Shown here in pieces: positions 1 through 64,000 of a stretch of 64,000 nt of DNA. This DNA is from Wenyingzhuangia sp. 2_MG-2023 (GTDB lineage Bacteria; Bacteroidota; Bacteroidia; Flavobacteriales; Flavobacteriaceae): contig NZ_JAUOSB010000001.1 in the NCBI RefSeq assembly GCF_030548295.1, positions 1 to 64,000 of the forward strand. Direction: 5' to 3'. Each line of letters opens with the position of its first letter. The first letter of the stretch is position 1. A program made the position numbers and the translations under genes. Below the pieces are notes generated by a model. The model saw nothing but the letters and a program-made list of their open reading frames with translations, did no database searches and was not told the origin of the DNA.

Positions 1-77
1 TGGGACTTGAACCCATACGGGCATTTCTGCCCACTGGATTTTAAGTCCAGCGTGTCTACCAATTCCACCACTTGAGC
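1..77 (-). tRNA. tRNA-Leu (anticodon TAA), 3' end cut off by window
   Basis: On the minus strand the gene begins at 77 with GCTCAAG. It has a five-base-pair anticodon stem around the loop CTTAAAA (anticodon TAA, reading UUA) and the long variable arm GGGCAGAAATGCCC typical of class II tRNAs, followed by a GGTTCAAGTCC T-arm. About nine bases of the 3' acceptor strand lie before base 1. Its 77 visible bases are identical to those of the next copy. Confidence 0.95.
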
Positions 78-108
78 GTGTGTAAACTAATATCTTTATA
101 AAACTTTG

Positions 109-194
109 TACTCAAGATGGGACTTGAACCCATACGGGCATTTCTGCCCACTGGATTTTAAGTCCAGCGTGTCTACCAATTCCACCACTTGAGC
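109..194 (-). tRNA. tRNA-Leu (anticodon TAA), complete second copy
   Basis: This is a complete 86-nt class II tRNA on the minus strand. The 5' GCTCAAG pairs with 3' CTTGAGT, the anticodon loop is CTTAAAA, the variable arm is long, and no CCA is encoded. It lies 31 bp upstream of the truncated copy in the same orientation, so the two are probably co-transcribed. The two copies are identical where both are visible, which indicates recent duplication or gene conversion. Confidence 0.96.
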
Positions 195-406
195 ATCTAG
201 TTTACACTAAATATTTTGGTATGTTTTATTTCTGTTATAAAGAACGTTTTGCATTTTATAAATGCGAGTGCAAATATAGCAGTTAATTCCATTCATAAAA
301 AAATAAATGATTTTTTTTTTAATTTTTTTTCAATTCAGATAAATACATAGTTTCAAATCTTAATTGAATTTAGTCCGTAAGTTCATTTCTAAGTAAATTT
401 TATCTC

Positions 407-414
407 TATCTTTG
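407..414 (+). promoter_or_regulatory. Bacteroidota -7 box upstream of ctaB
   Basis: TATCTTTG matches the Bacteroidota sigma-A -7 consensus TAnnTTTG. It lies 25 bp before the ctaB ATG, leaving a short leader. No strong -33 TTG is obvious. Confidence 0.55.
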
Positions 415-439
415 CCCAAAATTTAGAATCAAATACTAA

Positions 440-1339
440 ATGTCAAATTCTGATACATCATTGGCAGTTTCCGAAAACACTTTTATGAGCGATTTTAAGC
501 AACTCACCAAATTGGGGCTTTCGCTAAGTGTTGTTTTTTCTGCCGTTGCAGGATATTTACTGGCTGTTGACACCATCAATTACAAAACAGTAACACTCCT
601 AGCCATAGGTGGTTATTTAATGGTGGGAGCTTCCAACGCGTTCAATCAAATTATAGAAAAAGACATTGACAAATTGATGAAGCGTACGCAGAACAGACCT
701 TTGCCTACAGGAAGATACAATGTTACTACAGCAATGATTATTGCGATCAGCTTCACCATTTTAGGTTTGGGTATTTTGTATAGCATCAACGAAAAAAGTG
801 CGCTCTTTGGAGCCATCTCTATATTTTTATACACTTGTGCTTATACTCCGCTTAAAGGCGTTACACCTTTGGCTGTTTTTGTAGGTGCTTTTCCAGGAGC
901 CATTCCTTTTATGCTAGGTTGGGTTGCCGCTACAGATCATTTTGGAATAGAAGCAGGAATTCTATTCATGATTCAGTTCTTTTGGCAATTTCCTCATTTT
1001 TGGGCAATCGGTTGGTTGGGTCATGATGAGTACCTAAAAGCAGGATACAATTTGTTGCCTATGGGAAAACGAGACAAAAAAGCAGTGGTTCAAATATTAA
1101 TTTACACTGTTATGTTGATTTTTGCCTCTATCCTACCGGTATTTAAAATGACAGGAAGCTTTTACATCTTTCCACTAACTGCAGTGCTTATTTTTATCTG
1201 TGGAAGCGTTATTTTTTACTATGGTATTCAATTATACAAAGACTTGAGTAAAAAAACGGCTAAAAAATTAATGTTGGCAAGTGTATTTTACATCACCGTG
1301 GTTCAAATTATTTACATCATCGATAAATTTCTTCATTAA
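440..1339 (+). CDS. ctaB: Protoheme IX farnesyltransferase (heme O synthase)
   Basis: This membrane UbiA-family prenyltransferase adds a farnesyl group to protoheme to make heme O, the precursor of heme A for cytochrome oxidase. The 299-residue protein has the family's prenyl-diphosphate/Mg signature at about residues 69-92 (N-Q-x-x-E-K-D-I-D-K-L-M-x-R-T-x-N-R-P-L-P) and about eight or nine hydrophobic segments. Length is normal for CyoE/CtaB. The ATG at 440 follows a good -7 box. It is the first gene of a tight oxidase cluster; the stop is one base before the next ATG at 1341, so translation is probably coupled. Confidence 0.93.
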   Translation: MSNSDTSLAVSENTFMSDFKQLTKLGLSLSVVFSAVAGYLLAVDTINYKTVTLLAIGGYLMVGASNAFNQIIEKDIDKLMKRTQNRPLPTGRYNVTTAMIIAISFTILGLGILYSINEKSALFGAISIFLYTCAYTPLKGVTPLAVFVGAFPGAIPFMLGWVAATDHFGIEAGILFMIQFFWQFPHFWAIGWLGHDEYLKAGYNLLPMGKRDKKAVVQILIYTVMLIFASILPVFKMTGSFYIFPLTAVLIFICGSVIFYYGIQLYKDLSKKTAKKLMLASVFYITVVQIIYIIDKFLH

Positions 1340-1340
1340 C

Positions 1341-1928
1341 ATGGAAAACACAATAAATATTCAACAAGAGTTAACCGTTGCTAGAAAAAAAGCGGCCAAA
1401 CCAATGTTATGGATCTCCTTAGTCAGCATGACTATGATGTTTGCTGGTTTGGTTAGTGCTTATGTAATTAGTAGCAATAGGGAAGATTGGGTTTCTTTTG
1501 ATTTACCTACTTCTTTGGTGATAAGTACCGTTCTAATTATAATCAGTAGCTTCACAATTCACGCAGCTGTTTACTTTGGAAAAAAAGAAAATAAAAATTT
1601 AACAAGCCTACTTTTAATAATTACTTTAGGGTTAGGAATTGGGTTTGTAATTTCACAATTCAATGGATTTAATGAATTGAAAGCTTCTGGATTATTTTTT
1701 ACAGGACCCAAGAGTTTGATCTCATCTTCCATGCTTATGGTCATTGTAGGTGCTCACTTGCTTCATATATTTGCTGCTCTAATTGTACTGATTGTTATGT
1801 TGACAAAACAACTCTTAGGTAAATATAACAACGGCAACACTTTAGGGCTAGAATTAGGTAGTATTTTCTGGCACTTTTTAGACTTACTATGGATTGCACT
1901 ATTTTTATTCTTTTATTTTAATACTTAA
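1341..1928 (+). CDS. Cytochrome c oxidase subunit III family protein (first copy)
   Basis: This 195-residue heme-copper oxidase subunit III-like protein has five hydrophobic segments. The closing G-x-x-F-W-H-F-L-D-L-L-W-I-A-L-F-x-F-F-Y pattern is the hallmark of subunit III. The ATG at 1341 is chosen because the longer reading frame from 1281 would run back through the ctaB end and add a non-conserved N-terminus. It lies between ctaB and a second subunit III gene, an arrangement common in flavobacteria. Its exact role relative to the second copy cannot be told from sequence. Confidence 0.88.
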   Translation: MENTINIQQELTVARKKAAKPMLWISLVSMTMMFAGLVSAYVISSNREDWVSFDLPTSLVISTVLIIISSFTIHAAVYFGKKENKNLTSLLLIITLGLGIGFVISQFNGFNELKASGLFFTGPKSLISSSMLMVIVGAHLLHIFAALIVLIVMLTKQLLGKYNNGNTLGLELGSIFWHFLDLLWIALFLFFYFNT

Positions 1929-1989
1929 TCTAAATTTATAAATTTGTCTTTCGAACGAAAACCGAAATAAACAAACAATAATAACTCTT

Positions 1990-2964
1990 ATGAAAGCAAC
2001 AACTGCTGATCAAGTCGCAAATGTATGGGAAGGTGGAACAACTAAACCCTTAGGTGCTAGTTATGGAAAAATGATGATGTGGTTCTTCATTTTATCCGAT
2101 GCTTTAACTTTCGCAGGTTTCTTATCTGCTTATGGATTGACTCGTTTCAAATTCATTGACATATGGCCTATTGCCGATGAAGTATTCACTCACTTTCCAT
2201 TTATCCACGGAACTTATCCAATGTATTATGTTGCATTGATGACATTTATTTTGATATTTTCATCTGTAACCATGGTATTGGCGGTAGATGCTGGTCATCA
2301 AATGAAACGTAACAAAGTAATTACGTACATGTTTTTAACTATTATTGGAGGTTTGATCTTTGTGGGTTCTCAAGCTTGGGAATGGAAAAACTTCATCAAA
2401 GGTGAATACGGTGCTGTTCAATTAAAAGATGGTAAAATTATTCAGTTTGTAGATAAAGAAGGAAAACAAATTGCTTTAGAAGCGTTTGCAACTCCTGACA
2501 ATCAACTTGTAGAACACACTCGTAACAACGGATTGTGGTTTTCTGAAGGAAAAACTACTTATGAATACACTACAGAAGGAATTGTAGAGGCATTCAAACA
2601 CAATCCATCTGTTGGAATTCGTTTGGAAAAGATAAACCCTGAAACAAAACAAAAAATTGTTATTCAGGACAAAGCAGAAGCTTTAAAGTTTTTAGAGCAA
2701 TCATCAAGAGTAGTAAGAGGTGCTAACTTAGAGGTAAACGAATACGGTTCAAGTCAATTTGCTGATTTCTTTTTCTTCATTACAGGTTTTCACGGTTTCC
2801 ACGTATGTTCTGGTATTGCCATCAACATTATCATTTTCGTAAATGTATTGTTAGGTACTTACGAGAAGAGAGGACACTATGAAATGGTTGAGAAAGTTGG
2901 ATTGTACTGGCACTTTGTAGATTTAGTGTGGGTATTTGTATTTACATTCTTCTACTTAGTTTAA
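1990..2964 (+). CDS. Cytochrome c oxidase subunit III with large soluble insertion
   Basis: This second subunit III is 324 residues, against roughly 200 for the neighbouring copy. Residues 27-130 and 255-324 carry the usual membrane helices, including G-F-H-G-F-H-V and the terminal W-H-F-V-D-x-V-W-V-F-V-F-T-F-F-Y. Between them, about residues 136-255 form a charged, soluble insertion that should face one side of the membrane. Subunit III stabilises the oxidase core and its oxygen supply. It belongs to the ctaB-subunit IV cluster; catalytic subunits I and II are not in the window. Confidence 0.9.
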   Translation: MKATTADQVANVWEGGTTKPLGASYGKMMMWFFILSDALTFAGFLSAYGLTRFKFIDIWPIADEVFTHFPFIHGTYPMYYVALMTFILIFSSVTMVLAVDAGHQMKRNKVITYMFLTIIGGLIFVGSQAWEWKNFIKGEYGAVQLKDGKIIQFVDKEGKQIALEAFATPDNQLVEHTRNNGLWFSEGKTTYEYTTEGIVEAFKHNPSVGIRLEKINPETKQKIVIQDKAEALKFLEQSSRVVRGANLEVNEYGSSQFADFFFFITGFHGFHVCSGIAINIIIFVNVLLGTYEKRGHYEMVEKVGLYWHFVDLVWVFVFTFFYLV

Positions 2965-2994
2965 TTATAAAAAAAGCAAAAACATAAGTATATT

Positions 2995-3339
2995 ATGGCA
3001 CAACACGAATCAAACACTACGTTAATCTGGAAAGTATTCGGATTCTTATCATTAGTAACTATCGTAGAGGTAATCTTAGGAATTATCAAACCTCACGGAT
3101 TGCATTATACAAATTTCTTAGGAACATCTTTGTTAAACTGGATTTTTATCATCTTAACATTGGTAAAAGCAGCAGGTATCATGTGGTACTTTATGCACCT
3201 AAACCACGAGCGTAAAAACTTTTTAAACTCTATCGTACTTCCTTTGATTATCTTAATCCCTTATTTGATAACTTTGTTATTGATTGAAGGAGGATATTTA
3301 CACGATACTTTAGCTCCTTTAGTGAACTGGAAATATTAA
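2995..3339 (+). CDS. Cytochrome c oxidase subunit IV (prokaryotic type)
   Basis: This 114-residue protein has three hydrophobic segments (about residues 14-32, 43-65 and 76-98). The M-W-Y-F-M-H-L-N-H-E-R pattern follows the second helix, as in the CyoD/CtaF-like subunit IV family. It is an accessory membrane subunit of the terminal oxidase. It follows subunit III by 30 bp and ends just before a rho-independent terminator at 3368-3393, so it probably closes the first transcript of the oxidase cluster. Confidence 0.88.
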   Translation: MAQHESNTTLIWKVFGFLSLVTIVEVILGIIKPHGLHYTNFLGTSLLNWIFIILTLVKAAGIMWYFMHLNHERKNFLNSIVLPLIILIPYLITLLLIEGGYLHDTLAPLVNWKY

Positions 3340-3367
3340 TTCACCACATCGTGAGTTACAACTATAC

Positions 3368-3393
3368 AAAAGGTGGATTTATCCACCTTTTTT
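3368..3393 (+). terminator. Rho-independent terminator after oxidase subunit IV
   Basis: AAAGGTGGAT pairs with ATCCACCTTT around a very short loop and is followed by a run of six T. It separates subunit IV from the next gene. Confidence 0.75.
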
Positions 3394-3414
3394 AGTACCC
3401 AAATGATAATAATT

Positions 3415-4071
3415 ATGAAGAAAACAATCATTCTTTCTCTCCTTTTTATAGGTCCCTTGGCGTTTTTTATCTTTTTGTCTATGGGAGAGGTAAATTTTAA
3501 ACCTTGCGAAACTTTTAAAACCAATGTGATAGAAGTTGCTAATTTTAAAAAAGACACAACTTCTTTTAAAAACAACATCAACATTGTTCATTTTTTAGGA
3601 AAGAATCCAAATTTAAAAGACACACAGCTTTTCAACATCAATGAAGTTGCTTTTAAAAAATTAGCCAAATACAAAAAATTTCAGATGATTTCTTTTTATG
3701 TTGGTGAAAACAATCCAAAGATAGAAATCATTAAAAATAGATTGATAAAAACAAATGGAAGTGAAGATTTATACAAATGGAAATTTATTTGTTTAGACTC
3801 ACTACAAACACAAACACTTTACAATTCTCTGAAAACAAAATCTTCTTTAGATCATAATTTTGCATCCGACGATGCGTTTATAATAGACAAAAAAAACAAT
3901 CAAAGAGGAAGAACAGACGATGATAAACTTGGAGAAGACGTTTTTTGTTACAATATGCTATCTGTAAACGATTTAAAAAACAAATTGGTAACAGACACTA
4001 AAAATGTATTTTACGAACAAGAAGTATCCACAACATCCAGAAAAGAAAGATTAGGAAAAGATGAAAAATAA
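3415..4071 (+). CDS. Conserved hypothetical membrane-anchored protein next to SCO1
   Basis: This 218-residue protein of unknown family has one N-terminal hydrophobic segment (about residues 3-21), so it is probably anchored with its bulk in the periplasm. The rest is lysine-rich, with no motif I recognise; three cysteines (about 32, 143 and 177) are spread out. The ATG at 3415 is chosen because the longer frame starts inside the terminator hairpin. The last 11 bases overlap the SCO1 gene, so the two are co-translated. Its place between oxidase subunits and a copper chaperone suggests a part in oxidase assembly; this is inference from context only. Confidence 0.75.
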   Translation: MKKTIILSLLFIGPLAFFIFLSMGEVNFKPCETFKTNVIEVANFKKDTTSFKNNINIVHFLGKNPNLKDTQLFNINEVAFKKLAKYKKFQMISFYVGENNPKIEIIKNRLIKTNGSEDLYKWKFICLDSLQTQTLYNSLKTKSSLDHNFASDDAFIIDKKNNQRGRTDDDKLGEDVFCYNMLSVNDLKNKLVTDTKNVFYEQEVSTTSRKERLGKDEK

Positions 4072-4756
4072 ATACTCTTATGTAGGAATTGCTTTAATTG
4101 TCCTACTTTTTGGAGCGTTTGTAGTTAGAAATTACAAACACCATTTAGAACCTAGAAATAGAACCACACAAGAACAGAAAGAAGAAGAACTGAACCCTAG
4201 CGGTTTGACGTATTTTGAAATTGATCACAAAGCCAGAAAAATGCCTGATTTTGTTTTTACAGATCAAAACAATCAAACTATTTCTAATGTTGATTATAAT
4301 GGAAAAGTTTTTGTTGTAGAATTTTTCTTTACTACTTGCCCTTCCATCTGTCCGATTATGAACAGAAACATGTTGACTATAGAAAAGGAATTTGGAAAAA
4401 GAGACGATTTTGGAATTGCATCTTTCACCATAAATCCAACCGTAGACACTCCTATCAAACTAAAAGAATATGCAGAAAATTATGGAGTTACTAGTTTAAA
4501 CTGGCATTTCTTAACAGGTGATAGAGAAACCATTTACGAAATGGCCAACAAAGGCTTGAATATTTTTGCAGAATTGAATCCTGAAGTTGAAGGTGGTTTT
4601 GAACACCAAGGTTTTTTTGCGTTGGTAGACAAGAATGGTTTTTTAAGATCTCGTAAAGATCCATACGGAAACCCTAAAATTTATTACCAAGGTACCGACG
4701 AAAAAGAAGTAGCATTGCTAATAGAAGACATACAATTATTATTAGAAAATGAATAG
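4061..4756 (+). CDS. SCO1/SenC copper chaperone for cytochrome oxidase
   Basis: This membrane-anchored thioredoxin-fold protein delivers copper to the CuA site of subunit II. One N-terminal helix (residues 7-23) precedes the fold. The copper-binding C-P-S-I-C is at residues 93-97 in F-F-T-T-C-P-S-I-C-P-I-M-N, and a candidate ligand histidine sits near residue 188 in G-F-E-H-Q-G-F-F-A-L-V. Length (231) is typical. It overlaps the preceding gene by 11 bp and is followed two bases later by the DUF420 gene. Confidence 0.92.
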   Translation: MKNKYSYVGIALIVLLFGAFVVRNYKHHLEPRNRTTQEQKEEELNPSGLTYFEIDHKARKMPDFVFTDQNNQTISNVDYNGKVFVVEFFFTTCPSICPIMNRNMLTIEKEFGKRDDFGIASFTINPTVDTPIKLKEYAENYGVTSLNWHFLTGDRETIYEMANKGLNIFAELNPEVEGGFEHQGFFALVDKNGFLRSRKDPYGNPKIYYQGTDEKEVALLIEDIQLLLENE

Positions 4757-4758
4757 TC

Positions 4759-5274
4759 ATGAAAAAACAAACTAAAAACTACAAACAACTCATCACCCTA
4801 TTATCCATTGTAATTCCCGTAGTTGTTGTCATATTGTTTAGTGTAAAATTAGACATTACATTGCCTGTATTCTTACCTCCTATTTACGCTACAATCAATG
4901 CAATTACGGCAGTACTCTTAGTTGTTGCTGTAGTTTTTGTTAAAAAAGGAGATATTAAAAAACATGAATTGTGCATAAAAGCGGCATTAGTTTGTTCAAC
5001 ATTATTTTTGGTGTTCTATGTGCTGTATCACATGACTAGTGATTCCACCAAATACGGAGGTGAAGGAGTTATTAAATACATCTATTACTTTATTTTAATC
5101 ACACATATTATACTATCTGTTGTTGTTATTCCATTGGTATTGACCACCTTTGTAAGAGGAATTAATATGGAAGTAGAAAAGCACCGAAAAATAGCCAAAT
5201 ACACTTTCCCAATATGGTTGTATGTAGCCGTAACTGGGGTGGTGGTTTATATGATGATCAATCCATACTATTAA
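4759..5274 (+). CDS. DUF420 integral membrane protein (oxidase-associated)
   Basis: The 171-residue protein has five predicted membrane segments (about residues 11-28, 35-59, 72-92, 112-134 and 148-168). Conserved histidines lie in the membrane region, for example the Y-H-M-T near residue 96. This matches the DUF420/CtaM-like family found with SCO and oxidase genes. Function is not firmly established for the whole family; assembly of heme-copper oxidase is the usual suggestion. It is packed between SCO1 (2 bp) and the small CxxC protein (1 bp). Confidence 0.85.
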   Translation: MKKQTKNYKQLITLLSIVIPVVVVILFSVKLDITLPVFLPPIYATINAITAVLLVVAVVFVKKGDIKKHELCIKAALVCSTLFLVFYVLYHMTSDSTKYGGEGVIKYIYYFILITHIILSVVVIPLVLTTFVRGINMEVEKHRKIAKYTFPIWLYVAVTGVVVYMMINPYY

Positions 5275-5275
5275 G

Positions 5276-5491
5276 ATGAAGCGTATACAATTCCTAATTT
5301 TATTTTCATTATTAAGTTCAATTCCCTTTGGTTATAGCCAGTGTGCTATGTGTAAAGCTGTGGTAGAAAATGGAGATTCAGGATTGGCTGAAGGTCTGAA
5401 TGATGGAATTGTTACATTGATGGTGATTCCTTATATTTTAGTTGCTATCATAGCCTTTATTTTATGGAGGAATTATCAAAAAAACAAATAG
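5276..5491 (+). CDS. Small membrane protein with CAMC motif
   Basis: This 71-residue protein has a signal peptide (about residues 1-21, ending G-Y-S-Q), then Q-C-A-M-C, then a single membrane helix (about residues 45-64) and a basic end. The C-x-x-C just outside the membrane could bind copper or heme or form a disulfide. Position at the end of the SCO1/DUF420 cluster supports a role in oxidase maturation, which is inference. It is short but has strong coding character and is spaced 1 bp from the gene before and 2 bp from ksgA. Confidence 0.8.
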
Positions 5492-5493
5492 AT

Positions 5494-6279
5494 ATGTCAG
5501 TAAGAGCAAAAAAACATTTAGGGCAACATTTTTTAACCGATGAAAGTATTGCAGAAAAAATTGCTGATATATTGTCAGAAAAAGGATACAACCAAGTACT
5601 AGAAATAGGACCCGGAATGGGAATGATGACTAAGTATTTGTTGAAAAAAAAATACACAACGCATGTAATAGAAATAGACGATGAGTCTGTAGAATATTTA
5701 CAAGCACACTACCTCCATTTGGGACCAAGAATTTATGGAAAAGATTTTTTGAAAATGGATTTATCCGAAATTTTCAAAGGAGAGCAATTTGCAATTATTG
5801 GTAACTTTCCTTATAATATTTCTAGTCAAATTGTTTTCAAAACTATCGAAAATAGAGCTTCTATTCCAGAATTTGGAGGAATGTTTCAAAAAGAAGTAGC
5901 TCAAAGAATATGTGCTCCTCCTGGTAGCAAAACTTACGGAATTATTTCAGTCTTAACACAAGCTTATTACAACACCGAATATTTGTTTACCGTTCCTCCA
6001 ACCGTTTTCAATCCGCCTCCAAGGGTAGAATCTGGTGTTTTAGTTATGAAGCGAAAAGAAAGTTTAACCCTTAGTGTTCCAGACAGATTGTTCAAACATG
6101 TGGTAAAAACAGCATTCGGACAAAGACGTAAAACGTTAAGAAATAGTTTAAAAAGCTTAAACCTATCCGATGATTTAAGAACAAATCCTATCTTTGACAA
6201 GCGTCCAGAACAAATTTCTGTTGAAGGATTTACAGAACTAACTGCTTTAATTGAACAAGATGGAATTTCAAATCAATAA
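5494..6279 (+). CDS. rsmA: 16S rRNA dimethyladenosine transferase (RsmA/KsgA)
   Basis: It dimethylates two adjacent adenines in the 3' hairpin of 16S rRNA using S-adenosylmethionine. The protein starts [14 protein letters not shown], the family N-terminus, so the ATG at 5494 is preferred to the in-frame one 30 bases earlier inside the upstream gene. Motif I is E-I-G-P-G-M-G near residues 35-41, and the catalytic N-F-P-Y is near residue 105. The 261 residues are normal. The end overlaps mgtE by 20 bp. Confidence 0.95.
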
Positions 6280-7609
6280 AGAATTCATCAACCATGCATC
6301 TCTTTTAATTGCCAACAACGACATACAGCAACTAACCGAGATTTTTTCTAATGTGCATTATGCCGATTTGGCCGAACTTTTTGAAGAAATAGAGCCTGAT
6401 TTGGCTGTTGCAATCATCAAAATTTTAGATACGGACAAAACTTCTGATGCTATTGTAGAACTAGACGAAGATTATCGTGAAGAAATTTTAAAACGAATGT
6501 CTTCTGCTGAAATTGCTAAAGAAGTTGACGAGTTAGAATCTGACGATGCTGCTGATGTACTTTCTGAATTGTCTGAAGAACAGAAAGAAGAGGTTATTTC
6601 TAAAATAGAAGATGTTGAGCACGCAAAAGACATTGTAGATCTTTTACGTTACGATGAAGATACTGCAGGAGGTTTGATGGGAAAAGAGTTGGTAAAAGTA
6701 AAAAACTTCTGGACCAACTTACGAAGCATTAAAGAAATGCGACTACAGGCCGAGGATATTGAAAGAGTGTACACTATTTACGTAGTGGATGACAACGATG
6801 TTCTAAAAGGGAGACTTTCTTTAAAAAGTTTGTTAACAACGTCTACCAAAAGTTTGGTAAACGACGTTTATACACCTTCTATTACTTCTGTAAAAGTAGA
6901 TGACAAAGCCGAAGATGTTGCCAAAATCATGCAAAAATACGATTTGGTTGTGGTTGCTGTAGTAGATGAAATGAATCGCTTAGTTGGTCAAATTACCATT
7001 GATGACATTGTCGATATCATTAAAGACGAAGCAGAAAGAGATTACCAAATAGCGGCAGGTATTACTGACGATGTTGAAGCGAGTGATTCAGTTTTAGAAT
7101 TGACAAAAGCAAGACTTCCTTGGTTAATTTTAGGTCTTTTGGGAGGTTTTTGCTCTGGTGGAATTATGGGAAATTTCGGAGCTATTTTTAATGACTATCC
7201 TATGTTGTTCTTTTATACACCTCTTATTGCTGCTCTTGCAGGGAATGTTGGTGTACAATCTTCTGCTATTATTGTACAAGGTCTGGCCAATAACAATATA
7301 AAAGGTAGTATGTGGGATCGAATGCTGAAAGAAATTGGTTTGAGTTTGGTGAACGGACTTGCTCTAGGAACTCTTATTATTGGTTATGGTTTTATCCGTC
7401 AATATGATTTTTTGATTAGTTTGACCATTGCTTCTTCTTTGGTAATTGTAATTATTATTGCTGCATTGATAGGAACCTTTGTACCTATTGTCTTAGATAA
7501 AAAAGGGATAGATCCTGCACTTGCAACTGGACCTTTTATTACCACTAGTAATGATATTTTTGGAATTTTTATTTACTTCTCTATTGCTCGACTGATACTT
7601 CCTATATAA
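6260..7609 (+). CDS. mgtE: Magnesium transporter MgtE
   Basis: This homodimeric Mg2+ channel has an acidic N-terminal helical domain (residues 1-130, rich in E-E-I-E and D-E-L-E-S-D-D-A), two CBS domains (about 135-255) and a five-helix membrane pore (about 280-449) with [13 protein letters not shown]. The 449 residues are standard. The ATG at 6260 is preferred over a TTG nine bases earlier. The CBS and N domains are known to close the pore when cytoplasmic Mg2+ is high. Confidence 0.95.
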
Positions 7610-7618
7610 ATTCTGCTA

Positions 7619-8017
7619 ATGTCTATTGTATACGCTATCTTAGCCATGATTTTTTTTGGTGTTGCTGTTTTCTTTTACAAGCAAGGAACTCCTTTTTTCT
7701 CTACAGGTTTGGGTGCAGCTATTTTTATCATGAGTCATATGGTTGTCTTAGGTGTTTTGTCTTTGGTAGAAAAAACCAAATTTGATGGAAAACATTTCAA
7801 ATTAATTGCTGTGGGTGGTATTTTGGGAGGCTTGGCTCAAGTTTGTTTCTTTTTAGCCTTAAAACACGGAAAACTAAGCACAGTAGTTCCAATCAGAAAC
7901 ATGGCCCTTTTAATCACAATAGCACTGGGAGTTTTCTTTTTAGGAGAACAGTTAACTACTGTAAAAGTTATTGGAATTGTACTAGGATTGATTTCTGTAA
8001 TTTTGGTTACCTTTTAA
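7619..8017 (+). CDS. Small four-helix DMT/EamA-type transporter
   Basis: The 132-residue protein has four membrane helices (about 1-19, 28-50, 60-82 and 85-131 with a short turn). G-x-x-G-G-x-A-Q-V-x-F-F-x-A-L at the third helix is typical of half-size drug/metabolite transporters that work as dimers. Substrate unknown. It follows mgtE by 9 bp and is probably in the same transcript. Confidence 0.75.
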   Translation: MSIVYAILAMIFFGVAVFFYKQGTPFFSTGLGAAIFIMSHMVVLGVLSLVEKTKFDGKHFKLIAVGGILGGLAQVCFFLALKHGKLSTVVPIRNMALLITIALGVFFLGEQLTTVKVIGIVLGLISVILVTF

Positions 8018-8198
8018 CTTACAAACAGTTAATTGAAACAAAGTTTTTCCAAAATCACCTTATTTTCACTTAACACACCTATCATTTACTGGTGTTTAAG
8101 ACTTAAGCAACTGATATTTAACAGACTATTTCTGAACTTTGTTTTTTAGCTTCGTATGAGTCGCAATCTTCAATATCAACTTTTTAAAACAAACTGTT

Positions 8199-8603
8199 AT
8201 GTATAAAAAAGATTACATTCTAAGACTCATCACTACACTTACAGATGCACTAAATGAAATTGTTCATGGCATTAAAAATGATGATACCGAAGATGCTAAA
8301 ATTAAAATAGATCAATGTTATAAAATGCTAGGCAATGACTCTACTTTCTTTTTAAAACAAAACACAGAAGACATCCGAGATTTTTTCGATTCAAAAGAAG
8401 AAGGCATCATGGATAAACTGAATTTACTTTCCAAAATCATGTACCAAGATAGTTTGTTAGAAAACAACAAAGACCAAAAAATCAAGATCATGAAAAAATC
8501 TATCCTTTTATTAGAATATCACATTGATCATTCTAAAGAATACTATTTTGAAGACATCAACAAATTAAGCGTTATGAAAAACAACCTAAAAAGCTTAACC
8601 TAA
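8199..8603 (+). CDS. Small all-helical protein of unknown function
   Basis: This 134-residue protein appears all-helical and soluble, with no signal peptide. The opening D-Y-I-L-R-L-I-T-T-L-T-D-A-L-N-E-I and the scattered L/I heptads resemble uncharacterised helical families such as DUF6483, but I cannot assign it firmly. A 181-bp gap separates it from the preceding transporter, so it probably has its own promoter. It faces the convergent EamA gene, with 19 bp between the stops. No function is proposed. Confidence 0.65.
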   Translation: MYKKDYILRLITTLTDALNEIVHGIKNDDTEDAKIKIDQCYKMLGNDSTFFLKQNTEDIRDFFDSKEEGIMDKLNLLSKIMYQDSLLENNKDQKIKIMKKSILLLEYHIDHSKEYYFEDINKLSVMKNNLKSLT

Positions 8604-8622
8604 AATATTTTGACAATCTATT

Positions 8623-9531
8623 TTACAACTTAGAACTGTACAAAATTAAAAACACCCCTAGCAAAACGCCTATTAATGGAAGAATCTTTAATCCTAAATT
8701 TCGCTCTTTAAAAATCAATCCACCAATTACTACTGTAAATAAAACTTGACTTCTTTTGATGGCAGACATCAACACAACCAATGCTTCAGGATCACTCAAT
8801 CCTTCGTAATAAAAATAATCTGCGAACAATAAAAGAGTACTAATTCCTAAAATAGACCATCTCCATTGAAAACTATGATTGGTTAGTTTGGTGTATTTTC
8901 TGTTGTACAGATAAACAACAGACATAAACAGTGTTATGTAAGTAAAGAACCACCACAGCAATGTTATTGCAGTATATTCCTGAACTTGTAATAAAAATTT
9001 ATCATACAATCCGCTACAAGCTCCAAAAAAGGTAGCCAATACAATGGCTAAAAACCACTTGTTTGTTTTAAAACTAATTCCTTCTTTCTTTCCAATGTAA
9101 GAATACGCTATCATAGACAAAATAATCAAAAAGAAACCTAACCATTGATATTCAGAAGGTCTTTCTCCATACAAGAAAAAAGCTCCTAACAATGTAAAAA
9201 ACGGACCAGAAGCTCTAATAGGCGTTACTAAAGAAATAGGCATATGTTTCAAGGCAGAGAAAGCTAAAATCCAAGAACAAGTCATTAAAAAAACCTTGAT
9301 CAAAATTAAAGCGTGATCCACCAAAAGCAATTCTGGAATAAACAAATTTGTTCCCTCCAAAGATTCTGGATAAAAGCGAGAAGCAAAATATATTGGAGAC
9401 ATTAACACAACACTTAATCCGTTGGCACAAATTAACACTGGTAAAATAGCATTCTCTCTAACACTCCATTTTTTGCACAAATTGTACAAACTCAAAAAAA
9501 AAGCAGCCATTAGGCCGTAGTATACCCACAT
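8623..9531 (-). CDS. EamA/DMT superfamily transporter
   Basis: The 302-residue protein has ten hydrophobic segments arranged as two EamA repeats (about residues 3-140 and 153-300). The end of the first repeat, P-I-R-A-S-G-P-F-F-T-L-L-G-A-F-F, is characteristic of this metabolite exporter superfamily. Substrate unknown. A perfect -7 box lies only 4 bp upstream of the ATG at 9531, suggesting a leaderless transcript. A second ATG at residue 8 is possible but would cut into the first helix. Confidence 0.85.
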   Translation of the reverse strand: MWVYYGLMAAFFLSLYNLCKKWSVRENAILPVLICANGLSVVLMSPIYFASRFYPESLEGTNLFIPELLLVDHALILIKVFLMTCSWILAFSALKHMPISLVTPIRASGPFFTLLGAFFLYGERPSEYQWLGFFLIILSMIAYSYIGKKEGISFKTNKWFLAIVLATFFGACSGLYDKFLLQVQEYTAITLLWWFFTYITLFMSVVYLYNRKYTKLTNHSFQWRWSILGISTLLLFADYFYYEGLSDPEALVVLMSAIKRSQVLFTVVIGGLIFKERNLGLKILPLIGVLLGVFLILYSSKL

Positions 9532-9535
9532 ACCG

Positions 9536-9543
9536 CAAAGATA
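9536..9543 (-). promoter_or_regulatory. -7 box directly before the EamA gene
   Basis: On the minus strand TATCTTTG fits TAnnTTTG exactly. Transcription would start at or within a few bases of the ATG at 9531. Confidence 0.55.
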
Positions 9544-9653
9544 TGACTATAAATAATTACAGAACATGTTTTAACATTGTTCTTATGTAAAACTTATATC
9601 AATTTGGTTTATAATTATAAACACTTATTTTTTAGCTTTCCTATTCTTTTTAG

Positions 9654-9661
9654 TAATTTTG
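9654..9661 (+). promoter_or_regulatory. -7 box upstream of purH
   Basis: TAATTTTG fits TAnnTTTG and lies 24 bp before the purH ATG. Confidence 0.6.
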
Positions 9662-9685
9662 CATCTTTAATCGAAATTCATAAAA

Positions 9686-11212
9686 ATGAGTACTACGAAG
9701 CAAGCTAAATCAGCTTTAATTTCAGTTTTTCACAAAGATGGTTTAGAGCCAATTGTTAGAAAATTTAACGAGTTAGGAATTACTATTTACACTACTGGTG
9801 GAACTGAAAAATTCATTAGAGATTTAGGTATTGATTGTGTGGCTGTTGAAGATATTACTTCATACCCATCAATTTTAGGTGGACGTGTTAAGACTTTACA
9901 CCCAAAAGTATTTGGAGGTATTTTAAGCCGTAGAGATAACGAAGGAGACAAAGCGCAATTAGCTGAGTTTGAAATTCCAGAAATGGATATTGTAATTGTA
10001 GATTTGTATCCTTTTGAAAACACCGTAGCAAGTGGTGCTCCTGAGCAAGATATTATTGAAAAAATTGATATCGGTGGAATTTCTTTAATTAGAGCAGCTG
10101 CTAAAAACTTTAAAGATGTAATCTGTGTTTCTTCAATGGAACAATACGATGAGTTTTTAAATATTATTTCTGCTGATAAAGGAAACACATCTATTGAAGA
10201 TAGAAAACGTTTTTCTGCAAAAGCATTTGCTGTTTCTTCTCACTACGATTCTGCAATCTATAATTACATGAACGAAGAAGAAACAAACTTCCGTCAATCT
10301 TTTGACAAAGTTACTTCTTTACGTTACGGAGAAAACCCTCATCAAAAAGGTGCTTTCTACGGAGATTTAGATGCTATGTTTGATAAATTACACGGTAAAG
10401 AATTATCGTTTAACAACTTGTTAGATGTAGATGCTGCCGTAAATTTAATTAACGAATTTAAAGGAGAAGCTCCTACTTTTGCCATTTTAAAACACAACAA
10501 CGCTTGTGGATTTGCACAAAGAGACAACTTGAAAGACGCTTATGTAGATGCCTTAGCAGGTGATCCAACTTCTGCTTTTGGAGGTGTTTTAATTGCTAAC
10601 AAAACTATTGATGTAGCTACTGCTACTGAAATTCACAAATTATTCTGTGAAGTAGTTATTGCTCCAGCATATGATGCAGATGCTTTAGAAGTTTTAAAAG
10701 GAAAGAAAAACAGAGTCATCTTAATTTTAAAAGATGTTGAGTTACCAAAAGTATCTTACCGTACTGCATTAAACGGAGTATTATTTCAAGATGCAAACTT
10801 AATTACAGACAAAAAAGAAGATTTGAAAAATGTAACCGAAAAAGTAGTTACTGATGCTCAAATAGACGATTTATTGTTTGCTTCTAAAATTTGTAAACAC
10901 ACCAAATCCAATACTATCATATTGGTAAAAAATAAAACATTATGTGCTGGTGGAACAGGACAAACATCTCGTGTAGATGCATTAGAGCAAGCTATTGCAA
11001 AAGCAAAACACTTTGAGTTTGACTTAAAAGGAGCAGTAATGGCTAGTGATGCATTTTTCCCATTTCCTGACTGTGTAGAGATTGCACACAACGCAGGAAT
11101 TGAAGCTGTAATTCAACCAGGAGGTTCTATCAAAGATCAGTTGTCTATAGACTACTGTAACCAAAATGGAATTGGAATGGTATTCACAGGAACACGTCAT
11201 TTCAAACATTAA
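9686..11212 (+). CDS. purH: Bifunctional AICAR transformylase/IMP cyclohydrolase
   Basis: It catalyses the last two steps of purine synthesis, formylating AICAR and closing the ring to IMP. The N-terminal MGS-like cyclohydrolase domain (about residues 1-190) shows G-G-R-V-K-T-L-H-P-K-V-F-G-G. The C-terminal transformylase carries L-R-Y-G-E-N-P-H-Q and K-H-N-N-A-C-G, ending with the family G-M-x-F-T-G-x-R-H-F-K-H. Length 508 is normal. It is transcribed from its own promoter, divergently from the EamA gene, with mreB 50 bp downstream. Confidence 0.97.
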   Translation: MSTTKQAKSALISVFHKDGLEPIVRKFNELGITIYTTGGTEKFIRDLGIDCVAVEDITSYPSILGGRVKTLHPKVFGGILSRRDNEGDKAQLAEFEIPEMDIVIVDLYPFENTVASGAPEQDIIEKIDIGGISLIRAAAKNFKDVICVSSMEQYDEFLNIISADKGNTSIEDRKRFSAKAFAVSSHYDSAIYNYMNEEETNFRQSFDKVTSLRYGENPHQKGAFYGDLDAMFDKLHGKELSFNNLLDVDAAVNLINEFKGEAPTFAILKHNNACGFAQRDNLKDAYVDALAGDPTSAFGGVLIANKTIDVATATEIHKLFCEVVIAPAYDADALEVLKGKKNRVILILKDVELPKVSYRTALNGVLFQDANLITDKKEDLKNVTEKVVTDAQIDDLLFASKICKHTKSNTIILVKNKTLCAGGTGQTSRVDALEQAIAKAKHFEFDLKGAVMASDAFFPFPDCVEIAHNAGIEAVIQPGGSIKDQLSIDYCNQNGIGMVFTGTRHFKH

Positions 11213-11262
11213 ATTGATTACATTTGTGCATACAGCATAAAAAATAAAACACAAACAAAACC

Positions 11263-12291
11263 ATGGGATTTTTTGACTTTTGGACTGAAGATATTGCTAT
11301 AGACTTAGGAACAGCAAACACGCTAATTATCCATGAGGGTAAGGTAGTGATAGATTCACCTTCTATTGTTGCAAGAGACAGAACCACAGGTAAGATTATT
11401 GCTACAGGTAGAGATGCCAGTTTGATGCAAGGAAAAACACACGAAAACATCAAAACCATTAGACCTCTAAAGGATGGTGTTATTGCTGATTTCCAAGCTT
11501 CTGAAGAAATGATCAAACAGTTTGTGAAAAGCATTCCCTCTATAAAGAAAAAAGTCTTTGCACCTTCTTTAAGAATGGTGATATGTATCCCCTCTGGAAT
11601 TACAGAAGTTGAAAAAAGAGCTGTTAGAGACTCTGCTGTACACATGAATGCAAAAGAAATATACCTAATATTTGAACCAATGGCTGCGGCCATTGGTGTA
11701 GGTATTGATATTATGGAGCCTCGTGGTAACATGATTATTGATATAGGTGGTGGTACTACCGAAATTGCCGTAATTGCTTTAGCTGGAATTGTTTGTGACA
11801 AATCTGTAAAAGTAGCTGGAGATTTATTTACTGCTGATATTATGTACTACATGCGTACCCAACACAACTTACATGTAGGAGAAGCTACTGCTGAAAAAAT
11901 TAAAATTCAGATAGGTGCTGCAACCGAAGATTTAGAAACTCCACCAGAAGATATGTTGGTACAAGGACGTGACTTATTAAGTGGTAAACCAAAACAAGTA
12001 CAAGTTTCTTATAGAGAAATTGCCAAAGCTTTGGACAAATCTATTTTGAGAATTGAAGATGCTGTTATGGAGTGTTTGTCTTCTACACCTCCAGAATTGG
12101 CTGCCGATATTTACAATACAGGTATTTATTTAGCAGGTGGTGGTTCAATGTTAAGAGGTTTGGATAAACGTCTGTCAAGAAAAACAGATTTACCCGTTTA
12201 CATTGCTGAAGATCCACTTAGAGCAGTTGTTAGAGGTACAGGAATTGCTTTGAAAGAATTGGACAAATACAAATCTGTTTTATTAAACTAG
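11263..12291 (+). CDS. mreB: Rod-shape determining protein MreB
   Basis: This actin-like ATPase polymerises under the inner membrane and organises the elongasome. Phosphate-binding loops D-L-G-T-A-N-T (near residue 14) and D-I-G-G-G-T-T-E (near 161) are present, and the 342 residues match the family. It heads the classic mreB-mreC-mreD-pbp2-rodA order, with gaps or overlaps of a few bases, so the five genes form one operon for cell elongation. Confidence 0.97.
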   Translation: MGFFDFWTEDIAIDLGTANTLIIHEGKVVIDSPSIVARDRTTGKIIATGRDASLMQGKTHENIKTIRPLKDGVIADFQASEEMIKQFVKSIPSIKKKVFAPSLRMVICIPSGITEVEKRAVRDSAVHMNAKEIYLIFEPMAAAIGVGIDIMEPRGNMIIDIGGGTTEIAVIALAGIVCDKSVKVAGDLFTADIMYYMRTQHNLHVGEATAEKIKIQIGAATEDLETPPEDMLVQGRDLLSGKPKQVQVSYREIAKALDKSILRIEDAVMECLSSTPPELAADIYNTGIYLAGGGSMLRGLDKRLSRKTDLPVYIAEDPLRAVVRGTGIALKELDKYKSVLLN

Positions 12292-12295
12292 ACAA

Positions 12296-13114
12296 ATGCA
12301 ATTTATTATTTATATAATTCAAAAAAACAAACATGTGTTTCTGTTTTGTCTTTTTGAGTTAATTGCGCTATTCTTTACCATTCAATTACATTCTTATCAA
12401 AAAAGTAAGTTCATCAACTCTGCCAACTCTTTAACAGGAGGTATCTATAACAATGCCATTACTTTAAGTAGCTTTTTTAATCTTAGAGTAGAAAACAAAC
12501 TCTTAATTCAAGAAAACGAAAGGCTACACAACTTAATAGAAACAAGAAACATAACCACTCCTGTAGATAGTAGCCTTACGCAAAAAACAGAACAAGGTTA
12601 TAGATATATTTCTGCATCCATCATCAACAATGACTACCATCAAAATAACAATTTCATCACACTAGATAAAGGTGAAAATGACGGAGTGCAAGCAGATATG
12701 GCAATCATTAATAGCCAAGGTATTGTAGGTATTATTGCCAAAAACTCTCAAAATTATAGCGTTGCTATTTCTGTACTAAACAAGTATTTTAAAACCAATG
12801 CTAAATTTAAAAACACCCCCTATTTTGGAACTATTTCTTGGAATGGAAAAAACACCAATATTGTACAATTGCTTGACATTCCTAGACAAGCTCAGGTAAA
12901 AGTAGGTGACACCATTGTAACTGGAGGTCGTTCTGCTATTTTTCCAGAAGGAATTTTAATAGGTAGTGTTCACAAAGTTGGATACAACAACAACCGTCAT
13001 CAAAATATTGATGTCAAATTGTTTAACGATCTTAGGACCGTTAACAATGTGTATGTGATAGAAAATTTACACAAATCAGAAATTAAGAACTTAGAAAAAA
13101 CGACTTATGAATAA
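12296..13114 (+). CDS. mreC: Rod-shape determining protein MreC
   Basis: This bitopic protein links MreB to the periplasmic synthases. It has one N-terminal membrane helix (about residues 13-30), a short coiled-coil region (about 60-85, V-E-N-K-L-L-I-Q-E-N-E-R-L) and the paired beta-barrel domain with L-D-K-G-E-N-D-G-V and the later V-G-D-T-I-V-T-G-G. The 272 residues are normal. It overlaps mreD by 8 bp. Confidence 0.93.
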   Translation: MQFIIYIIQKNKHVFLFCLFELIALFFTIQLHSYQKSKFINSANSLTGGIYNNAITLSSFFNLRVENKLLIQENERLHNLIETRNITTPVDSSLTQKTEQGYRYISASIINNDYHQNNNFITLDKGENDGVQADMAIINSQGIVGIIAKNSQNYSVAISVLNKYFKTNAKFKNTPYFGTISWNGKNTNIVQLLDIPRQAQVKVGDTIVTGGRSAIFPEGILIGSVHKVGYNNNRHQNIDVKLFNDLRTVNNVYVIENLHKSEIKNLEKTTYE

Positions 13115-13610
13115 CAATATTAAAATAATACTTCGTGCTGTTATTTTAATACTAAGTCAAGTATTGATAGGAAATCAAATGCGAATTTTTGATTATATAA
13201 ACCCTCAATGGTGTATTCTTTTTGTACTGTGGTACCCTATTAGAACTGAAAAAAGCACCATTCTACTTCCTAGTTTTTTGTTTGGATTAGCTTTAGATTT
13301 TTTTGGAAATTCGGGTGGAATTAATGCTGCTTCTTTTACTTTGATTGCTTTTTTAAGACTTTCTATTTTCAAAAGACTGTTGAGCCAAAACGAACTACAT
13401 ATGAAAGCCTTTAAATACAACAATTATGGAACAGCTACTATGATAGCTATGGTATTTTCTTTGGCTTTCTTACATCACTTGATGCTATTTAGTCTTTCTT
13501 ATTTTGACGTATCCTTTGCTTGGACAATTGTATGGAAATCTTTTGTAAGTAGTATTTTTACTACCTTTGTTACAGTCGTATTTATATCCATTTTTAGTCC
13601 AAACAAATAA
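13107..13610 (+). CDS. mreD: Rod-shape determining protein MreD
   Basis: The 167-residue protein has five to six membrane helices and no soluble domain. It is identified by position between mreC and pbp2, its size, and the G-L-A-L-D-F-F-G element in the third segment. It supports assembly of the elongasome. Start and stop overlap both neighbours, so it is translationally coupled. Confidence 0.88.
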   Translation: MNNNIKIILRAVILILSQVLIGNQMRIFDYINPQWCILFVLWYPIRTEKSTILLPSFLFGLALDFFGNSGGINAASFTLIAFLRLSIFKRLLSQNELHMKAFKYNNYGTATMIAMVFSLAFLHHLMLFSLSYFDVSFAWTIVWKSFVSSIFTTFVTVVFISIFSPNK

Positions 13611-15481
13611 TGAAAAAAAGCCAACTTTTCCCTTTTCTTGTTGTTTTAACAAGCATTATTTTTGTGGCTAGACTTTATTACTTACAAGTTTTAGTACACG
13701 ACAAAACAGAAGTTGCACTTAGTGGATCTAGTATCAAAAAAGTATACACGTATCCTCCTAGAGGTTTTGTATTTGATAGAAACGGTCAATTATTAATTGC
13801 CAACGAACATACTTACGATGTAAAAATAGTACCTAATGAAGTAAAACCTTTTGACACTCTTGAATTGTGTCGATTGTTAAAAATTGACAAAGAATATCTT
13901 ATCAACAGATACAATAAAGCATATGTCTATTCTCCTTGGTTGCCCTCGGTTTTTTTAAATCAACTATCTAAAGAAGACTACGCTTTTTTACAAGAGAAAA
14001 TCCACAAATTTAAAGGCTTTAGTGTTCAGAAAAAAAACATGAGAACTTACCCGCATACTTCTGCTGCCAACGTACTTGGTTACATCAACGAAGTAAACGA
14101 GGAATTGGCTAAAAAAAATGATTACTATGAACAAGGGGAATTGATTGGTACCGCTGGAATCGAGAAAGAATATGAAAATGAACTAAGAGGAAAAAAAGGA
14201 GTTTCTTACAAACTTAGAAATCGTCTGAATAAAGTGATTGGCCCTTATAAGGAAGGGATTTATGACACCTTGCCCATGCCAGGTAAAGATTTAAAACTAA
14301 CCATTGATCTAGAGTTACAAAAGTATGGAGAACTTTTAATGTCTGGAAAACGTGGTGGAATTGTGGCTATAGAACCTGCTACAGGAGAAATTTTAGCTTT
14401 GATAACAGCACCATCATACGATCCTAATTTGATGGTGGGTAGAGACAAGTCAAGAAACTCAGTAATTTTATTCAACGATAGCATCAACAAGCCCATGTTT
14501 GATAGAGGTTTGCAAGCAGCATACTCCCCTGGTTCTCCATTTAAACTTGTACAAGGATTGATTGGCTTGCAAGAAGGAGTCATTAATGAGTACACCAGTT
14601 TTTATTGCCATCATGGTTTTAGATATGGTAAATTACCTAGCGAATTTATGGGTTGTCACTGTGGTATTGTGGGTAGACCTATTCAATTACAAACCGCAAT
14701 TGCCAAATCTTGCAACAGTTATTTCTCCAATGTATTTAAACGTATTATAGACAAAAAACAAAACACAGGAGAAGGTTTAAACAACTGGACAAGACATTTG
14801 CGTTCTTTTGGCTTGGGACAATATCTAGGATATGATTTGCCTACAGGTAGAAAAGGTTTTATTCCTACTTCTAGTTATTACGATCGATATTATCCTAGCA
14901 AAAATTGGCAATCGTCTACCATTATTTCCAACGCAATTGGTCAAGGAGAAATTGTTACAACCCCTATTCAACTGGCCAATCTTACTGTAGCTATTGCCAA
15001 TAGAGGTTTTTTCTACACGCCACATGTAATCAAAGAAATCAACCAAAAACCTCATCAAATAGAAAAATACAGCACCAAAAGAATTACCACTGTAAAACCC
15101 GAACATTTTAAACCTGTAATAGAAGGAATGTCTGATGTTTACAAAACAGGAACTGCAAAACATGTTCAAATAAAAGGAATTGATATTTGTGGAAAGACTG
15201 GAACTGTACAAAACTACATTCGAAAAAATGGAAAGAAATTTGAACTAGAAGACCATTCTATTTTTGTAGCATTTGCTCCTAAAGACAATCCTAAAATTGC
15301 CTTGGCCGTATTTGTAGAAAATGGAGGTTACGGTTCTATGATTGCTGCTCCTATTGCTAGTTTGATGATTGAAAAATATTTATTAGGCACACAATCTCTA
15401 AAATATTGGGAACAAAGAGTCATCAACCAATCATTAGAAAAAGAATATAAAAAACAACTAAACCTTCAATTAAAAAATTGA
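13610..15481 (+). CDS. mrdA: Penicillin-binding protein 2 (elongasome transpeptidase)
   Basis: This monofunctional class B PBP cross-links peptidoglycan during elongation. It has one N-terminal anchor helix (about residues 7-24), the PBP dimer domain (about 45-215) and the transpeptidase domain (about 245-590). Active-site motifs are S309-P-F-K312, S-C-N (in K-S-C-N-S-Y) and K-T-G (in C-G-K-T-G-T-V-Q). The 623 residues are typical. Its stop overlaps the start of rodA. Confidence 0.95.
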   Translation: MKKSQLFPFLVVLTSIIFVARLYYLQVLVHDKTEVALSGSSIKKVYTYPPRGFVFDRNGQLLIANEHTYDVKIVPNEVKPFDTLELCRLLKIDKEYLINRYNKAYVYSPWLPSVFLNQLSKEDYAFLQEKIHKFKGFSVQKKNMRTYPHTSAANVLGYINEVNEELAKKNDYYEQGELIGTAGIEKEYENELRGKKGVSYKLRNRLNKVIGPYKEGIYDTLPMPGKDLKLTIDLELQKYGELLMSGKRGGIVAIEPATGEILALITAPSYDPNLMVGRDKSRNSVILFNDSINKPMFDRGLQAAYSPGSPFKLVQGLIGLQEGVINEYTSFYCHHGFRYGKLPSEFMGCHCGIVGRPIQLQTAIAKSCNSYFSNVFKRIIDKKQNTGEGLNNWTRHLRSFGLGQYLGYDLPTGRKGFIPTSSYYDRYYPSKNWQSSTIISNAIGQGEIVTTPIQLANLTVAIANRGFFYTPHVIKEINQKPHQIEKYSTKRITTVKPEHFKPVIEGMSDVYKTGTAKHVQIKGIDICGKTGTVQNYIRKNGKKFELEDHSIFVAFAPKDNPKIALAVFVENGGYGSMIAAPIASLMIEKYLLGTQSLKYWEQRVINQSLEKEYKKQLNLQLKN

Positions 15482-16755
15482 GAAGTCAAAAAATAAACAT
15501 ACTCGCCCAAGCGGATTTAACGTTGATCCTTATTTATTTATTCTTAGTAATTTTTGGATGGATGAACATTTATGCTGCAGCAAGCACAGAATCTCACCAT
15601 GAAGTGTTTGATTTTGGTACACGGTATGGAAAACAAATTATTTGGATAGGATTAGGAATTGTAATTTCACTTTTTCTACTTTTTATTGATAGTTATTTTT
15701 ACGAAAAATTTGCCGCTTTTATTTACCTCGGCTGTCTTTTGCTACTTGTTGGTCTGTTTCTCTTTGGAAAAAACATCAACGGGGCTACTTCTTGGTACAG
15801 CATTGGTGGACTAAGCATACAACCTACCGAGTTTGCAAAAACAGGAACCCTCCTAGCTTTAGGAAGGCTTTTAAACGACAAACAATTCAATTTTAAACTT
15901 GCTATAGACAAAGCCAAAGCTTTTACCATTATTAGCATTCCTGCTCTTCTAATTACATTACAACCTGATCCGGGTTCTGCATTGGTGTACGTCTCATTGA
16001 TTTTACTTTTTCACAGAGAAGGTTTACATCCAAATATTTTGATTATCGGAACGTTAGCAATTGTTTTGTTTTTAACCACCCTTGTTTTTGGGTATTTATA
16101 CGTTATGATTGTAGTTACCATTCTTACACTCTGTTTGCTATGGTACATTTCCAAAGTTCAAAAAAAAATACTGCGTTTTGAATGGGGTAAAATCATTGGG
16201 ATTTTTGGTGTGGTTATAGGGTATATTTACAGTATATACTACTTATTCAACCATGTTTTTAAACAACGACACCGAGATAGATTCAACGTACTTTTAGGAC
16301 TGAGTGAAGATACAAGTGATATTGGATACAATACCTATCAATCCATCAAAACCATTATTTCTGGAGGTTTGTCTGGTAAAGGCTATTTGCAAGGAGACCG
16401 AACCCAAGGTAAGTTTGTACCCGAACAAGACACTGATTATATTTTTAGCACCATTGGTGAAGAATGGGGATTTTTAGGTTGTTGCTTGGTTGTGCTGACT
16501 TTTATGACCTTAATTTTACGAATCATCCGTTTGTCCGAAAAACAAAAATCTACCTTTAGTAGAGTTTACGGTTACGGAGTTGCTTGCGTTTTCTTTTTTC
16601 ATGTTCTAATCAACATCGCTATGGTGATTGGCTTATTTCCAACCATCGGAATTCCACTTCCATTTTTTAGCTATGGAGGTTCGTCTTTATGGGGATTTAC
16701 CATGCTTTTGTTTATTTTCATAAAACTTGATGCTTCTAAAAATTACATCTTATAA
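15478..16755 (+). CDS. rodA: RodA SEDS peptidoglycan glycosyltransferase (TTG start)
   Basis: This polytopic SEDS-family polymerase works with PBP2. The 425 residues hold about ten membrane helices; the family elements W-x-x-G-G-L-S-I-Q-P-T-E-F-A-K and the C-terminal P-L-P-F-F-S-Y-G-G-S-S are intact. No ATG precedes the first helix, so the TTG at 15478, which overlaps the pbp2 stop as TTGA, is taken as the start. This coupling explains the weak start codon. It ends the mre operon. Confidence 0.92.
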   Translation: MRSQKINILAQADLTLILIYLFLVIFGWMNIYAAASTESHHEVFDFGTRYGKQIIWIGLGIVISLFLLFIDSYFYEKFAAFIYLGCLLLLVGLFLFGKNINGATSWYSIGGLSIQPTEFAKTGTLLALGRLLNDKQFNFKLAIDKAKAFTIISIPALLITLQPDPGSALVYVSLILLFHREGLHPNILIIGTLAIVLFLTTLVFGYLYVMIVVTILTLCLLWYISKVQKKILRFEWGKIIGIFGVVIGYIYSIYYLFNHVFKQRHRDRFNVLLGLSEDTSDIGYNTYQSIKTIISGGLSGKGYLQGDRTQGKFVPEQDTDYIFSTIGEEWGFLGCCLVVLTFMTLILRIIRLSEKQKSTFSRVYGYGVACVFFFHVLINIAMVIGLFPTIGIPLPFFSYGGSSLWGFTMLLFIFIKLDASKNYIL

Positions 16756-16784
16756 TTTAGGGTGATTATTTAGTGGCTTATCCT

Positions 16785-16792
16785 TATTTTTG
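16785..16792 (+). promoter_or_regulatory. -7 box upstream of pyrF
   Basis: TATTTTTG fits TAnnTTTG and lies 25 bp before the pyrF ATG at 16818. This supports the downstream start and a separate transcript from the mre operon. Confidence 0.6.
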
Positions 16793-16817
16793 CATCATAA
16801 AAAATAAAATAGAACTC

Positions 16818-17651
16818 ATGACTATCGAGAAATTAGTTTCAGAAATAAAAAAGAAAAAGTCTTTTTTATGCATAGGGCTGGATGTTGATTTGAATAAAAT
16901 TCCGCCGCATCTTTTAGAAACCGAAGATCCTATTTTTGAGTTTAACAAACAAATTATTGATGCTACACATCATCTAGCGGTAGCCTACAAACCCAACACA
17001 GCCTTTTTTGAAGCATATGGAATAAAAGGTTGGCAGTCTTTAGACAAAACCATTGCTTACATTAATGAAAAGCATCCTGAAATATTTACCATAGCAGATG
17101 CCAAACGTGGAGATATTGGAAACACATCTACCATGTATGCAAAAGCTTTTTTTGAAGATTTAAATTTTGACTCTGTAACCGTTGCTCCTTATATGGGTAG
17201 CGATTCTGTAGAACCTTTTTTAGCTTTTGAAAACAAGTTCACCATTATGTTGGCTCTAACATCTAACAGTGGTGGTTTGGATTTTCAAGGACAAACTCTG
17301 ACCAACGGACAACCTTTGTATAAAGAAGTTCTTAAAACGTCGTTGACATGGAAAAATGCACAAAACTTGATGTTTGTAGTGGGTGCAACCAAAGCAGAAT
17401 ACTTTAAGGGAATTCGTGAAATTGCTCCTAATCATTTTTTACTTGTTCCAGGTGTGGGAGCACAAGGAGGTAGTTTAGAAGATGTGTGTGAATACGGAAT
17501 TAACCAAGAAAACATTGGTTTGTTGATCAACTCTTCTAGAGGAATTTTATACGCTAGCAATGGATTGGATTTTGCCGAAGCTGCTCAAAAAGAAGCACTA
17601 GATTTACAACAAAAAATGTCTGTAATTTTGACTGATAAAAACATCATTTAA
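16818..17651 (+). CDS. pyrF: Orotidine 5'-phosphate decarboxylase (long type)
   Basis: It decarboxylates OMP to UMP, the last step of pyrimidine synthesis. The 277-residue protein belongs to the long PyrF subfamily. F-L-C-I-G-L-D-V-D is near residue 17, the catalytic D-A-K-R-G-D-I-G-N-T near residue 93, and L-V-P-G-V-G-A-Q-G-G in the C-terminal half. The ATG at 16818 sits behind a consensus -7 box; the longer frame from 16773 would cross that promoter. The stop overlaps the next ATG by one base (TAATG). Confidence 0.95.
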   Translation: MTIEKLVSEIKKKKSFLCIGLDVDLNKIPPHLLETEDPIFEFNKQIIDATHHLAVAYKPNTAFFEAYGIKGWQSLDKTIAYINEKHPEIFTIADAKRGDIGNTSTMYAKAFFEDLNFDSVTVAPYMGSDSVEPFLAFENKFTIMLALTSNSGGLDFQGQTLTNGQPLYKEVLKTSLTWKNAQNLMFVVGATKAEYFKGIREIAPNHFLLVPGVGAQGGSLEDVCEYGINQENIGLLINSSRGILYASNGLDFAEAAQKEALDLQQKMSVILTDKNII

Positions 17652-18460
17652 TGACTTTTATTGATGATTTAGGAAACGTACTTTCCTTTGATGCTAAACG
17701 TAACCGAATTGTATCTTTGGTGCCTTCTATTACAGAAACACTGTACGATTTAAACTTAGAAAGTTCTATTGTTGGAATTACGTCTTATTGTGTACATCCT
17801 GCTCACTTTAAACATACCAAAACCATTGTTGGCGGTACTAAAAAAGTGAACATCGATAAAATAAAAGAACTACATCCTGATTTGATTTTTTGCAATAAAG
17901 AAGAAAACACACCAGAGATTGTAGCTCAACTTCAAGAATTCACACAGGTATATGTAACCGATATTAAAACTATCGAAGATTCTAAACACATGATTTCTAA
18001 CTTTGGTTTGTTGTTAAATCGTAGAACTGAAGCAGATTTATTGAACATCAAAATTGATTTAAAACTGAGAGACTTTCAGCTTTTTGTTGCAGGTTTTGAC
18101 ATCAAAAAAGCGGCCTATCTTATTTGGTACAAACCATGGATGGTGGCTGGAAACAACACCTACATCAACCATTTATTGACCTTAAATAGGTTTGATAATA
18201 TTTACCAAAGCAAAGAAAGTTACCCAATTATAGAAGCTAAAAAAATAAGACTAGAAGGTGATCCTGATTTTGTATTTTTCTCTTCAGAGCCTTTTCATTT
18301 TAACGACAAACATGTTTTTGAACTAGGTAGATTTACACACCACGCTAGTGCAGTATATGTTGATGGTGAAATGTTTAGTTGGTTTGGTTCTCGTCTTCTG
18401 CAGGCTTTTGATTATTTTAAAGCTTTAAGAGAACGCATCACTTTGAGTAGTTTTAAATAA
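17651..18460 (+). CDS. BtuF-like helical-backbone metal/cobalamin-binding protein, no signal peptide
   Basis: The 269-residue protein has the two-lobe fold of ABC substrate-binding proteins for cobalamin or siderophores. It starts with R-I-V-S-L-V-P-S-I-T-E-T-L near residue 19, followed by V-G-I-T-S-Y-C and the L-x-P-D-L-I-F element. Unlike exported BtuF it has no signal peptide or lipobox; the ORF begins directly in the fold. It therefore probably works in the cytoplasm or is not a transport component. No ABC permease or ATPase lies nearby. It is coupled to pyrF by a one-base overlap. Confidence 0.78.
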   Translation: MTFIDDLGNVLSFDAKRNRIVSLVPSITETLYDLNLESSIVGITSYCVHPAHFKHTKTIVGGTKKVNIDKIKELHPDLIFCNKEENTPEIVAQLQEFTQVYVTDIKTIEDSKHMISNFGLLLNRRTEADLLNIKIDLKLRDFQLFVAGFDIKKAAYLIWYKPWMVAGNNTYINHLLTLNRFDNIYQSKESYPIIEAKKIRLEGDPDFVFFSSEPFHFNDKHVFELGRFTHHASAVYVDGEMFSWFGSRLLQAFDYFKALRERITLSSFK

Positions 18461-18534
18461 ATCACTCATCTCTATAACACAGGCCTATTTATCTGTATTT
18501 TTTTTCTTTAAATTCGTAGGATAAATATTATTCA

Positions 18535-20919
18535 ATGTCTGACTACGACTTTTCCACTCTAAATTCAAATGATTTTGAAAAACTAGTTTGTGATCTTCTT
18601 AATGAAAGTTCTTCGCTTGAAGGATCTGTTCCATTCCGAAGTTTTAAACCTGGGAAAGATGGTGGTATTGATCTTTTACATTCATCTGATAAAAATGAAA
18701 AAGAAATAGTAGTACAGATAAAACATTATTATAAAAGCTCTTTTGCAACTTTGAGGAGAGACTTAGAAAAAAATGAAGTATCCAAAGTCCATACTCTAAA
18801 CCCTAAAAAATATATTTTTGTAACATCCTTGGAACTTAGTTTTGAGAACAAACGTATAATTAAAAATATTTTTTCTCCATATATAAAAAACATCTCTGAC
18901 ATTTACGGTAAAGATGATTTAAACGACATACTAAGGAAAAATAAACATATTGAAGAAAACCATTTTAAACTATGGCTTTCGAGTGCAGTAGCTATTCAAA
19001 AAATTCAACAATATAAATTTATAGGTAGAAAAAATGAATTTCAAGAAAATCAAATTAAGCAAAAACTTCGACTATTTGTAATAACTAGAGAACATTACAA
19101 AGCTATCAATATTCTTAATGAAAATAATTTCTTAATTATAACTGGAGAACCCGGAGTTGGAAAAACCACACTTTCAGAAATTTTAATTTATAGATATCTA
19201 TCAAAAAAATATCAGTTAACGGTTATTTATGATGACATTAGAGAGATAGAGTTAGAATTAAAAGATGACGAATCAAAACAAATCTTTTATTTTGATGATT
19301 TCTTGGGGCATACACAAGCGGAAATTCAAAAATCTAAATCTGCTGAAACATATTTACTAAAGATTATTTCTAGAATAGAAAACTCTAAAAACAAACTTTT
19401 AATTCTTAATACACGAAAATTCATTCTTAATTCTTTTCTTGATGAATCGGAAAGATTTAAAAACTTCAATCCTTTAAGAGCTGAAGCTAAAATAGAACTA
19501 CATACATATAGTTATGGAGCTAAAAGAAGAATGCTAGACAATCATATAAATGAATTTGAACTTAGCTCTCAAAAAAAAGAAGTCCTTAAAACACTTGCTC
19601 ATTTAATATGTACCCATAGTAATTTTTCTCCTAGACATTTAGAATTCTTTACCAACAAACATTATATAGGTGAATTAGATACTTCATCTTTTCATTCATT
19701 TATAACCGAAAATTTAGCAAACCCCAAAAGAATTTGGGAACATGCTTACAATAAGCAGATTTCTGACAAAGAACGATTTTTGTTATACTCATTATACTCC
19801 CTAGGCTCTAAAGCTTCTAAAAAATCTCTTGAACTAGCATTTGATTCGAGAATTACTTATGAAGTCAGAGAGAATAATTTTTTTAAACCAACAAATCCTT
19901 TTAATGATAGTCTAAGAATTTTAAACGAAGGTTTTATCATAAGTTATAGCTATAATAATTATATCGAATTCAACTTTATAAACCCATCACTTGAAGATTT
20001 TCTTAAGTACTACATCGAAAACAATAATTATGAATTAACAAGAATATTATCTTCTTCAATATATATTGAACAATGGTTTGTTTTTTATAAACCATTTGAA
20101 AAAAAGAATATTGAAAAAAAATTAATAAATATCTTTATTTCTAAATTTTCAAAAAATAAAATATCTGAAGTCGAGAAATATAAAGCTATTTTATTTTTAG
20201 CTTCATATGCTCCTGATGAAATAAACGTAATACTAAAAATCTTAAAAAGTATTTATCAATGGGATTTTATTAGTGGAAATGTTATTCTTCAATCATACTC
20301 ATTACAATTTTTAAAAAATTCTATTAGAGAAAAAAAATTACTATCTATCATTTGCAAACTTGATTACGAGTATTTTTTGAGAATTATTCTTAACTGTAAA
20401 AGTATAGGTGAAGTTTCTAATTATATTCATTTATTCCAGAATAATTTAAATTTAAACTTTAAAGAAAAATTTAATTTTAACTCTTTAACATCCTCTAAAT
20501 ACTCTTACCTAATAAAGGAAATTTATTTGTCGTGTAAATTTCTATTAAAAAATGAAATTGAATTTCAATACAACTACCTTCTTAAATCAAACACTTACGT
20601 AGATGAGCATTTGGATGTGATTGATCGAATAGAAAACTATATATCCTTTTTTAACAACTACATGTTTGAGGATTTAAACATCAAATATGATATTCTATTA
20701 ACACCTAATTGGAATGACATAGCATTACAAAATAATTTGAATTCCTTAAGTTTAAAAAAAGAAAGCAACTCTATAGACGAAGATTTAACTCCAGAGTATT
20801 TTGACTTTGGCTACGAATACAACTATGACCAAGATTACGACTATGACCTTGAGGAGAAAACTAACGATTCATCGTACCTAATACGATTAAATGATAATCC
20901 GAACGATTTGCCATTTTAA
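18535..20919 (+). CDS. Mrr-type nuclease fused to STAND-like NTPase (candidate defence protein)
   Basis: This is a 794-residue single protein. Residues 1-130 resemble a restriction-endonuclease Mrr domain, with G-K-D-G-G-I-D46 and the Q61-I-K63 half of the D-(E/Q)-x-K nuclease core. Residues about 160-400 form an nSTAND3-like NTPase, with Walker A G204-E-P-G-V-G-K-T-T and Walker B F-Y-F-D-D around 251-255. The remaining 390 residues are helical, with no recognised repeat, and end in a Y/D-rich acidic stretch (about 756-783). Such fusions occur as one-gene anti-phage systems. It stands alone between housekeeping genes and the galactan locus, and is richer in A/T and lysine than its neighbours, hinting at transfer. 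Defence function is inferred. Confidence 0.75.
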   Translation: MSDYDFSTLNSNDFEKLVCDLLNESSSLEGSVPFRSFKPGKDGGIDLLHSSDKNEKEIVVQIKHYYKSSFATLRRDLEKNEVSKVHTLNPKKYIFVTSLELSFENKRIIKNIFSPYIKNISDIYGKDDLNDILRKNKHIEENHFKLWLSSAVAIQKIQQYKFIGRKNEFQENQIKQKLRLFVITREHYKAINILNENNFLIITGEPGVGKTTLSEILIYRYLSKKYQLTVIYDDIREIELELKDDESKQIFYFDDFLGHTQAEIQKSKSAETYLLKIISRIENSKNKLLILNTRKFILNSFLDESERFKNFNPLRAEAKIELHTYSYGAKRRMLDNHINEFELSSQKKEVLKTLAHLICTHSNFSPRHLEFFTNKHYIGELDTSSFHSFITENLANPKRIWEHAYNKQISDKERFLLYSLYSLGSKASKKSLELAFDSRITYEVRENNFFKPTNPFNDSLRILNEGFIISYSYNNYIEFNFINPSLEDFLKYYIENNNYELTRILSSSIYIEQWFVFYKPFEKKNIEKKLINIFISKFSKNKISEVEKYKAILFLASYAPDEINVILKILKSIYQWDFISGNVILQSYSLQFLKNSIREKKLLSIICKLDYEYFLRIILNCKSIGEVSNYIHLFQNNLNLNFKEKFNFNSLTSSKYSYLIKEIYLSCKFLLKNEIEFQYNYLLKSNTYVDEHLDVIDRIENYISFFNNYMFEDLNIKYDILLTPNWNDIALQNNLNSLSLKKESNSIDEDLTPEYFDFGYEYNYDQDYDYDLEEKTNDSSYLIRLNDNPNDLPF

Positions 20920-21023
20920 AGTGACCTATTTTATTGTGTATTGAAATCCGCACAAAAAACCACGCAACACAATCAATACCTAACAGTTATATCTTCACAA
21001 CAAACATACTATCTATAAAACAC

Positions 21024-21053
21024 AAAAAACCTCGTAAAAAATACGAGGTTTTT
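21024..21053 (-). terminator. Terminator after the GH29 sub-operon
   Basis: AAAACCTCGTA pairs with TACGAGGTTTT around a short A-rich loop. Read on the minus strand it ends in a T-run just after the GH29 stop at 21072. It could also stop transcription from the plus strand. Confidence 0.75.
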
Positions 21054-21071
21054 AAATTTTTATATGATTTA

Positions 21072-22628
21072 CTACTCTTCTACTGGAGTAATTTTAAAAG
21101 CAAATGCATGCTTTCCTACTTTGTTTTTAGGAAGTTGGATGGTTAAACCTTTGCTATTTCTCTCAAATTTTAAATCTTGATTGTCTCCTAACAATTGAAT
21201 TGATTTTATTTTTTTAGGGTACAAACCATTGTCTTTTACCAAAGAATCTATGGTAAATTCTTTTCCTTCTGGCCAATCTAAGACAATAGCATATAAAATG
21301 TTCCCTTTGGTGGTAAAACGAATATCTTCCGCTGTATTGTCAGCATTTTTTTGTTCACTCAAATGTCCTTCAACTGCTTTAAAACTTCCCTCTCCATAAA
21401 TATCAAAAGTTCTAGTTCCGTAAATGGCTTCACCATTAGTTTGCAACCAAGCTCCCATTTCTAACAAACGCTCTTTTACAGGTTCTGGAATTTCTCCGTT
21501 GGCTTTGGGTGTAATATTTAACAATACAGCTCCGTTTTTACTAACCACATCTACTAAAAAATCTATTAACCTATTGGTAGATTTGTAATTTGGGTTTTTA
21601 ATATGCGACCAAGAATTCCAATCGATAGAATCATCTGTTAACCAAGGAAATTCTTTCTTTTCACTCATCCTAGCTCTTTCTAAATCTAACACAGCAGAAC
21701 CTTTGGCAAAGTCTTCAAATTTATAAGTAGATACTACTTCTTGATTTTTTTTATCTGCATGATTGTAATAATACTCTAGAAATTCTTGTCTGTGTTCTTC
21801 AGAAATAATATCCATTTTATTGTCAAACCAAACCAAGTCTGGATCGTATTTATTGATGATTTCTTTTAATCTATTCAACCATTCATCATCAAATTCTTTT
21901 CCTGCCATTGGATAATGAAATTTTTCTCCATTAGCAGTTGCATGATTTTTTTTATGTGGAAATTGAAAATCTCCTTTGTTTACTTTAGGTCCATACAAAT
22001 CTGCAAATTCAGGATCAGCAGCATCTGTAGTTTCATCCCATGTAGGAAACCATGCGTACAACCATTGTCTGTGGAAAGTAGCAATAAATTTCATATCTCG
22101 TTTTCTAATTTCTTTAGAAAGTTCTCCCATAATATCTCTTTTAGGCCCCATGTTTTTAGAGTTCCAACGAGTTAAATCACTATCCCACATAGCAAAACCA
22201 TCTGCATGTTCTGATACAGGTCCTGCAAATTTAGCTCCTGCTTTTTGGAATAAATCTGCCCATTCTGCAGCATCAAATTTTTCGGCAGTAAACATGGGAA
22301 TAAAATCTTTGTATCCAAATTTATCTAACGTTCCATAAGTTTCTACGTGATGTTTGTAATAGTGACTTGCCTCTCCATTTCTAGCTTCGGGATTGTCTTT
22401 GTTTACATACATCCAATGCGAATACCATTCATTTTTATATTCGGGTACAGAATAAGGTCCCCAATGACAATAAATTCCAAATTTTGCATCTAAAAACCAT
22501 TCTGGTGTTTGATGTTTTTTTAAAGATTCCCAATTTGCTTGATACGTCTTTTTTTCCTCTTTTTGCTGACAAGATGCTGTTATAAAAACAAGTGTTAAAA
22601 CAGCTATTAATTTTATATATTTTTTCAT
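21072..22628 (-). CDS. GH29 alpha-L-fucosidase/alpha-L-galactosidase-like lipoprotein
   Basis: This 518-residue exo-glycosidase has a lipoprotein signal with lipobox I-T-A-S-C20, so it is anchored in a membrane of the periplasm or cell surface. The family (beta/alpha)8 domain spans about residues 30-380: A-K-F-G-I-Y-C-H-W-G near 48, S-E-H-A-D-G-F-A-M-W-D near 139, and the candidate nucleophile D269 in D-L-V-W-F-D-N. A beta-sandwich follows. GH29 enzymes remove L-fucose; in a galactan locus the chemically close L-galactose of porphyran is an equally plausible substrate. It lies 51 bp after the broken GH2 gene and ends at a terminator. Confidence 0.88.
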   Translation of the reverse strand: MKKYIKLIAVLTLVFITASCQQKEEKKTYQANWESLKKHQTPEWFLDAKFGIYCHWGPYSVPEYKNEWYSHWMYVNKDNPEARNGEASHYYKHHVETYGTLDKFGYKDFIPMFTAEKFDAAEWADLFQKAGAKFAGPVSEHADGFAMWDSDLTRWNSKNMGPKRDIMGELSKEIRKRDMKFIATFHRQWLYAWFPTWDETTDAADPEFADLYGPKVNKGDFQFPHKKNHATANGEKFHYPMAGKEFDDEWLNRLKEIINKYDPDLVWFDNKMDIISEEHRQEFLEYYYNHADKKNQEVVSTYKFEDFAKGSAVLDLERARMSEKKEFPWLTDDSIDWNSWSHIKNPNYKSTNRLIDFLVDVVSKNGAVLLNITPKANGEIPEPVKERLLEMGAWLQTNGEAIYGTRTFDIYGEGSFKAVEGHLSEQKNADNTAEDIRFTTKGNILYAIVLDWPEGKEFTIDSLVKDNGLYPKKIKSIQLLGDNQDLKFERNSKGLTIQLPKNKVGKHAFAFKITPVEE

Positions 22629-22679
22629 TTTAAATGATTTAATCTATGTTAGTATCGTATCTCTTTACTTTCTAAACAA

Positions 22680-25199
22680 TTAAAAACCTCTAGATTTTAT
22701 AGTATCTAGTTTTGTTTCATATTCTTGTTCGTTTTCACCTGATAATTTATCAAAAAACTTATAATAATTTCCATAAGTATAGGTCTGATTTCTCTTTCTA
22801 ATTTCTAACCCCATAGTCTTAAATTTTTTAGAAGCTTCTTTCTGATCTCCAATTAAAAACATATACTCATTAGCAGAAACTATATCTCCTTTTTTATCTT
22901 TTAATTCTAAAATAACATAAAAAATTTTCTTTACTGTTTTAAGTACTTTATGATTCAAACTCTTTAGTTTTAGAGAACTATTTTCTTCTACGTTTCCTAC
23001 ATCAAAACTATTTTTAGCTAATACATTACCCTCATCATCTTTAATTACATAACTAGCTTTGCAATTTTTATAAGTTTTGTAAAAATCGTTTACTACCCAT
23101 ATTTCTCCATTAAAAGTATCAGATGTTTTCCATCTACGTTTATCAAACTTTAAATTAATCAACAAGGGTTGATAGGCTATTTTTACATAATTGCAAGAAC
23201 GTTTGGGTTGTGTGTAATTATCTACAATTCCCCATTTCATATCAGGCCAATAGGTAATAAAATGACACAATGAAATTCCGCTAGTTCTAGGTTTATTTCT
23301 TCTAAAGTGCTCTATAGACAATTGAAAAATAATTCCCTGTGCATCTTGAGTCGCATCTACAAATTCTTGTAACGATCCTGTTTTTTCATCACCAAAAGCA
23401 TCAAAATTTTGAATTCTTAATCTATCTAAATCTGCCCAATGATGTCCCCAACTTACTCCAGGTTTCCACAATTCATCTTTTGGAATAAACTTTTTTAAAC
23501 TTTCTACATTAGGTACCGATGTAATGGCTAATTCTGGCACAATTGGAAAATCTAAACTAGAGTACCAATCTTCCATTAACCATTTTCCCATACCGTAAAA
23601 ATACCCTAGGGCATGTACAGCCTCTTTGGGTTTGTATCCTGCTGATTGTGCTGTTTCACAAGTTAACGGAGAATCTGGCACATAAGGTAAATCTACTTTT
23701 GCTTGCAATCTTTTTCCTAAGGTTTCTAAAAAGTTACGTGTAAACATAGCATCTCCAGATCTTAAAAACATTTCTTCACCACCTTCCATCATAATTAAAG
23801 AGGGATGATTTCTTCTTTCTGTAATTACATTTTCTCCTTCTTTTAATATTTTTTCTAAAAACACTGGATCTTTAGATAGATTTCCTGTTCCTAAGGGAAT
23901 AATATCTTGCCAAACTGTAATTCCAGCTTCATCACATAATTCATAAAAAATTGGAATTTCAGGAGGATGCCAACCAAAAATTCTGATGTTATTCATGTTT
24001 GCATCTTTGGCTAACTGAATTAATCTTCTGTATTTTTCTTCGGTAGTTCTTCCTACAAAAATATCTGGTGGACCTCCCCAACAAGCCGAACGAATAAATA
24101 TTGGCTTTCCATTAATAACCGTAGTTCTTGGAAAACTAACTTGATCTTTAGAAAATCCAGGATTCCATTTCATGCTAACTTCTCTAATCCCAAAAGTAGT
24201 TTCGGCAAAATCTTGATTTACTTTATTTTCTGTTATAGAAACTTTGGCTACGTACAAATTAGGTTTTCCTAAATCCCAAGGCCACCACAACTGAGCATTT
24301 TTTACTTTAATTTGTTTTTTTACCACCTGCTTACCTGGTTGTACCAAGGCAGTAAATTTTGTATTGATTTGTTTGCTCTTAAAGTTACTACCTTCTATAG
24401 AGCTTGTAAACGTGATGTTTTTAGGTTTGGAAGTGGTGTTTTCTACCTCAACCTGTAGATGTACTGTTGCCGATTTGTCTTTATGAATATTAGAATGCAC
24501 ATACAAATCAGTAACTCTAGAAGATCCGGTATATACCATTTTAATGGGTCTGTAAATTCCAAAAGGAATTAAATCTCTCCAATAATCTCCAAACCAAGGA
24601 GTTTTTCTACCCGCCACTTTAGAGTTTACCTGCGGTGGTGGAGCCAAACGAATCATTAATAAGTTAGAACTTTTTAAATTCTTTTTAGAAGTTCTTAAAG
24701 CGTGATTGATGTCAAATGAAAATGGAGAAAAAGCACCTTCGTGACTTCCTAAATACTCGCTGTTCAACCAAACATCACAAGTATAATCTACTCCATCAAA
24801 ATCTAACCTTGCCAAGTTATCTCCTAAATCTTGAGTTACATTAAATTGATAAGAATACCATCATTCATACTGCATTACCCATTGAGCCTTTACGCTATTT
24901 CTTCCAAAATAAGGATCTTCTATCACTCCTGCTTTCCACAAATCTATATAAACATCTCCTGGAATTTTTGCAGGATTCCAAACTAAGGTTTCAATATCTT
25001 CTGGCGGTATTTTGTGTAAACCTTGCTTTACACCTTCTCCAGGCAACATCATTTTCATTTTCCAACGATGTCCACTTAAATCTCTTACCAACTGACTATT
25101 TTCATCATGTGAGTTGATACTTCCTGGTTGTGCAAATCCAACGGATGTACAAATCAAGAACCAAAAAAATATTCTTATTTTTTCTATTATATTTCTCAT
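22680..25199 (-). pseudogene. GH2 beta-galactosidase/mannosidase-like gene interrupted by in-frame TGA
   Basis: The ATG at 25199 opens a signal peptide (ending V-G-F-A-Q) and the GH2 sugar-binding domain, which stops at a TGA at 24861-24863 after 112 codons. The same frame then continues without further interruption for 726 codons to 22680. The stop sits between Q-Y-E and W-Y-S-Y-Q-F, at the place of a Trp conserved in related GH2 enzymes (D/E-W-x-Y), so one TGG-to-TGA change explains it. The downstream part keeps R-N-H-P-S-L-I-M-M-E-G-G-E-E (acid/base region) and P-I-V-P-E-L-A (likely nucleophile). Intact, it would be an 838-residue periplasmic exo-beta-glycosidase for galactan oligosaccharides. 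It may be a real nonsense mutation, a read error, or readthrough. Confidence 0.82.
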
Positions 25200-25236
25200 T
25201 ACACCTATTATTTTAAACAATCATTAAAAACAAATC

Positions 25237-25312
25237 AAATCCGACTTAAAAAAAACAATAACTCCAATAAAAATAACAATAAATAAACAAACAAAAACAC
25301 ACAAATCCGACT
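25237..25312. repeat. Two direct copies of AAATCCGACT upstream of the GH2/GH29 sub-operon
   Basis: The ten-base element occurs at 25237-25246 and 25303-25312, 66 bp apart, in the 125-bp gap between the GH117 terminator and the GH2 start. On the minus strand the distal copy is preceded by TTTTAGACTTAGTC, which resembles sequences upstream of susC at 38708. It may be a regulator site for the sub-operon. Confidence 0.4.
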
Positions 25313-25323
25313 AAGTCTAAAAC

Positions 25324-25351
25324 AAAAAAGACCACTTAAAGTGGTCTTTTT
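25324..25351 (-). terminator. Terminator after the GH117 gene
   Basis: AAAAGACCACTT and AAGTGGTCTTTT form a near-perfect hairpin flanked by A and T runs. It lies 17 bp after the GH117 stop, splitting the anhydrogalactose operon from the GH2/GH29 genes. Confidence 0.75.
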
Positions 25352-25367
25352 CATAGGTTTTAAAATC

Positions 25368-26600
25368 TTATTTATCTTTAGCTTCTTTGTCTGAATTGGC
25401 TGTATGCTTTCTCATTACTTTCGTTTTAAACCCACGAATGTATTGATAGTTGTAATTCATGTATTCATGTGTCAATCCCCAACGTAAAATTTCTGTTGGT
25501 TCTTTTTCGTTATCAGCAGTTCTGTTTAATCCTATTGCATGTGGTGCCCCTTTTACAGCTCCCATAATTTCAAAATTAATTCCATCAGGAGACCATTGTA
25601 CCGTGTTTCTTTCTGGACCATCTGTAGTAATTAACGATGCAATTCCTCCATTGTATGGCCAAACGCATATTTCGTGTCCACTGTTAGAAATTGGATTGTA
25701 TTCTGATTTTACATAAGGACCTTTAGGGTTGTCTGCAATGGCAACTCCATGTCTAATTTGACGACCTCCAAAAGTAATAGCTTCTCCCATTTGTTCTCCT
25801 TTGTAGTACAAGTAGAATTTTCCTTTGTAAGGAATGATACATGGATCGTGTACTTTGTGACTATCAAAATCTCCTTTTTTCTCTACAGAAAAACGATCTT
25901 GTAAATCATCTCCTTTCCAAATTCCATTATCTGCAGGACTTAAAATTGGTTCTTCACTTTTTGTCCAAGGTCCGTTAGGAGATGTAGACCAAGCTAAACC
26001 AACTTGATTTTTAACTCTTTTGTTATATGGATTTTTTACTGTTTGGTAACATAAGTAATACATTCCATCGCTTTCCATAATTTCTACAGTAAACACAGAA
26101 CGATCATCATAAGAACCTGCTTTACCTCTAGCAACAGCAATTCCTTCTTCTTTCCAAGTAATTCCATCTGCAGAAGTTGCATACCAAATATCGCATCTAT
26201 CCCAAGGGAATACTTTTTCGTTTTCTACATCACCTCCAAATCCTTGAGATTCTCCTGTACTTCTACTATACCAAGTATAATATTTCCCATCGTGCTTAAT
26301 CATGGCACTAGGATCTCTTCTTACCACACCTTCTTCGTAAGCAAAATCTCCTTTTAAATCATAAACTTGATATTCAAAATACCAATCATTATTGTGTAAC
26401 AATTCATCATTCCACTCTAAAGCTCTTTTAGATGCTGCACTTAATTTGTCTTTATTGGTAATTCCTAAAAAGTCTTGTTTTTCATCACTAAGAACTATTT
26501 CCTTACCACAATCATCACCTGTTTTGTTTTCTACTTTTGAGTTGCAAGAAAACAAACCAACTCCTAATATTACAGGAATTATATATTTTAAATTTTTCAT
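25368..26600 (-). CDS. GH117 alpha-1,3-L-neoagarooligosaccharide hydrolase, lipoprotein
   Basis: It releases 3,6-anhydro-L-galactose from the non-reducing end of neoagaro-oligosaccharides. The 410 residues begin with a lipoprotein signal (L-F-S-C19), then the N-terminal helical segment used for dimer swapping in this family (about 55-95), then a five-bladed beta-propeller. Catalytic candidates are D96 (R-R-D-P-S-A-M), D252 (V-H-D-P), H309 and E310 (G-H-E-I-C-V-W), which match the known GH117 active-site set. It is the last gene of the anhydrogalactose operon, 19 bp after the transporter. It is the clearest marker that the target polymer contains anhydro-L-galactose. Confidence 0.93.
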   Translation of the reverse strand: MKNLKYIIPVILGVGLFSCNSKVENKTGDDCGKEIVLSDEKQDFLGITNKDKLSAASKRALEWNDELLHNNDWYFEYQVYDLKGDFAYEEGVVRRDPSAMIKHDGKYYTWYSRSTGESQGFGGDVENEKVFPWDRCDIWYATSADGITWKEEGIAVARGKAGSYDDRSVFTVEIMESDGMYYLCYQTVKNPYNKRVKNQVGLAWSTSPNGPWTKSEEPILSPADNGIWKGDDLQDRFSVEKKGDFDSHKVHDPCIIPYKGKFYLYYKGEQMGEAITFGGRQIRHGVAIADNPKGPYVKSEYNPISNSGHEICVWPYNGGIASLITTDGPERNTVQWSPDGINFEIMGAVKGAPHAIGLNRTADNEKEPTEILRWGLTHEYMNYNYQYIRGFKTKVMRKHTANSDKEAKDK

Positions 26601-26619
26601 TATTTATTATTTTTTGTGA

Positions 26620-27633
26620 TTATCCTAAGCTATTAGAATATGCAATTACTAAGATTCCTCCAATCATACAAGCCAAACTTATATACAAAAAGTTTTTTGC
26701 TTTGGATGATGCATTGACCCATTCTTTGGTAATAATTCCACTTACAATAGCTGTTACCACACAAGCTGTATTGAAAATAGCATATCCTACACTTCCCCCT
26801 AATTCTTTCCCTAATTTAAAAGCTGCATATGCAAATGCCGAAGAAGCAGCAAAGTTGAAAACTCCCATGATAGAAGTTAATAAAATGTTTTTTCCTAAAT
26901 GAGGTGATTTGAATTTACCCCATAATTTTTTAGCCGTTAATTGTTGAATAAAATAAATAGCAATAGCAACTCCTCCTGCCATGTAAATAACATACATTAC
27001 CGCAATAGCACTTACCCAAGCTGGATTTCCTTGTGCCTGAGAAGCCTCGTCAATAACACTTGCTCCAAAAGAATTAGCAAAACTAAATCCTGTAGCCAAC
27101 AAACCACCAATGACTGCTATTAAAATTCCTGCAACTACAGATCCTTTTTTAGAAACCGAATCGTCTTTTGCTTCATCTTTTTGGCGAGTAATTCCTGCTT
27201 TTGCATTCGAAATCACACCAATCAAAACAATAAACAACCCACCTAGAATGGTTAAAAACACATTGGTTTCTGGTAAATCTCCCACAAAGAAAGGTATCAA
27301 AGATCCCACCAAAATAATGGTACCAATAAAAATAGAGAAACCTAAAGACAAGCCAATATAGTTAATTGCTTTCCCCCACATCATGGCTCCAATACCCCAT
27401 AAAATACTAGAAACAACCATTCCGACAAGAACTGTACTAGGGATAGCCGCTAATACATCAGCAAAACCATCAATTAACAAAAATGCAGCAATATTAGGGA
27501 CTACAAATGTGTTGATTGCAAAAAACAAACTCCAAGTGTTTTCAAACTCAAAACCTTTGGTAAACTTTTCTGGTAAGGCATACAAACCAAGCATTAAACC
27601 TGCGATGACTGCCCAAATTACTCCTTCAATCAT
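26620..27633 (-). CDS. RhaT-like DMT-superfamily sugar transporter
   Basis: The 337-residue protein has ten membrane helices. The start M-I-E-G-V-I-W-A-V-I-A-G-L-M-L-G, a G-K-A-I-N-Y-I-G-L-S-L-G element and overall length resemble the L-rhamnose/proton symporter RhaT group. In this operon it probably takes 3,6-anhydro-L-galactose or D-galactose across the inner membrane; that substrate is inferred from the genes around it. It is spaced 32 bp from the epimerase gene and 19 bp from GH117. Confidence 0.78.
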   Translation of the reverse strand: MIEGVIWAVIAGLMLGLYALPEKFTKGFEFENTWSLFFAINTFVVPNIAAFLLIDGFADVLAAIPSTVLVGMVVSSILWGIGAMMWGKAINYIGLSLGFSIFIGTIILVGSLIPFFVGDLPETNVFLTILGGLFIVLIGVISNAKAGITRQKDEAKDDSVSKKGSVVAGILIAVIGGLLATGFSFANSFGASVIDEASQAQGNPAWVSAIAVMYVIYMAGGVAIAIYFIQQLTAKKLWGKFKSPHLGKNILLTSIMGVFNFAASSAFAYAAFKLGKELGGSVGYAIFNTACVVTAIVSGIITKEWVNASSKAKNFLYISLACMIGGILVIAYSNSLG

Positions 27634-27665
27634 TATTTAATTATTTTTTAAGTTAGTAAAATTGA

Positions 27666-28700
27666 CTACCATCCAAATTTAAAGATGGTTGTGCTTTTAA
27701 ATTCTTCTCCTGCTTTGGTTATTGATTTTGGAGAGTTTTCAATATTTGGTCCATTTGGATATCTGTGTGTTTCACAACAAAAACCTTTATATTTACCGTA
27801 TTGCTCTCCACTTTCTCTTTTCAAAGCATCTGAAGTATATTTACCTGTATACAACAACATACAAGGTTCTGTAGTAAACACATCCAAACTACGACCATTA
27901 GCTTCAGAAATAATTGATGCTGTAAGTCTCAAGTCCCCTGCTGTGTTATCAAAAATGTAGAAATGTTCAAAACCATCGTTCATTAATTGGTGTACATCAC
28001 CTATGCGTTTCCCTCCTCTTAAATCGTCTACTTTTCCTTCTAAATGTTCAACTTCTCCAGTAGCAGCTCCTGTAGCATCCGTCACTAACCTTTTATCTGT
28101 ATGTACTTTTGTTATGTGATTTTCTACTGTTTCTGTAAACCCTAACAAATTAAAGTATGTATGATTAGTTAAAGACAAGGGAGTGTCTGCATCGGGTGTA
28201 GCATTATAATTGATAGATAATTCATTTTCATCATTTAAAATAAATACAACTTTTACAGCTACGTTTCCAGGAAACCCCTCTTCCATATCTTTGCTAACCA
28301 AAGACATTTCTATACCATTTTCTAAAATAGAAACAGACCAAACTTTTTTATCGAAACCAACAATCCCACCATGTAAATTATTATCTCCACAATTGGCCGC
28401 TACGTTGTAAGTTTTACCGTTCAAATCAAAAGAAGCATTTTTAATTTGTGAACAGTACCTACCTATCGTTCCTCCAAAATAAGGAGCATTGTTTTTGTAT
28501 TCTTCAGAAAAATAACCTCCTAAGGAATCAAATCCACAAGCAATATTTTCAATGATTCCTTTAGAATTTGGAACTTTGATAGCAGTAATAGTAGCACCAT
28601 AATTTGTGATATTTACTTCAATTCCATTCGCATTTTTTAGCGTATACAAAGTAATTTCTTGATTCTCAATATTTCCAAAATTTGATTGTTCTATTTTCAT
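27666..28700 (-). CDS. galM: Aldose 1-epimerase (galactose mutarotase)
   Basis: It interconverts alpha and beta anomers of galactose or a related aldose so the correct anomer reaches the next enzyme. The 344 residues form the galactose-mutarotase beta-sandwich, with H110 (N-N-L-H-G-G), H180 (L-T-N-H-T-Y-F-N-L) and the catalytic-base candidate E310 (C-C-E-T-H-R-Y-P). No signal peptide is present, so it is cytoplasmic. The start follows the cycloisomerase stop by 8 bp. D-galactose is the other monosaccharide expected from agar. Confidence 0.88.
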   Translation of the reverse strand: MKIEQSNFGNIENQEITLYTLKNANGIEVNITNYGATITAIKVPNSKGIIENIACGFDSLGGYFSEEYKNNAPYFGGTIGRYCSQIKNASFDLNGKTYNVAANCGDNNLHGGIVGFDKKVWSVSILENGIEMSLVSKDMEEGFPGNVAVKVVFILNDENELSINYNATPDADTPLSLTNHTYFNLLGFTETVENHITKVHTDKRLVTDATGAATGEVEHLEGKVDDLRGGKRIGDVHQLMNDGFEHFYIFDNTAGDLRLTASIISEANGRSLDVFTTEPCMLLYTGKYTSDALKRESGEQYGKYKGFCCETHRYPNGPNIENSPKSITKAGEEFKSTTIFKFGW

Positions 28701-28708
28701 ATCTGTTT

Positions 28709-29803
28709 TTATTTTTCTTCGTATTGTGCTAATTTTTCCCAGTTAAAAACAACCCCTACACCTGGATAATCTGGAGCTACTGCTCTATAATTCTCTACCA
28801 CCAAAGGTCTAGTTGTATATTCATCAATTGGGAAACTGTGCACTTCTAACCAACCTGAATTAGGTTGTGCAGAGACCAAACTAACGTGTAATTCTTGCAT
28901 ACCGTGAGAACAAGCTGGAATTCCATGCTTATCTGCCAATCTAGCAGCAGCTAACCATCCTGTTACCCCTCCACAGTTTGAGGCATCTGGCTGTACAAAA
29001 GATAATTTTGCTTGATCAAAAGCATATTCAAATTCATGAATAGTGTGTAAGTTTTCACCCATGGCTAATGGAAACCCTGTAGCATCTACTATTTCACCAA
29101 ATCCTTTGTAATTGTCTGGAATAATTGGTTCTTCAAACCAAGTAATATTTTGATCTTTAAACCCTTCTATAGCTTTGATGGCTTTTTCTACCGTCATAGA
29201 GTAGTTGGCATCTACCATAAAAGTAACATCTGGACCAATGTACTCACGTACGGCTTTGATACGCTCTAAATCCTCTTCTAAGTTTTCACGACCAATTTTA
29301 ATTTTCACAGCATTGAAACCTCTTGCTAAATAACCTTTCATGTTATCTAATAACTTTTCAATAGGGAACATCAAATCAATTCCACCGCAGTAAGCTTTAC
29401 AAGTATTTCCTGCTCCACCAGCCATTTTCCACAATGGTTGTCCCGCTTTTTTACAACGGATGTCCCAAAGTGCAATATCTACAGCAGAAATAGCAAAAGA
29501 AGCAATTCCGCCACGACCAACATAATGCACATGCCACTCTAAAAAGTCGTAAATACCTTCAATATCAACTCCATCCTTACCTATTAATGCTTCTGTAAAA
29601 TCATGTTCTACCATCGCTTTGATTGCAAAACCTCCTTTACCTCCTGTATACGTATACCCTGTACCTTCGCTACCATCTTCTAAAGTAACCGTAACTGTTA
29701 CCAATTCAAAATGATAATGATCTCCATGTTTTGCATCTGACATTACTTCTGGTAATGGCACCGTAAACAATTGTGTTTTTATGTTTGAAATTTTTGTACT
29801 CAT
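28709..29803 (-). CDS. Enolase-superfamily dehydratase, probable 3,6-anhydro-L-galactonate cycloisomerase
   Basis: This 364-residue mandelate-racemase/enolase-fold enzyme carries K167-x-K169 (V-K-I-K-I-G), metal ligands D198 (V-D-A-N), E224 (F-E-E-P) and E250 (G-E-N), and H300 (C-S-H-G-M-Q-E-L-H). In agar degraders such an enzyme opens 3,6-anhydro-L-galactonate to 2-keto-3-deoxy-L-galactonate. Placement between the aldehyde dehydrogenase and galM, in an operon with GH117, supports that role over galactonate dehydratase, though both are possible. The ATG at 29803 is preferred to a TTG 24 bases upstream. Confidence 0.85.
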
Positions 29804-29820
29804 CTTATCTGTTTTAAGAA

Positions 29821-29884
29821 AGAGCAAAAGCTGTCGGGAAAACTATAAACCAAAAAATAGAAAACCAACAGCCAAATATGCTCT
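29821..29884 (-). other. Intercistronic hairpin between aldehyde dehydrogenase and cycloisomerase
   Basis: AGAGCA and GCTGT on one side pair with ACAGC and TGCTCT on the other, with unequal small bulges and a long A-rich loop, in the only wide (89-bp) gap of the operon. No T-run follows on the minus strand, so an mRNA processing or stability element is more likely than a terminator. Confidence 0.4.
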
Positions 29885-29892
29885 CAAACTAA

Positions 29893-31347
29893 TTATGCTT
29901 TGTGTCTGATGTAGAAAGTTTTCTTTTCTAAATATTGTTCAAAACCATATTTACCATCTTCTCCACCTGAACCAGATTTTTTATATCCGTTGTGGAATCC
30001 TTGATGTTGTTCTCCGTGACCTCTATTTACATAAACTTCACCGTATTCTAACTCATCGTTACATTTCATAATCGTATTCATATCATTTGTAAATACCATT
30101 ACTGCTAAGCCATACTCACTATCGTTTGCATAGCCAATAACCTCATCAAAAGAACTAAACTTTAATACAGGTAAAATTGGTCCAAAAGCCTCTTCATGAA
30201 CAATCGTCATGTCTTGAGTTACGTTTGTTAAAACTGTTGGCTCAAACCAATATCCTTTTTCAAACCCTATACCTTCTGGTTTCTTACCTCCAGTAGCAAG
30301 AGTTGCTCCTTCTTTTAAACTTACAGCTACTAAATGTTCCATGTGCTTTAATTCAGCCGCATTTACTTTAGGTCCCATATCTGTTTCTTCTAACATTGGA
30401 TCTCCAACTTTAAGTGCTTTTGTTGCTGCTATAAACTTCTCCATAAACACATCATGGATACTTTCATGCAAATACATGCGTTCGTTACAAGTACAAACTT
30501 GTCCACAGTTGTCAAAACGAGAATGCAAAGCTGCCTCAACAGCTGCATCAATATCAGCATCTGCAAAAACAATAAAAGGTGCTTTACCTCCTAATTCTAA
30601 CTGTACGTGTGTCATGTTTTCTGCAGCAGCACGAGCAATAGATTGTCCTACTGGTGTAGAACCAGTCATGGTTACCATTTTAGTAATAGGACTTTCTACC
30701 AAAGCATTCCCCATTGCTCTACCTGGTCCTGTTAAAATATTGATAACACCTGCAGGAATCCCCACTTTGTTTGCCAAATTTCCTAACTCTAAAGTTGCCA
30801 ATGGAGTTTCTGACGTAGGCTTAATTACAATGGTATTTCCTGCTACTAAAGCTGGTCCTAATTTACGACCTGCCAATGCCAACGGAAAGTTCCATGCAGT
30901 AATAGCAACCACAACTCCTCTCGGTACTTTTTGAATCCATATTTGCTCATTTGGATTGTCTGAAGGAATAATATCTCCTTCAATTCTTCGAGCACCCTCA
31001 CAAGCATATCTAATAAAAGAAGCAGTAACGGCAACTTCAAAACGAGCTACCTTTAATAACTTCCCTTGTTCTTTTGTCAATAATTCAGCTAAATATTCTG
31101 TATTAGCTTCAATTTCATCAGCCAATTTGTACAACATATCCGCACGCTCACGTGGTGGTAATTTTTTCCACTCTTTTTGTGCTTTATCAGCAGCTTCCAA
31201 AGCTTCCAAAGCTTCTTCTGTAGTACCATTTTGTACTTTAGCTGTTACTTCTTCTGTAGATGGATTTATAATATCTATAGTTTCTCCTGAAGTTGATGTT
31301 TTCCACTCTCCGTTAATAAATAACTGATACTCTTTTACCTGTGACAT
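29893..31347 (-). CDS. Aldehyde dehydrogenase, probable 3,6-anhydro-L-galactose dehydrogenase
   Basis: This 484-residue NAD(P)-dependent aldehyde dehydrogenase has the general base E251 (Q-L-E-L-G-G-K) and catalytic C285 (C-G-Q-V-C-T), plus the cofactor motif G-S-T-P-V-G around 229-234. The first committed step of anhydrogalactose use is oxidation of the free aldehyde to 3,6-anhydro-L-galactonate by an enzyme of this superfamily. Sequence alone also resembles lactaldehyde/glycolaldehyde dehydrogenases; the operon decides for anhydrogalactose. It follows the SDR gene by 26 bp. Confidence 0.87.
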   Translation of the reverse strand: MSQVKEYQLFINGEWKTSTSGETIDIINPSTEEVTAKVQNGTTEEALEALEAADKAQKEWKKLPPRERADMLYKLADEIEANTEYLAELLTKEQGKLLKVARFEVAVTASFIRYACEGARRIEGDIIPSDNPNEQIWIQKVPRGVVVAITAWNFPLALAGRKLGPALVAGNTIVIKPTSETPLATLELGNLANKVGIPAGVINILTGPGRAMGNALVESPITKMVTMTGSTPVGQSIARAAAENMTHVQLELGGKAPFIVFADADIDAAVEAALHSRFDNCGQVCTCNERMYLHESIHDVFMEKFIAATKALKVGDPMLEETDMGPKVNAAELKHMEHLVAVSLKEGATLATGGKKPEGIGFEKGYWFEPTVLTNVTQDMTIVHEEAFGPILPVLKFSSFDEVIGYANDSEYGLAVMVFTNDMNTIMKCNDELEYGEVYVNRGHGEQHQGFHNGYKKSGSGGEDGKYGFEQYLEKKTFYIRHKA

Positions 31348-31373
31348 AATTTTATTTTTTAGTTAGTTATAGA

Positions 31374-32144
31374 TTATCTTCCCATCCATCCACCGTCAAC
31401 TAACATAATAGTTCCGTGCATGTATGATGCTGCTTCTGATGCTAAAAATACCGTTGGCCCTGCAAAATCTGTTGCTTCACCCCACCTTCCTGCTGGAATA
31501 CGAGACAAAATAGATTCTGACCTTGCGGCATCATTTCTTAAAGCTTCTGTGTTATCTGTAGCAATGTATCCTGGTGCAATTGCATTTACATTTACACCTT
31601 TGCTTGCCCACTCATTTGCAAAAGCCATGGTTAATTGGCCTACTGCTCCTTTACTCGCAGCATACCCAGGAACTGTAATTCCACCTTGGAACGTTAACAA
31701 TGATGCTGTAAAAATGATTTTCCCAAACCCTCTTGCAACCATTTCCTTTCCAATTTCTCTAGTCAAAATAAATTGAGCATTTTGATTTACTTCAATTACT
31801 TTATCCCACATTTCATCTGGGTGTTCTGCTGCAGGAGTACGTAAAATAGTACCTGCATTGTTTACCAAAATATCAATTTGTGGATGGTCTTTTTTTACAG
31901 CTGCAATAAATGCATACAATGATTTTCTATCAGAAAAATCACATTGGTAAGCGCTAAAAGATTTACCTGTAGCTTCTACTGCTTTTGAAACTTTGCTATC
32001 GCTTAATTCTAAAGAAGCAGAAACTCCAATAATATTTGCTCCAGCCTCAGCCAAACCAACTGCCATTGCCATTCCAATTCCTCTTTTACAACCTGTTACT
32101 AAAGCTGTTTTTCCTTCTAAACTAAATGTATTTAAGATACTCAT
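31374..32144 (-). CDS. KduD-like SDR, probable 2,5-diketo-3-deoxy-galactonate reductase
   Basis: This 256-residue short-chain dehydrogenase has T-G-C-K-R-G-I-G-M (17-25), N-N-A-G (95-98), S148 and Y161-x-x-x-K165. Overall it looks like KduD/2-deoxy-gluconate dehydrogenases, which interconvert 2-keto-3-deoxy-gluconate and the 2,5-diketo form. In the L-anhydrogalactose route the diketo acid made from 2-keto-3-deoxy-L-galactonate is reduced to the D-gluconate epimer, so this gene is the natural candidate. Direction and substrate are inferred from the operon. Confidence 0.83.
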   Translation of the reverse strand: MSILNTFSLEGKTALVTGCKRGIGMAMAVGLAEAGANIIGVSASLELSDSKVSKAVEATGKSFSAYQCDFSDRKSLYAFIAAVKKDHPQIDILVNNAGTILRTPAAEHPDEMWDKVIEVNQNAQFILTREIGKEMVARGFGKIIFTASLLTFQGGITVPGYAASKGAVGQLTMAFANEWASKGVNVNAIAPGYIATDNTEALRNDAARSESILSRIPAGRWGEATDFAGPTVFLASEAASYMHGTIMLVDGGWMGR

Positions 32145-32164
32145 GTTGTTATTTTTTATACTTT

Positions 32165-34348
32165 TTATTTTAATTCTACAATTGTTGATATAGGCACTGT
32201 TGCTCCTAAATTTGCACTTCTTTTACTTGGTAAAGCGTTTGCAACAACCAATTTGTACTTCCCTTTTATCCAAACTTTTTTACCCTCTTGATTGATTTGA
32301 TACAAATCTTTAGGTTCTAATTCAAATGATACTGTTTCTGATGATTGTGATTTCACTTTTAACCTCTTAAATCTTAACAACCTGTATTTTGGCAAATCGT
32401 TTTTATTTTCAACAGGAACCAAGTACAGTTGCGCAACGTCATCGCTGTCCATTTTTCCTTTATTAACCAAAGTACAAGAAACTTTAAGCTTGTCTTTTTT
32501 ACCGATTTTAGCATTAGAAACTTTGATGTTTTTATAAGTAAAATTTGTGTAAGACAATCCAAAACCAAAAGGAAACAAAGGTTCTTTTTCCATGTATTTA
32601 TAAGTTCTTCCTTTCATACTGTAATCTTCAAAAGCAGGCAATTGCTCTATCGATTTAGGAAAGGTAATCGGCAAGTGACCCGATGGAGATTCATCTCCGA
32701 ACAAAACATCTGCAACAGCATGACCACCTTGTTCTCCAGGATACCACATCAACACAATAGCATCTGCCAAGTCGTACAACTCCCCCAAAGAAACAGCACT
32801 ACCCGAAGCAACTACTAAAATTAAAGGCCCTTTTTTCTTAGCAGCCATTTCTTTTACATAATCAATTTGATTTTGCGGTAATTTTAAATCTTTTTTATCC
32901 CCTTTGTTTGGAGAAGCAATGGCATCAACCTCTTCCCCTTCAAAATCTGCAGACAATCCAACCACTGCAATTACTGCATCAGCCGTTTTTGCAACATTTG
33001 GAGCCCAATTTTTCGGATTTACATTTTTTGTAAATGGCAAAGCTCCCATTCTATAATTTAAAGAAGTTCCTAAAGAAACCTTTTCCGAAATTCCTTCCAA
33101 AACAGACACCAAATTGGTTGTCATTCCGTAATAACTTCCTAAGAGCACATCGTTAGAAGCTGCGAAAGGACCTGTTACGTAAGGCACTTTAATATCTTTA
33201 CTTAATGGCAAAGTATTGTTATCATTTTTTAACAACACAATAGACTTTAATGCTGTTTTTCTTGCCAAAGCAATGTGCTTATCTGAGTGAATTTCTTTTG
33301 GAGAAATAGCATTGTAAGGATTGTCTTGTACAGGATCAAACAAGCCTAATTTAAAACGAGTCATCAACAACTCTTTCAATCTTTTGTCTACCGTTTTTTC
33401 TGTTGTCAATCCCTCTTTGATTGCTTTTTCAAGAGCACCGTACACGTAACCACAATTCAAATTTAAACCCATTTCTAAAGCCAACGCTGCAGCTTCTGTT
33501 TGAGTTTTCACAACTTTATGACCTTTGTAAATATCTCCCAAAGCACCACAATCTGAAACTATATATCCATTGAACCTCCATTCATCTCTCAAAAGATCCT
33601 TCAATAAAAATTTACTACTACCAGCAGGAGAACCATACACCGCATTGTAAGCTGACATAACTCCCTCTACATTTCCTTCTTTCACCAAAGCTTCAAAAGC
33701 AGGTAAATATGTTTCGTACAAATCTTTTTTTGATGGAGAAGCATTGAAATGATGTCTCAATTCTTCGGGTCCAGAATGCACTGCATAGTGTTTTGCACAA
33801 GCAGCACTTTTTAGATACTTCTGATGATTTCCTTGCAAACCTTTTACAAAAGCAACTCCCATTTTAGATGTTAAATAAGGATCTTCTCCATAAGTTTCCT
33901 GCCCTCTTCCCCATCTTGGATCTCTAAAAATATTAACGTTAGGAGTCCAAAATGTCAAACCAGCATACTGACCTCTATTTCCAATAGATTGAGAAATATT
34001 AAACTTTGCTCTTGCTTCATCTGATATTGCATTGGCTACTTCTTGCGCTAATTCGGTATCAAACGTGGCTGCCAAACCAATAGCTTGTGGAAAAACAGTT
34101 GCTTTTCCATTTCTTGCAATTCCGTGCAAAGCTTCATTCCACCAATTGTACTCTGGCACCTCCAAACGATCAACTTCAGGAGAATCACTCACCAATTGTG
34201 AGATTTTCTCCTGTAAAGTCATTTGTTCAACCAAATAATTGATTCTCTTTTCAAAAGACAATGATGTATCCAACCATTTTTTATCAGAAGTTTGACCAAA
34301 AATGAAGGTTGGAATAGCAATCAATGCAACTATTATTTTTTTAACCAT
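32165..34348 (-). CDS. GH3 beta-glycosidase (beta-xylosidase-like)
   Basis: The 727-residue exported enzyme has a signal peptide (about residues 1-19, ending I-F-G-Q) and the GH3 N-terminal barrel with C-A-K-H-Y-A-V-H-S-G-P-E. The nucleophile D266 lies in Y-I-V-S-D-C-G-A-L; the C-terminal alpha/beta sandwich and a fibronectin-III-like domain (about 625-715) follow. The opening Y-N-W-W-N-E-A-L-H-G is the form seen in bacterial beta-xylosidases, yet the gene sits inside the anhydrogalactose operon. It may act on a beta-galactoside or on xylose branches. The ATG at 34348 is preferred to the TTG at 34378, which overlaps the upstream gene and would delay the signal peptide. Confidence 0.88.
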   Translation of the reverse strand: MVKKIIVALIAIPTFIFGQTSDKKWLDTSLSFEKRINYLVEQMTLQEKISQLVSDSPEVDRLEVPEYNWWNEALHGIARNGKATVFPQAIGLAATFDTELAQEVANAISDEARAKFNISQSIGNRGQYAGLTFWTPNVNIFRDPRWGRGQETYGEDPYLTSKMGVAFVKGLQGNHQKYLKSAACAKHYAVHSGPEELRHHFNASPSKKDLYETYLPAFEALVKEGNVEGVMSAYNAVYGSPAGSSKFLLKDLLRDEWRFNGYIVSDCGALGDIYKGHKVVKTQTEAAALALEMGLNLNCGYVYGALEKAIKEGLTTEKTVDKRLKELLMTRFKLGLFDPVQDNPYNAISPKEIHSDKHIALARKTALKSIVLLKNDNNTLPLSKDIKVPYVTGPFAASNDVLLGSYYGMTTNLVSVLEGISEKVSLGTSLNYRMGALPFTKNVNPKNWAPNVAKTADAVIAVVGLSADFEGEEVDAIASPNKGDKKDLKLPQNQIDYVKEMAAKKKGPLILVVASGSAVSLGELYDLADAIVLMWYPGEQGGHAVADVLFGDESPSGHLPITFPKSIEQLPAFEDYSMKGRTYKYMEKEPLFPFGFGLSYTNFTYKNIKVSNAKIGKKDKLKVSCTLVNKGKMDSDDVAQLYLVPVENKNDLPKYRLLRFKRLKVKSQSSETVSFELEPKDLYQINQEGKKVWIKGKYKLVVANALPSKRSANLGATVPISTIVELK

Positions 34349-34365
34349 TGTACAGTGTATGTTTT

Positions 34366-35382
34366 TTACAATTGACAATCCATCAAGACTTTTAATCCAT
34401 CAGGATTGTTGTCTATGTTTTCAAAAACTGTTTGAATATTGCTTAATGGTTGTACATCTGTAATCATTTGCTCAAATGGCAATTCGTTCTCAGTAATCAA
34501 TCTGATTGATTTTTCGTAGTCTTCTTTTTCGTAAACTCTAGCTCCAATCAACTTTAATTCTTTCCAGAAAAACTTAAATAAGTCTACTTCTTTTTTTACT
34601 CCATGAATAGCTACCATTACAATTCTACCACGAATTCCAGCTACTTCACACATAATATCTAAGGCAGGTTGCACTCCGGCTACTTCAAAAACCACATCAG
34701 CTCTTTTGTCTTCTGTTTTGCTTTTAACATATTCTACCAAATCCAATTCTATTGGACTTACTGCATCAAAACCTAATTCTTTTGCCTTTGCAATACGCTT
34801 AGGATTTACTTCAGAAATAATTACTTGTGCTCCAACTTCTTTTGCTACCATTGCAACCAATAATCCTATTGGACCACCTCCTAAAACTACTGCTGTTTCT
34901 CCAGCAACCAATCCACTCAAACGAACATCATGAGCCGCTACAGATAAAGGCTCTATCAATGCTGCTAATTTTAAATCAGTCTCAGCTCTTAATTTGTGTA
35001 AAATAAAAGTAGGCACATTCCAATATTGTTGCATTGCTCCTTCACTATCGATTCCAACAAATTTCAATTCTTCACAAATATGATTAAAACCTTTGTCTGA
35101 TGCTTTTACTTTTCTATCATCTAAAGGACGAACCACAATTTTATCACCAACTACATAATCTGTCACCCCTTCTCCTACAGCATCAACTACACCAGACATT
35201 TCATGCCCAATTGTAACAGGAATACTTACACGCTTATCCATCATTCCGTGATAGATATGTACATCCGTACCACACACCCCAACATAAGCTACTTTGATTC
35301 TTACTTCACCTGCTTGAGGTTGTTCAATTTCTTTTTCAATTACAGTGAAGGTCTTATTACCTTCATAAATGGTTGCTTTCAT
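34366..35382 (-). CDS. Zinc-type MDR dehydrogenase, probable 2-keto-3-deoxy-L-galactonate 5-dehydrogenase
   Basis: This 338-residue medium-chain dehydrogenase has catalytic zinc ligands C37 (G-V-C-G-T-D) and H60-E61 (G-H-E), and the nucleotide site G-G-G-P-I-G-L-L near 169. The lobe that normally holds four structural-zinc cysteines has only one (H-I-C-E-E). As first gene of the operon it most likely oxidises 2-keto-3-deoxy-L-galactonate at C5, making the diketo acid that the SDR then reduces. The ATG at 35382 gives the usual M-K-A-T-I-Y-E-G start; another at 35394 lies almost on the operator. Confidence 0.83.
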   Translation of the reverse strand: MKATIYEGNKTFTVIEKEIEQPQAGEVRIKVAYVGVCGTDVHIYHGMMDKRVSIPVTIGHEMSGVVDAVGEGVTDYVVGDKIVVRPLDDRKVKASDKGFNHICEELKFVGIDSEGAMQQYWNVPTFILHKLRAETDLKLAALIEPLSVAAHDVRLSGLVAGETAVVLGGGPIGLLVAMVAKEVGAQVIISEVNPKRIAKAKELGFDAVSPIELDLVEYVKSKTEDKRADVVFEVAGVQPALDIMCEVAGIRGRIVMVAIHGVKKEVDLFKFFWKELKLIGARVYEKEDYEKSIRLITENELPFEQMITDVQPLSNIQTVFENIDNNPDGLKVLMDCQL

Positions 35383-35397
35383 CTTGATTTTCATTAA

Positions 35398-35431
35398 GTT
35401 TCAAATAAGAAACCAGTTCCTTATTTGAAAC
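35398..35431. promoter_or_regulatory. 34-bp perfect inverted repeat, candidate IclR operator
   Basis: GTTTCAAATAAG (35398-35409) and CTTATTTGAAAC (35420-35431) are exact inverse copies around a 10-bp centre. The site is 15 bp before the dehydrogenase ATG at 35382 and between it and the convergently placed end of the IclR gene. The length and symmetry fit a dimeric regulator. As it may lie in the leader RNA, an mRNA hairpin is the alternative. Confidence 0.7.
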
Positions 35432-35539
35432 AAATATACAATAAATTGTAAATAATTAATTATTTAGATAAAAAAAACATCAAATATGAAATTATAAAAG
35501 ACTATAATTATTACATAATCATTAGTGATAAACAAAAAA

Positions 35540-35578
35540 AAGCTTCTTAATAGTGAAAAATTCACAATTAAGAAGCTT
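35540..35578 (-). terminator. Terminator after the IclR gene
   Basis: AAGCTTCTTAAT and ATTAAGAAGCTT, with GTGAA/TTCAC inside and one mismatch, form a long hairpin. On the minus strand it is followed by eight T, 28 bp after the IclR stop. Confidence 0.75.
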
Positions 35579-35605
35579 AAAACTTATTTTAAGTATCTAT
35601 CTAAC

Positions 35606-36397
35606 TTATTCTACATAACCCAACTTCAAAGATATTTCTTTAGCATAACGAACAACCACCTTTCCTTTTTTATCAAAATCTTTAGAAGGCAAACGTCCAT
35701 GTGGTGCTGTAATCCAAATAGCGGCTACCGGATAACCGTGTTCATTAAATATGGGTGCACCCACACAATTAATCCCTTGAATATCCTCTCCATGATCCAC
35801 AGCGTATCCTATTTTTTTAACTTGTTTTAATTGTTCTTTAAAAACTTCTTTAGACACAATTGTATTTTCAGTATAACGCTTAAGTGTCTGTTTGTTTAAA
35901 ATCGTGTTCATTTCATTTTCTGGCATATAAGACAAAATGGATTTACCACCTACAGAACTATGCAAACTAAACTGTGTTCCTTGTTCTACAAATAATTTAA
36001 CAGGATAAGAAGACGCAACTTGTTCCAAAATAGTTCCGTTGTGCCCAATAAGCACACCTAACATAACAGACTCTTTTAGTTCATCTCTTAAAGCTCTCAT
36101 TACATCAATAGAAACTTCTACAATACTTTGTTCATTTATTGCTGACAAACCTAATGTTAGCATTTTTCTGGACAATGTTATTTTTTTTGTTGTTTCATTT
36201 TTTTGTAAATAATTTTTGAATATCAATGTATTGATAATTCTAAAAGCAGATGTTTTGGTAATGGACAACTCTTCAATTATTTCTGCAAGTGTTAGACCTC
36301 CTTTACAAGTTGCCAACAATTCAATAATCATCAAACCTCTTTCTAAATTTGGAACATTGTAATTTGGTTTCCCATCAGCCCTTTCTTCTAAACCCAT
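35606..36397 (-). CDS. IclR-family transcriptional regulator
   Basis: The 263-residue protein has an N-terminal winged HTH (about 13-75; L-T-L-A-E-I-I-E-E-L, K-T-S-A-F-R-I-I-N-T-L) and an IclR effector-binding domain (about 85-255). The latter includes S-S-V-G-G-K-S-I-L-S-Y and D-H-G-E-D-I-Q-G-I-N-C-V-G-A-P-I-F. IclR/KdgR proteins commonly sense keto-deoxy sugar acids, so an intermediate of the downstream pathway is a good effector candidate. It lies directly upstream of the anhydrogalactose operon on the same strand but has its own terminator. The ATG at 36397 is used; the longer frame starts at a TTG. Confidence 0.88.
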   Translation of the reverse strand: MGLEERADGKPNYNVPNLERGLMIIELLATCKGGLTLAEIIEELSITKTSAFRIINTLIFKNYLQKNETTKKITLSRKMLTLGLSAINEQSIVEVSIDVMRALRDELKESVMLGVLIGHNGTILEQVASSYPVKLFVEQGTQFSLHSSVGGKSILSYMPENEMNTILNKQTLKRYTENTIVSKEVFKEQLKQVKKIGYAVDHGEDIQGINCVGAPIFNEHGYPVAAIWITAPHGRLPSKDFDKKGKVVVRYAKEISLKLGYVE

Positions 36398-36421
36398 ATT
36401 TTGTTTTTGTATGTGCCACAA

Positions 36422-36466
36422 AAATAAGATTATTTGACATACAGCACATGTATTGATTTCAATACA
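36422..36466. promoter_or_regulatory. Palindromes upstream of the IclR gene
   Basis: AAATAA-GA-TTATTT (36422-36435) shares TTATTTGA with the 34-bp operator candidate before the dehydrogenase gene. TGTATTG-ATTT-CAATACA (36449-36466) is a second exact inverted repeat. Both are within 70 bp of the IclR ATG and suit autoregulation. Confidence 0.5.
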
Positions 36467-37007
36467 ATAAAAAATCTTTACACTCTAAAAACTTCTAAAC
36501 AATACATAGACTATTGAACTTCTATAACACTTTCAAGAAAAAAACACGCAAAACGAACTATTCTCTTTTATTTTCTCTTACAACAACAACAGCAGACGCT
36601 ACTTTTTTAATGACACCAACATATTAAAGTTTCTACAGACACGACAGATTATGAATACGAACTAACAAATTAAAAAAACAGTAAAAATAAATAATATTCA
36701 AAAATCATAAAAAAGACAGCCATAAACCTTTAAATACGCAATAAAAACATAAATAAACTTCTGAAAAATGAATAATTAAAATAGAAATTGAACCTAACAA
36801 ACTAGACAAAAACTAAACATCTAAAAAAATAAACTCAACAACAGAAAACAATAAATAAAACAAACACAGGAGTACACAGCGAAAAAAGAAGCAAATTACG
36901 CTCTTTAAAAACTTCACAATGTTGCCTATCTAGGCAAATCAATCTAGACATCCTTTTTTGTTTCTATATTGTAATACTAACATTTACAATAAAAAAAATA
37001 AAATTTG
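36467..37007. other. A-rich intergenic region between IclR and TPR/HTH regulator
   Basis: About 540 bp without a gene. It is very A-rich on the plus strand, with no open frame of note and an ACA/ACAACA microsatellite near 36582-36595. The only clear structure is the palindrome at 36922-36937. It must contain the promoter of the regulator gene at 37008, and may hold part of that of the IclR gene. Confidence 0.6.
36922..36937. promoter_or_regulatory. 16-bp perfect palindrome upstream of TPR/HTH regulator
   Basis: TTGCCTA-TC-TAGGCAA is an exact palindrome 70 bp before the regulator ATG. A TCTAGAC element follows 5 bp later (36943-36949). It may be an autoregulatory site. Confidence 0.5.
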
Positions 37008-38618
37008 ATGAAGAATTTTACACTTTTAACACTTTTCATATTTAGTATTTTATCAAGCTTTAAAAGTTACAGTCAAGAAACTCCAGATTTATTATATAAC
37101 AAAGCTTTAAAGTACAAATACGTAAAACCTCAGCTATCTATCTCCTATCTAAACAAAAGCTACAATGCTTCTATGAAGGAAAAAGACACCCTAAATGCCA
37201 TCAAAAGCCTAATGACATTATCTACTGTTTACAGCCATAACGTGAATTATGGAAAAGCCTACGATGGTTTTTGGACAGCTTTATTATTGGCCGAAAAAAT
37301 AAAAAATAGACTTTACAAAGGTAGAATTCATCAGGAATTAGGTTGGCTGTATAGTTTTTATAACAGAGACAAAGAAGCACTAAAACACTTTAACCTATCT
37401 CTACACACAAACAAAACGCTATATCAAGAAAAAATAGTTCCTATAGATTATTTGTCTAGTGATTATTTTGCCTTTACCAATTTTTATAGAATAAGAGGAA
37501 ATAAAGAAATGTATAAAAAATACTTAGATAGTTGTATTCAAACCAAAAAACTACACCCCACTTTTTCAGAAAATTATTATTTAGATGCTGAGCTAGCACA
37601 TCAACTAGCTAATGAAAAAAAATACGATCAAGCTCTAAATAAGTTTAAAGAAGTAAAAGCGCATTTTGAAGAAAAAGATCCATCTTATTTAGTAATCGTA
37701 AACTACCTAATCGGTGATGTTTACAAAAAAATGGGATTGTATCAAAAAAGTGAAAAAGCCTTTTTAGAATCATTACAAGATTCTGAAAACTACCACAGTC
37801 ACACCAATTACAAAATTATGAGTTGTGATGCTTTGGTAGAACTTTACAACATTCAAAATAAATGTGACAAAGCTTTTGAATATTTACAAAAATCCAAAAC
37901 TCTAAACGATAGTGTTTTTGGTAGTAAAAGCAAAAGCAACCAACACTTATTTAACTTAAAAGATACGTACCGAATTACCAAAGAAAAGCAAGAACAACAA
38001 CAAAAAGAACACCGTTTAAAGCAACTAGAGCAAGAAGATTATATCTGGTTTTTAAAATATGTAATTCTAATCACATCTATTATTTTCATTCTCATATTTG
38101 GTTACTTGTTTATCCGAAACCTAAGAAACAAACATAAAAATGAGAAAAAGCTAATTTTTGAACGTCAGCAACTAGAATTGAAAAGACAAAATCAGATTCT
38201 AGAGCTAAAAAACAAAGAATTAACAACTTCTGCACTACAACTGATTGAAAAAGAAGAATTTTTAGCAAACTTAAAAGACAAGTTATCCAAACAAACTACA
38301 GACAACATAGACATAAGAGTTATCAACCGAATGGTAAAATCCATCCAAGGAAACCCAACAAACAACTGGAAAGAGTTTGAAGCTCGCTTTACACAGATCA
38401 ATCAGAGTTTTTACCAAAACTTAAACAATAAATTCCCCTCTCTAGGACAAACTGATCTAAAAATATGCGCTCTTATTAAGCTAAATTTTTCTAGCAAGGA
38501 AATGTCTTCATTGTTAGGTATCTCTATAGAGAGTGTTCATACATCAAGATATCGATTGAGAAAAAAACTGGGATTAGAAAGAAACGAAAGTTTGACAGAA
38601 TTTATAAACTCCATATAA
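37008..38618 (+). CDS. TPR-containing membrane regulator with C-terminal LuxR-type HTH (first copy)
   Basis: The 536-residue protein has a signal peptide (ending S-Y-S-Q), about six TPR-like helical hairpins in the periplasm (about 25-320), one membrane helix (about 345-366) and a cytoplasmic coiled coil (about 370-430). A GerE/LuxR-like HTH follows (about 470-536; K-I-C-A-L-I-K-L-N-F-S-S-K-E-M, then S-V-H-T-S-R-Y-R-L-R-K-K-L-G-L). It should carry a periplasmic signal directly to DNA without a separate kinase. It lies just upstream of susC, so it is probably the local activator. A second copy is at 48872. The ATG at 37008 is preferred over a TTG three bases earlier. Confidence 0.82.
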   Translation: MKNFTLLTLFIFSILSSFKSYSQETPDLLYNKALKYKYVKPQLSISYLNKSYNASMKEKDTLNAIKSLMTLSTVYSHNVNYGKAYDGFWTALLLAEKIKNRLYKGRIHQELGWLYSFYNRDKEALKHFNLSLHTNKTLYQEKIVPIDYLSSDYFAFTNFYRIRGNKEMYKKYLDSCIQTKKLHPTFSENYYLDAELAHQLANEKKYDQALNKFKEVKAHFEEKDPSYLVIVNYLIGDVYKKMGLYQKSEKAFLESLQDSENYHSHTNYKIMSCDALVELYNIQNKCDKAFEYLQKSKTLNDSVFGSKSKSNQHLFNLKDTYRITKEKQEQQQKEHRLKQLEQEDYIWFLKYVILITSIIFILIFGYLFIRNLRNKHKNEKKLIFERQQLELKRQNQILELKNKELTTSALQLIEKEEFLANLKDKLSKQTTDNIDIRVINRMVKSIQGNPTNNWKEFEARFTQINQSFYQNLNNKFPSLGQTDLKICALIKLNFSSKEMSSLLGISIESVHTSRYRLRKKLGLERNESLTEFINSI

Positions 38619-38707
38619 AAGACGTTTTTTTTATACAAAATTCATAAAATAAACCCAAACAACAAACACATACCTCAAACACTACAAAACATACATATAA
38701 CAAATGT

Positions 38708-38783
38708 TTAGACTATATCTAGTCAAATTTGCCCTAATGTTTAGTCAAAACCATCCATTGTTTAGGGATGGTCTAGTCTAAAA
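38708..38783. promoter_or_regulatory. Cluster of dyad repeats upstream of susC
   Basis: GACTA-TATC-TAGTC (38711-38724) is a perfect dyad. CCATCC (38751-38756) and GGATGG (38766-38771) form a second, flanked by TTTAGTC and TCTAGTCTAAA, giving a larger imperfect palindrome. The TTTAGACT-like element appears once in each direction. All lie 60-140 bp before the susC ATG and suit activator binding or attenuation. Confidence 0.5.
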
Positions 38784-38844
38784 AACAACTTTCTCTATCT
38801 ATTTCATGCAATTTAGCCCCAAGTAATAAATTAAAATTTATCAT

Positions 38845-41800
38845 ATGAAAGTTCATTTACGCTCTCGTGGCAAAAAAAGCAAGCTATACATAATAGCGTG
38901 TATGTTATTGTGTTGCATTGGTATTGTTCACGCTCAACAAAAAACAACCATTAAAGGGATTATTACTGGAGATGGTCAACCTTTGCTTGGAGCAAACATA
39001 CTAGTTCAAGGAACAAACAACGGAACCATGTCCGATTTTGATGGAAACTATGAGTTGAGTGCTCCTCCAGGCAAAAAAATTGAGATTTCTTTTCTTGGTT
39101 TTGTAACTAAAATAATAAATATGCCTACCAATAGCCAAACACTCAATGTTTCTCTTGAAAAAGATGCTACTCAACTTGAAGAAGTTCTTGTAGTAGGTTA
39201 TGGATCTCAAAAAAAGAAAGAAGTAACAGGAGCTGTTGCAAAAGTAGATACCGAAATTATTTCTAAAACACCAACGTCTGATATCGGTAATGCTATTCAA
39301 GGACAAATTGCAGGAGTGGATGTACAAACAAGTGGTGGATCTCCTGGTTCTGCAGCAAATATTCAAATTAGAGGTTTAGGATCTATCAGTCCAAACGCAC
39401 TAGGTCCATTGTATGTTGTAGATGGAATTCCTTATCAAAGCAATCCAAATATTGCACCAGAACAGATTCAATCTATAGACATTTTAAAAGACGGAGCTTC
39501 TGCTGCAATCTATGGTACAAGAGCCTCTAACGGGGTTATCCTAATCACCACTAAAAAAGGAGAAGAAGGACAAATGAAAATAGATTTTAGCACGTATACG
39601 GGTATTCAAAATATTACTTCTGGAACTCCATTGATGAATACGCAACAACAGATGTATGAGAATCAAAAAGCAAGTGAAGCCAAAGGAATCAACTCTCCTC
39701 TTTTGTATTTAAACGCACAAGCTCTAAACAACAACTCTGATTTTGTTGGCGATGTTCAGAACGACAACGCAGTAATGAGCAATTACAATTTGAATATTTC
39801 TGGTGGAACAAAAAACCTAACATTGAGTTTAAATAGCAACTATTTTACACAAGATGGAGTACTTATCAACTCGGGTTTTAATAGACTTTCTAACAGAATT
39901 ACAGGTCAGTTTAAAAAAGGAAAGTTCAAGGCATTTGCAACCATCAACTTTAAACAAGAAAACAAACAAATAGAACCTTGGGGATTGTATGAATACGCTA
40001 TTGCACAAGGACCTTATCAAGCAAGTCTTGGTTCTTTAAATGCACAAGGAACAGAAGTTCAAATACCTGTAGCAAATGCAATTCAATACAGTTATTTATC
40101 ACAACTATTAAAAAACGAAAACAATTCTAAAACACTTGCAACCAATATTGCTGTTAATTTAGAATATGAAATTTTAAAAGGACTTAAGTACAAAATCAAC
40201 TTAGGAAGTAATAATTCTAACTACAGACAAACATTTTACAAACCTCAATATATTGTATACGATTTGACTGGAAACATGAACCCTGGAGCTTCACATCCAA
40301 ACGCTTTTCTGAATGAAAACTATAATTGGGGAAAAAGAGAAACTATTGAAAACATCTTAAATTACTCTAAGAGTTTTGGAAAACACAACCTTAATTTATT
40401 AGGAGTTATCTCTTATGAAAAATACAACTACAAACAAGTTGGTGTAGGTGTTATGTATAGTGCTGATGCAAATGAAGCTCTAAAAACATTGGGTTCAGGA
40501 TCAGAAGCAATTACTCCTACAAGTCTAAACAACGCCAATACACTTACAGGTAAATTGGCTAGAGTACAATACAATTACGATGGTAAATATTTGTTTTCTG
40601 CAAGTATTAGGAGAGACGGTTCTTCTAATTTTTCTTCAAAAAACAGGTACGGAACCTTTCCTGCCGTTTCTGCTGGATGGAATTTAGATAAAGAAGATTT
40701 TTTCAAAAACTTAAACCTAAAAGCTATTTCTGGATTAAAGTTTAGAGCAAGTTGGGCAGAAGTTGGAAATCAAAGCATTGGGTCTTACTCTTTTACACCA
40801 ACTATTGAAAGTGGTGTCAACTATCTTTTCAACACAGGAGCCAATGAAACCTTAAACAATGGATTTATTCAAAGAAGATATGTAGACCCAAACATCAAAT
40901 GGGAAACTACCATCTCTAAAAACTTTGGTGTTGATTTAGATTTATTTGCAAACCGATTGAACATCAACCTAGACCTTTACGAAAACGACAAGAAAGACAT
41001 GTTGTTGCAAGAAAGCCTTCCTCCTTCATCAGGAACTTACCAACCAAGAACCAATGGAGTATACAATGTTCGTGTAACCAACGCAGGAAGCATGAGTAAC
41101 AAAGGAGTTGAATTGGCAATTAAATATAGAGATGAAACCAATTTTGGATTGAAATACACCTTAAGCGGTACATTTACCAAAAACGTAAACACGGTTACTA
41201 ATTTAAATGGTGTAGACAGAGGATATGCAAACGGGAGACCTGTACTTTCTAGAGGTACCAATGTTGATTATACAACTTACTTAGCAGAAGGATACAGAGC
41301 AGGATCTTTCTTTTTGGTACAACATGATGGAATCATCAAAACACAAAGTCAGTTAGATGCTTACAAATTGATTGACAACAGTGCTCAATTGGGAGACATG
41401 ATGTACAAAGACATAAACGATGATCAAAAAATTGATGACAATGACCGTGTTTATTCTGGTTCTGGACAAGCTAAGTTCAACATTGGTTTCAACATCAATT
41501 TAGATTACAAAAATTTTGATTTATCAGCACAAACCTATTTTTCATCTGGAGCAAAAGTTTACAACGGATCAAAATTATATGCTTATCAAGCAGGAAGACA
41601 TTTAGACTTGTACAACATGTGGACTCCACAAAACCCAGACTCTAACGTACCTACAGACAGACAAAATGCATTTGCCAATAGCATTAGAGCTAGATCTGAT
41701 TACTTTTTAGAAGATGGGACATACTTTAGAATTAGAAACTTATCCCTAGGATATACGTTGCCTAAAATAGAAGCTATAAAACTTGAAAGAGCTAGAATAT

Positions 41801-41949
41801 ACTTAACAGCGGTAAATCCATTTACGTTTACAAAATACACAGGATACAACCCTGATATTGGTGGAGATGGAATATTCACTCGTGGTGTAGATGTTGGAAA
41901 CTACCCTTTTTCTAGACAATTTATGCTAGGAGCTCAATTAAATTTCTAA
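38845..41949 (+). CDS. SusC-like TonB-dependent outer-membrane transporter (first)
   Basis: The 1034-residue protein imports oligosaccharides across the outer membrane with a SusD lid. It has a signal peptide (about 1-30, ending V-H-A-Q), a carboxypeptidase-regulatory-like domain (about 35-112; F-D-G-N-Y-E-L) and a plug (about 115-235) with E-E-V-L-V-V-G-Y-G and L-Y-V-V-D-G-I-P. The beta-barrel runs to a terminal aromatic residue (L-N-F). Length is normal. It is followed 23 bp later by susD. Next to GH86 and the agar genes, its cargo is probably agar/porphyran oligosaccharides. Confidence 0.95.
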   Translation: MKVHLRSRGKKSKLYIIACMLLCCIGIVHAQQKTTIKGIITGDGQPLLGANILVQGTNNGTMSDFDGNYELSAPPGKKIEISFLGFVTKIINMPTNSQTLNVSLEKDATQLEEVLVVGYGSQKKKEVTGAVAKVDTEIISKTPTSDIGNAIQGQIAGVDVQTSGGSPGSAANIQIRGLGSISPNALGPLYVVDGIPYQSNPNIAPEQIQSIDILKDGASAAIYGTRASNGVILITTKKGEEGQMKIDFSTYTGIQNITSGTPLMNTQQQMYENQKASEAKGINSPLLYLNAQALNNNSDFVGDVQNDNAVMSNYNLNISGGTKNLTLSLNSNYFTQDGVLINSGFNRLSNRITGQFKKGKFKAFATINFKQENKQIEPWGLYEYAIAQGPYQASLGSLNAQGTEVQIPVANAIQYSYLSQLLKNENNSKTLATNIAVNLEYEILKGLKYKINLGSNNSNYRQTFYKPQYIVYDLTGNMNPGASHPNAFLNENYNWGKRETIENILNYSKSFGKHNLNLLGVISYEKYNYKQVGVGVMYSADANEALKTLGSGSEAITPTSLNNANTLTGKLARVQYNYDGKYLFSASIRRDGSSNFSSKNRYGTFPAVSAGWNLDKEDFFKNLNLKAISGLKFRASWAEVGNQSIGSYSFTPTIESGVNYLFNTGANETLNNGFIQRRYVDPNIKWETTISKNFGVDLDLFANRLNINLDLYENDKKDMLLQESLPPSSGTYQPRTNGVYNVRVTNAGSMSNKGVELAIKYRDETNFGLKYTLSGTFTKNVNTVTNLNGVDRGYANGRPVLSRGTNVDYTTYLAEGYRAGSFFLVQHDGIIKTQSQLDAYKLIDNSAQLGDMMYKDINDDQKIDDNDRVYSGSGQAKFNIGFNINLDYKNFDLSAQTYFSSGAKVYNGSKLYAYQAGRHLDLYNMWTPQNPDSNVPTDRQNAFANSIRARSDYFLEDGTYFRIRNLSLGYTLPKIEAIKLERARIYLTAVNPFTFTKYTGYNPDIGGDGIFTRGVDVGNYPFSRQFMLGAQLNF

Positions 41950-41972
41950 CAACATTAAAAAACTTTAAGATC

Positions 41973-43685
41973 ATGAAGTACATAAAAAACATATTACTAC
42001 TAACCTCAACCTTGCTATTTGTAGCTTGTGATGAAAGTAGTTTTTTAGAAGAAATAAACCCTAATGCCACTACATCGGCAATATTTTGGGAAACAGAAAA
42101 TCAATTCAACAGTGGTTTGACCACAGTATATGGTGCCTTGCAATTCCAAAACGTAAGCGGTAGCGGACTACAATACGAAATGGTAAGAGCGGATTTAGGA
42201 GGAACTGAATCTTGGTACGCTCCCAATACTTTTAGAAATTTAACCTACACAGATGGTACCTTTTATGTAACCGACAAATGGAATGAATTGTATGTTGGAA
42301 TTTTTAGAGCCAATCAGGTTATAGAAAACATCAATACTGTTGACCCAACTGTTTTTACTGAAAACTCCAAAAACGAAATTGAAGCACAAGCTAGATTTCT
42401 AAGAGCTTATTTTTATTTTGAATTGGTAAACACTTACGGAGGAGCTGTAATGCAGACTAAAATTGCAGAAACAACAGAAGATTTAAAACAACCATTTTCT
42501 TCTATTGAAGAAGTGAACAATGCCATTATTATTCCAGATCTAGACTTTGCTAAAGAAAACTTACCTCTAGAATGGACCTCAAGTGATGATCTTGGTAGAG
42601 TTACCCAAGGTTCTGCAAAAAGCTTATTAGGTAAAGTATACCTTTATGATAAAAAATGGTCAGAAGCTGCTGATTTATTTAAAGAAGTTATAGACTCTAA
42701 TGTTTACACATTGGTTCCTGATATCTTAGACAACTTTACCGATCAAAATGAATTCAACTCAGAATCTATTTTTGAAGTAAATTTCTCTAGCACCATTGCT
42801 GCTGGTGTAAACGGTAATATTGTTGATAATAGTACAACCGAAACTGGTGCAGAAGCTAGTGCTTTGGCTAGACCTTTGGCTCAATTAAATTTTGGAGGAT
42901 ACAATACAGTTTTACCTTCGTATTATTTGCATGAGTTATTTGTATATGATGAGGTAGATTCTACAAATCCAGTCAACGACGGAAATACACAATCTAAAAG
43001 AATGGGAGCAAGCATTGTTCCTAAAAACGGAGATGGTGAATATTACAATTTGCCTATCGGTCAAAAAGCAGGATGGGCATACGGTCAAAGTTCTTATGTA
43101 AAAAAATACACCAACTGGTACAACCAAGAAAGTGAAGACGTAAATAGTAGATCTGGTATCAATTACAGAGCTATTCGTTTGGCAGATGTCTACCTAATGT
43201 ATGCTGAAGCTGTATTGATGGATACTGGAGATTTTAACACTGCAATCACATACATAGACAAAGTAAGAGCTAGAGCCGGTGTTAAAACGTTACAAGAATA
43301 TATGAATGAAAACGTAGGACAATTTCCTCAGTTACATATAAGCAAACAAGTACACACAGTGCAACCTTTGGTAACCCCTAGTATTGAAACTGTTTTAACT
43401 CACATCCAAAGAGTAGAAAGACCTCTTGAACTTTGTTTTGAAGGACAACGTTGGAAAGATTTGGTAAGATGGGGAATTGTAGAACAAGTATTTACAGAGC
43501 TTAGAGCCGACGAAGTTTGGAGACAAAACAACTTAGACGTAACAGGAGAAGGGGAAGCTCCAATATACATTAACGAAAGAATAAGACCTGATTTTATTAT
43601 TGCTAGTTCGGTTTACAATTCTGCTCAACACGATTATTTCCCTGTACCAACTTTAGAAGTGCAGGCTAATAATAATTTAAATTAA
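41973..43685 (+). CDS. SusD-like surface glycan-binding lipoprotein (first)
   Basis: The 570-residue lipoprotein (lipobox F-V-A-C19) has the RagB/SusD fold: TPR-like helices with E-A-Q-A-R-F-L-R-A-Y-F-Y-F-E-L-V near 138-153, and a C-terminal part with R-L-A-D-V-Y-L-M-Y-A-E-A and R-P-L-E-L-C-F-E-G-Q-R-W-K-D-L-V-R-W. It caps the SusC barrel and captures oligosaccharides at the cell surface. It sits between susC and the glycan-binding protein gene in one transcript. Confidence 0.94.
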   Translation: MKYIKNILLLTSTLLFVACDESSFLEEINPNATTSAIFWETENQFNSGLTTVYGALQFQNVSGSGLQYEMVRADLGGTESWYAPNTFRNLTYTDGTFYVTDKWNELYVGIFRANQVIENINTVDPTVFTENSKNEIEAQARFLRAYFYFELVNTYGGAVMQTKIAETTEDLKQPFSSIEEVNNAIIIPDLDFAKENLPLEWTSSDDLGRVTQGSAKSLLGKVYLYDKKWSEAADLFKEVIDSNVYTLVPDILDNFTDQNEFNSESIFEVNFSSTIAAGVNGNIVDNSTTETGAEASALARPLAQLNFGGYNTVLPSYYLHELFVYDEVDSTNPVNDGNTQSKRMGASIVPKNGDGEYYNLPIGQKAGWAYGQSSYVKKYTNWYNQESEDVNSRSGINYRAIRLADVYLMYAEAVLMDTGDFNTAITYIDKVRARAGVKTLQEYMNENVGQFPQLHISKQVHTVQPLVTPSIETVLTHIQRVERPLELCFEGQRWKDLVRWGIVEQVFTELRADEVWRQNNLDVTGEGEAPIYINERIRPDFIIASSVYNSAQHDYFPVPTLEVQANNNLN

Positions 43686-43706
43686 CAGTACAAAAAATTT
43701 AAAATT

Positions 43707-45278
43707 ATGAATTCAAAAAATATATACAAATTGTTATTCATGCTCGCTTTTGTTTTTTCTGCGTGTAGTGATGATCAAAAAAGCGATTTGATTACGGCAA
43801 ATGATCGAGAAGTCATGACCAATCAGATGGACTTTGATAACAAAGTAGAAGTTAATAACTCTATCACATTTGGAGATGTTTCTTCTGGTGTTGAATCTAG
43901 AATCTGGACTTTTCCAGAAGGAGTTGTAGATATTGTAGATGCTGATAATGATATTACTTCTTCAAAAAACATACTAGAAGCCATCTTTAAAGAACCAGGA
44001 TTACACGATGTTTCATTACATCAAGTTTTTAAAGGAGATGCTTATGATGGTACTACGTTAAAAGGAAACGTATTAGACACCATTATTGTTATCAATGTTT
44101 TAGAAGAAGTTGCAGTTACTTTAGAAGGATACAAATTAAATTCTGACGGATCTTTAGGTGATGCTTTAGTAATGAAAGACGAAGCTTTTAACGAAATTAC
44201 ATCTAGTTCTTCAGTACGTTTTATATACACTACTGTAGGAGAACCTGAAGAATATACTTGGGATTTAGACAACGGAGGAGTTGTGGTAAATACAGATGAG
44301 ACTAATAAAACTTCTGATGTAAAATACTCTAAAATGGGAGACTACAATCTGTCTTTTGGAGCATCTAGAGCAAGACCAGCAGGAGGAAACATGGTGTCTT
44401 ATACCGGTTTGATTAGAGTTGTTCCTTCTACCGACCCAGTTACATTAGATAATATTTACAATAACGAAGGGAAAATCGTCCTAAACTTTAGTAGAGAAAT
44501 GGATGCTAGTACACTAAATGCAAGCAGTTTTTCAGTGAACATTACAACTTTAGCAGGTGCAAATATTACTCCACCTATAAAATCTGTAACATTAGATGCA
44601 ACAGAAAAAAACATTGCAATTATAGAACTTGATGGAGAAACTTTATATACTGATGACCAAGCCACAATTAGCTATAGTAAAGGAAATTTGGCAACGCTAG
44701 ATGGTGTAGAAGCAGAAGCTTTTAACAACACAACTATTACTACTGAATATCCTAACATTCTAGAATCATTAGCTTACGATTCTAATTTTGAAGACAGTAC
44801 CAATGCTAATTGGAAATATTTAGAATGGGGAGCTCCATGGGATGAATACACATTAAACATTAATAGTGACCAAGCACACTCTGGTTCTAAAAGTGCTCAT
44901 ATAGTCATGAATGCTAATGGAGGAATGATTGTTGGGAACTTTAACAATGCTGGTACTGCAAACACCTTTCCTGTTGAAGCAGGAGTAACTTATGAAGTAG
45001 GAGTTTGGATGTACTTAGATCAAATAGGTACTACCACCAACTTAACACCAGACATCAGATTCTTTAGCGTACCTAATACAGATTGGGGGGTAGCTTCCGT
45101 ACATCTTTTTGATTCTGAATACCCGTTAAATGAATGGGTATACAAAAAAATTACTGTAAAATATGCAACCGCTGCTGATAACAAATTCTCAATACGAGGA
45201 TACAATCAAGACAATGATACAACCACCTCTTTCTATATGGATGATATTGTGGTAAGAAAAGTAAATCCTAGACCTTAA
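43707..45278 (+). CDS. Surface glycan-binding lipoprotein with Ig-like and CBM-like domains
   Basis: This 523-residue lipoprotein (F-S-A-C20) follows susD by 21 bp, the usual place of SusE/SGBP genes. Two PKD/Ig-like stretches (about 40-130 and 135-235) precede a bacterial Ig-like segment (about 238-350; N-F-S-R-E-M-D-A-S-T-L). A C-terminal beta-sandwich (about 355-520) resembles a family 4/9-type carbohydrate-binding module, with S-G-S-K-S-A-H-I-V and F-Y-M-D-D-I-V-V. No catalytic residues are seen. It probably holds galactan at the cell surface. The domain borders are approximate. Confidence 0.8.
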   Translation: MNSKNIYKLLFMLAFVFSACSDDQKSDLITANDREVMTNQMDFDNKVEVNNSITFGDVSSGVESRIWTFPEGVVDIVDADNDITSSKNILEAIFKEPGLHDVSLHQVFKGDAYDGTTLKGNVLDTIIVINVLEEVAVTLEGYKLNSDGSLGDALVMKDEAFNEITSSSSVRFIYTTVGEPEEYTWDLDNGGVVVNTDETNKTSDVKYSKMGDYNLSFGASRARPAGGNMVSYTGLIRVVPSTDPVTLDNIYNNEGKIVLNFSREMDASTLNASSFSVNITTLAGANITPPIKSVTLDATEKNIAIIELDGETLYTDDQATISYSKGNLATLDGVEAEAFNNTTITTEYPNILESLAYDSNFEDSTNANWKYLEWGAPWDEYTLNINSDQAHSGSKSAHIVMNANGGMIVGNFNNAGTANTFPVEAGVTYEVGVWMYLDQIGTTTNLTPDIRFFSVPNTDWGVASVHLFDSEYPLNEWVYKKITVKYATAADNKFSIRGYNQDNDTTTSFYMDDIVVRKVNPRP

Positions 45279-45331
45279 CTACAGTAGTTAAAAACACACA
45301 AAACGGTTGATACTTTTTCAGCTGATAATTT

Positions 45332-45364
45332 AAAAAGGCTTGAGAACATTCTCAAGCCTTTTTT
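45332..45364 (+). terminator. Terminator of the susCD operon
   Basis: AAAAAGGCTTGAGAA and TTCTCAAGCCTTTTT form a perfect 15-bp stem with a two-base loop followed by T residues, 53 bp after the glycan-binding protein stop. Confidence 0.85.
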
Positions 45365-45748
45365 ACGTCTACATCCGTTTTACAGGCTATAAAACCTCAA
45401 TACAAATAGCAACAAACACTCTTTATATTCATACAGATCTTACCATTATAAATAAAGCTTACCATCTTGCTTATTCTAGTATTTTTAAAGATTACCCACT
45501 CCATCAAACAACAAACAACAAACAAAACCTCAAAATTTTAAGGAAATTCAGCCTGCTTTAAAGAGGTATCCAAAAGGAAAAAATGTACAGGTTGACAACC
45601 TTTTATTGTAGAACTTCTGCAGAATGGGTTGTTGAATATTTAGACAAAAAATAGAGTTGATTTATTAAACATCAGCAATTCTAACACTCCAAAAGCATTC
45701 AAAATAGTTAAATCTAAATAACACATTCTATACTATTTGTACTACAAA
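45365..45748. other. Intergenic region with a possible coding relic
   Basis: No convincing gene lies here. Between about 45520 and 45656 two plus-strand frames read like ordinary protein for 20-25 codons each (K-E-I-Q-P-A-L-K-R-Y-P-K-G-K-N-V-Q-V-D-N in one, R-T-S-A-E-W-V-V-E-Y-L-D-K-K in another) and end at stops. It could be the tail of a decayed gene; I do not recognise it. Confidence 0.35.
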
Positions 45749-45788
45749 TAAAAAAAAGGATTGACCATAAATAATCAATCCCTTTTTT
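45749..45788 (-). terminator. Terminator after the GH86 gene
   Basis: GGATTGA pairs with TCAATCC around a 10-base loop and is flanked by A and T runs. It lies 16 bp after the GH86 stop on the minus strand. Confidence 0.65.
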
Positions 45789-45804
45789 AAAATTTTAAAT
45801 ACTG

Positions 45805-48435
45805 TTACAAAACCACAAATTTTGAACTTCCATAATTTTTTTCTTCTTTTTCTAAAACAAGAACATACACACCTTTTTGAAAATCTCCAACTTTTATTTC
45901 ATTCTCAATGTTCGTCATTGAATATTCATTTATTAGTTTCCCTAAAACATTATAAACCCTAACAGTTGAATTCAACATTTTTTCTGAAATCATAATTGAT
46001 AAAACGTCCTCTACAGGATTCGGATAAATATCAAAGTTTTTATCTATCATAAAAGACTCTTCATACACTCCTTGACAACTTTTTTCTGTAGAAACTTTTA
46101 AATGATTATTCCCTTTTGCTAGTTCTAATTTGATATTATTAGAAGATGTCTCTAATTTTTCTCCATTTAAAAACACAAAATAGCTTCTTCCTCCCGATAA
46201 ATTCAAATTTACCAAGTTGTTAATTTCATCCTTTTGAGCCAAAACATCTAATGATTTTGGCTCATTAATTACAACCTGAAATTCTGCTTTGTAACCTGGA
46301 GAATCTGCTATTGAAATAAGAACTTGATACGTTCCCGCTTTTAACCGATCTATATTTAATAAGTTGGTAAAATTAAAGCTTTTGCTAAAATCCTCTCCAG
46401 TAACAACAGCGCTGTAATCCATAGTTGCTAAAGTGGCAATCTGAATTTTTCCGCTATTTTCTCCAATACAATTAGCTTCAAAACTTTTAATCTCGTAATT
46501 ATCAAAGGATAATTTAGAAGGATCTACTTCTCTAATGTTGCTACTAAAATTAAAAACTTGTAAAACCACACTACTTACATGTCCTCCAGAATCTGGAAAC
46601 TCAATAGCTACAGCATTGTTTGTTTTTAACAAATCATAAGCTACTGGAATTTCTAAGGTTCCAAAAAAACGTTCTTTATCTGCTTGATCATACCCTCTCC
46701 AATCTTGCGGAACAGCAATCTCCACTCCGTTCACAGTTACTTTAGGTATTAAAACTTTTCCGTGATCTCTACCAATACTTACTCTCAACACACCTTCTCC
46801 GTACGTTCTAGGTTTTGCAACATTATTGATAGCAAACGCAATCTGTGTCTCTGCTTCTATAGGTTTTAAATAGTTCTCAGAAAAATACTTAACCTCTTCA
46901 GAAGTTTCATCGATTATTACATCATTTGCAAACGTATATTCTAAAATCATTGTAGATTCTGCCCCTAACACTACACTAGAAATAGCAGATTGAACTGTTT
47001 CTTCTTCCAAAACAGGTTTCTCGCCTAAAAACGTCAAATGTTTTTTAACAATACTGACAACACTAGAAGTATGGTCGTCAAACATATTTAAATTGATATT
47101 CTTGGCATTGGACTCTAAATTATTCAAAATTAAATAACCTTTTTTACCATCTATATACGCATCCACCTGAATATCTAAATCATCTGATTTTGTATCTATT
47201 CTAGTCCCTTTAACATTTTTCCACAACTGATAAAACTTTACTCTTTCCGTATAAATCCAAGTTCCTGTATAACTTTCAGGTTCGTTTGTCTTGCGCATCA
47301 ATCTTGCAGGATATGGATCATTTTTTGTAGTATTAAATCCCCATTCTGCTTTTACAACTGTAAATGGAATAGCAATCGCAATATCATTAGGTCTTTCCAT
47401 AAAAGACATCATTAATGCGTTTTGAGATTTCAGAAACAACCAATCTCTATACGCATTCCACCCCTTACCGTTGTAATCGTGAGTCTGAGCACCATATTCA
47501 GAAATTACGTAAGGTTTTGTATGCCCTAATTTCAACATACTGTATTGATCGTTCATATCAAAAGTTGCTTCAACATTGCTACCAGAACGTAAATCTACTC
47601 TTCCTCCTATGGCAGGAAAATCATACAAATGCCAAGACCAAAAATCCATTTTTTCTCCAGCAACATCAATAAACAGTTTATCTCTATGAATCCATCTCTG
47701 AAAATCTCCCGTTTCAAAATCTGGAAAAGCAACCGTATAACCTCCAATTTTTAAATTTGGGTTCTGTACTCTGATTGCATCGGCTACTTCAACGTGAAAA
47801 TCTGCAATTTCCTGCAAAGAATTCGTGTAATTCTTTTTACCTCCTAATGCCTCATATGCTGGTTCATTAATAACTTCTACCCAAGTTGGCTCAGGCAATC
47901 CGTTTCTACCATGAAACTCATTAAAATAACGTCCCATATATTCACCTGTTGCAGTAGCATTTGCCAGTTTCCAACCTTTGTTCGTTGTTTTTTGACTTTC
48001 TCCTGTCCAAAAAGGATGTAACTGAGCTGCCACCACTTGCTGTTTTCTTGAATCGTAAGCGTGTAAATGAGTTTTAGCTGCATAAGAGTTCCTAGAGTTT
48101 TTTCCTTTAGAAGCAATTTTAGTTGGGTCTGCAAAACCAAGCCTATTAGGATCTTCTTCCATATTGTTCAAGTTCCATGTAATCCCTCCTGTATCTCTTC
48201 CTAGATACACATCATAACCATTCAAAAAATCATTTCTTAAATCTGACGTAAAATTATCTCCATCCCATTCTCCTTCTGTTTGATTGGCATGAATTGTTAT
48301 AAATTTAGACCTATCAAAGGTAGAAATCCCTCCTACAACGTGTTTTACGTTTACATTTATACTCACCGAAACTTCATTACTCTGACTATAAGAAAGGCAA
48401 TTTATAAAGAATAGAAATCCAACAAATTTTTTCAA
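45805..48435 (-). CDS. GH86 beta-agarase/beta-porphyranase with type IX secretion tail
   Basis: This 876-residue secreted endo-enzyme has a signal peptide (about 1-18), a GH86 (beta/alpha)8 domain (about 25-420) with acid/base E191 (E-V-I-N-E-P) and nucleophile E313 (V-I-S-E-Y-G), beta-sandwich domains (about 430-650), and a C-terminal T9SS type A sorting domain (about 800-876; Y-P-N-P-V-E-D-V, ending K-F-V-V-L). The family cuts beta-1,4 bonds in agarose or porphyran. The only reasonable start is TTG at 48435, since no ATG occurs between an upstream stop and the signal peptide. It is placed between the first susCD operon and the second regulator, and starts depolymerisation outside the cell. 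Confidence 0.9.
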   Translation of the reverse strand: MKKFVGFLFFINCLSYSQSNEVSVSINVNVKHVVGGISTFDRSKFITIHANQTEGEWDGDNFTSDLRNDFLNGYDVYLGRDTGGITWNLNNMEEDPNRLGFADPTKIASKGKNSRNSYAAKTHLHAYDSRKQQVVAAQLHPFWTGESQKTTNKGWKLANATATGEYMGRYFNEFHGRNGLPEPTWVEVINEPAYEALGGKKNYTNSLQEIADFHVEVADAIRVQNPNLKIGGYTVAFPDFETGDFQRWIHRDKLFIDVAGEKMDFWSWHLYDFPAIGGRVDLRSGSNVEATFDMNDQYSMLKLGHTKPYVISEYGAQTHDYNGKGWNAYRDWLFLKSQNALMMSFMERPNDIAIAIPFTVVKAEWGFNTTKNDPYPARLMRKTNEPESYTGTWIYTERVKFYQLWKNVKGTRIDTKSDDLDIQVDAYIDGKKGYLILNNLESNAKNINLNMFDDHTSSVVSIVKKHLTFLGEKPVLEEETVQSAISSVVLGAESTMILEYTFANDVIIDETSEEVKYFSENYLKPIEAETQIAFAINNVAKPRTYGEGVLRVSIGRDHGKVLIPKVTVNGVEIAVPQDWRGYDQADKERFFGTLEIPVAYDLLKTNNAVAIEFPDSGGHVSSVVLQVFNFSSNIREVDPSKLSFDNYEIKSFEANCIGENSGKIQIATLATMDYSAVVTGEDFSKSFNFTNLLNIDRLKAGTYQVLISIADSPGYKAEFQVVINEPKSLDVLAQKDEINNLVNLNLSGGRSYFVFLNGEKLETSSNNIKLELAKGNNHLKVSTEKSCQGVYEESFMIDKNFDIYPNPVEDVLSIMISEKMLNSTVRVYNVLGKLINEYSMTNIENEIKVGDFQKGVYVLVLEKEEKNYGSSKFVVL

Positions 48436-48871
48436 AATCGTATTGTTTTAAAATTAGACATTTCCTAAAAGTAGTAGTAATTTACACAAATGCATGTTCA
48501 CACATATGGACTTAAACTATACAACAAGTACTTAATCCATTTGTTGCTACAACTTAGACATATCGTCTATTTCAATTTATCCCATTTACAAACAACCAAC
48601 ACCCAAATCTACTATTTCACAACAAAAACAACCATCTATTACCAAAAACATCATTAATCCCAAAAACTAATAGTGTTTTACAAAAAGTAAAGCTCCTTTT
48701 TTTATACTTTTGAAAAATATTCTCACCCACTTTATAGTTAATTTTTCTTCTATAAACTGAACAGTTATAAAAACAAACTATTATTTGCGATTTTACTTTC
48801 TTAATTTCACAGCCTACAAAATCTCAACAAGAACAATTTCTCTTTCAAATTCTCATAATTAAAGACCGAAA
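48436..48871. other. Divergent promoter region of GH86 and second TPR/HTH regulator
   Basis: These 436 bp contain no gene. TAGAC-ATATC-GTCTA (48555-48569) is a perfect dyad about 120 bp upstream of the GH86 start and 300 bp upstream of the regulator. The rest is A/T-rich with no other clear symmetry. Promoters for both genes must be here. Confidence 0.6.
48555..48569. promoter_or_regulatory. TAGAC-N5-GTCTA dyad upstream of GH86
   Basis: This exact inverted repeat has five-base arms and a five-base centre. TAGAC-type half sites also appear upstream of susC (38709, 38773) and of the first regulator (36943), suggesting a shared regulator. Confidence 0.45.
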
Positions 48872-50515
48872 ATGAAACTAAATCAATTTTTAAAAACATC
48901 TATATTGTTGATTGTAATAGCTTTCAATTCTCTATTGCTTGCCCAAAAACCAAAAGAAGTTAACAACAAAGAATGGAACCAAATTTTAAAAAATGCAGAT
49001 CAAATAAAATTCATCAATCCTAAAAAATCTATTGAAGAGTATCAGAAATTTTATGAGTTGTCACTTCAAAAAAAAGATACAATAAAGGCTATTAAAGCTT
49101 TAATAGGAATTGGGTTTGTCTATAGCCATAACGTGAATTATTCTAAGTCTTACGATTATTATTGGAAAGCACTTTTACTAGCCGAAAACACTAATAAAGA
49201 TGATTCTAAAAGTAAAATATATCAAGGTTTAGGTTGGCTGTATAGTTATTTTAACAAAGAAGAAGAGGCTTTAAAATACATCAACAAATCTTTAGAACTA
49301 AGCAAACAGTTAGTTGCAAAGAAAAAATTTCCCATTGCTAGAACATTTGGGGGATATTTTGCATTGACTAATTTTTATAGAAAAAACAACAACTACGAAA
49401 TGTATCAAAAGTATTTAGATAGTTGTTTCCAAATTAAAAACCAAACGCAAGAAACTAAAATAAATTATTATTTAGAAACTGAACTTGGCTACAAATTAAC
49501 GCATGAAAAAAAATATGCACAGGCTATTGAAAAATTAAAAAGGACAAAAAAATATTACGAAGAAAAAAACGATACCAGCGAAACTTATATTGTAATTGTA
49601 GATTATTTGTTGGGAGAAGTTTATCAGAAAACAGGAGACTATGACAAAAGTATTAATGCTTATCTAAACTCTTTAACCATTTCTAAAAAACTACACTGTC
49701 ATGCAGATTATCGAATTATGAGTTGTGACGGTTTGGTGGAAGTTTACAAAAAGAAAGGAGACCACCTAAAAGCTTTTGAGTATTTAGAAAAATCTAAAGA
49801 AATGAATGAGCAAATCTTTAGTAGCAAAAGCGAAAGCAATAAAGATTTACTTGCTGTAAAAGATACTTATAGAATTACCAAAGAAAAACAAGAAAAATTA
49901 GAAGCCGAAAGAGAAATTAAAATATTAAAGCAAGAAGAATATATCTGGTTTTTAAAAAACATGCTACTTATTGTCTGCATTTTATTTTTATTAATTTTTG
50001 GTTTTGTCTTTATTAGAAACCTAAGAAGTAAACATAAAAATGAAAAGAAAATCATCAAAGAAAGACAAGAATTAGAATTGAAAAGAAAGAATGAAATCTT
50101 AGAATTAAAAAACAAAGAGTTAACAGCTTCCGCTCTTCAATTGATTGAAAAAGAAGAGTTCTTAAACAGTCTAAAAAACAAACTTTCAAAACAAAAAGAC
50201 AATATTGATGTAAAAGTCATTAGCAGAATGGTGAATAATATACAAGGAAATCCGAACAGCAATTGGAAAGAATTTGAAGCTCGATTCACCAACATCAATC
50301 AAAGTTTTTACACCAATTTAAAGGCACAATTCCCTAAACTAAGTCAAACAGATCAAAAAATATGCGCGCTGATCAAGTTGAATTTCTCTAGTAAAGAAAT
50401 GTCTTCATTGCTAGGAATATCGGCAGAAAGCGTACATACATCAAGATACAGATTGAGAAAAAAATTAGGTTTGACTAGAGATCAAAACCTAACGGATTTT
50501 ATCAACACCATTTAA
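48872..50515 (+). CDS. TPR-containing membrane regulator with C-terminal LuxR-type HTH (second copy)
   Basis: This 547-residue paralogue of the protein at 37008 has the same layout: signal peptide (ending L-L-L-A-Q), TPR-like repeats (about 30-335), membrane helix (about 355-376), coiled coil, and LuxR-type HTH. The C-terminal 75 residues are nearly the same in both (I-C-A-L-I-K-L-N-F-S-S-K-E-M; S-V-H-T-S-R-Y-R-L-R-K-K-L-G-L), so DNA sites may overlap, while the periplasmic halves differ more. It is divergent from GH86 and ends at a strong terminator. Confidence 0.82.
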   Translation: MKLNQFLKTSILLIVIAFNSLLLAQKPKEVNNKEWNQILKNADQIKFINPKKSIEEYQKFYELSLQKKDTIKAIKALIGIGFVYSHNVNYSKSYDYYWKALLLAENTNKDDSKSKIYQGLGWLYSYFNKEEEALKYINKSLELSKQLVAKKKFPIARTFGGYFALTNFYRKNNNYEMYQKYLDSCFQIKNQTQETKINYYLETELGYKLTHEKKYAQAIEKLKRTKKYYEEKNDTSETYIVIVDYLLGEVYQKTGDYDKSINAYLNSLTISKKLHCHADYRIMSCDGLVEVYKKKGDHLKAFEYLEKSKEMNEQIFSSKSESNKDLLAVKDTYRITKEKQEKLEAEREIKILKQEEYIWFLKNMLLIVCILFLLIFGFVFIRNLRSKHKNEKKIIKERQELELKRKNEILELKNKELTASALQLIEKEEFLNSLKNKLSKQKDNIDVKVISRMVNNIQGNPNSNWKEFEARFTNINQSFYTNLKAQFPKLSQTDQKICALIKLNFSSKEMSSLLGISAESVHTSRYRLRKKLGLTRDQNLTDFINTI

Positions 50516-50522
50516 GCATCAC

Positions 50523-50554
50523 AAAAAAGCTCAAGATTTCTCTTGAGCTTTTTT
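50523..50554. terminator. Bidirectional terminator between regulator and DUF4197
   Basis: AAAAAAGCTCAAGA and TCTTGAGCTTTTTT form a strong hairpin between two convergent genes, with A and T runs suiting both directions. Confidence 0.85.
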
Positions 50555-50573
50555 ATAAAATATTTATTTCTTT

Positions 50574-51281
50574 TTAGTCTTGCAAAGCAAAAACTTTTTT
50601 CAACAACACAGAAGAACGCTCACTAATATTGGTTCTAATTTTTTGTTCTTCAATAGCAATCATTGTGTATACACCTTCCAAAGCTTTTTCCGTAACATAA
50701 TCTGTTAAATCTGGATTTACTTTACTAATAAACGGTATTTGATTGTACTTTGTAATTAAATTTGTCCAAATTTCTGCTGCTCCTACTTTATCAAAAGACT
50801 GTTTGATTACAGGATTGAATGAAGCATATAATTTGTCATTGGTAACATTGGTCAAATACGTTGTTGCAGCTTTGTTATCGCCCATCAAAATATTTTTCGC
50901 ATCGTTAAAACTCATTTGTTTTACAGCATCTACAAATATGGGTGTTGCTGTTTTCACAGCATCTTCAGCAGTTGCGTTTAAGGCAATCAAACCTTTGTCT
51001 GCCAAATCTCCCAAACCAAATTTCCGTAAAGTTTCATCTACTTTTTTCAATTCATCTGGCAATGCAATCCTTACCAAATCATTGCTATAAAAACCTTTTT
51101 CTTGAGTCAACTTACTTACCTCATCGGTAATTCCTTTATTCAAAGCCTCCTTCAATCCATTAGAAATGTCTAAGCTAGAAACTGGCTGTTCCATTATTGC
51201 TGGCAAACTCTGTACTATTTTATTCAATTCCGCACAACTTGTCAAAGTCAAAGCTAATGCCATTACTATAATTTTTTTCAT
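50574..51281 (-). CDS. DUF4197 lipoprotein
   Basis: This 235-residue lipoprotein (lipobox L-T-S-C16) matches DUF4197: G-L-K-E-A-L-x-x-G near residue 43, then I-A-L-P and K-x-x-x-x-L-R-K-F-G-L-G-D, with a helical remainder. Function is unknown. It is unlikely to belong to the galactan system. A 53-residue DUF5522-like gene lies 6 bp upstream on the same strand. Confidence 0.88.
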   Translation of the reverse strand: MKKIIVMALALTLTSCAELNKIVQSLPAIMEQPVSSLDISNGLKEALNKGITDEVSKLTQEKGFYSNDLVRIALPDELKKVDETLRKFGLGDLADKGLIALNATAEDAVKTATPIFVDAVKQMSFNDAKNILMGDNKAATTYLTNVTNDKLYASFNPVIKQSFDKVGAAEIWTNLITKYNQIPFISKVNPDLTDYVTEKALEGVYTMIAIEEQKIRTNISERSSVLLKKVFALQD

Positions 51282-51287
51282 ATTTAT

Positions 51288-51458
<171 letters not shown>

Positions 51459-51569
51459 TTAACTATTGCCAAAAATAAATAAAGTGAAACATATAAGCTG
51501 TTCTAAAATGGTAAATAAACAATTAAAATATAGTCCTCATTTTCTTTTAGTTAATTTTTACAAATAAAG

Positions 51570-51577
51570 TAACTTTG
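51570..51577 (+). promoter_or_regulatory. -7 box upstream of the methyltransferase gene
   Basis: TAACTTTG fits TAnnTTTG and lies 20 bp before the ATG at 51598. Confidence 0.55.
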
Positions 51578-51597
51578 TAGTTCAATACTACTTTATA

Positions 51598-52308
51598 ATG
51601 AAAGATATTTTAGGCATCGCATTGAAAGCTTATTATTTTGACAAGAACACCAAAGACAAACTGTTGACAAATTCTTCTATCACAGAAGAAGATGAGTTGC
51701 CTCTTAACTATTTGTTACGATCTTACAAAGACATGCCTATTGTAGAACAAAAAGCGTTAGAACTTAGCAAAGGAAATGTTTTAGATGTAGGTTGTGGTGC
51801 TGGTAGTCACGCTTTGTACTTACAAGATAAAAACTTAACCGTAACTGCTATTGACATTTCTGAAGGAGCTATTGAGGTAGCCAAAGATAGAGGATTGAAA
51901 AATGCCAAAGTTACCAACATTTACAACCTTGATACCGACCAAAAACATGACACTATTTTGGTATTAATGAACGGAACAGGAATTTGTGGAAAATTAAATA
52001 ACTTAGCTCCGTTTCTAACACATCTTACTAATTTTTTAACCCCAAAAGGACAACTATTGATAGATTCTTCAGACATTATTTACATGTTTGAAGATGAAAA
52101 TGGAGACCACTGGATAGATGCTGCTCAAGATTATTACGGAGAAGTTCAATTTTGGATGAATTACAAAGACCACCAATCTGAAACTTTTGACTGGTTGTAT
52201 GTAGACTATAATACTTTGCAACGTTGTGCTGTTTATAACGGACTAAATTGTGAACTAGTCGCCGAAGGAGATCATTATGATTATTTAGCAAAAATAACCA
52301 AAGCTTAA
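51598..52308 (+). CDS. Class I SAM-dependent methyltransferase
   Basis: The 236-residue cytoplasmic protein has the SAM-binding motif V-L-D-V-G-C-G-A-G-S-H near residues 61-71, the acidic end of strand two (A-I-D-I-S-E, 84-89) and L-T-P-K-G-Q-L-L-I-D-S. Substrate unknown. It is followed 3 bp later by a DUF1684 gene and has its own promoter box. Confidence 0.85.
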   Translation: MKDILGIALKAYYFDKNTKDKLLTNSSITEEDELPLNYLLRSYKDMPIVEQKALELSKGNVLDVGCGAGSHALYLQDKNLTVTAIDISEGAIEVAKDRGLKNAKVTNIYNLDTDQKHDTILVLMNGTGICGKLNNLAPFLTHLTNFLTPKGQLLIDSSDIIYMFEDENGDHWIDAAQDYYGEVQFWMNYKDHQSETFDWLYVDYNTLQRCAVYNGLNCELVAEGDHYDYLAKITKA

Positions 52309-52311
52309 CTT

Positions 52312-52905
52312 ATGAAAAAATTAATACTTATTGTACAATTGATTTGCTGTGCTGGATTTAGTCAAAATAATTATCAATCAGAAATTAGAGTGCATAGAGA
52401 AGAATTAAACGACTATTTTAAAAACCCTAAAAAAAGTCCGTTACCCTCAAAAAAAATCAAATCCTTTAGTGGGTTACCTTTTTTTTCTATGAATGAAAAA
52501 TACAAAGTAAACGCAAAGCTTAGCTACACCTTTAACAGCCCAATTATTTATATACCAAACACACATGGAGAAACAGAAGCATACCAACAATATGCCTTAG
52601 CTACTTTTACAATTGATGGCAAACAACTCACATTAAGCATTTACCAAAATTTGAGTTTGAAAAAGAAAAGAGGCTATGAGAATTACTTATTTATTCCTTT
52701 TACAGACAATAGCAACGGAAAAAATACTTATTCTGGCGGACGTTATATAGACACCACTATTCCAGAAAATCCTACTGGCTATATTACCTTAGACTTTAAC
52801 AAAGCATACAATCCATATTGTGCCTACAACAAAAAATATGTTTGCCCTATTCCACCAAAAAACAATCATTTAGATATTGAAATTTTGGCTGGAGTTATGT
52901 ATTAA
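52312..52905 (+). CDS. DUF1684 exported protein
   Basis: The 197-residue protein has a signal peptide (about 1-17, ending G-F-S-Q). It carries the DUF1684 elements Y-S-G-G-R-Y-I-D near 142, L-D-F-N-K-A-Y-N-P-Y-C-A-Y near 161, and C-P-I-P-P-x-x-N at the end. The biochemical role of this widespread family is not known to me. It is cotranscribed with the methyltransferase and ends at a strong terminator. Confidence 0.88.
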   Translation: MKKLILIVQLICCAGFSQNNYQSEIRVHREELNDYFKNPKKSPLPSKKIKSFSGLPFFSMNEKYKVNAKLSYTFNSPIIYIPNTHGETEAYQQYALATFTIDGKQLTLSIYQNLSLKKKRGYENYLFIPFTDNSNGKNTYSGGRYIDTTIPENPTGYITLDFNKAYNPYCAYNKKYVCPIPPKNNHLDIEILAGVMY

Positions 52906-52910
52906 CAATG

Positions 52911-52942
52911 AAAAACCTAGAGCTGAGCTCTAGGTTTTTTTT
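52911..52942. terminator. Terminator between DUF1684 and sulfatase genes
   Basis: CCTAGAGC and GCTCTAGG pair around a TGA loop with flanking A and T runs, between convergent genes. Confidence 0.85.
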
Positions 52943-52982
52943 GAAATATAAACGTAAAATACTTAATTAAACTCACTCGTTT

Positions 52983-54824
52983 TTATTTCATTTTTTCAAC
53001 ATCCACATAAAATGCATTACTAGGAGTTCCATTTTGCATATCAAAATAAGCCAAAAGACTTGTTTTTCCCTCCGGTACTTCCATTTCAATTACCGCAGCA
53101 GTTTCTTTGTTATCCACATCTACTTGAGCAACCTTATTTCCTATTTTTAAGAAAGCTTTAGAAAAACTCATTGCATTACCATCTATGATTGCTTCTGTAT
53201 GTGAAGTAGCTTCTACTCCATCATTTGTAGCTGCACCTAATGCCAAACCACTTTCTTTTGGCCATCTTCTTAAATAGAACTTGTATTTTCCTCCTTCTAC
53301 AAAATTAACGGAGAAAGATGCTGGTTTCATTGGTTTTCCTGCTCGAATCAATTGTTGATTCCATGGAGGATAAAAATCTACTGTTCTAGCATCATGACAA
53401 GTCAACACCTCATGCTCCTCTACTCCTAATTCAATAGTAGAATATTTTGTTTCCTTAATTACATCTGCCCACCATTGCTCATAGAAGGCATTCATTTCGG
53501 CAACTTTTTCTGGATATTCAGACGCAATGTTATTCTTTTGTCCTGGGTCTTTTTTAATGTTGTACAATTCTTCCCCTTTTATCAAACGCCATTCATCATC
53601 CATCACACAACTATTCTTACCTTTTACTGGCCAATTTACACGTTGTGTATCTGTTACTAAATACCTTTTAGGAGCTGGTTTTTTTCCCAATAAATAAGCA
53701 CTAACATCTGTACCATCCATGGTTTTGTTAGACGTATATTGTTCTCCTATCAAACTTATAAATGTTGGTAAAACATCAACATGAGCTACTAAATTATCTA
53801 ACGATTTTCCACCTGTCAATCCACCATTAGGCCATCTTACAATAAAAGGAACTCTGTGACCTCCATCATATTCACTACCTTTTACACCTTTCATATTGGC
53901 ATTGTAACCGTGAACCTCTTTTGTTTTTGGGTCTGTTTTGTAACCTTTTGCAGTTCCATTGTCTGTAGTAAACACAAGAATTGTGTTATCTGCAATCCCT
54001 AAATCGTCTAACTTTTTTAATAATCTCGAGAAATTATCATCTACGTTGGTGATCATTCCATAAAAACGCTTTTGAGCTTCAATTAAACTTGTTTCATCTT
54101 TATACAAATCATAATATTCTTTTGGAACGTTGTAAGGACCATGAGGAGCATTTAAGCTTAAGTAACAAAAGAAAGGTTCTTCTTTTTTATCTTCTATAAA
54201 AGTCATTGCTTCATCAAACCAAATATCTGTACAATACCCTTCTTTTTTCTCTGGCTTACCATTTCTCATGTAGGTGTCATCAAAGTAATCGTTTTTCCAG
54301 TAATCTGGTGTTTGTCCAACTCCACCTCCACTGTGGTGAAATGCCACTTGAAAACCTCTATCTTCTGGTAAAAAAGGATGATTGTCTCCCAAATGCCATT
54401 TACCAAACATAGCAGTATTGTAGCCTTTTTCTTCTAGAACATTTGCCAAGGTTACTTCTCCTTTATTTAACATAGAAGCTCCCATAATAGTATGCCAAAC
54501 TCCGTTTCTGTTACAGTTTCTACCCGTTAACAAACCTGCTCTTGTAGGTGCACAAGTTGTACCCACATGATAATTGGTTAAGTTCACAGACTCTGCTGAA
54601 AAATTATCTATAGTCGGTGTTTTTACAATTGAGTTCCCTGTATGACCTAAATCTCCATAACCCTGATCATCTGTAATAACTATAATAACATTTGGTTTTT
54701 TAACCGTTTGTCCTTCCTCTTGTTGTTTTGCTTTACAAGACACGACAACTGCTATTCCTCCTAATAAAAAACAAATTTTAAGGATATTATTCATCTTTAC
54801 ATTAAGATATTTTTTAATCTTCAT
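52983..54824 (-). CDS. S1-family sulfatase, lipoprotein
   Basis: This 613-residue formylglycine-dependent sulfatase has metal ligands D52-D53 (T-D-D-Q-G), the modification site C91-A-P-T-R95, and K-W-H-L-G near 142. The alpha/beta sulfatase fold runs to about residue 480, with a C-terminal beta domain. The lipobox V-V-V-S-C30 predicts a lipid anchor. Another ATG at 54794 would give a shorter signal. It probably removes sulfate from the galactan, for instance L-galactose-6-sulfate in porphyran, but the subfamily cannot be assigned by eye. No maturation enzyme is in the window. Confidence 0.88.
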   Translation of the reverse strand: MKIKKYLNVKMNNILKICFLLGGIAVVVSCKAKQQEEGQTVKKPNVIIVITDDQGYGDLGHTGNSIVKTPTIDNFSAESVNLTNYHVGTTCAPTRAGLLTGRNCNRNGVWHTIMGASMLNKGEVTLANVLEEKGYNTAMFGKWHLGDNHPFLPEDRGFQVAFHHSGGGVGQTPDYWKNDYFDDTYMRNGKPEKKEGYCTDIWFDEAMTFIEDKKEEPFFCYLSLNAPHGPYNVPKEYYDLYKDETSLIEAQKRFYGMITNVDDNFSRLLKKLDDLGIADNTILVFTTDNGTAKGYKTDPKTKEVHGYNANMKGVKGSEYDGGHRVPFIVRWPNGGLTGGKSLDNLVAHVDVLPTFISLIGEQYTSNKTMDGTDVSAYLLGKKPAPKRYLVTDTQRVNWPVKGKNSCVMDDEWRLIKGEELYNIKKDPGQKNNIASEYPEKVAEMNAFYEQWWADVIKETKYSTIELGVEEHEVLTCHDARTVDFYPPWNQQLIRAGKPMKPASFSVNFVEGGKYKFYLRRWPKESGLALGAATNDGVEATSHTEAIIDGNAMSFSKAFLKIGNKVAQVDVDNKETAAVIEMEVPEGKTSLLAYFDMQNGTPSNAFYVDVEKMK

Positions 54825-55167
54825 AATGATATTTTATGTTTATAAATGTTTTTCCTACTATCTCTTGAATTAAAAGTTACATGACACTATGCCTTGGGTC
54901 TAGGTCTGGGAAAGATAAAAGATAAAAACACAGCGCATGTAACTATAATAATTTTAAATTACTATTTACTCAGGTAAAGTAGATTTCCAATTTTTCTAAA
55001 GTTTTTAAATTTCTTTTTTTTCTGGTTGACTTATTGACAAATCATTTTCTTTTTGATGGTCGTTAGCTATAATTATACAATTTAATATTTCGTTTATTTA
55101 TAACACATATGTGATCTTAAGCAAAAGACAACTGCATATAAATGAGAACACTTATAACTTCACCTTC
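54825..55167. other. Intergenic region upstream of the sulfatase
   Basis: These 343 bp show no gene or hairpin terminator. On the minus strand CAGACCTAGAC (54900-54910) resembles the TAGACTAGACC element before susC, and CACATATGTG (about 55105-55114) is a ten-base palindrome. It must hold the sulfatase promoter unless that gene is read through from GH29. Confidence 0.5.
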
Positions 55168-56976
55168 TTATTTGATTGATGTTAACTTTAACGCTTTTAA
55201 TCTTGATGTTTTTACATCTCCTTCTACCAATCTTGTTGTAATAGAATGTTTTCCAGCAGTTTTAAACTCAAGTATTCCCATGTTATAATACACATACTTC
55301 TCTGTTGCTGCTTGTTGGTTTTGAACTATAATTCCCTCATCTGTTGTTGTTTTCCAAACCAATCTACCTTTACCACTATAAGACAATTCTATATAATAAT
55401 ATCCTGGTTCTTTTACATCAACTTCCCAAGACACACCTGCATTCTCTTTCCACTCACTTACTTGAAAAGCGTGCTTCCATTCCCCAAATTTCTCCATCCA
55501 ACGGATTGTTTTTGCTTCAGCATTTTTTACAGTCGAAAACTCTGTAGTTAACTCTGTCTCTACATTTGGATACACTCCAAAAGCAGTATTGTCTGCTATC
55601 ATTTCTTCTCCTTTTTTAACCTCTACTTCAATCACCGAAATTAAGGCCTCTGGAGCTTTAAAAGGAATCTCGAAAGTTACCCAATTATCTTTTCCTTGAG
55701 TAAATTCAATTTTTTGATCTTTTCCTTCAGGGTTTAAAATTTTAGCAGATTTAATTTTAGTTTTCAATCCTGGTAAATACAATTTACCATCTGTTGGCCA
55801 TTCCGAAACGGCTAAATACATAGAGTTTCCTTTAGTGGTAACATCTCCCCAAGGCAACTTATAATCCCACGGAGAAGCTCCTGATGCATATACTACCTGA
55901 GGATATCTTTTTAACCATTTTCCTGTTTCTCTTAAGAATTCTGCTCCAATTTCTGGAACAATTCCCAACTCATTTGGCCCTACGTTAAATAAATAAGACC
56001 CTCCTCTTGCTACAGTTTCTACCAACCTACCTAAAATAACTTTAGGACTTTTAAAATTGTTATCATACCACGCATAAGACCATGAATCGTTATTTGTATC
56101 ACATGTTTCCCACAAACCTTCTATACGCTTTGTTGGCACTTCCATATCTCCTACACTCGCATAATCACCCAAACCATAACCTACTCTACTACACATCATA
56201 GCTTTGGGTTGCAATTCTCTTACCATGGCAGCTAATTCAACAACGTATTTTTTTTCCATGTCTCCAGGAGTATCAAACCATACAAAGTCTATATCTCCAT
56301 AGTTGGTACAAATTTCTCTTACTTGAGGCTTACATTTGTTGTAGAAATAATCTTTAAAAGTTGCTTCTTTACCATTTTTATCTGTCTTAGGACCTCTTGT
56401 TCCTCCAGGAGCTGTCCAATCTTGATTGTGTGAATAATAAAACCCAAACCCCAAACCTATTTCATGACAAGCATCAGCCAACTCATGCATAGGATCTCTT
56501 CCAAATGGTGTAGCATCTACAATGTTAAAATCACTTACTTTAGAATCAAACATCGCAAAACCTTCGTGATGTTTACTGGTAATTACAATGTATTTCATTC
56601 CAGCATCTTTGGCTAATTGTGCTATTTTTTTAGCATCAAACCCTGTTGGGTTAAAATCTTTTGCAATCTGCTTGTAATCTGCTACGGGAATCCCAGCCAT
56701 TCTTGGATTCATAATCCACTCTCCAATTCCGTAATAAGTTTTCTCATTCCAAACTCCTCCTAAATTAGAAAACAATCCCCAGTGAATAAACATTCCAAAA
56801 TTACTTTCATCAAAAAACTTTCCTTTTCCGCTTTTTAAAGCATCTACAGAAACACTAGTTTCTCCCCACATTTCCTCCATCCCTTTTTCTGTTTTCTCTT
56901 GGGAAAATGCGGTATTAGATATACATACTACTGAGGCAGCTAATAATATATACTTATTTATTTTTTTGAAATTCAT
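55168..56976 (-). CDS. GH29 alpha-L-fucosidase-like exo-glycosidase (second)
   Basis: This 602-residue exported enzyme has a signal peptide (about 1-25, ending A-F-S-Q). The GH29 barrel shows N-F-G-M-F-I-H-W-G-L near 60, S-K-H-H-E-G-F-A-M-F-D near 134, and the nucleophile candidate D235 in F-V-W-F-D-T. A C-terminal beta domain and an extra carbohydrate-binding-like region (about 480-602) follow. It is closer to classical fucosidases than the GH29 proteins at 21072 and 62853. The ATG at 56976 is preferred because the one at 57000 would push the signal peptide inward. Substrate may be L-fucose or L-galactose. Confidence 0.9.
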   Translation of the reverse strand: MNFKKINKYILLAASVVCISNTAFSQEKTEKGMEEMWGETSVSVDALKSGKGKFFDESNFGMFIHWGLFSNLGGVWNEKTYYGIGEWIMNPRMAGIPVADYKQIAKDFNPTGFDAKKIAQLAKDAGMKYIVITSKHHEGFAMFDSKVSDFNIVDATPFGRDPMHELADACHEIGLGFGFYYSHNQDWTAPGGTRGPKTDKNGKEATFKDYFYNKCKPQVREICTNYGDIDFVWFDTPGDMEKKYVVELAAMVRELQPKAMMCSRVGYGLGDYASVGDMEVPTKRIEGLWETCDTNNDSWSYAWYDNNFKSPKVILGRLVETVARGGSYLFNVGPNELGIVPEIGAEFLRETGKWLKRYPQVVYASGASPWDYKLPWGDVTTKGNSMYLAVSEWPTDGKLYLPGLKTKIKSAKILNPEGKDQKIEFTQGKDNWVTFEIPFKAPEALISVIEVEVKKGEEMIADNTAFGVYPNVETELTTEFSTVKNAEAKTIRWMEKFGEWKHAFQVSEWKENAGVSWEVDVKEPGYYYIELSYSGKGRLVWKTTTDEGIIVQNQQAATEKYVYYNMGILEFKTAGKHSITTRLVEGDVKTSRLKALKLTSIK

Positions 56977-57148
56977 TCTATATAATTTAAAAATTACCAT
57001 TTACTTAACTATTAGCTCATTTTCTTTTTAGCTAAAAGAATTAACTAAGACAAAAATACCTATACAACAAACAAAAAGACTTTCTCTATTCCTCCATTCT
57101 ATTGCTCAAATAATGTTTTCTTTAGTTAAAACGGCATTAAAGGTAAAC

Positions 57149-57193
57149 AAAAAAGCCCCTAATCTTAACTTTGTAAAACTAGGGGCTTTTTTA
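57149..57193 (-). terminator. Terminator of the second susCD operon
   Basis: AAAAAAGCCCCTA and TAGGGGCTTTTTT form a perfect 13-bp stem with a 19-base loop, 15 bp after the SusD stop. Confidence 0.85.
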
Positions 57194-57207
57194 TAATTAT
57201 TTATTAG

Positions 57208-58866
57208 TTATTCATAACCTTCATTTTGAATCCAACCATACTTTAAGTTGATTTCCATTTGCGCTTGTGGTATTGGCCATAACCATTCATTATCTGGCCA
57301 TAAGATATCTCCTGAAAAATCGGTTGATGCAGAATTTAATGTACTAACTGAACCTTGTTCTTCTTCCCAAACAATGTTTATTGGACTTGTACTGTTTGTT
57401 AATCTATCTGTACGGATTAAATCGAATTTACGTTTGTATTCACCAGCCAATTCACATCTTCTTTCTTGCCAAACAGCTAATCTGAAATCTTCTTGAGATA
57501 AGTTAGGTGTTAAATCATCTAAACCAGCTCTATTTCTAATCTCGTTTATAGCTGCATAAGCTTCATTATTTGGTGCTCCATCTGCTTCATTTTGAGCTTC
57601 AGCATAAATCAATAAGGCATCTGCATATCTATATAATATGGTATTATTATCTGCATATCTAAAGTCTGAACCTTCAACTAGTGTTAAAACATCTGTATCA
57701 ACAAATTTTCTAAACATAGGTTGTGTTAAGTATGTTGGTCCGTTAGGAACATCATACCTTGTCATGATATTAAAATCTCTTCTTTCGTCACCATCTTCAT
57801 ATGCATCATATAAATGAGGGGTTGGTAAATATATACCAGCATTATTAGTTCTAGGAAATTTTAATTGCTCAACTGTAAATTCATTTTCTAGGTCATTACC
57901 ATCTTTATCATATAAAACAGGTACATCACTTGATTTACCCCAGTAATTTACACCATTATTAGAGGCTCTTCCTTCTCTAGTCATCCAGTTTCCTATTCCT
58001 GAAACAGGAAGGTAAGATATTTCTAACATAGATTCTTTTGAAAAAGTGTTGTTTGCATCCCAAGCAGTTCCATAAGCTGGAGCTGTTGCTGATGCTTCTA
58101 GGTTTAATGAGTGAGGTGAGTTATCTATAACGTCTTTAGCCATATCTCTTGCTAAAGCATAATTAGTAGCTTCTCCAAAAACAAATTCTCCAGTAGAAGT
58201 ACGTCTTTTTCCTGCTCTTGTTAAATACACTTCTGATAAAATAAGCTTAGCAGTCCATTTTGTAATATGTCCGTCATGCAAACCATCAGAACAATGTTCT
58301 CCAGCAAAAAGTAAATCAGGAATAATAATTTCATCATAAATAACATTTACATCTGTTCTAGGTACTTCCCAATTGGCTGCATTTGTAATTAATGGCATAT
58401 CTCCATAAGCTCTTACCAAATTGTAATAATAAAAACCTCTAAGCGCTCTTGCTTCTCCAACAATTAAGTTAACAACAGCTTCATCAATATCCATTTCAGA
58501 AGCATTTCTGATAACATCGTTTGCTCTTCCTATCCCAATCCACCAATCAAAATAAACATCATGGTTGTCATCAAATAATTCAAAAGAAGGTGTAACCGTA
58601 TGTGTTGCCATAGGTGTTGTAAAAGTATTTCCTCTTTTACTAACAATGTCATCTGTATACAAGTCTATACACATCCATCGTCTACCATAAACATTAGCCA
58701 TTCTTTCATAGACTCCATCTACTGCGTTTCTTGCATCTTCAGCTGTTTTGTAAAAATTTTCAGCAGCAATAAATGTTGGCGGTTCTTCCACTAAAAAATC
58801 ACTACATGAAACAAATCCAAGTGAGATGAATAGAATATATACTGTTTTTTTTATTTTATTTTTCAT
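57208..58866 (-). CDS. SusD-like surface glycan-binding lipoprotein (second)
   Basis: This 552-residue RagB/SusD lipoprotein (F-V-S-C21) has G-E-A-R-A-L-R-G-F-Y-Y-Y-N-L-V-R-A-Y-G-D near residues 133-152. The C-terminal R-Y-A-D-A-L-L-I-Y-A-E-A-Q-N-E and W-Q-E-R-R-C-E-L-A-G-E elements are also present. It is only distantly similar to the first SusD, so the second pair probably takes a different oligosaccharide. It starts 7 bp after its susC. Confidence 0.94.
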   Translation of the reverse strand: MKNKIKKTVYILFISLGFVSCSDFLVEEPPTFIAAENFYKTAEDARNAVDGVYERMANVYGRRWMCIDLYTDDIVSKRGNTFTTPMATHTVTPSFELFDDNHDVYFDWWIGIGRANDVIRNASEMDIDEAVVNLIVGEARALRGFYYYNLVRAYGDMPLITNAANWEVPRTDVNVIYDEIIIPDLLFAGEHCSDGLHDGHITKWTAKLILSEVYLTRAGKRRTSTGEFVFGEATNYALARDMAKDVIDNSPHSLNLEASATAPAYGTAWDANNTFSKESMLEISYLPVSGIGNWMTREGRASNNGVNYWGKSSDVPVLYDKDGNDLENEFTVEQLKFPRTNNAGIYLPTPHLYDAYEDGDERRDFNIMTRYDVPNGPTYLTQPMFRKFVDTDVLTLVEGSDFRYADNNTILYRYADALLIYAEAQNEADGAPNNEAYAAINEIRNRAGLDDLTPNLSQEDFRLAVWQERRCELAGEYKRKFDLIRTDRLTNSTSPINIVWEEEQGSVSTLNSASTDFSGDILWPDNEWLWPIPQAQMEINLKYGWIQNEGYE

Positions 58867-58873
58867 AATATTT

Positions 58874-61800
58874 CTATAATTTTAATTTGATCCCCATTCT
58901 TATTGTTGTAGGTATAGGATATGCTCCATTATCATGTCCGATTGCTCTTGTAGCAGAACCTCTGATGGAAACATCTGGAGTGTATCCTGTATAGTTTGTC
59001 CATGTGTATATATTCGTTGCCGATGCATACAATCTTAAAGAAGATATGTTCAGTTTTTCTACTATGTTTTTAGTAAATGAATATCCTATAGTTATATTTT
59101 GTAAACGAAGAAATGAGCCATCTTCTATATATCTAGAGCTAAATATTGTCTCTCTGTTTTCTGTACTAACTCTTGGATAAATAGCACTAGGACTTTCTGG
59201 TGTCCATCTTTGAGTTGCAAGTGCCAACATTTGTCTATCAGCAAATTCTAATAACCTCATATTTTGAATAGCCGCAATTTCTTTTCCTATTTGTGAGTCA
59301 AAAAAGAATGAAAAATCAACATTTCCAATTTTAAAGGTATTTTGAAAACCTAAGGTAATATCTGGCTGAGCACGACCTATTACTTGTCTATCTGCTTCAT
59401 TAAAATCACCACTATCATCTAAATCCTCGTATAGTTGCTCTCCTGGTCTTCTTTGAATGTCTGTAAAAGGAACTCCTTTATCAAAACCTTCTACAAAAGT
59501 ATAGTCACCACGAGAAGGATCAGCATTATATAAAGCTATTTGATCTTGTTTTGTCAACCCTTGAAACTCTACAAAATCATCAAATTGTGCAATTGCTGTA
59601 GTTTGGTATCCATAAAAAGCACCTACTTCTTCACCAATAATCAAACGTTGTGTTCCTCCAGGAATATATCCAGGATCCCAACCGCTCTGAATATAATCAG
59701 AAGCCATATCTGTAATAATTGTTTTTCCTGTACCTAAATTCCCTTTTAATGTCCAAGAAAAGTTATTTTTATTAATAACATGAGCTGTAATATCCATTTC
59801 AAACCCTTCAGTCTGTAGTTGTCCAAAATTTTCGGTATAGGTAGCAAACCCAGATTGAATAGCAGCTGCATTGTCTGCAAATAAAATATCATTAGTTTCT
59901 TTTAAGTAATACTCAAAACTACCTGTTATTCTATTTTTTAGCAATCCATAATCTACGGCAAAGTTTAACTGACTTGTTGTTTCCCAAGTTAAGTTATCGT
60001 TTGGTATTTGGTTTGGACTATAGAATGTAGTTTGTGCTTCGTTAAAACCTGTTATACCAGCAGCATATTGATTTAGTGATTGGTAAGGTTGTATAGCTTG
60101 ATTTCCAGAATATCCGAAACTAGCACGAAATTTTAATTCATTTATAAAATCTATTTTTTTCATAAAACGTTCTTTAGACATTTTATAAGCAATTGCTGCC
60201 GCTGGAAAAAATGCCCATTGATTATTTGCGGAAAACTTAGAAGCTCCTTCATATCTTCCAGTTAATGTTGCTAAGATTTTACTTTTGTAGTTGTAACTGA
60301 TTCTACCAAACCAAGATGATAATGCAGTTTTAAAATAACCTACTTGATCAGGGTCATTAAAAGTAGCTGTTTCTGGAGCATAGTAAGTCAACAAATCATT
60401 AGGGAAACCAAAATTAGAAACAGTAATAGACTCTGACTCCGTAGTTTCTAGTGACTGACCTATAAATGCCGTAATGGTGCTCTTACCAATTTTCCCTTTA
60501 TAATTTAATGTATTTGTAATAGTAGAACGTGTATTTCTTGAATCAGAAGTTTTAGCTCTACCACCCTCTGAAAATCTACCTAATAAATCATATTGATAGT
60601 ATCGTTTAGCAGTAGTTCTATTTTGGTGGCTAAGTGCTGTTTTAAAAGTAAATTTTTTGTTGAACTTATATTCTAAGTTCATACTTCCAACAATCTGAGT
60701 CAATAAGTTTTCGTAATGATTTGCTTCTAATGAAGTTAATGGAGAAAAACCATCAAGTGTCTCAGCATCATCAGGATCCTCTTCTAAAAGTTCATATTTA
60801 TAGTAAGGTGCTGCGTTAAAAGCTCTTCTTAAAGCACTTGTAGCTCCTTTACCATCATTACTTCCTGTGTTAATTGCCTTTTGATTAGAGGTTACATGAG
60901 AGTAATTAAAAGACGTTCCTAAGGTAATTTTTTCTGACACATTAGCCTTTAAATTAGCTCTAGTGGTTATTCTGTTAAGATCGGTTAATTTTACAATCCC
61001 CTCAGAACTTAAAACATTTGTAGATACTAAGTAATTAAGATCTTTATTTCCTCCGCTAAAACTAATGTTTGTGCTAGAAGATGTTCCTGTTTGTATTAAT
61101 GTTTTTTGCCAATCTCTAGATTGTAATAAGCCAAGACGTGCTGAATCTAAACGTTGTGATGTGCTTTCTGCCACACCCACACTTACTTTAGCCTCGTTAT
61201 TTAAAATAGTATATTCATTAGCATCTAATAATTCAATTAAGTTAGGAACTTGTATAATTGAATAATCCTGATCAATACGTATCACTCCTTTACCTTCTTT
61301 TCCTGTTTTTGTGGTTATTAATATAACTCCATTCGCCCCTCTAGACCCATAAATAGCTGTGGATGACGCATCTTTTAGAACCTCTATAGATTGAATATCT
61401 TCAGGATTGATAAGAGATAAAGGACTAATAGTAGCACTTTCTAAATCTTGATCTCCCAAACCTGGAGTACTGTTGTTATCCATTGGAACTCCATCTATAA
61501 CATATAATGGTTCACTACTACTTAATGAGCTAAGCCCTCTAATAACTATAGAAGCTGAAGAGCCAGGAGCACCAGACGCTTGACTTACAACAACCCCAGC
61601 AGCCATTCCAGACAATGCTTGTTCTATACCTACGGCTCCTATTTTAGAAATTTCTTCTGCTTTAATAGAAGACACAGACCCTGTTAAATCACTTTTTTTA
61701 ACCGTACCATACCCAACAACTACAACTTCATCTAATTCAGAAGTATCTACTTTTAATGATATCTTTAACGTAGTTTTCTTTTTCACTGAAACAGTTTGCG

Positions 61801-62122
61801 TAACAAACCCTAAAAAAGAAATTTTCAGCTTAGCTTCTTCATTTGAAACCTTGATTGTAAAATTCCCATCAAAATCACTAATCGTTCCATTTCTAGTTCC
61901 TTTTTCTAAAATATAAGCTCCTGGTAATGGAACACCGTCTGCATCTAGCACAACTCCTGTAATTATTTTAGAATTTTGCTGCGATAATGAAAAAGGAATT
62001 AATTCACTTGCTTTTACAACTGTAAATTGAATAAAAACAAAAAACATCGTAAAAAACAATGTCTTGCTTGGTTTTAAAAAAAATGGAAGCTTACTTCTCA
62101 TTTTTTGTTTTTGTTCTCTCAT
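58874..62122 (-). CDS. SusC-like TonB-dependent outer-membrane transporter (second)
   Basis: The 1082-residue protein has a long basic N-terminus and signal segment (about 1-39), a regulatory-like domain (about 52-128; F-D-G-N-F-T-I-K) and a plug (about 130-255) with D-E-V-V-V-V-G-Y-G and L-Y-V-I-D-G-V-P-M. The barrel ends K-L-K-L. It forms a pair with the adjacent SusD. It is transcribed away from the third GH29 gene, with a 730-bp shared upstream region. A second ATG at 62101 is also possible. Confidence 0.94.
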   Translation of the reverse strand: MREQKQKMRSKLPFFLKPSKTLFFTMFFVFIQFTVVKASELIPFSLSQQNSKIITGVVLDADGVPLPGAYILEKGTRNGTISDFDGNFTIKVSNEEAKLKISFLGFVTQTVSVKKKTTLKISLKVDTSELDEVVVVGYGTVKKSDLTGSVSSIKAEEISKIGAVGIEQALSGMAAGVVVSQASGAPGSSASIVIRGLSSLSSSEPLYVIDGVPMDNNSTPGLGDQDLESATISPLSLINPEDIQSIEVLKDASSTAIYGSRGANGVILITTKTGKEGKGVIRIDQDYSIIQVPNLIELLDANEYTILNNEAKVSVGVAESTSQRLDSARLGLLQSRDWQKTLIQTGTSSSTNISFSGGNKDLNYLVSTNVLSSEGIVKLTDLNRITTRANLKANVSEKITLGTSFNYSHVTSNQKAINTGSNDGKGATSALRRAFNAAPYYKYELLEEDPDDAETLDGFSPLTSLEANHYENLLTQIVGSMNLEYKFNKKFTFKTALSHQNRTTAKRYYQYDLLGRFSEGGRAKTSDSRNTRSTITNTLNYKGKIGKSTITAFIGQSLETTESESITVSNFGFPNDLLTYYAPETATFNDPDQVGYFKTALSSWFGRISYNYKSKILATLTGRYEGASKFSANNQWAFFPAAAIAYKMSKERFMKKIDFINELKFRASFGYSGNQAIQPYQSLNQYAAGITGFNEAQTTFYSPNQIPNDNLTWETTSQLNFAVDYGLLKNRITGSFEYYLKETNDILFADNAAAIQSGFATYTENFGQLQTEGFEMDITAHVINKNNFSWTLKGNLGTGKTIITDMASDYIQSGWDPGYIPGGTQRLIIGEEVGAFYGYQTTAIAQFDDFVEFQGLTKQDQIALYNADPSRGDYTFVEGFDKGVPFTDIQRRPGEQLYEDLDDSGDFNEADRQVIGRAQPDITLGFQNTFKIGNVDFSFFFDSQIGKEIAAIQNMRLLEFADRQMLALATQRWTPESPSAIYPRVSTENRETIFSSRYIEDGSFLRLQNITIGYSFTKNIVEKLNISSLRLYASATNIYTWTNYTGYTPDVSIRGSATRAIGHDNGAYPIPTTIRMGIKLKL

Positions 62123-62852
62123 AAGTAATTATAATTTGGTTAGTGTTAGCTGAATAATCATATAATGAAATTTCATGAGGTATTCTCTCAATAATCAAAA
62201 TACACTATTCTCAATAAAAATTCTAAACATCACAAGCATTTTAAAACAAATACTCATTTATAAAAAAAATTCATTAATTTAATGCGAATATATTATCAAC
62301 AACACAAAACACCGTTTCTTATTTCACTCGTTCTTTTACTCATTTCATGCATTAGCCTAAAGAATGCATAAATACTAGGTTTGTCAATACAAAATATTCA
62401 AAATCATCTTTAATTTTATACCCTATACACATTCTCTCACTCACTACGTATCCCATCCTTCTATCAATCCATTCTCAATTATCTAAAGTCATTTCTGTAA
62501 AAGTTACTCCTGTTAAGTTAGTACAATTTCTTTTGTAGTCTGTTTTTATCCTTTTTACAAACTATTTTCCCCTACCTCATCGTAAAACCTAGATAGAATT
62601 ACTTTTTATAGATGCAAGCTAATTCTTTAAACAAGTAATATTACAGAATCAAACGGAATTCTATAGTACAAAAACACTTAACAATGAAGTTTTAATTCTT
62701 AATAAAACCAACACTTCTACAGCATTTTATTTTCAAATTTTTATTGTTAAAACAACCATCTGCTTAATTATAGCAAGTTTTTGCTTAATTAGAGTAACAG
62801 CAAAACTTCTATTGACATCTATTTTTGTAAATACAATCAAACAAATAACATT
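62123..62852. promoter_or_regulatory. Divergent regulatory region of second susC and third GH29
   Basis: These 730 bp hold no gene. Visible structures are an exact dyad ATGCATT-N9-AATGCAT (62347-62369), two direct copies of TGCTTAATTA-x-AG starting at 62761 and 62782 (21 bp apart, two DNA turns), and a perfect -7 box TATTTTTG at 62820-62827 that fits the GH29 start 26 bp later. Confidence 0.6.
62820..62827 (+). promoter_or_regulatory. -7 box upstream of the third GH29
   Basis: TATTTTTG fits TAnnTTTG and would give a leader of about 20 bases before the TTG at 62853, which supports that start. Confidence 0.55.
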
Positions 62853-64000
62853 TTGATAAACAAAAATTACACAAACCCACTTATCATTCTGTTTTTATCA
62901 ACTTTATTGGCTTTTGGTCAAAAAAAACAAAATGAGATTAAGAAAGATAAAATAGCTGCTAACTGGGAATCTATGACTGATAACTATCATGTACCTGAGT
63001 GGTTTCAAGATGGAAAGTTTGGAGTTTGGTTTCATTACGGAATTCCTTCTTCAATAGATGAAAACAGACCCAATGACGGTTCTCATTACGGACGAAGAAT
63101 GTATGGTGCTATAGACGGAGAAAAAGAAGGTCAACTTAAAATGACTGAAACATTGACTGAATGGCATGTTAAAGAATATGGAGAATTATCCGAATTTGGA
63201 TATGAAGATTTTATCCCTAAGTTTAAAGCTGAAAATTTTGATGCCAATAAATTAACAGCATACATTAAAAGTATAGGAGCTAAATTTATTATGCCCGTTG
63301 GTACACATCATGATAATTTTGACATGTATGATTCTTTTTTTGAATGGAACTCTGTAAAAATGGGACCCAAAAGAGATTTTCTTAAAGAATGGAAATTAGC
63401 CGCAGAAAAACATGATTTAAAATTTGGAGTTTCCACCCATTTGTATTGGTCACCTCGCTTTTTTGCCACTGCTCGTAAATATCAAAAAAAAGGGACTCCA
63501 GAATGGGATTTTTTCAACATGGATTATCACCCAAAAGAGTTTGCAAAACAGGATTCATGGAATCAGTTTTGGTATCAGCGTTGTTGGGATATTATACAAA
63601 AATACGACCCTGATATGTTTAATATTGATTCTTCTTACCCTAAAGAAAAAGGTAAAGATGAATCTGGATTAGGTCTTGAGTTATTTGCTAATTTTATTAA
63701 TAAAAATTTAGAAAAAAATTCTGGAAAACAAGATGTAGTACTCTCTCTAAAGGTTGGGCCTACCAATAAAGCAGCTTTTACCTATAACTTAGAAAGAGGT
63801 GGTGCCGCCACTATAAAACCAAACCCATGGATGTGGGCTACGGATTTGTCTGGAAATTGGTTTTACAGAAAAAATGCTATTAACAGAATGACGGTCCCTG
63901 TAATGATTGCTAATGGAGTAGATGCGATTAGTAAAAATGGAGTTGTTATGCTTAATGTTGCCCTTACTTCCGATGGAGTAATTCCAGAAAAACAAAAAAA
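62853..64000 (+). CDS. GH29-like exo-glycosidase (third), 3' end beyond window
   Basis: An open frame from TTG 62853 runs to the window end (382 codons). It starts M-I-N-K-N-Y with a signal peptide ending L-A-F-G-Q, then A-N-W-E-S-M, K-F-G-V-W-F-H-Y-G near 54, T-H-H-D-N-F-D-M-Y-D near 150, and the likely nucleophile Asp in D-M-F-N-I-D near 255. It aligns well by eye with the GH29 at 21072 (E-F-G-Y-E-D-F-I-P, M-G-P-K-R-D), so the two form a subgroup apart from the GH29 at 55168. No ATG is available before the signal peptide. Its substrate is probably an L-galactose or L-fucose side unit. Confidence 0.82.
   Translation, partial: MINKNYTNPLIILFLSTLLAFGQKKQNEIKKDKIAANWESMTDNYHVPEWFQDGKFGVWFHYGIPSSIDENRPNDGSHYGRRMYGAIDGEKEGQLKMTETLTEWHVKEYGELSEFGYEDFIPKFKAENFDANKLTAYIKSIGAKFIMPVGTHHDNFDMYDSFFEWNSVKMGPKRDFLKEWKLAAEKHDLKFGVSTHLYWSPRFFATARKYQKKGTPEWDFFNMDYHPKEFAKQDSWNQFWYQRCWDIIQKYDPDMFNIDSSYPKEKGKDESGLGLELFANFINKNLEKNSGKQDVVLSLKVGPTNKAAFTYNLERGGAATIKPNPWMWATDLSGNWFYRKNAINRMTVPVMIANGVDAISKNGVVMLNVALTSDGVIPEKQK

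What the first reader, a model, noticed from the sequence alone, without database searches (positions are those of the whole stretch)
18535..20919. Lone Mrr-nuclease/STAND NTPase, a possible one-gene phage defence system
The fusion of a D-QxK nuclease domain, a Walker-type NTPase and a long unassigned helical sensor region follows the plan of STAND-type defence proteins, but it is shorter than typical Avs proteins and its C-terminal half shows no repeat I recognise. It ends with an unusual Y/D-rich tail that could be a regulatory or DNA-mimic-like element.
Basis: partly seen in the sequence, partly recalled or inferred. Interest (0 to 1): 0.6.

Follow-up and report, generated by a model that had tools for sequence, protein, structure and literature searches.

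The report
Mrr nuclease immune receptor with SSB-like tail
A lone bacterial gene encodes a probable phage-sensing protein that cuts DNA when triggered; it belongs to a widespread but untested candidate family, and its unusual acidic tail ends like the tail of the cell's own single-stranded-DNA-binding protein.

Summary
The ORF (18535-20919, 794 aa) is real: a Mrr-type nuclease domain fused to an nSTAND3 NTPase, a winged-helix-like segment, a helical C-terminal half and a disordered acidic tail. It matches PADLOC's candidate PDC-S73 over residues 1-713 (E 1.3e-130), as do all 28 proteins aligned. Nuclease and Walker residues are invariant in 28 of 28. The gene is patchy: 0 of 6 congeners have it, and the 5 whose site can be read carry other genes or a short gap there. 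No partner gene recurs among relatives; some sit beside known defence genes.

The tail is the new part. Behind a sensor half too variable to align, most members end in an acidic linker and a terminal motif [IVLYM]xx[LMI]F: 38 of 46, 11 of 12 held-out plasmid copies, 25 of 465 control ORFs. The window protein and its sister end instead in NDLPF/DELPF, like the host SSB tip DDLPF. I infer a guard-type receptor; an SSB-tail mimic is the boldest reading, unproven.

The parts
18535..20919 (+). whole gene: Mrr nuclease - nSTAND3 NTPase - helical sensor - acidic tail, 794 aa
   Evidence: ORF; PDC-S73, residues 1-713, E 1.3e-130
18556..18834 (+). Mrr-type nuclease domain (residues 8-100); E15, D46, Q61, K63 invariant in 28 of 28 aligned proteins
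19075..19551 (+). nSTAND3 NTPase (residues 181-339)
19144..19167 (+). Walker A GEPGVGKT (residues 204-211)
19294..19308 (+). Walker B DDFLG (residues 254-258)
19726..19980 (+). winged-helix-like segment (about residues 398-482), helices plus a beta hairpin, as in NLR-type NTPase modules (assignment inferred)
   Evidence: secondary structure; VIA alignment to RPP1 over model 152-531
19984..20676 (+). helical C-terminal region, putative phage sensor (residues 484-714); hypervariable in the family
20713..20916 (+). disordered acidic Y/D-rich tail (residues 727-794)
20902..20916 (+). terminal NDLPF, like the tip of the host SSB (IIDDLPF)

Best explanation
This is a single-gene STAND (NLR-like) anti-phage receptor of the PDC-S73 family. 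At rest the nSTAND3 NTPase holds the protein in a closed form. A phage product binds the variable helical C-terminal half (inferred), the NTPase exchanges nucleotide and the protein oligomerises (inferred from STAND proteins generally). The clustered N-terminal Mrr-type nuclease domains then cut DNA, ending the infection, probably at the cost of the cell (inferred from Avs1-Avs4). The acidic tail with its conserved terminal tip most likely acts as a regulatory peptide: either it docks on the protein's own body or nuclease groove to keep it off, or it hooks a DNA-replication partner. Shown here: architecture, invariant catalytic residues, hypervariable sensor, conserved tip, patchy presence. 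Not shown: trigger, nuclease activity, defence.
For: PDC-S73 match over 1-713 and in 28 of 28 aligned proteins. nSTAND3 and Mrr_cat domains. Invariant D-QxK, Walker A and B residues. Foldseek's top hit Avs4 (E 1.1e-8, TM-score by query only 0.27), then SAMD9 and Avs5; relative L052 also gives Avs4 first, then Avs5. VIA puts plant and animal NLR-type NTPases first for the window model (RPP1 Z 18.1, rmsd 4.1, 297 aligned). Sensor half far more variable than the N-terminal 500 residues. Absent in 6 of 6 congeners; at the site 5 of 5 readable ones hold other genes or a short intergenic stretch. Lowest GC of 42 ORFs, 25.9% against a median 33.7%. 38 of 72,556 plasmid records match, some over the nuclease module only. 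Some relatives lie beside PDC-S41 and a dCTPase-model gene, LmuB, SoFic, or GajA/OLD-type ATPases. Avs1-Avs4 nucleases and their cell-death outcome: passages of PMC12931631.
Against: No phage assay exists here. The sensor half of the window model is low-confidence, so no trigger can be guessed. The window's own neighbourhood is a polysaccharide-use cluster, not a defence island, and the sister L095 lies between a DEAD-box RNA helicase-like gene and an arylsulfatase-like one, with none of its four scanned neighbours a clear defence gene. The neighbour survey has no matched random control, and other relatives lie beside housekeeping genes. VIA for L052 ranks many AAA+ proteins level with Avs4. 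A Mrr-STAND protein could also act against plasmids or on host DNA damage.
Confidence: 0.78

Rival explanations
1. SSB-tail mimic as bait or hook: in the window protein and its sister L095 the acidic tail ends like the SSB tip, so proteins that dock on SSB tails (phage replication or recombination factors, or host ones such as RecO and PriA) bind the receptor, either triggering it as an integrated decoy or bringing its nuclease to replication forks.
For: Window ends NDLPF; L095 (45% identical over 1-750, another genus, sister with 100/98 support) ends DDEDELPF; the own SSB ends IIDDLPF. Both have long acidic tails, as E. coli SSB has a 56-residue linker plus 9-residue tip (PMC7145534, abstract and passages). 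Only these 2 of 46 family proteins end so.
Against: One evolutionary event only. 1 of 465 control ORFs also ends so, which would give about 0.1 such end by chance among 46 proteins. The motif was chosen after seeing it. The next relatives L096 and L098 end before the tail. The window has ND where SSB has DD. No SSB-docking gene lies beside L095.
Confidence: 0.12
2. Autoinhibition: the acidic tail sits in the protein's own DNA-binding groove and the conserved tip clamps it there until the sensor is engaged, as the SSB tip can occupy SSB's own DNA-binding domain.
For: Net acidity of the last 50 residues: family median 10, control median -1. In the model of relative L052, confidence recovers at the tip (79, then 73) after a linker dip (55), as for a docked peptide. 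The SSB precedent is in passages of PMC7145534.
Against: No contact map was available; DSSP calls it one continuous helix in that model. 7 of 46 family proteins have a net acidity of 2 or less. In the window model the tail is under 50 throughout and the family's terminal F is N786.
Confidence: 0.3
3. Not defence against phage by protein sensing but a stand-alone type IV-like restriction protein that cuts modified or plasmid DNA, with the NTPase as a switch.
For: 9 of the 12 plasmid relatives read are annotated 'restriction endonuclease'; Mrr_cat is annotated as a restriction endonuclease family.
Against: No DNA-recognition domain was found beside the nuclease; the NTPase is a STAND type by Pfam; sensor variability fits protein sensing better (inference).
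Confidence: 0.12

Closest known systems
PADLOC PDC-S73 (phage-defence candidate; meaning of the code recalled)
   Same: Match over residues 1-713 to profile positions 1-697 of 752; 28 of 28 aligned proteins match
   Different: Nothing in the match separates it; in the window protein the match stops before the tail. No paper in the library holds the name
Avs4 (AVAST type 4)
   Same: Nuclease and STAND NTPase in the same order (Mrr type of Avs4 recalled); first Foldseek hit of both models; VIA aligns L052 to Avs4 2-691, but at rmsd 22.4 and level with many AAA+ proteins
   Different: About half the length (Avs4 chains of 8dgf 1534-1541 residues); no Avs model among the six PADLOC families listed for it
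Avs5 (SIR2-STAND)
   Same: nSTAND3 NTPase, PF20720, as passages of PMC12931631 state for Avs5; chains of similar length, 764-833
   Different: N-terminal SIR2 NADase there, Mrr nuclease here; the importance of the C-terminal end is described for Avs5 and untested here
PADLOC Aga_TIR-PNTD1-PNTD2 and Aga_REase-TIR-PNTD1-PNTD2 models (link to short prokaryotic Argonautes recalled)
   Same: Share residues 3-178 or 3-151, the nuclease module, in 28 of 28; TIR-domain proteins on rhizobial plasmids match 4-157
   Different: The match does not reach the NTPase; different partner domains

Membership tests
PDC-S73 | match to the PADLOC profile over nearly its length | tested here: met
   residues 1-713 to profile 1-697 of 752, E 1.3e-130
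PDC-S73 | single gene without a conserved partner | tested here: met
   298 neighbouring ORFs within 6 kb of relatives; the largest recurrent family is in 5 loci
PDC-S73 | protects against phage | not testable with these tools
   no assay; no paper holding 'PDC-S73' in the library
STAND NTPase | P-loop NTPase with Walker A and B plus winged-helix-like arm | tested here: met
   PF20720 E 4.1e-43; invariant motifs; NLR/CED-4 folds at Z 16-18
Avs5 | nSTAND3 NTPase | tested here: met
   Avs5 definition from passages of PMC12931631
Avs5 | N-terminal SIR2 NADase effector | tested here: not met
   Mrr_cat at the N-terminus, no SIR2 in the Pfam list
Avs4 | Mrr-type nuclease plus STAND NTPase in that order (recalled) | tested here: met
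   Foldseek first hit
Avs4 | very long C-terminal sensor, chain of about 1,500 residues | tested here: not met
   794 aa here; 8dgf chains 1534-1541
Avs4 | triggered by phage portal protein | not testable with these tools
   8dgf is titled Avs4 bound to phage portal; no assay here
Mrr type IV restriction enzyme | catalytic domain with D...QxK | tested here: met
   D46, Q61, K63 invariant in 28 of 28
Mrr type IV restriction enzyme | separate DNA-recognition domain N-terminal to the nuclease (recalled) | tested here: not met
   Mrr_cat begins at residue 8; no other N-terminal domain listed
SSB tail mimic | disordered acidic linker ending like the SSB tip, [D/E][I/L/V]PF | tested here: met
SSB tail mimic | binds SSB-interacting proteins | not testable with these tools
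   no complex prediction or binding assay available

The most novel reading that the evidence does not exclude
PDC-S73 proteins are receptors with a C-terminal bait: a hypervariable sensor followed by an acidic tether and a conserved terminal peptide that copies a docking peptide of the host. In the window's clade the bait has been exchanged for a copy of the SSB tail tip, so the receptor guards the SSB interaction hub that phage replication and recombination proteins exploit, as integrated decoys do in plant NLRs.
Probability: 0.1. Interest if true: 0.85.

Novelty: new variant of a known kind. Interest (0 to 1): 0.45.

Why it matters
The protein extends a widespread candidate family (several phyla) for which my paper searches showed no test. 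The conserved terminal tip, lying behind the least conserved part of the protein, gives the family a concrete feature to test: delete or swap about ten residues and ask whether the receptor becomes toxic, blind or unchanged. If the SSB-like tip of the window clade is a bait, bacteria would use integrated decoys as plant NLRs do, and SSB-docking phage proteins would be the trigger to look for first.

Tried and rejected
Viral contigs: no relative by tblastn (the second a needless repeat). Phage records: 2 of 50,697 matched over about 64%; the one I read, L126, ends in the same 45 residues as the plasmid copy L116, so I do not count it as a phage gene; the other was not read. Solved structures by sequence: P-loop-type matches led both lists, and no Avs protein stands among the 11 and 60 rows shown. 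Sensor fold: the VIA lists cover mainly 152-519 and 151-460 of the two models, so the sensor is barely tested and I claim no new fold.

Considered and rejected: that NDLPF is just the family tip. The window has N786 where the family has F; the sister's tail keeps two internal NLFDDY copies and then ends DELPF. Considered: a broken gene. No, the frame is open and the active-site residues are present. L097 is broken (three TAA, and its contig ends soon after); L098 shows two stops where the match runs past its open frame, so its missing tail may be a loss; neither was read through. Considered: that L095's helicase neighbour is RecQ, an SSB partner. No, DEAD-box RNA helicase models score far higher.

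family set: 39 kept of 46 rows, 7 dropped for length (L036, L054, L055, L066, L069, L073, L075); L002 and L057 are the same protein. (46 proteins) leave out L002, L035, L097, L102 and those seven. Without the tip: 8 of 46 (window, L059, L062, L065, L070, L095, L096, L098). Held-out set: 12 of 38 plasmid records read; L114 is 73% identical to a family member, the other ten positives at most 51%. The PADLOC/Pfam neighbour scans used 135 of 298 ORFs: at most the two closest per side, 8 of 143 dropped as very long or spurious to meet the size limit. Of ten neighbours scanned singly, five had no PADLOC match at 1e-8. Paper searches; absence from print is claimed only for these terms in this library.

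Full report
OBSERVATION. The ORF is at 18535-20919 on the + strand, 794 residues, ATG start. Pfam finds nSTAND3 at 181-339 (E 4.1e-43) and Mrr_cat at 8-100 (E 8.5e-7), both over the curated cut-offs.

WHAT IT IS. PADLOC, a library of defence models, matches residues 1-713 to PDC-S73 with E 1.3e-130. All 28 proteins of an alignment of the window with 27 relatives from named genomes match the same model. The code stands for a single-gene phage-defence candidate (meaning recalled); no paper in the library holds the term. Passages of PMC7159879 and PMC8195603 describe Mrr-like and other REase effectors and STAND NTPases as recurrent parts of prokaryotic conflict systems in general; I saw passages only, and none on this protein.

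RELATIVES. 38 of 72,556 plasmid records match, some only over the nuclease module. In whole genomes it is rare and patchy: 3 of 99 relatives including the window's own; 16 of 395 of the phylum at E 1e-3, of which 9 at E below 1e-60; 9 of 397 of the family at E 1e-20; 5 of 395 of the order at E 1e-80; 1 of 13 and 1 of 4 in two further genera at E 1e-60. Searches scored only some first-look candidates, so these are lower bounds.

SITE. None of six congeners has the gene (G005 is 85% complete). All six keep the upstream block of rod-shape-type, pyrF-like and periplasmic-binding-like genes (names recalled except Peripla_BP_2). Downstream they differ. G006 and G002 have the same glycoside hydrolase cluster (first gene 97% and 84% identical) with other genes in the slot. 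G001 and G003 pass after about 110 and 90 bases to the DUF4197 gene that lies at 50574 in the window. G004 has a different convergent gene. In G005 the contig ends within 310 bases, so its site cannot be judged. The slot is variable, and the gene is an accessory there. Its GC, 25.9%, is the lowest of 42 ORFs (median 33.7%).

ANATOMY. E15, D46, Q61, K63, G204, P206, G207, G209, K210, D254, D255, F256, R294, H361, P366 and R367 are among the columns invariant in 28 of 28. The AlphaFold2 model (28 sequences, mean pLDDT 72.8) is mostly at 65-95 over 1-510, weak and helical from 520 to 714, and below 50 from 727. Foldseek's first hits are Avs4 (E 1.1e-8), human SAMD9 and Avs5, at TM-scores by query of only 0.18-0.32. 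VIA-align 2 ranks plant and animal NLR-type NTPases first: RPP1 Z 18.1, rmsd 4.1, 297 aligned. A second model, of relative L052, has mean pLDDT 84.6 and a confident helical C-terminal half. Its first Foldseek hit is again Avs4 (E 2.4e-6), then Avs5. VIA for L052 puts DnaA and many AAA+ proteins first at Z 12.4-13.5; Avs4 stands at rank 12, Z 12.9, over model 1-702 but at rmsd 22.4, level with them. The general plan is that of a small Avs: nuclease, switch, helical sensor.

SENSOR. The mean share of the commonest residue is mostly 0.4-0.6 per 25-column block up to about residue 500 (one block 0.30, one 0.37) and falls to 0.23-0.31 in the C-terminal part; it is 0.44 in the last, nine-column block, the tip. 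By BLASTP at E 1e-3 the window's C-terminal part finds none of the other 27 in this set, while residues 501-735 remain 28%, 28% and 30% identical with L095, L096 and L098. Lengths in the set of 46 are 736-818; two longer forms (L073, L102) were left out of that set. Near-constant length with free sequence fits a diversifying sensor.

TAIL. Net acidity of the last 50 residues has a median of 10 in 39 family rows and -1 in 465 control ORFs (99th percentile 7); 7 of 46 family proteins are at 2 or less. The pattern [IVLYM]xx[LMI]F within the last 21 residues is in 33 of 39 and, in the larger set, 38 of 46; 32 of 40 after dropping close copies, against a mean of 1.1 and a maximum of 6 of 40 for shuffled tails, and 0-4 of 40 at other offsets. 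In controls it is in 25 of 465. The pattern was chosen on those sequences, so I tested it on plasmid copies not used before: 11 of 12 have it; the twelfth, L119, is a 538-residue annotated CDS that ends early. One of the eleven, L114, is 73% identical to a family member; the rest are at most 51%.

WINDOW CLADE. The window protein lacks the motif: N786 stands where the family has F. It ends NDLPF. Its sister L095, 45% identical over 1-750 and from another genus, ends DDEDELPF. The window genome's SSB ends IIDDLPF; a second SSB-like protein has no such end. No other of the 46 ends in [D/E], at most one residue, then [I/L/V/M/F]PF; 1 of 465 controls does, an AAA_25 protein. At that control rate about 0.1 such ends would be expected among 46. 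The next branches, L096 and L098, stop before the tail, and a separate clade (L029, L044, L045) keeps the family tip but ends VPF or APF. This is one event, seen after the fact: a lead, not a proof. E. coli SSB has a 9-residue tip behind a 56-residue disordered linker; its tip recruits at least 17 partners and can also occupy SSB's own DNA-binding domain (PMC7145534: abstract and passages). Both roles suggest tests here: hook or bait, and self-inhibition.

CONTEXT OF RELATIVES. 298 ORFs within 6 kb show no shared partner; the largest recurrent set is an ATPase family in 5 loci, and GajA, Old and AriA models each match up to 4 of 135 neighbours scanned, AAA_15 matches 5. Some relatives lie beside defence genes: PDC-S41 (E 9e-290) and a dCTPase model (E 9.8e-115) on either side of L098's gene, LmuB (E 8.5e-66) and SoFic (E 1.1e-20) beside L044's. 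A reverse transcriptase lies beside L103's (best model the generic RT, E 1.8e-72, so it may be an intron's). Five of the ten neighbours scanned singly had no PADLOC match, and others are housekeeping genes. The sister L095 lies between a DEAD-box RNA helicase-like gene and, two genes on, an arylsulfatase-like one: like the window's, not a defence island. I had no matched random control for this survey.

MECHANISM. I infer: ligand to the helical half, nucleotide exchange, oligomerisation, DNA cutting by the clustered nuclease domains. In Avs5, which shares nSTAND3, deletion of the last 17 residues of PaAvs5-1 is among those described in a section whose title calls the C-terminal repeat domain essential for activation (PMC12931631, passages), so an important C-terminal end has a precedent. 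The role of the tail here is open; I favour self-inhibition or docking over an SSB bait.

VERDICT. A well-supported member of a known candidate kind, with a common terminal tip and a clade-specific SSB-like end that none of my paper searches brought up. Interest moderate.

Noticed in passing
window 21030-21048: Inverted repeat CCTCGTA...TACGAGG with A and T runs at its sides, between the two convergent genes; looks like a shared terminator (read).
   Followed up: no
L092 7176-8630: A congener (G003) carries a SLFN_AlbA_2 plus HATPase_c_4 gene about 1 kb from the same variable site.
   Followed up: partly
L095 C-terminal tail: Two near copies of the family tip, FHNLFDDY and FNNLFDDY, lie inside the tail before the DELPF end, as if the old tip was duplicated and then overtaken by a new end.
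   Followed up: partly
L051 1888-3267 (-): The only control ORF with an SSB-like end (NEIPF) is an AAA_25 protein.
   Followed up: partly
rhizobial and related plasmids, hits H26-H29 (TIR-annotated) and H30 (no annotation): The nuclease module (about residues 4-157) also occurs in TIR-domain proteins, so the effector looks like a swapped cassette.
   Followed up: no
L073 8001-11507 and L102: Longer family forms, 1168 and about 1113-1135 residues, in Pedobacter cryoconitis and an unnamed member of the window's family.
   Followed up: no
L126 (MT836015.1): A record deposited as an unverified bacteriophage holds a copy whose last 45 residues equal those of a Pseudomonas fluorescens plasmid copy (L116); it may be mislabelled plasmid DNA.
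   Followed up: partly
window about 21000-50500: Polysaccharide-use cluster (inferred); 22 matches, some partial, to the gene of 21072-22628 in the window's genome; the cluster is missing from the same site in G001 and G003.
   Followed up: no
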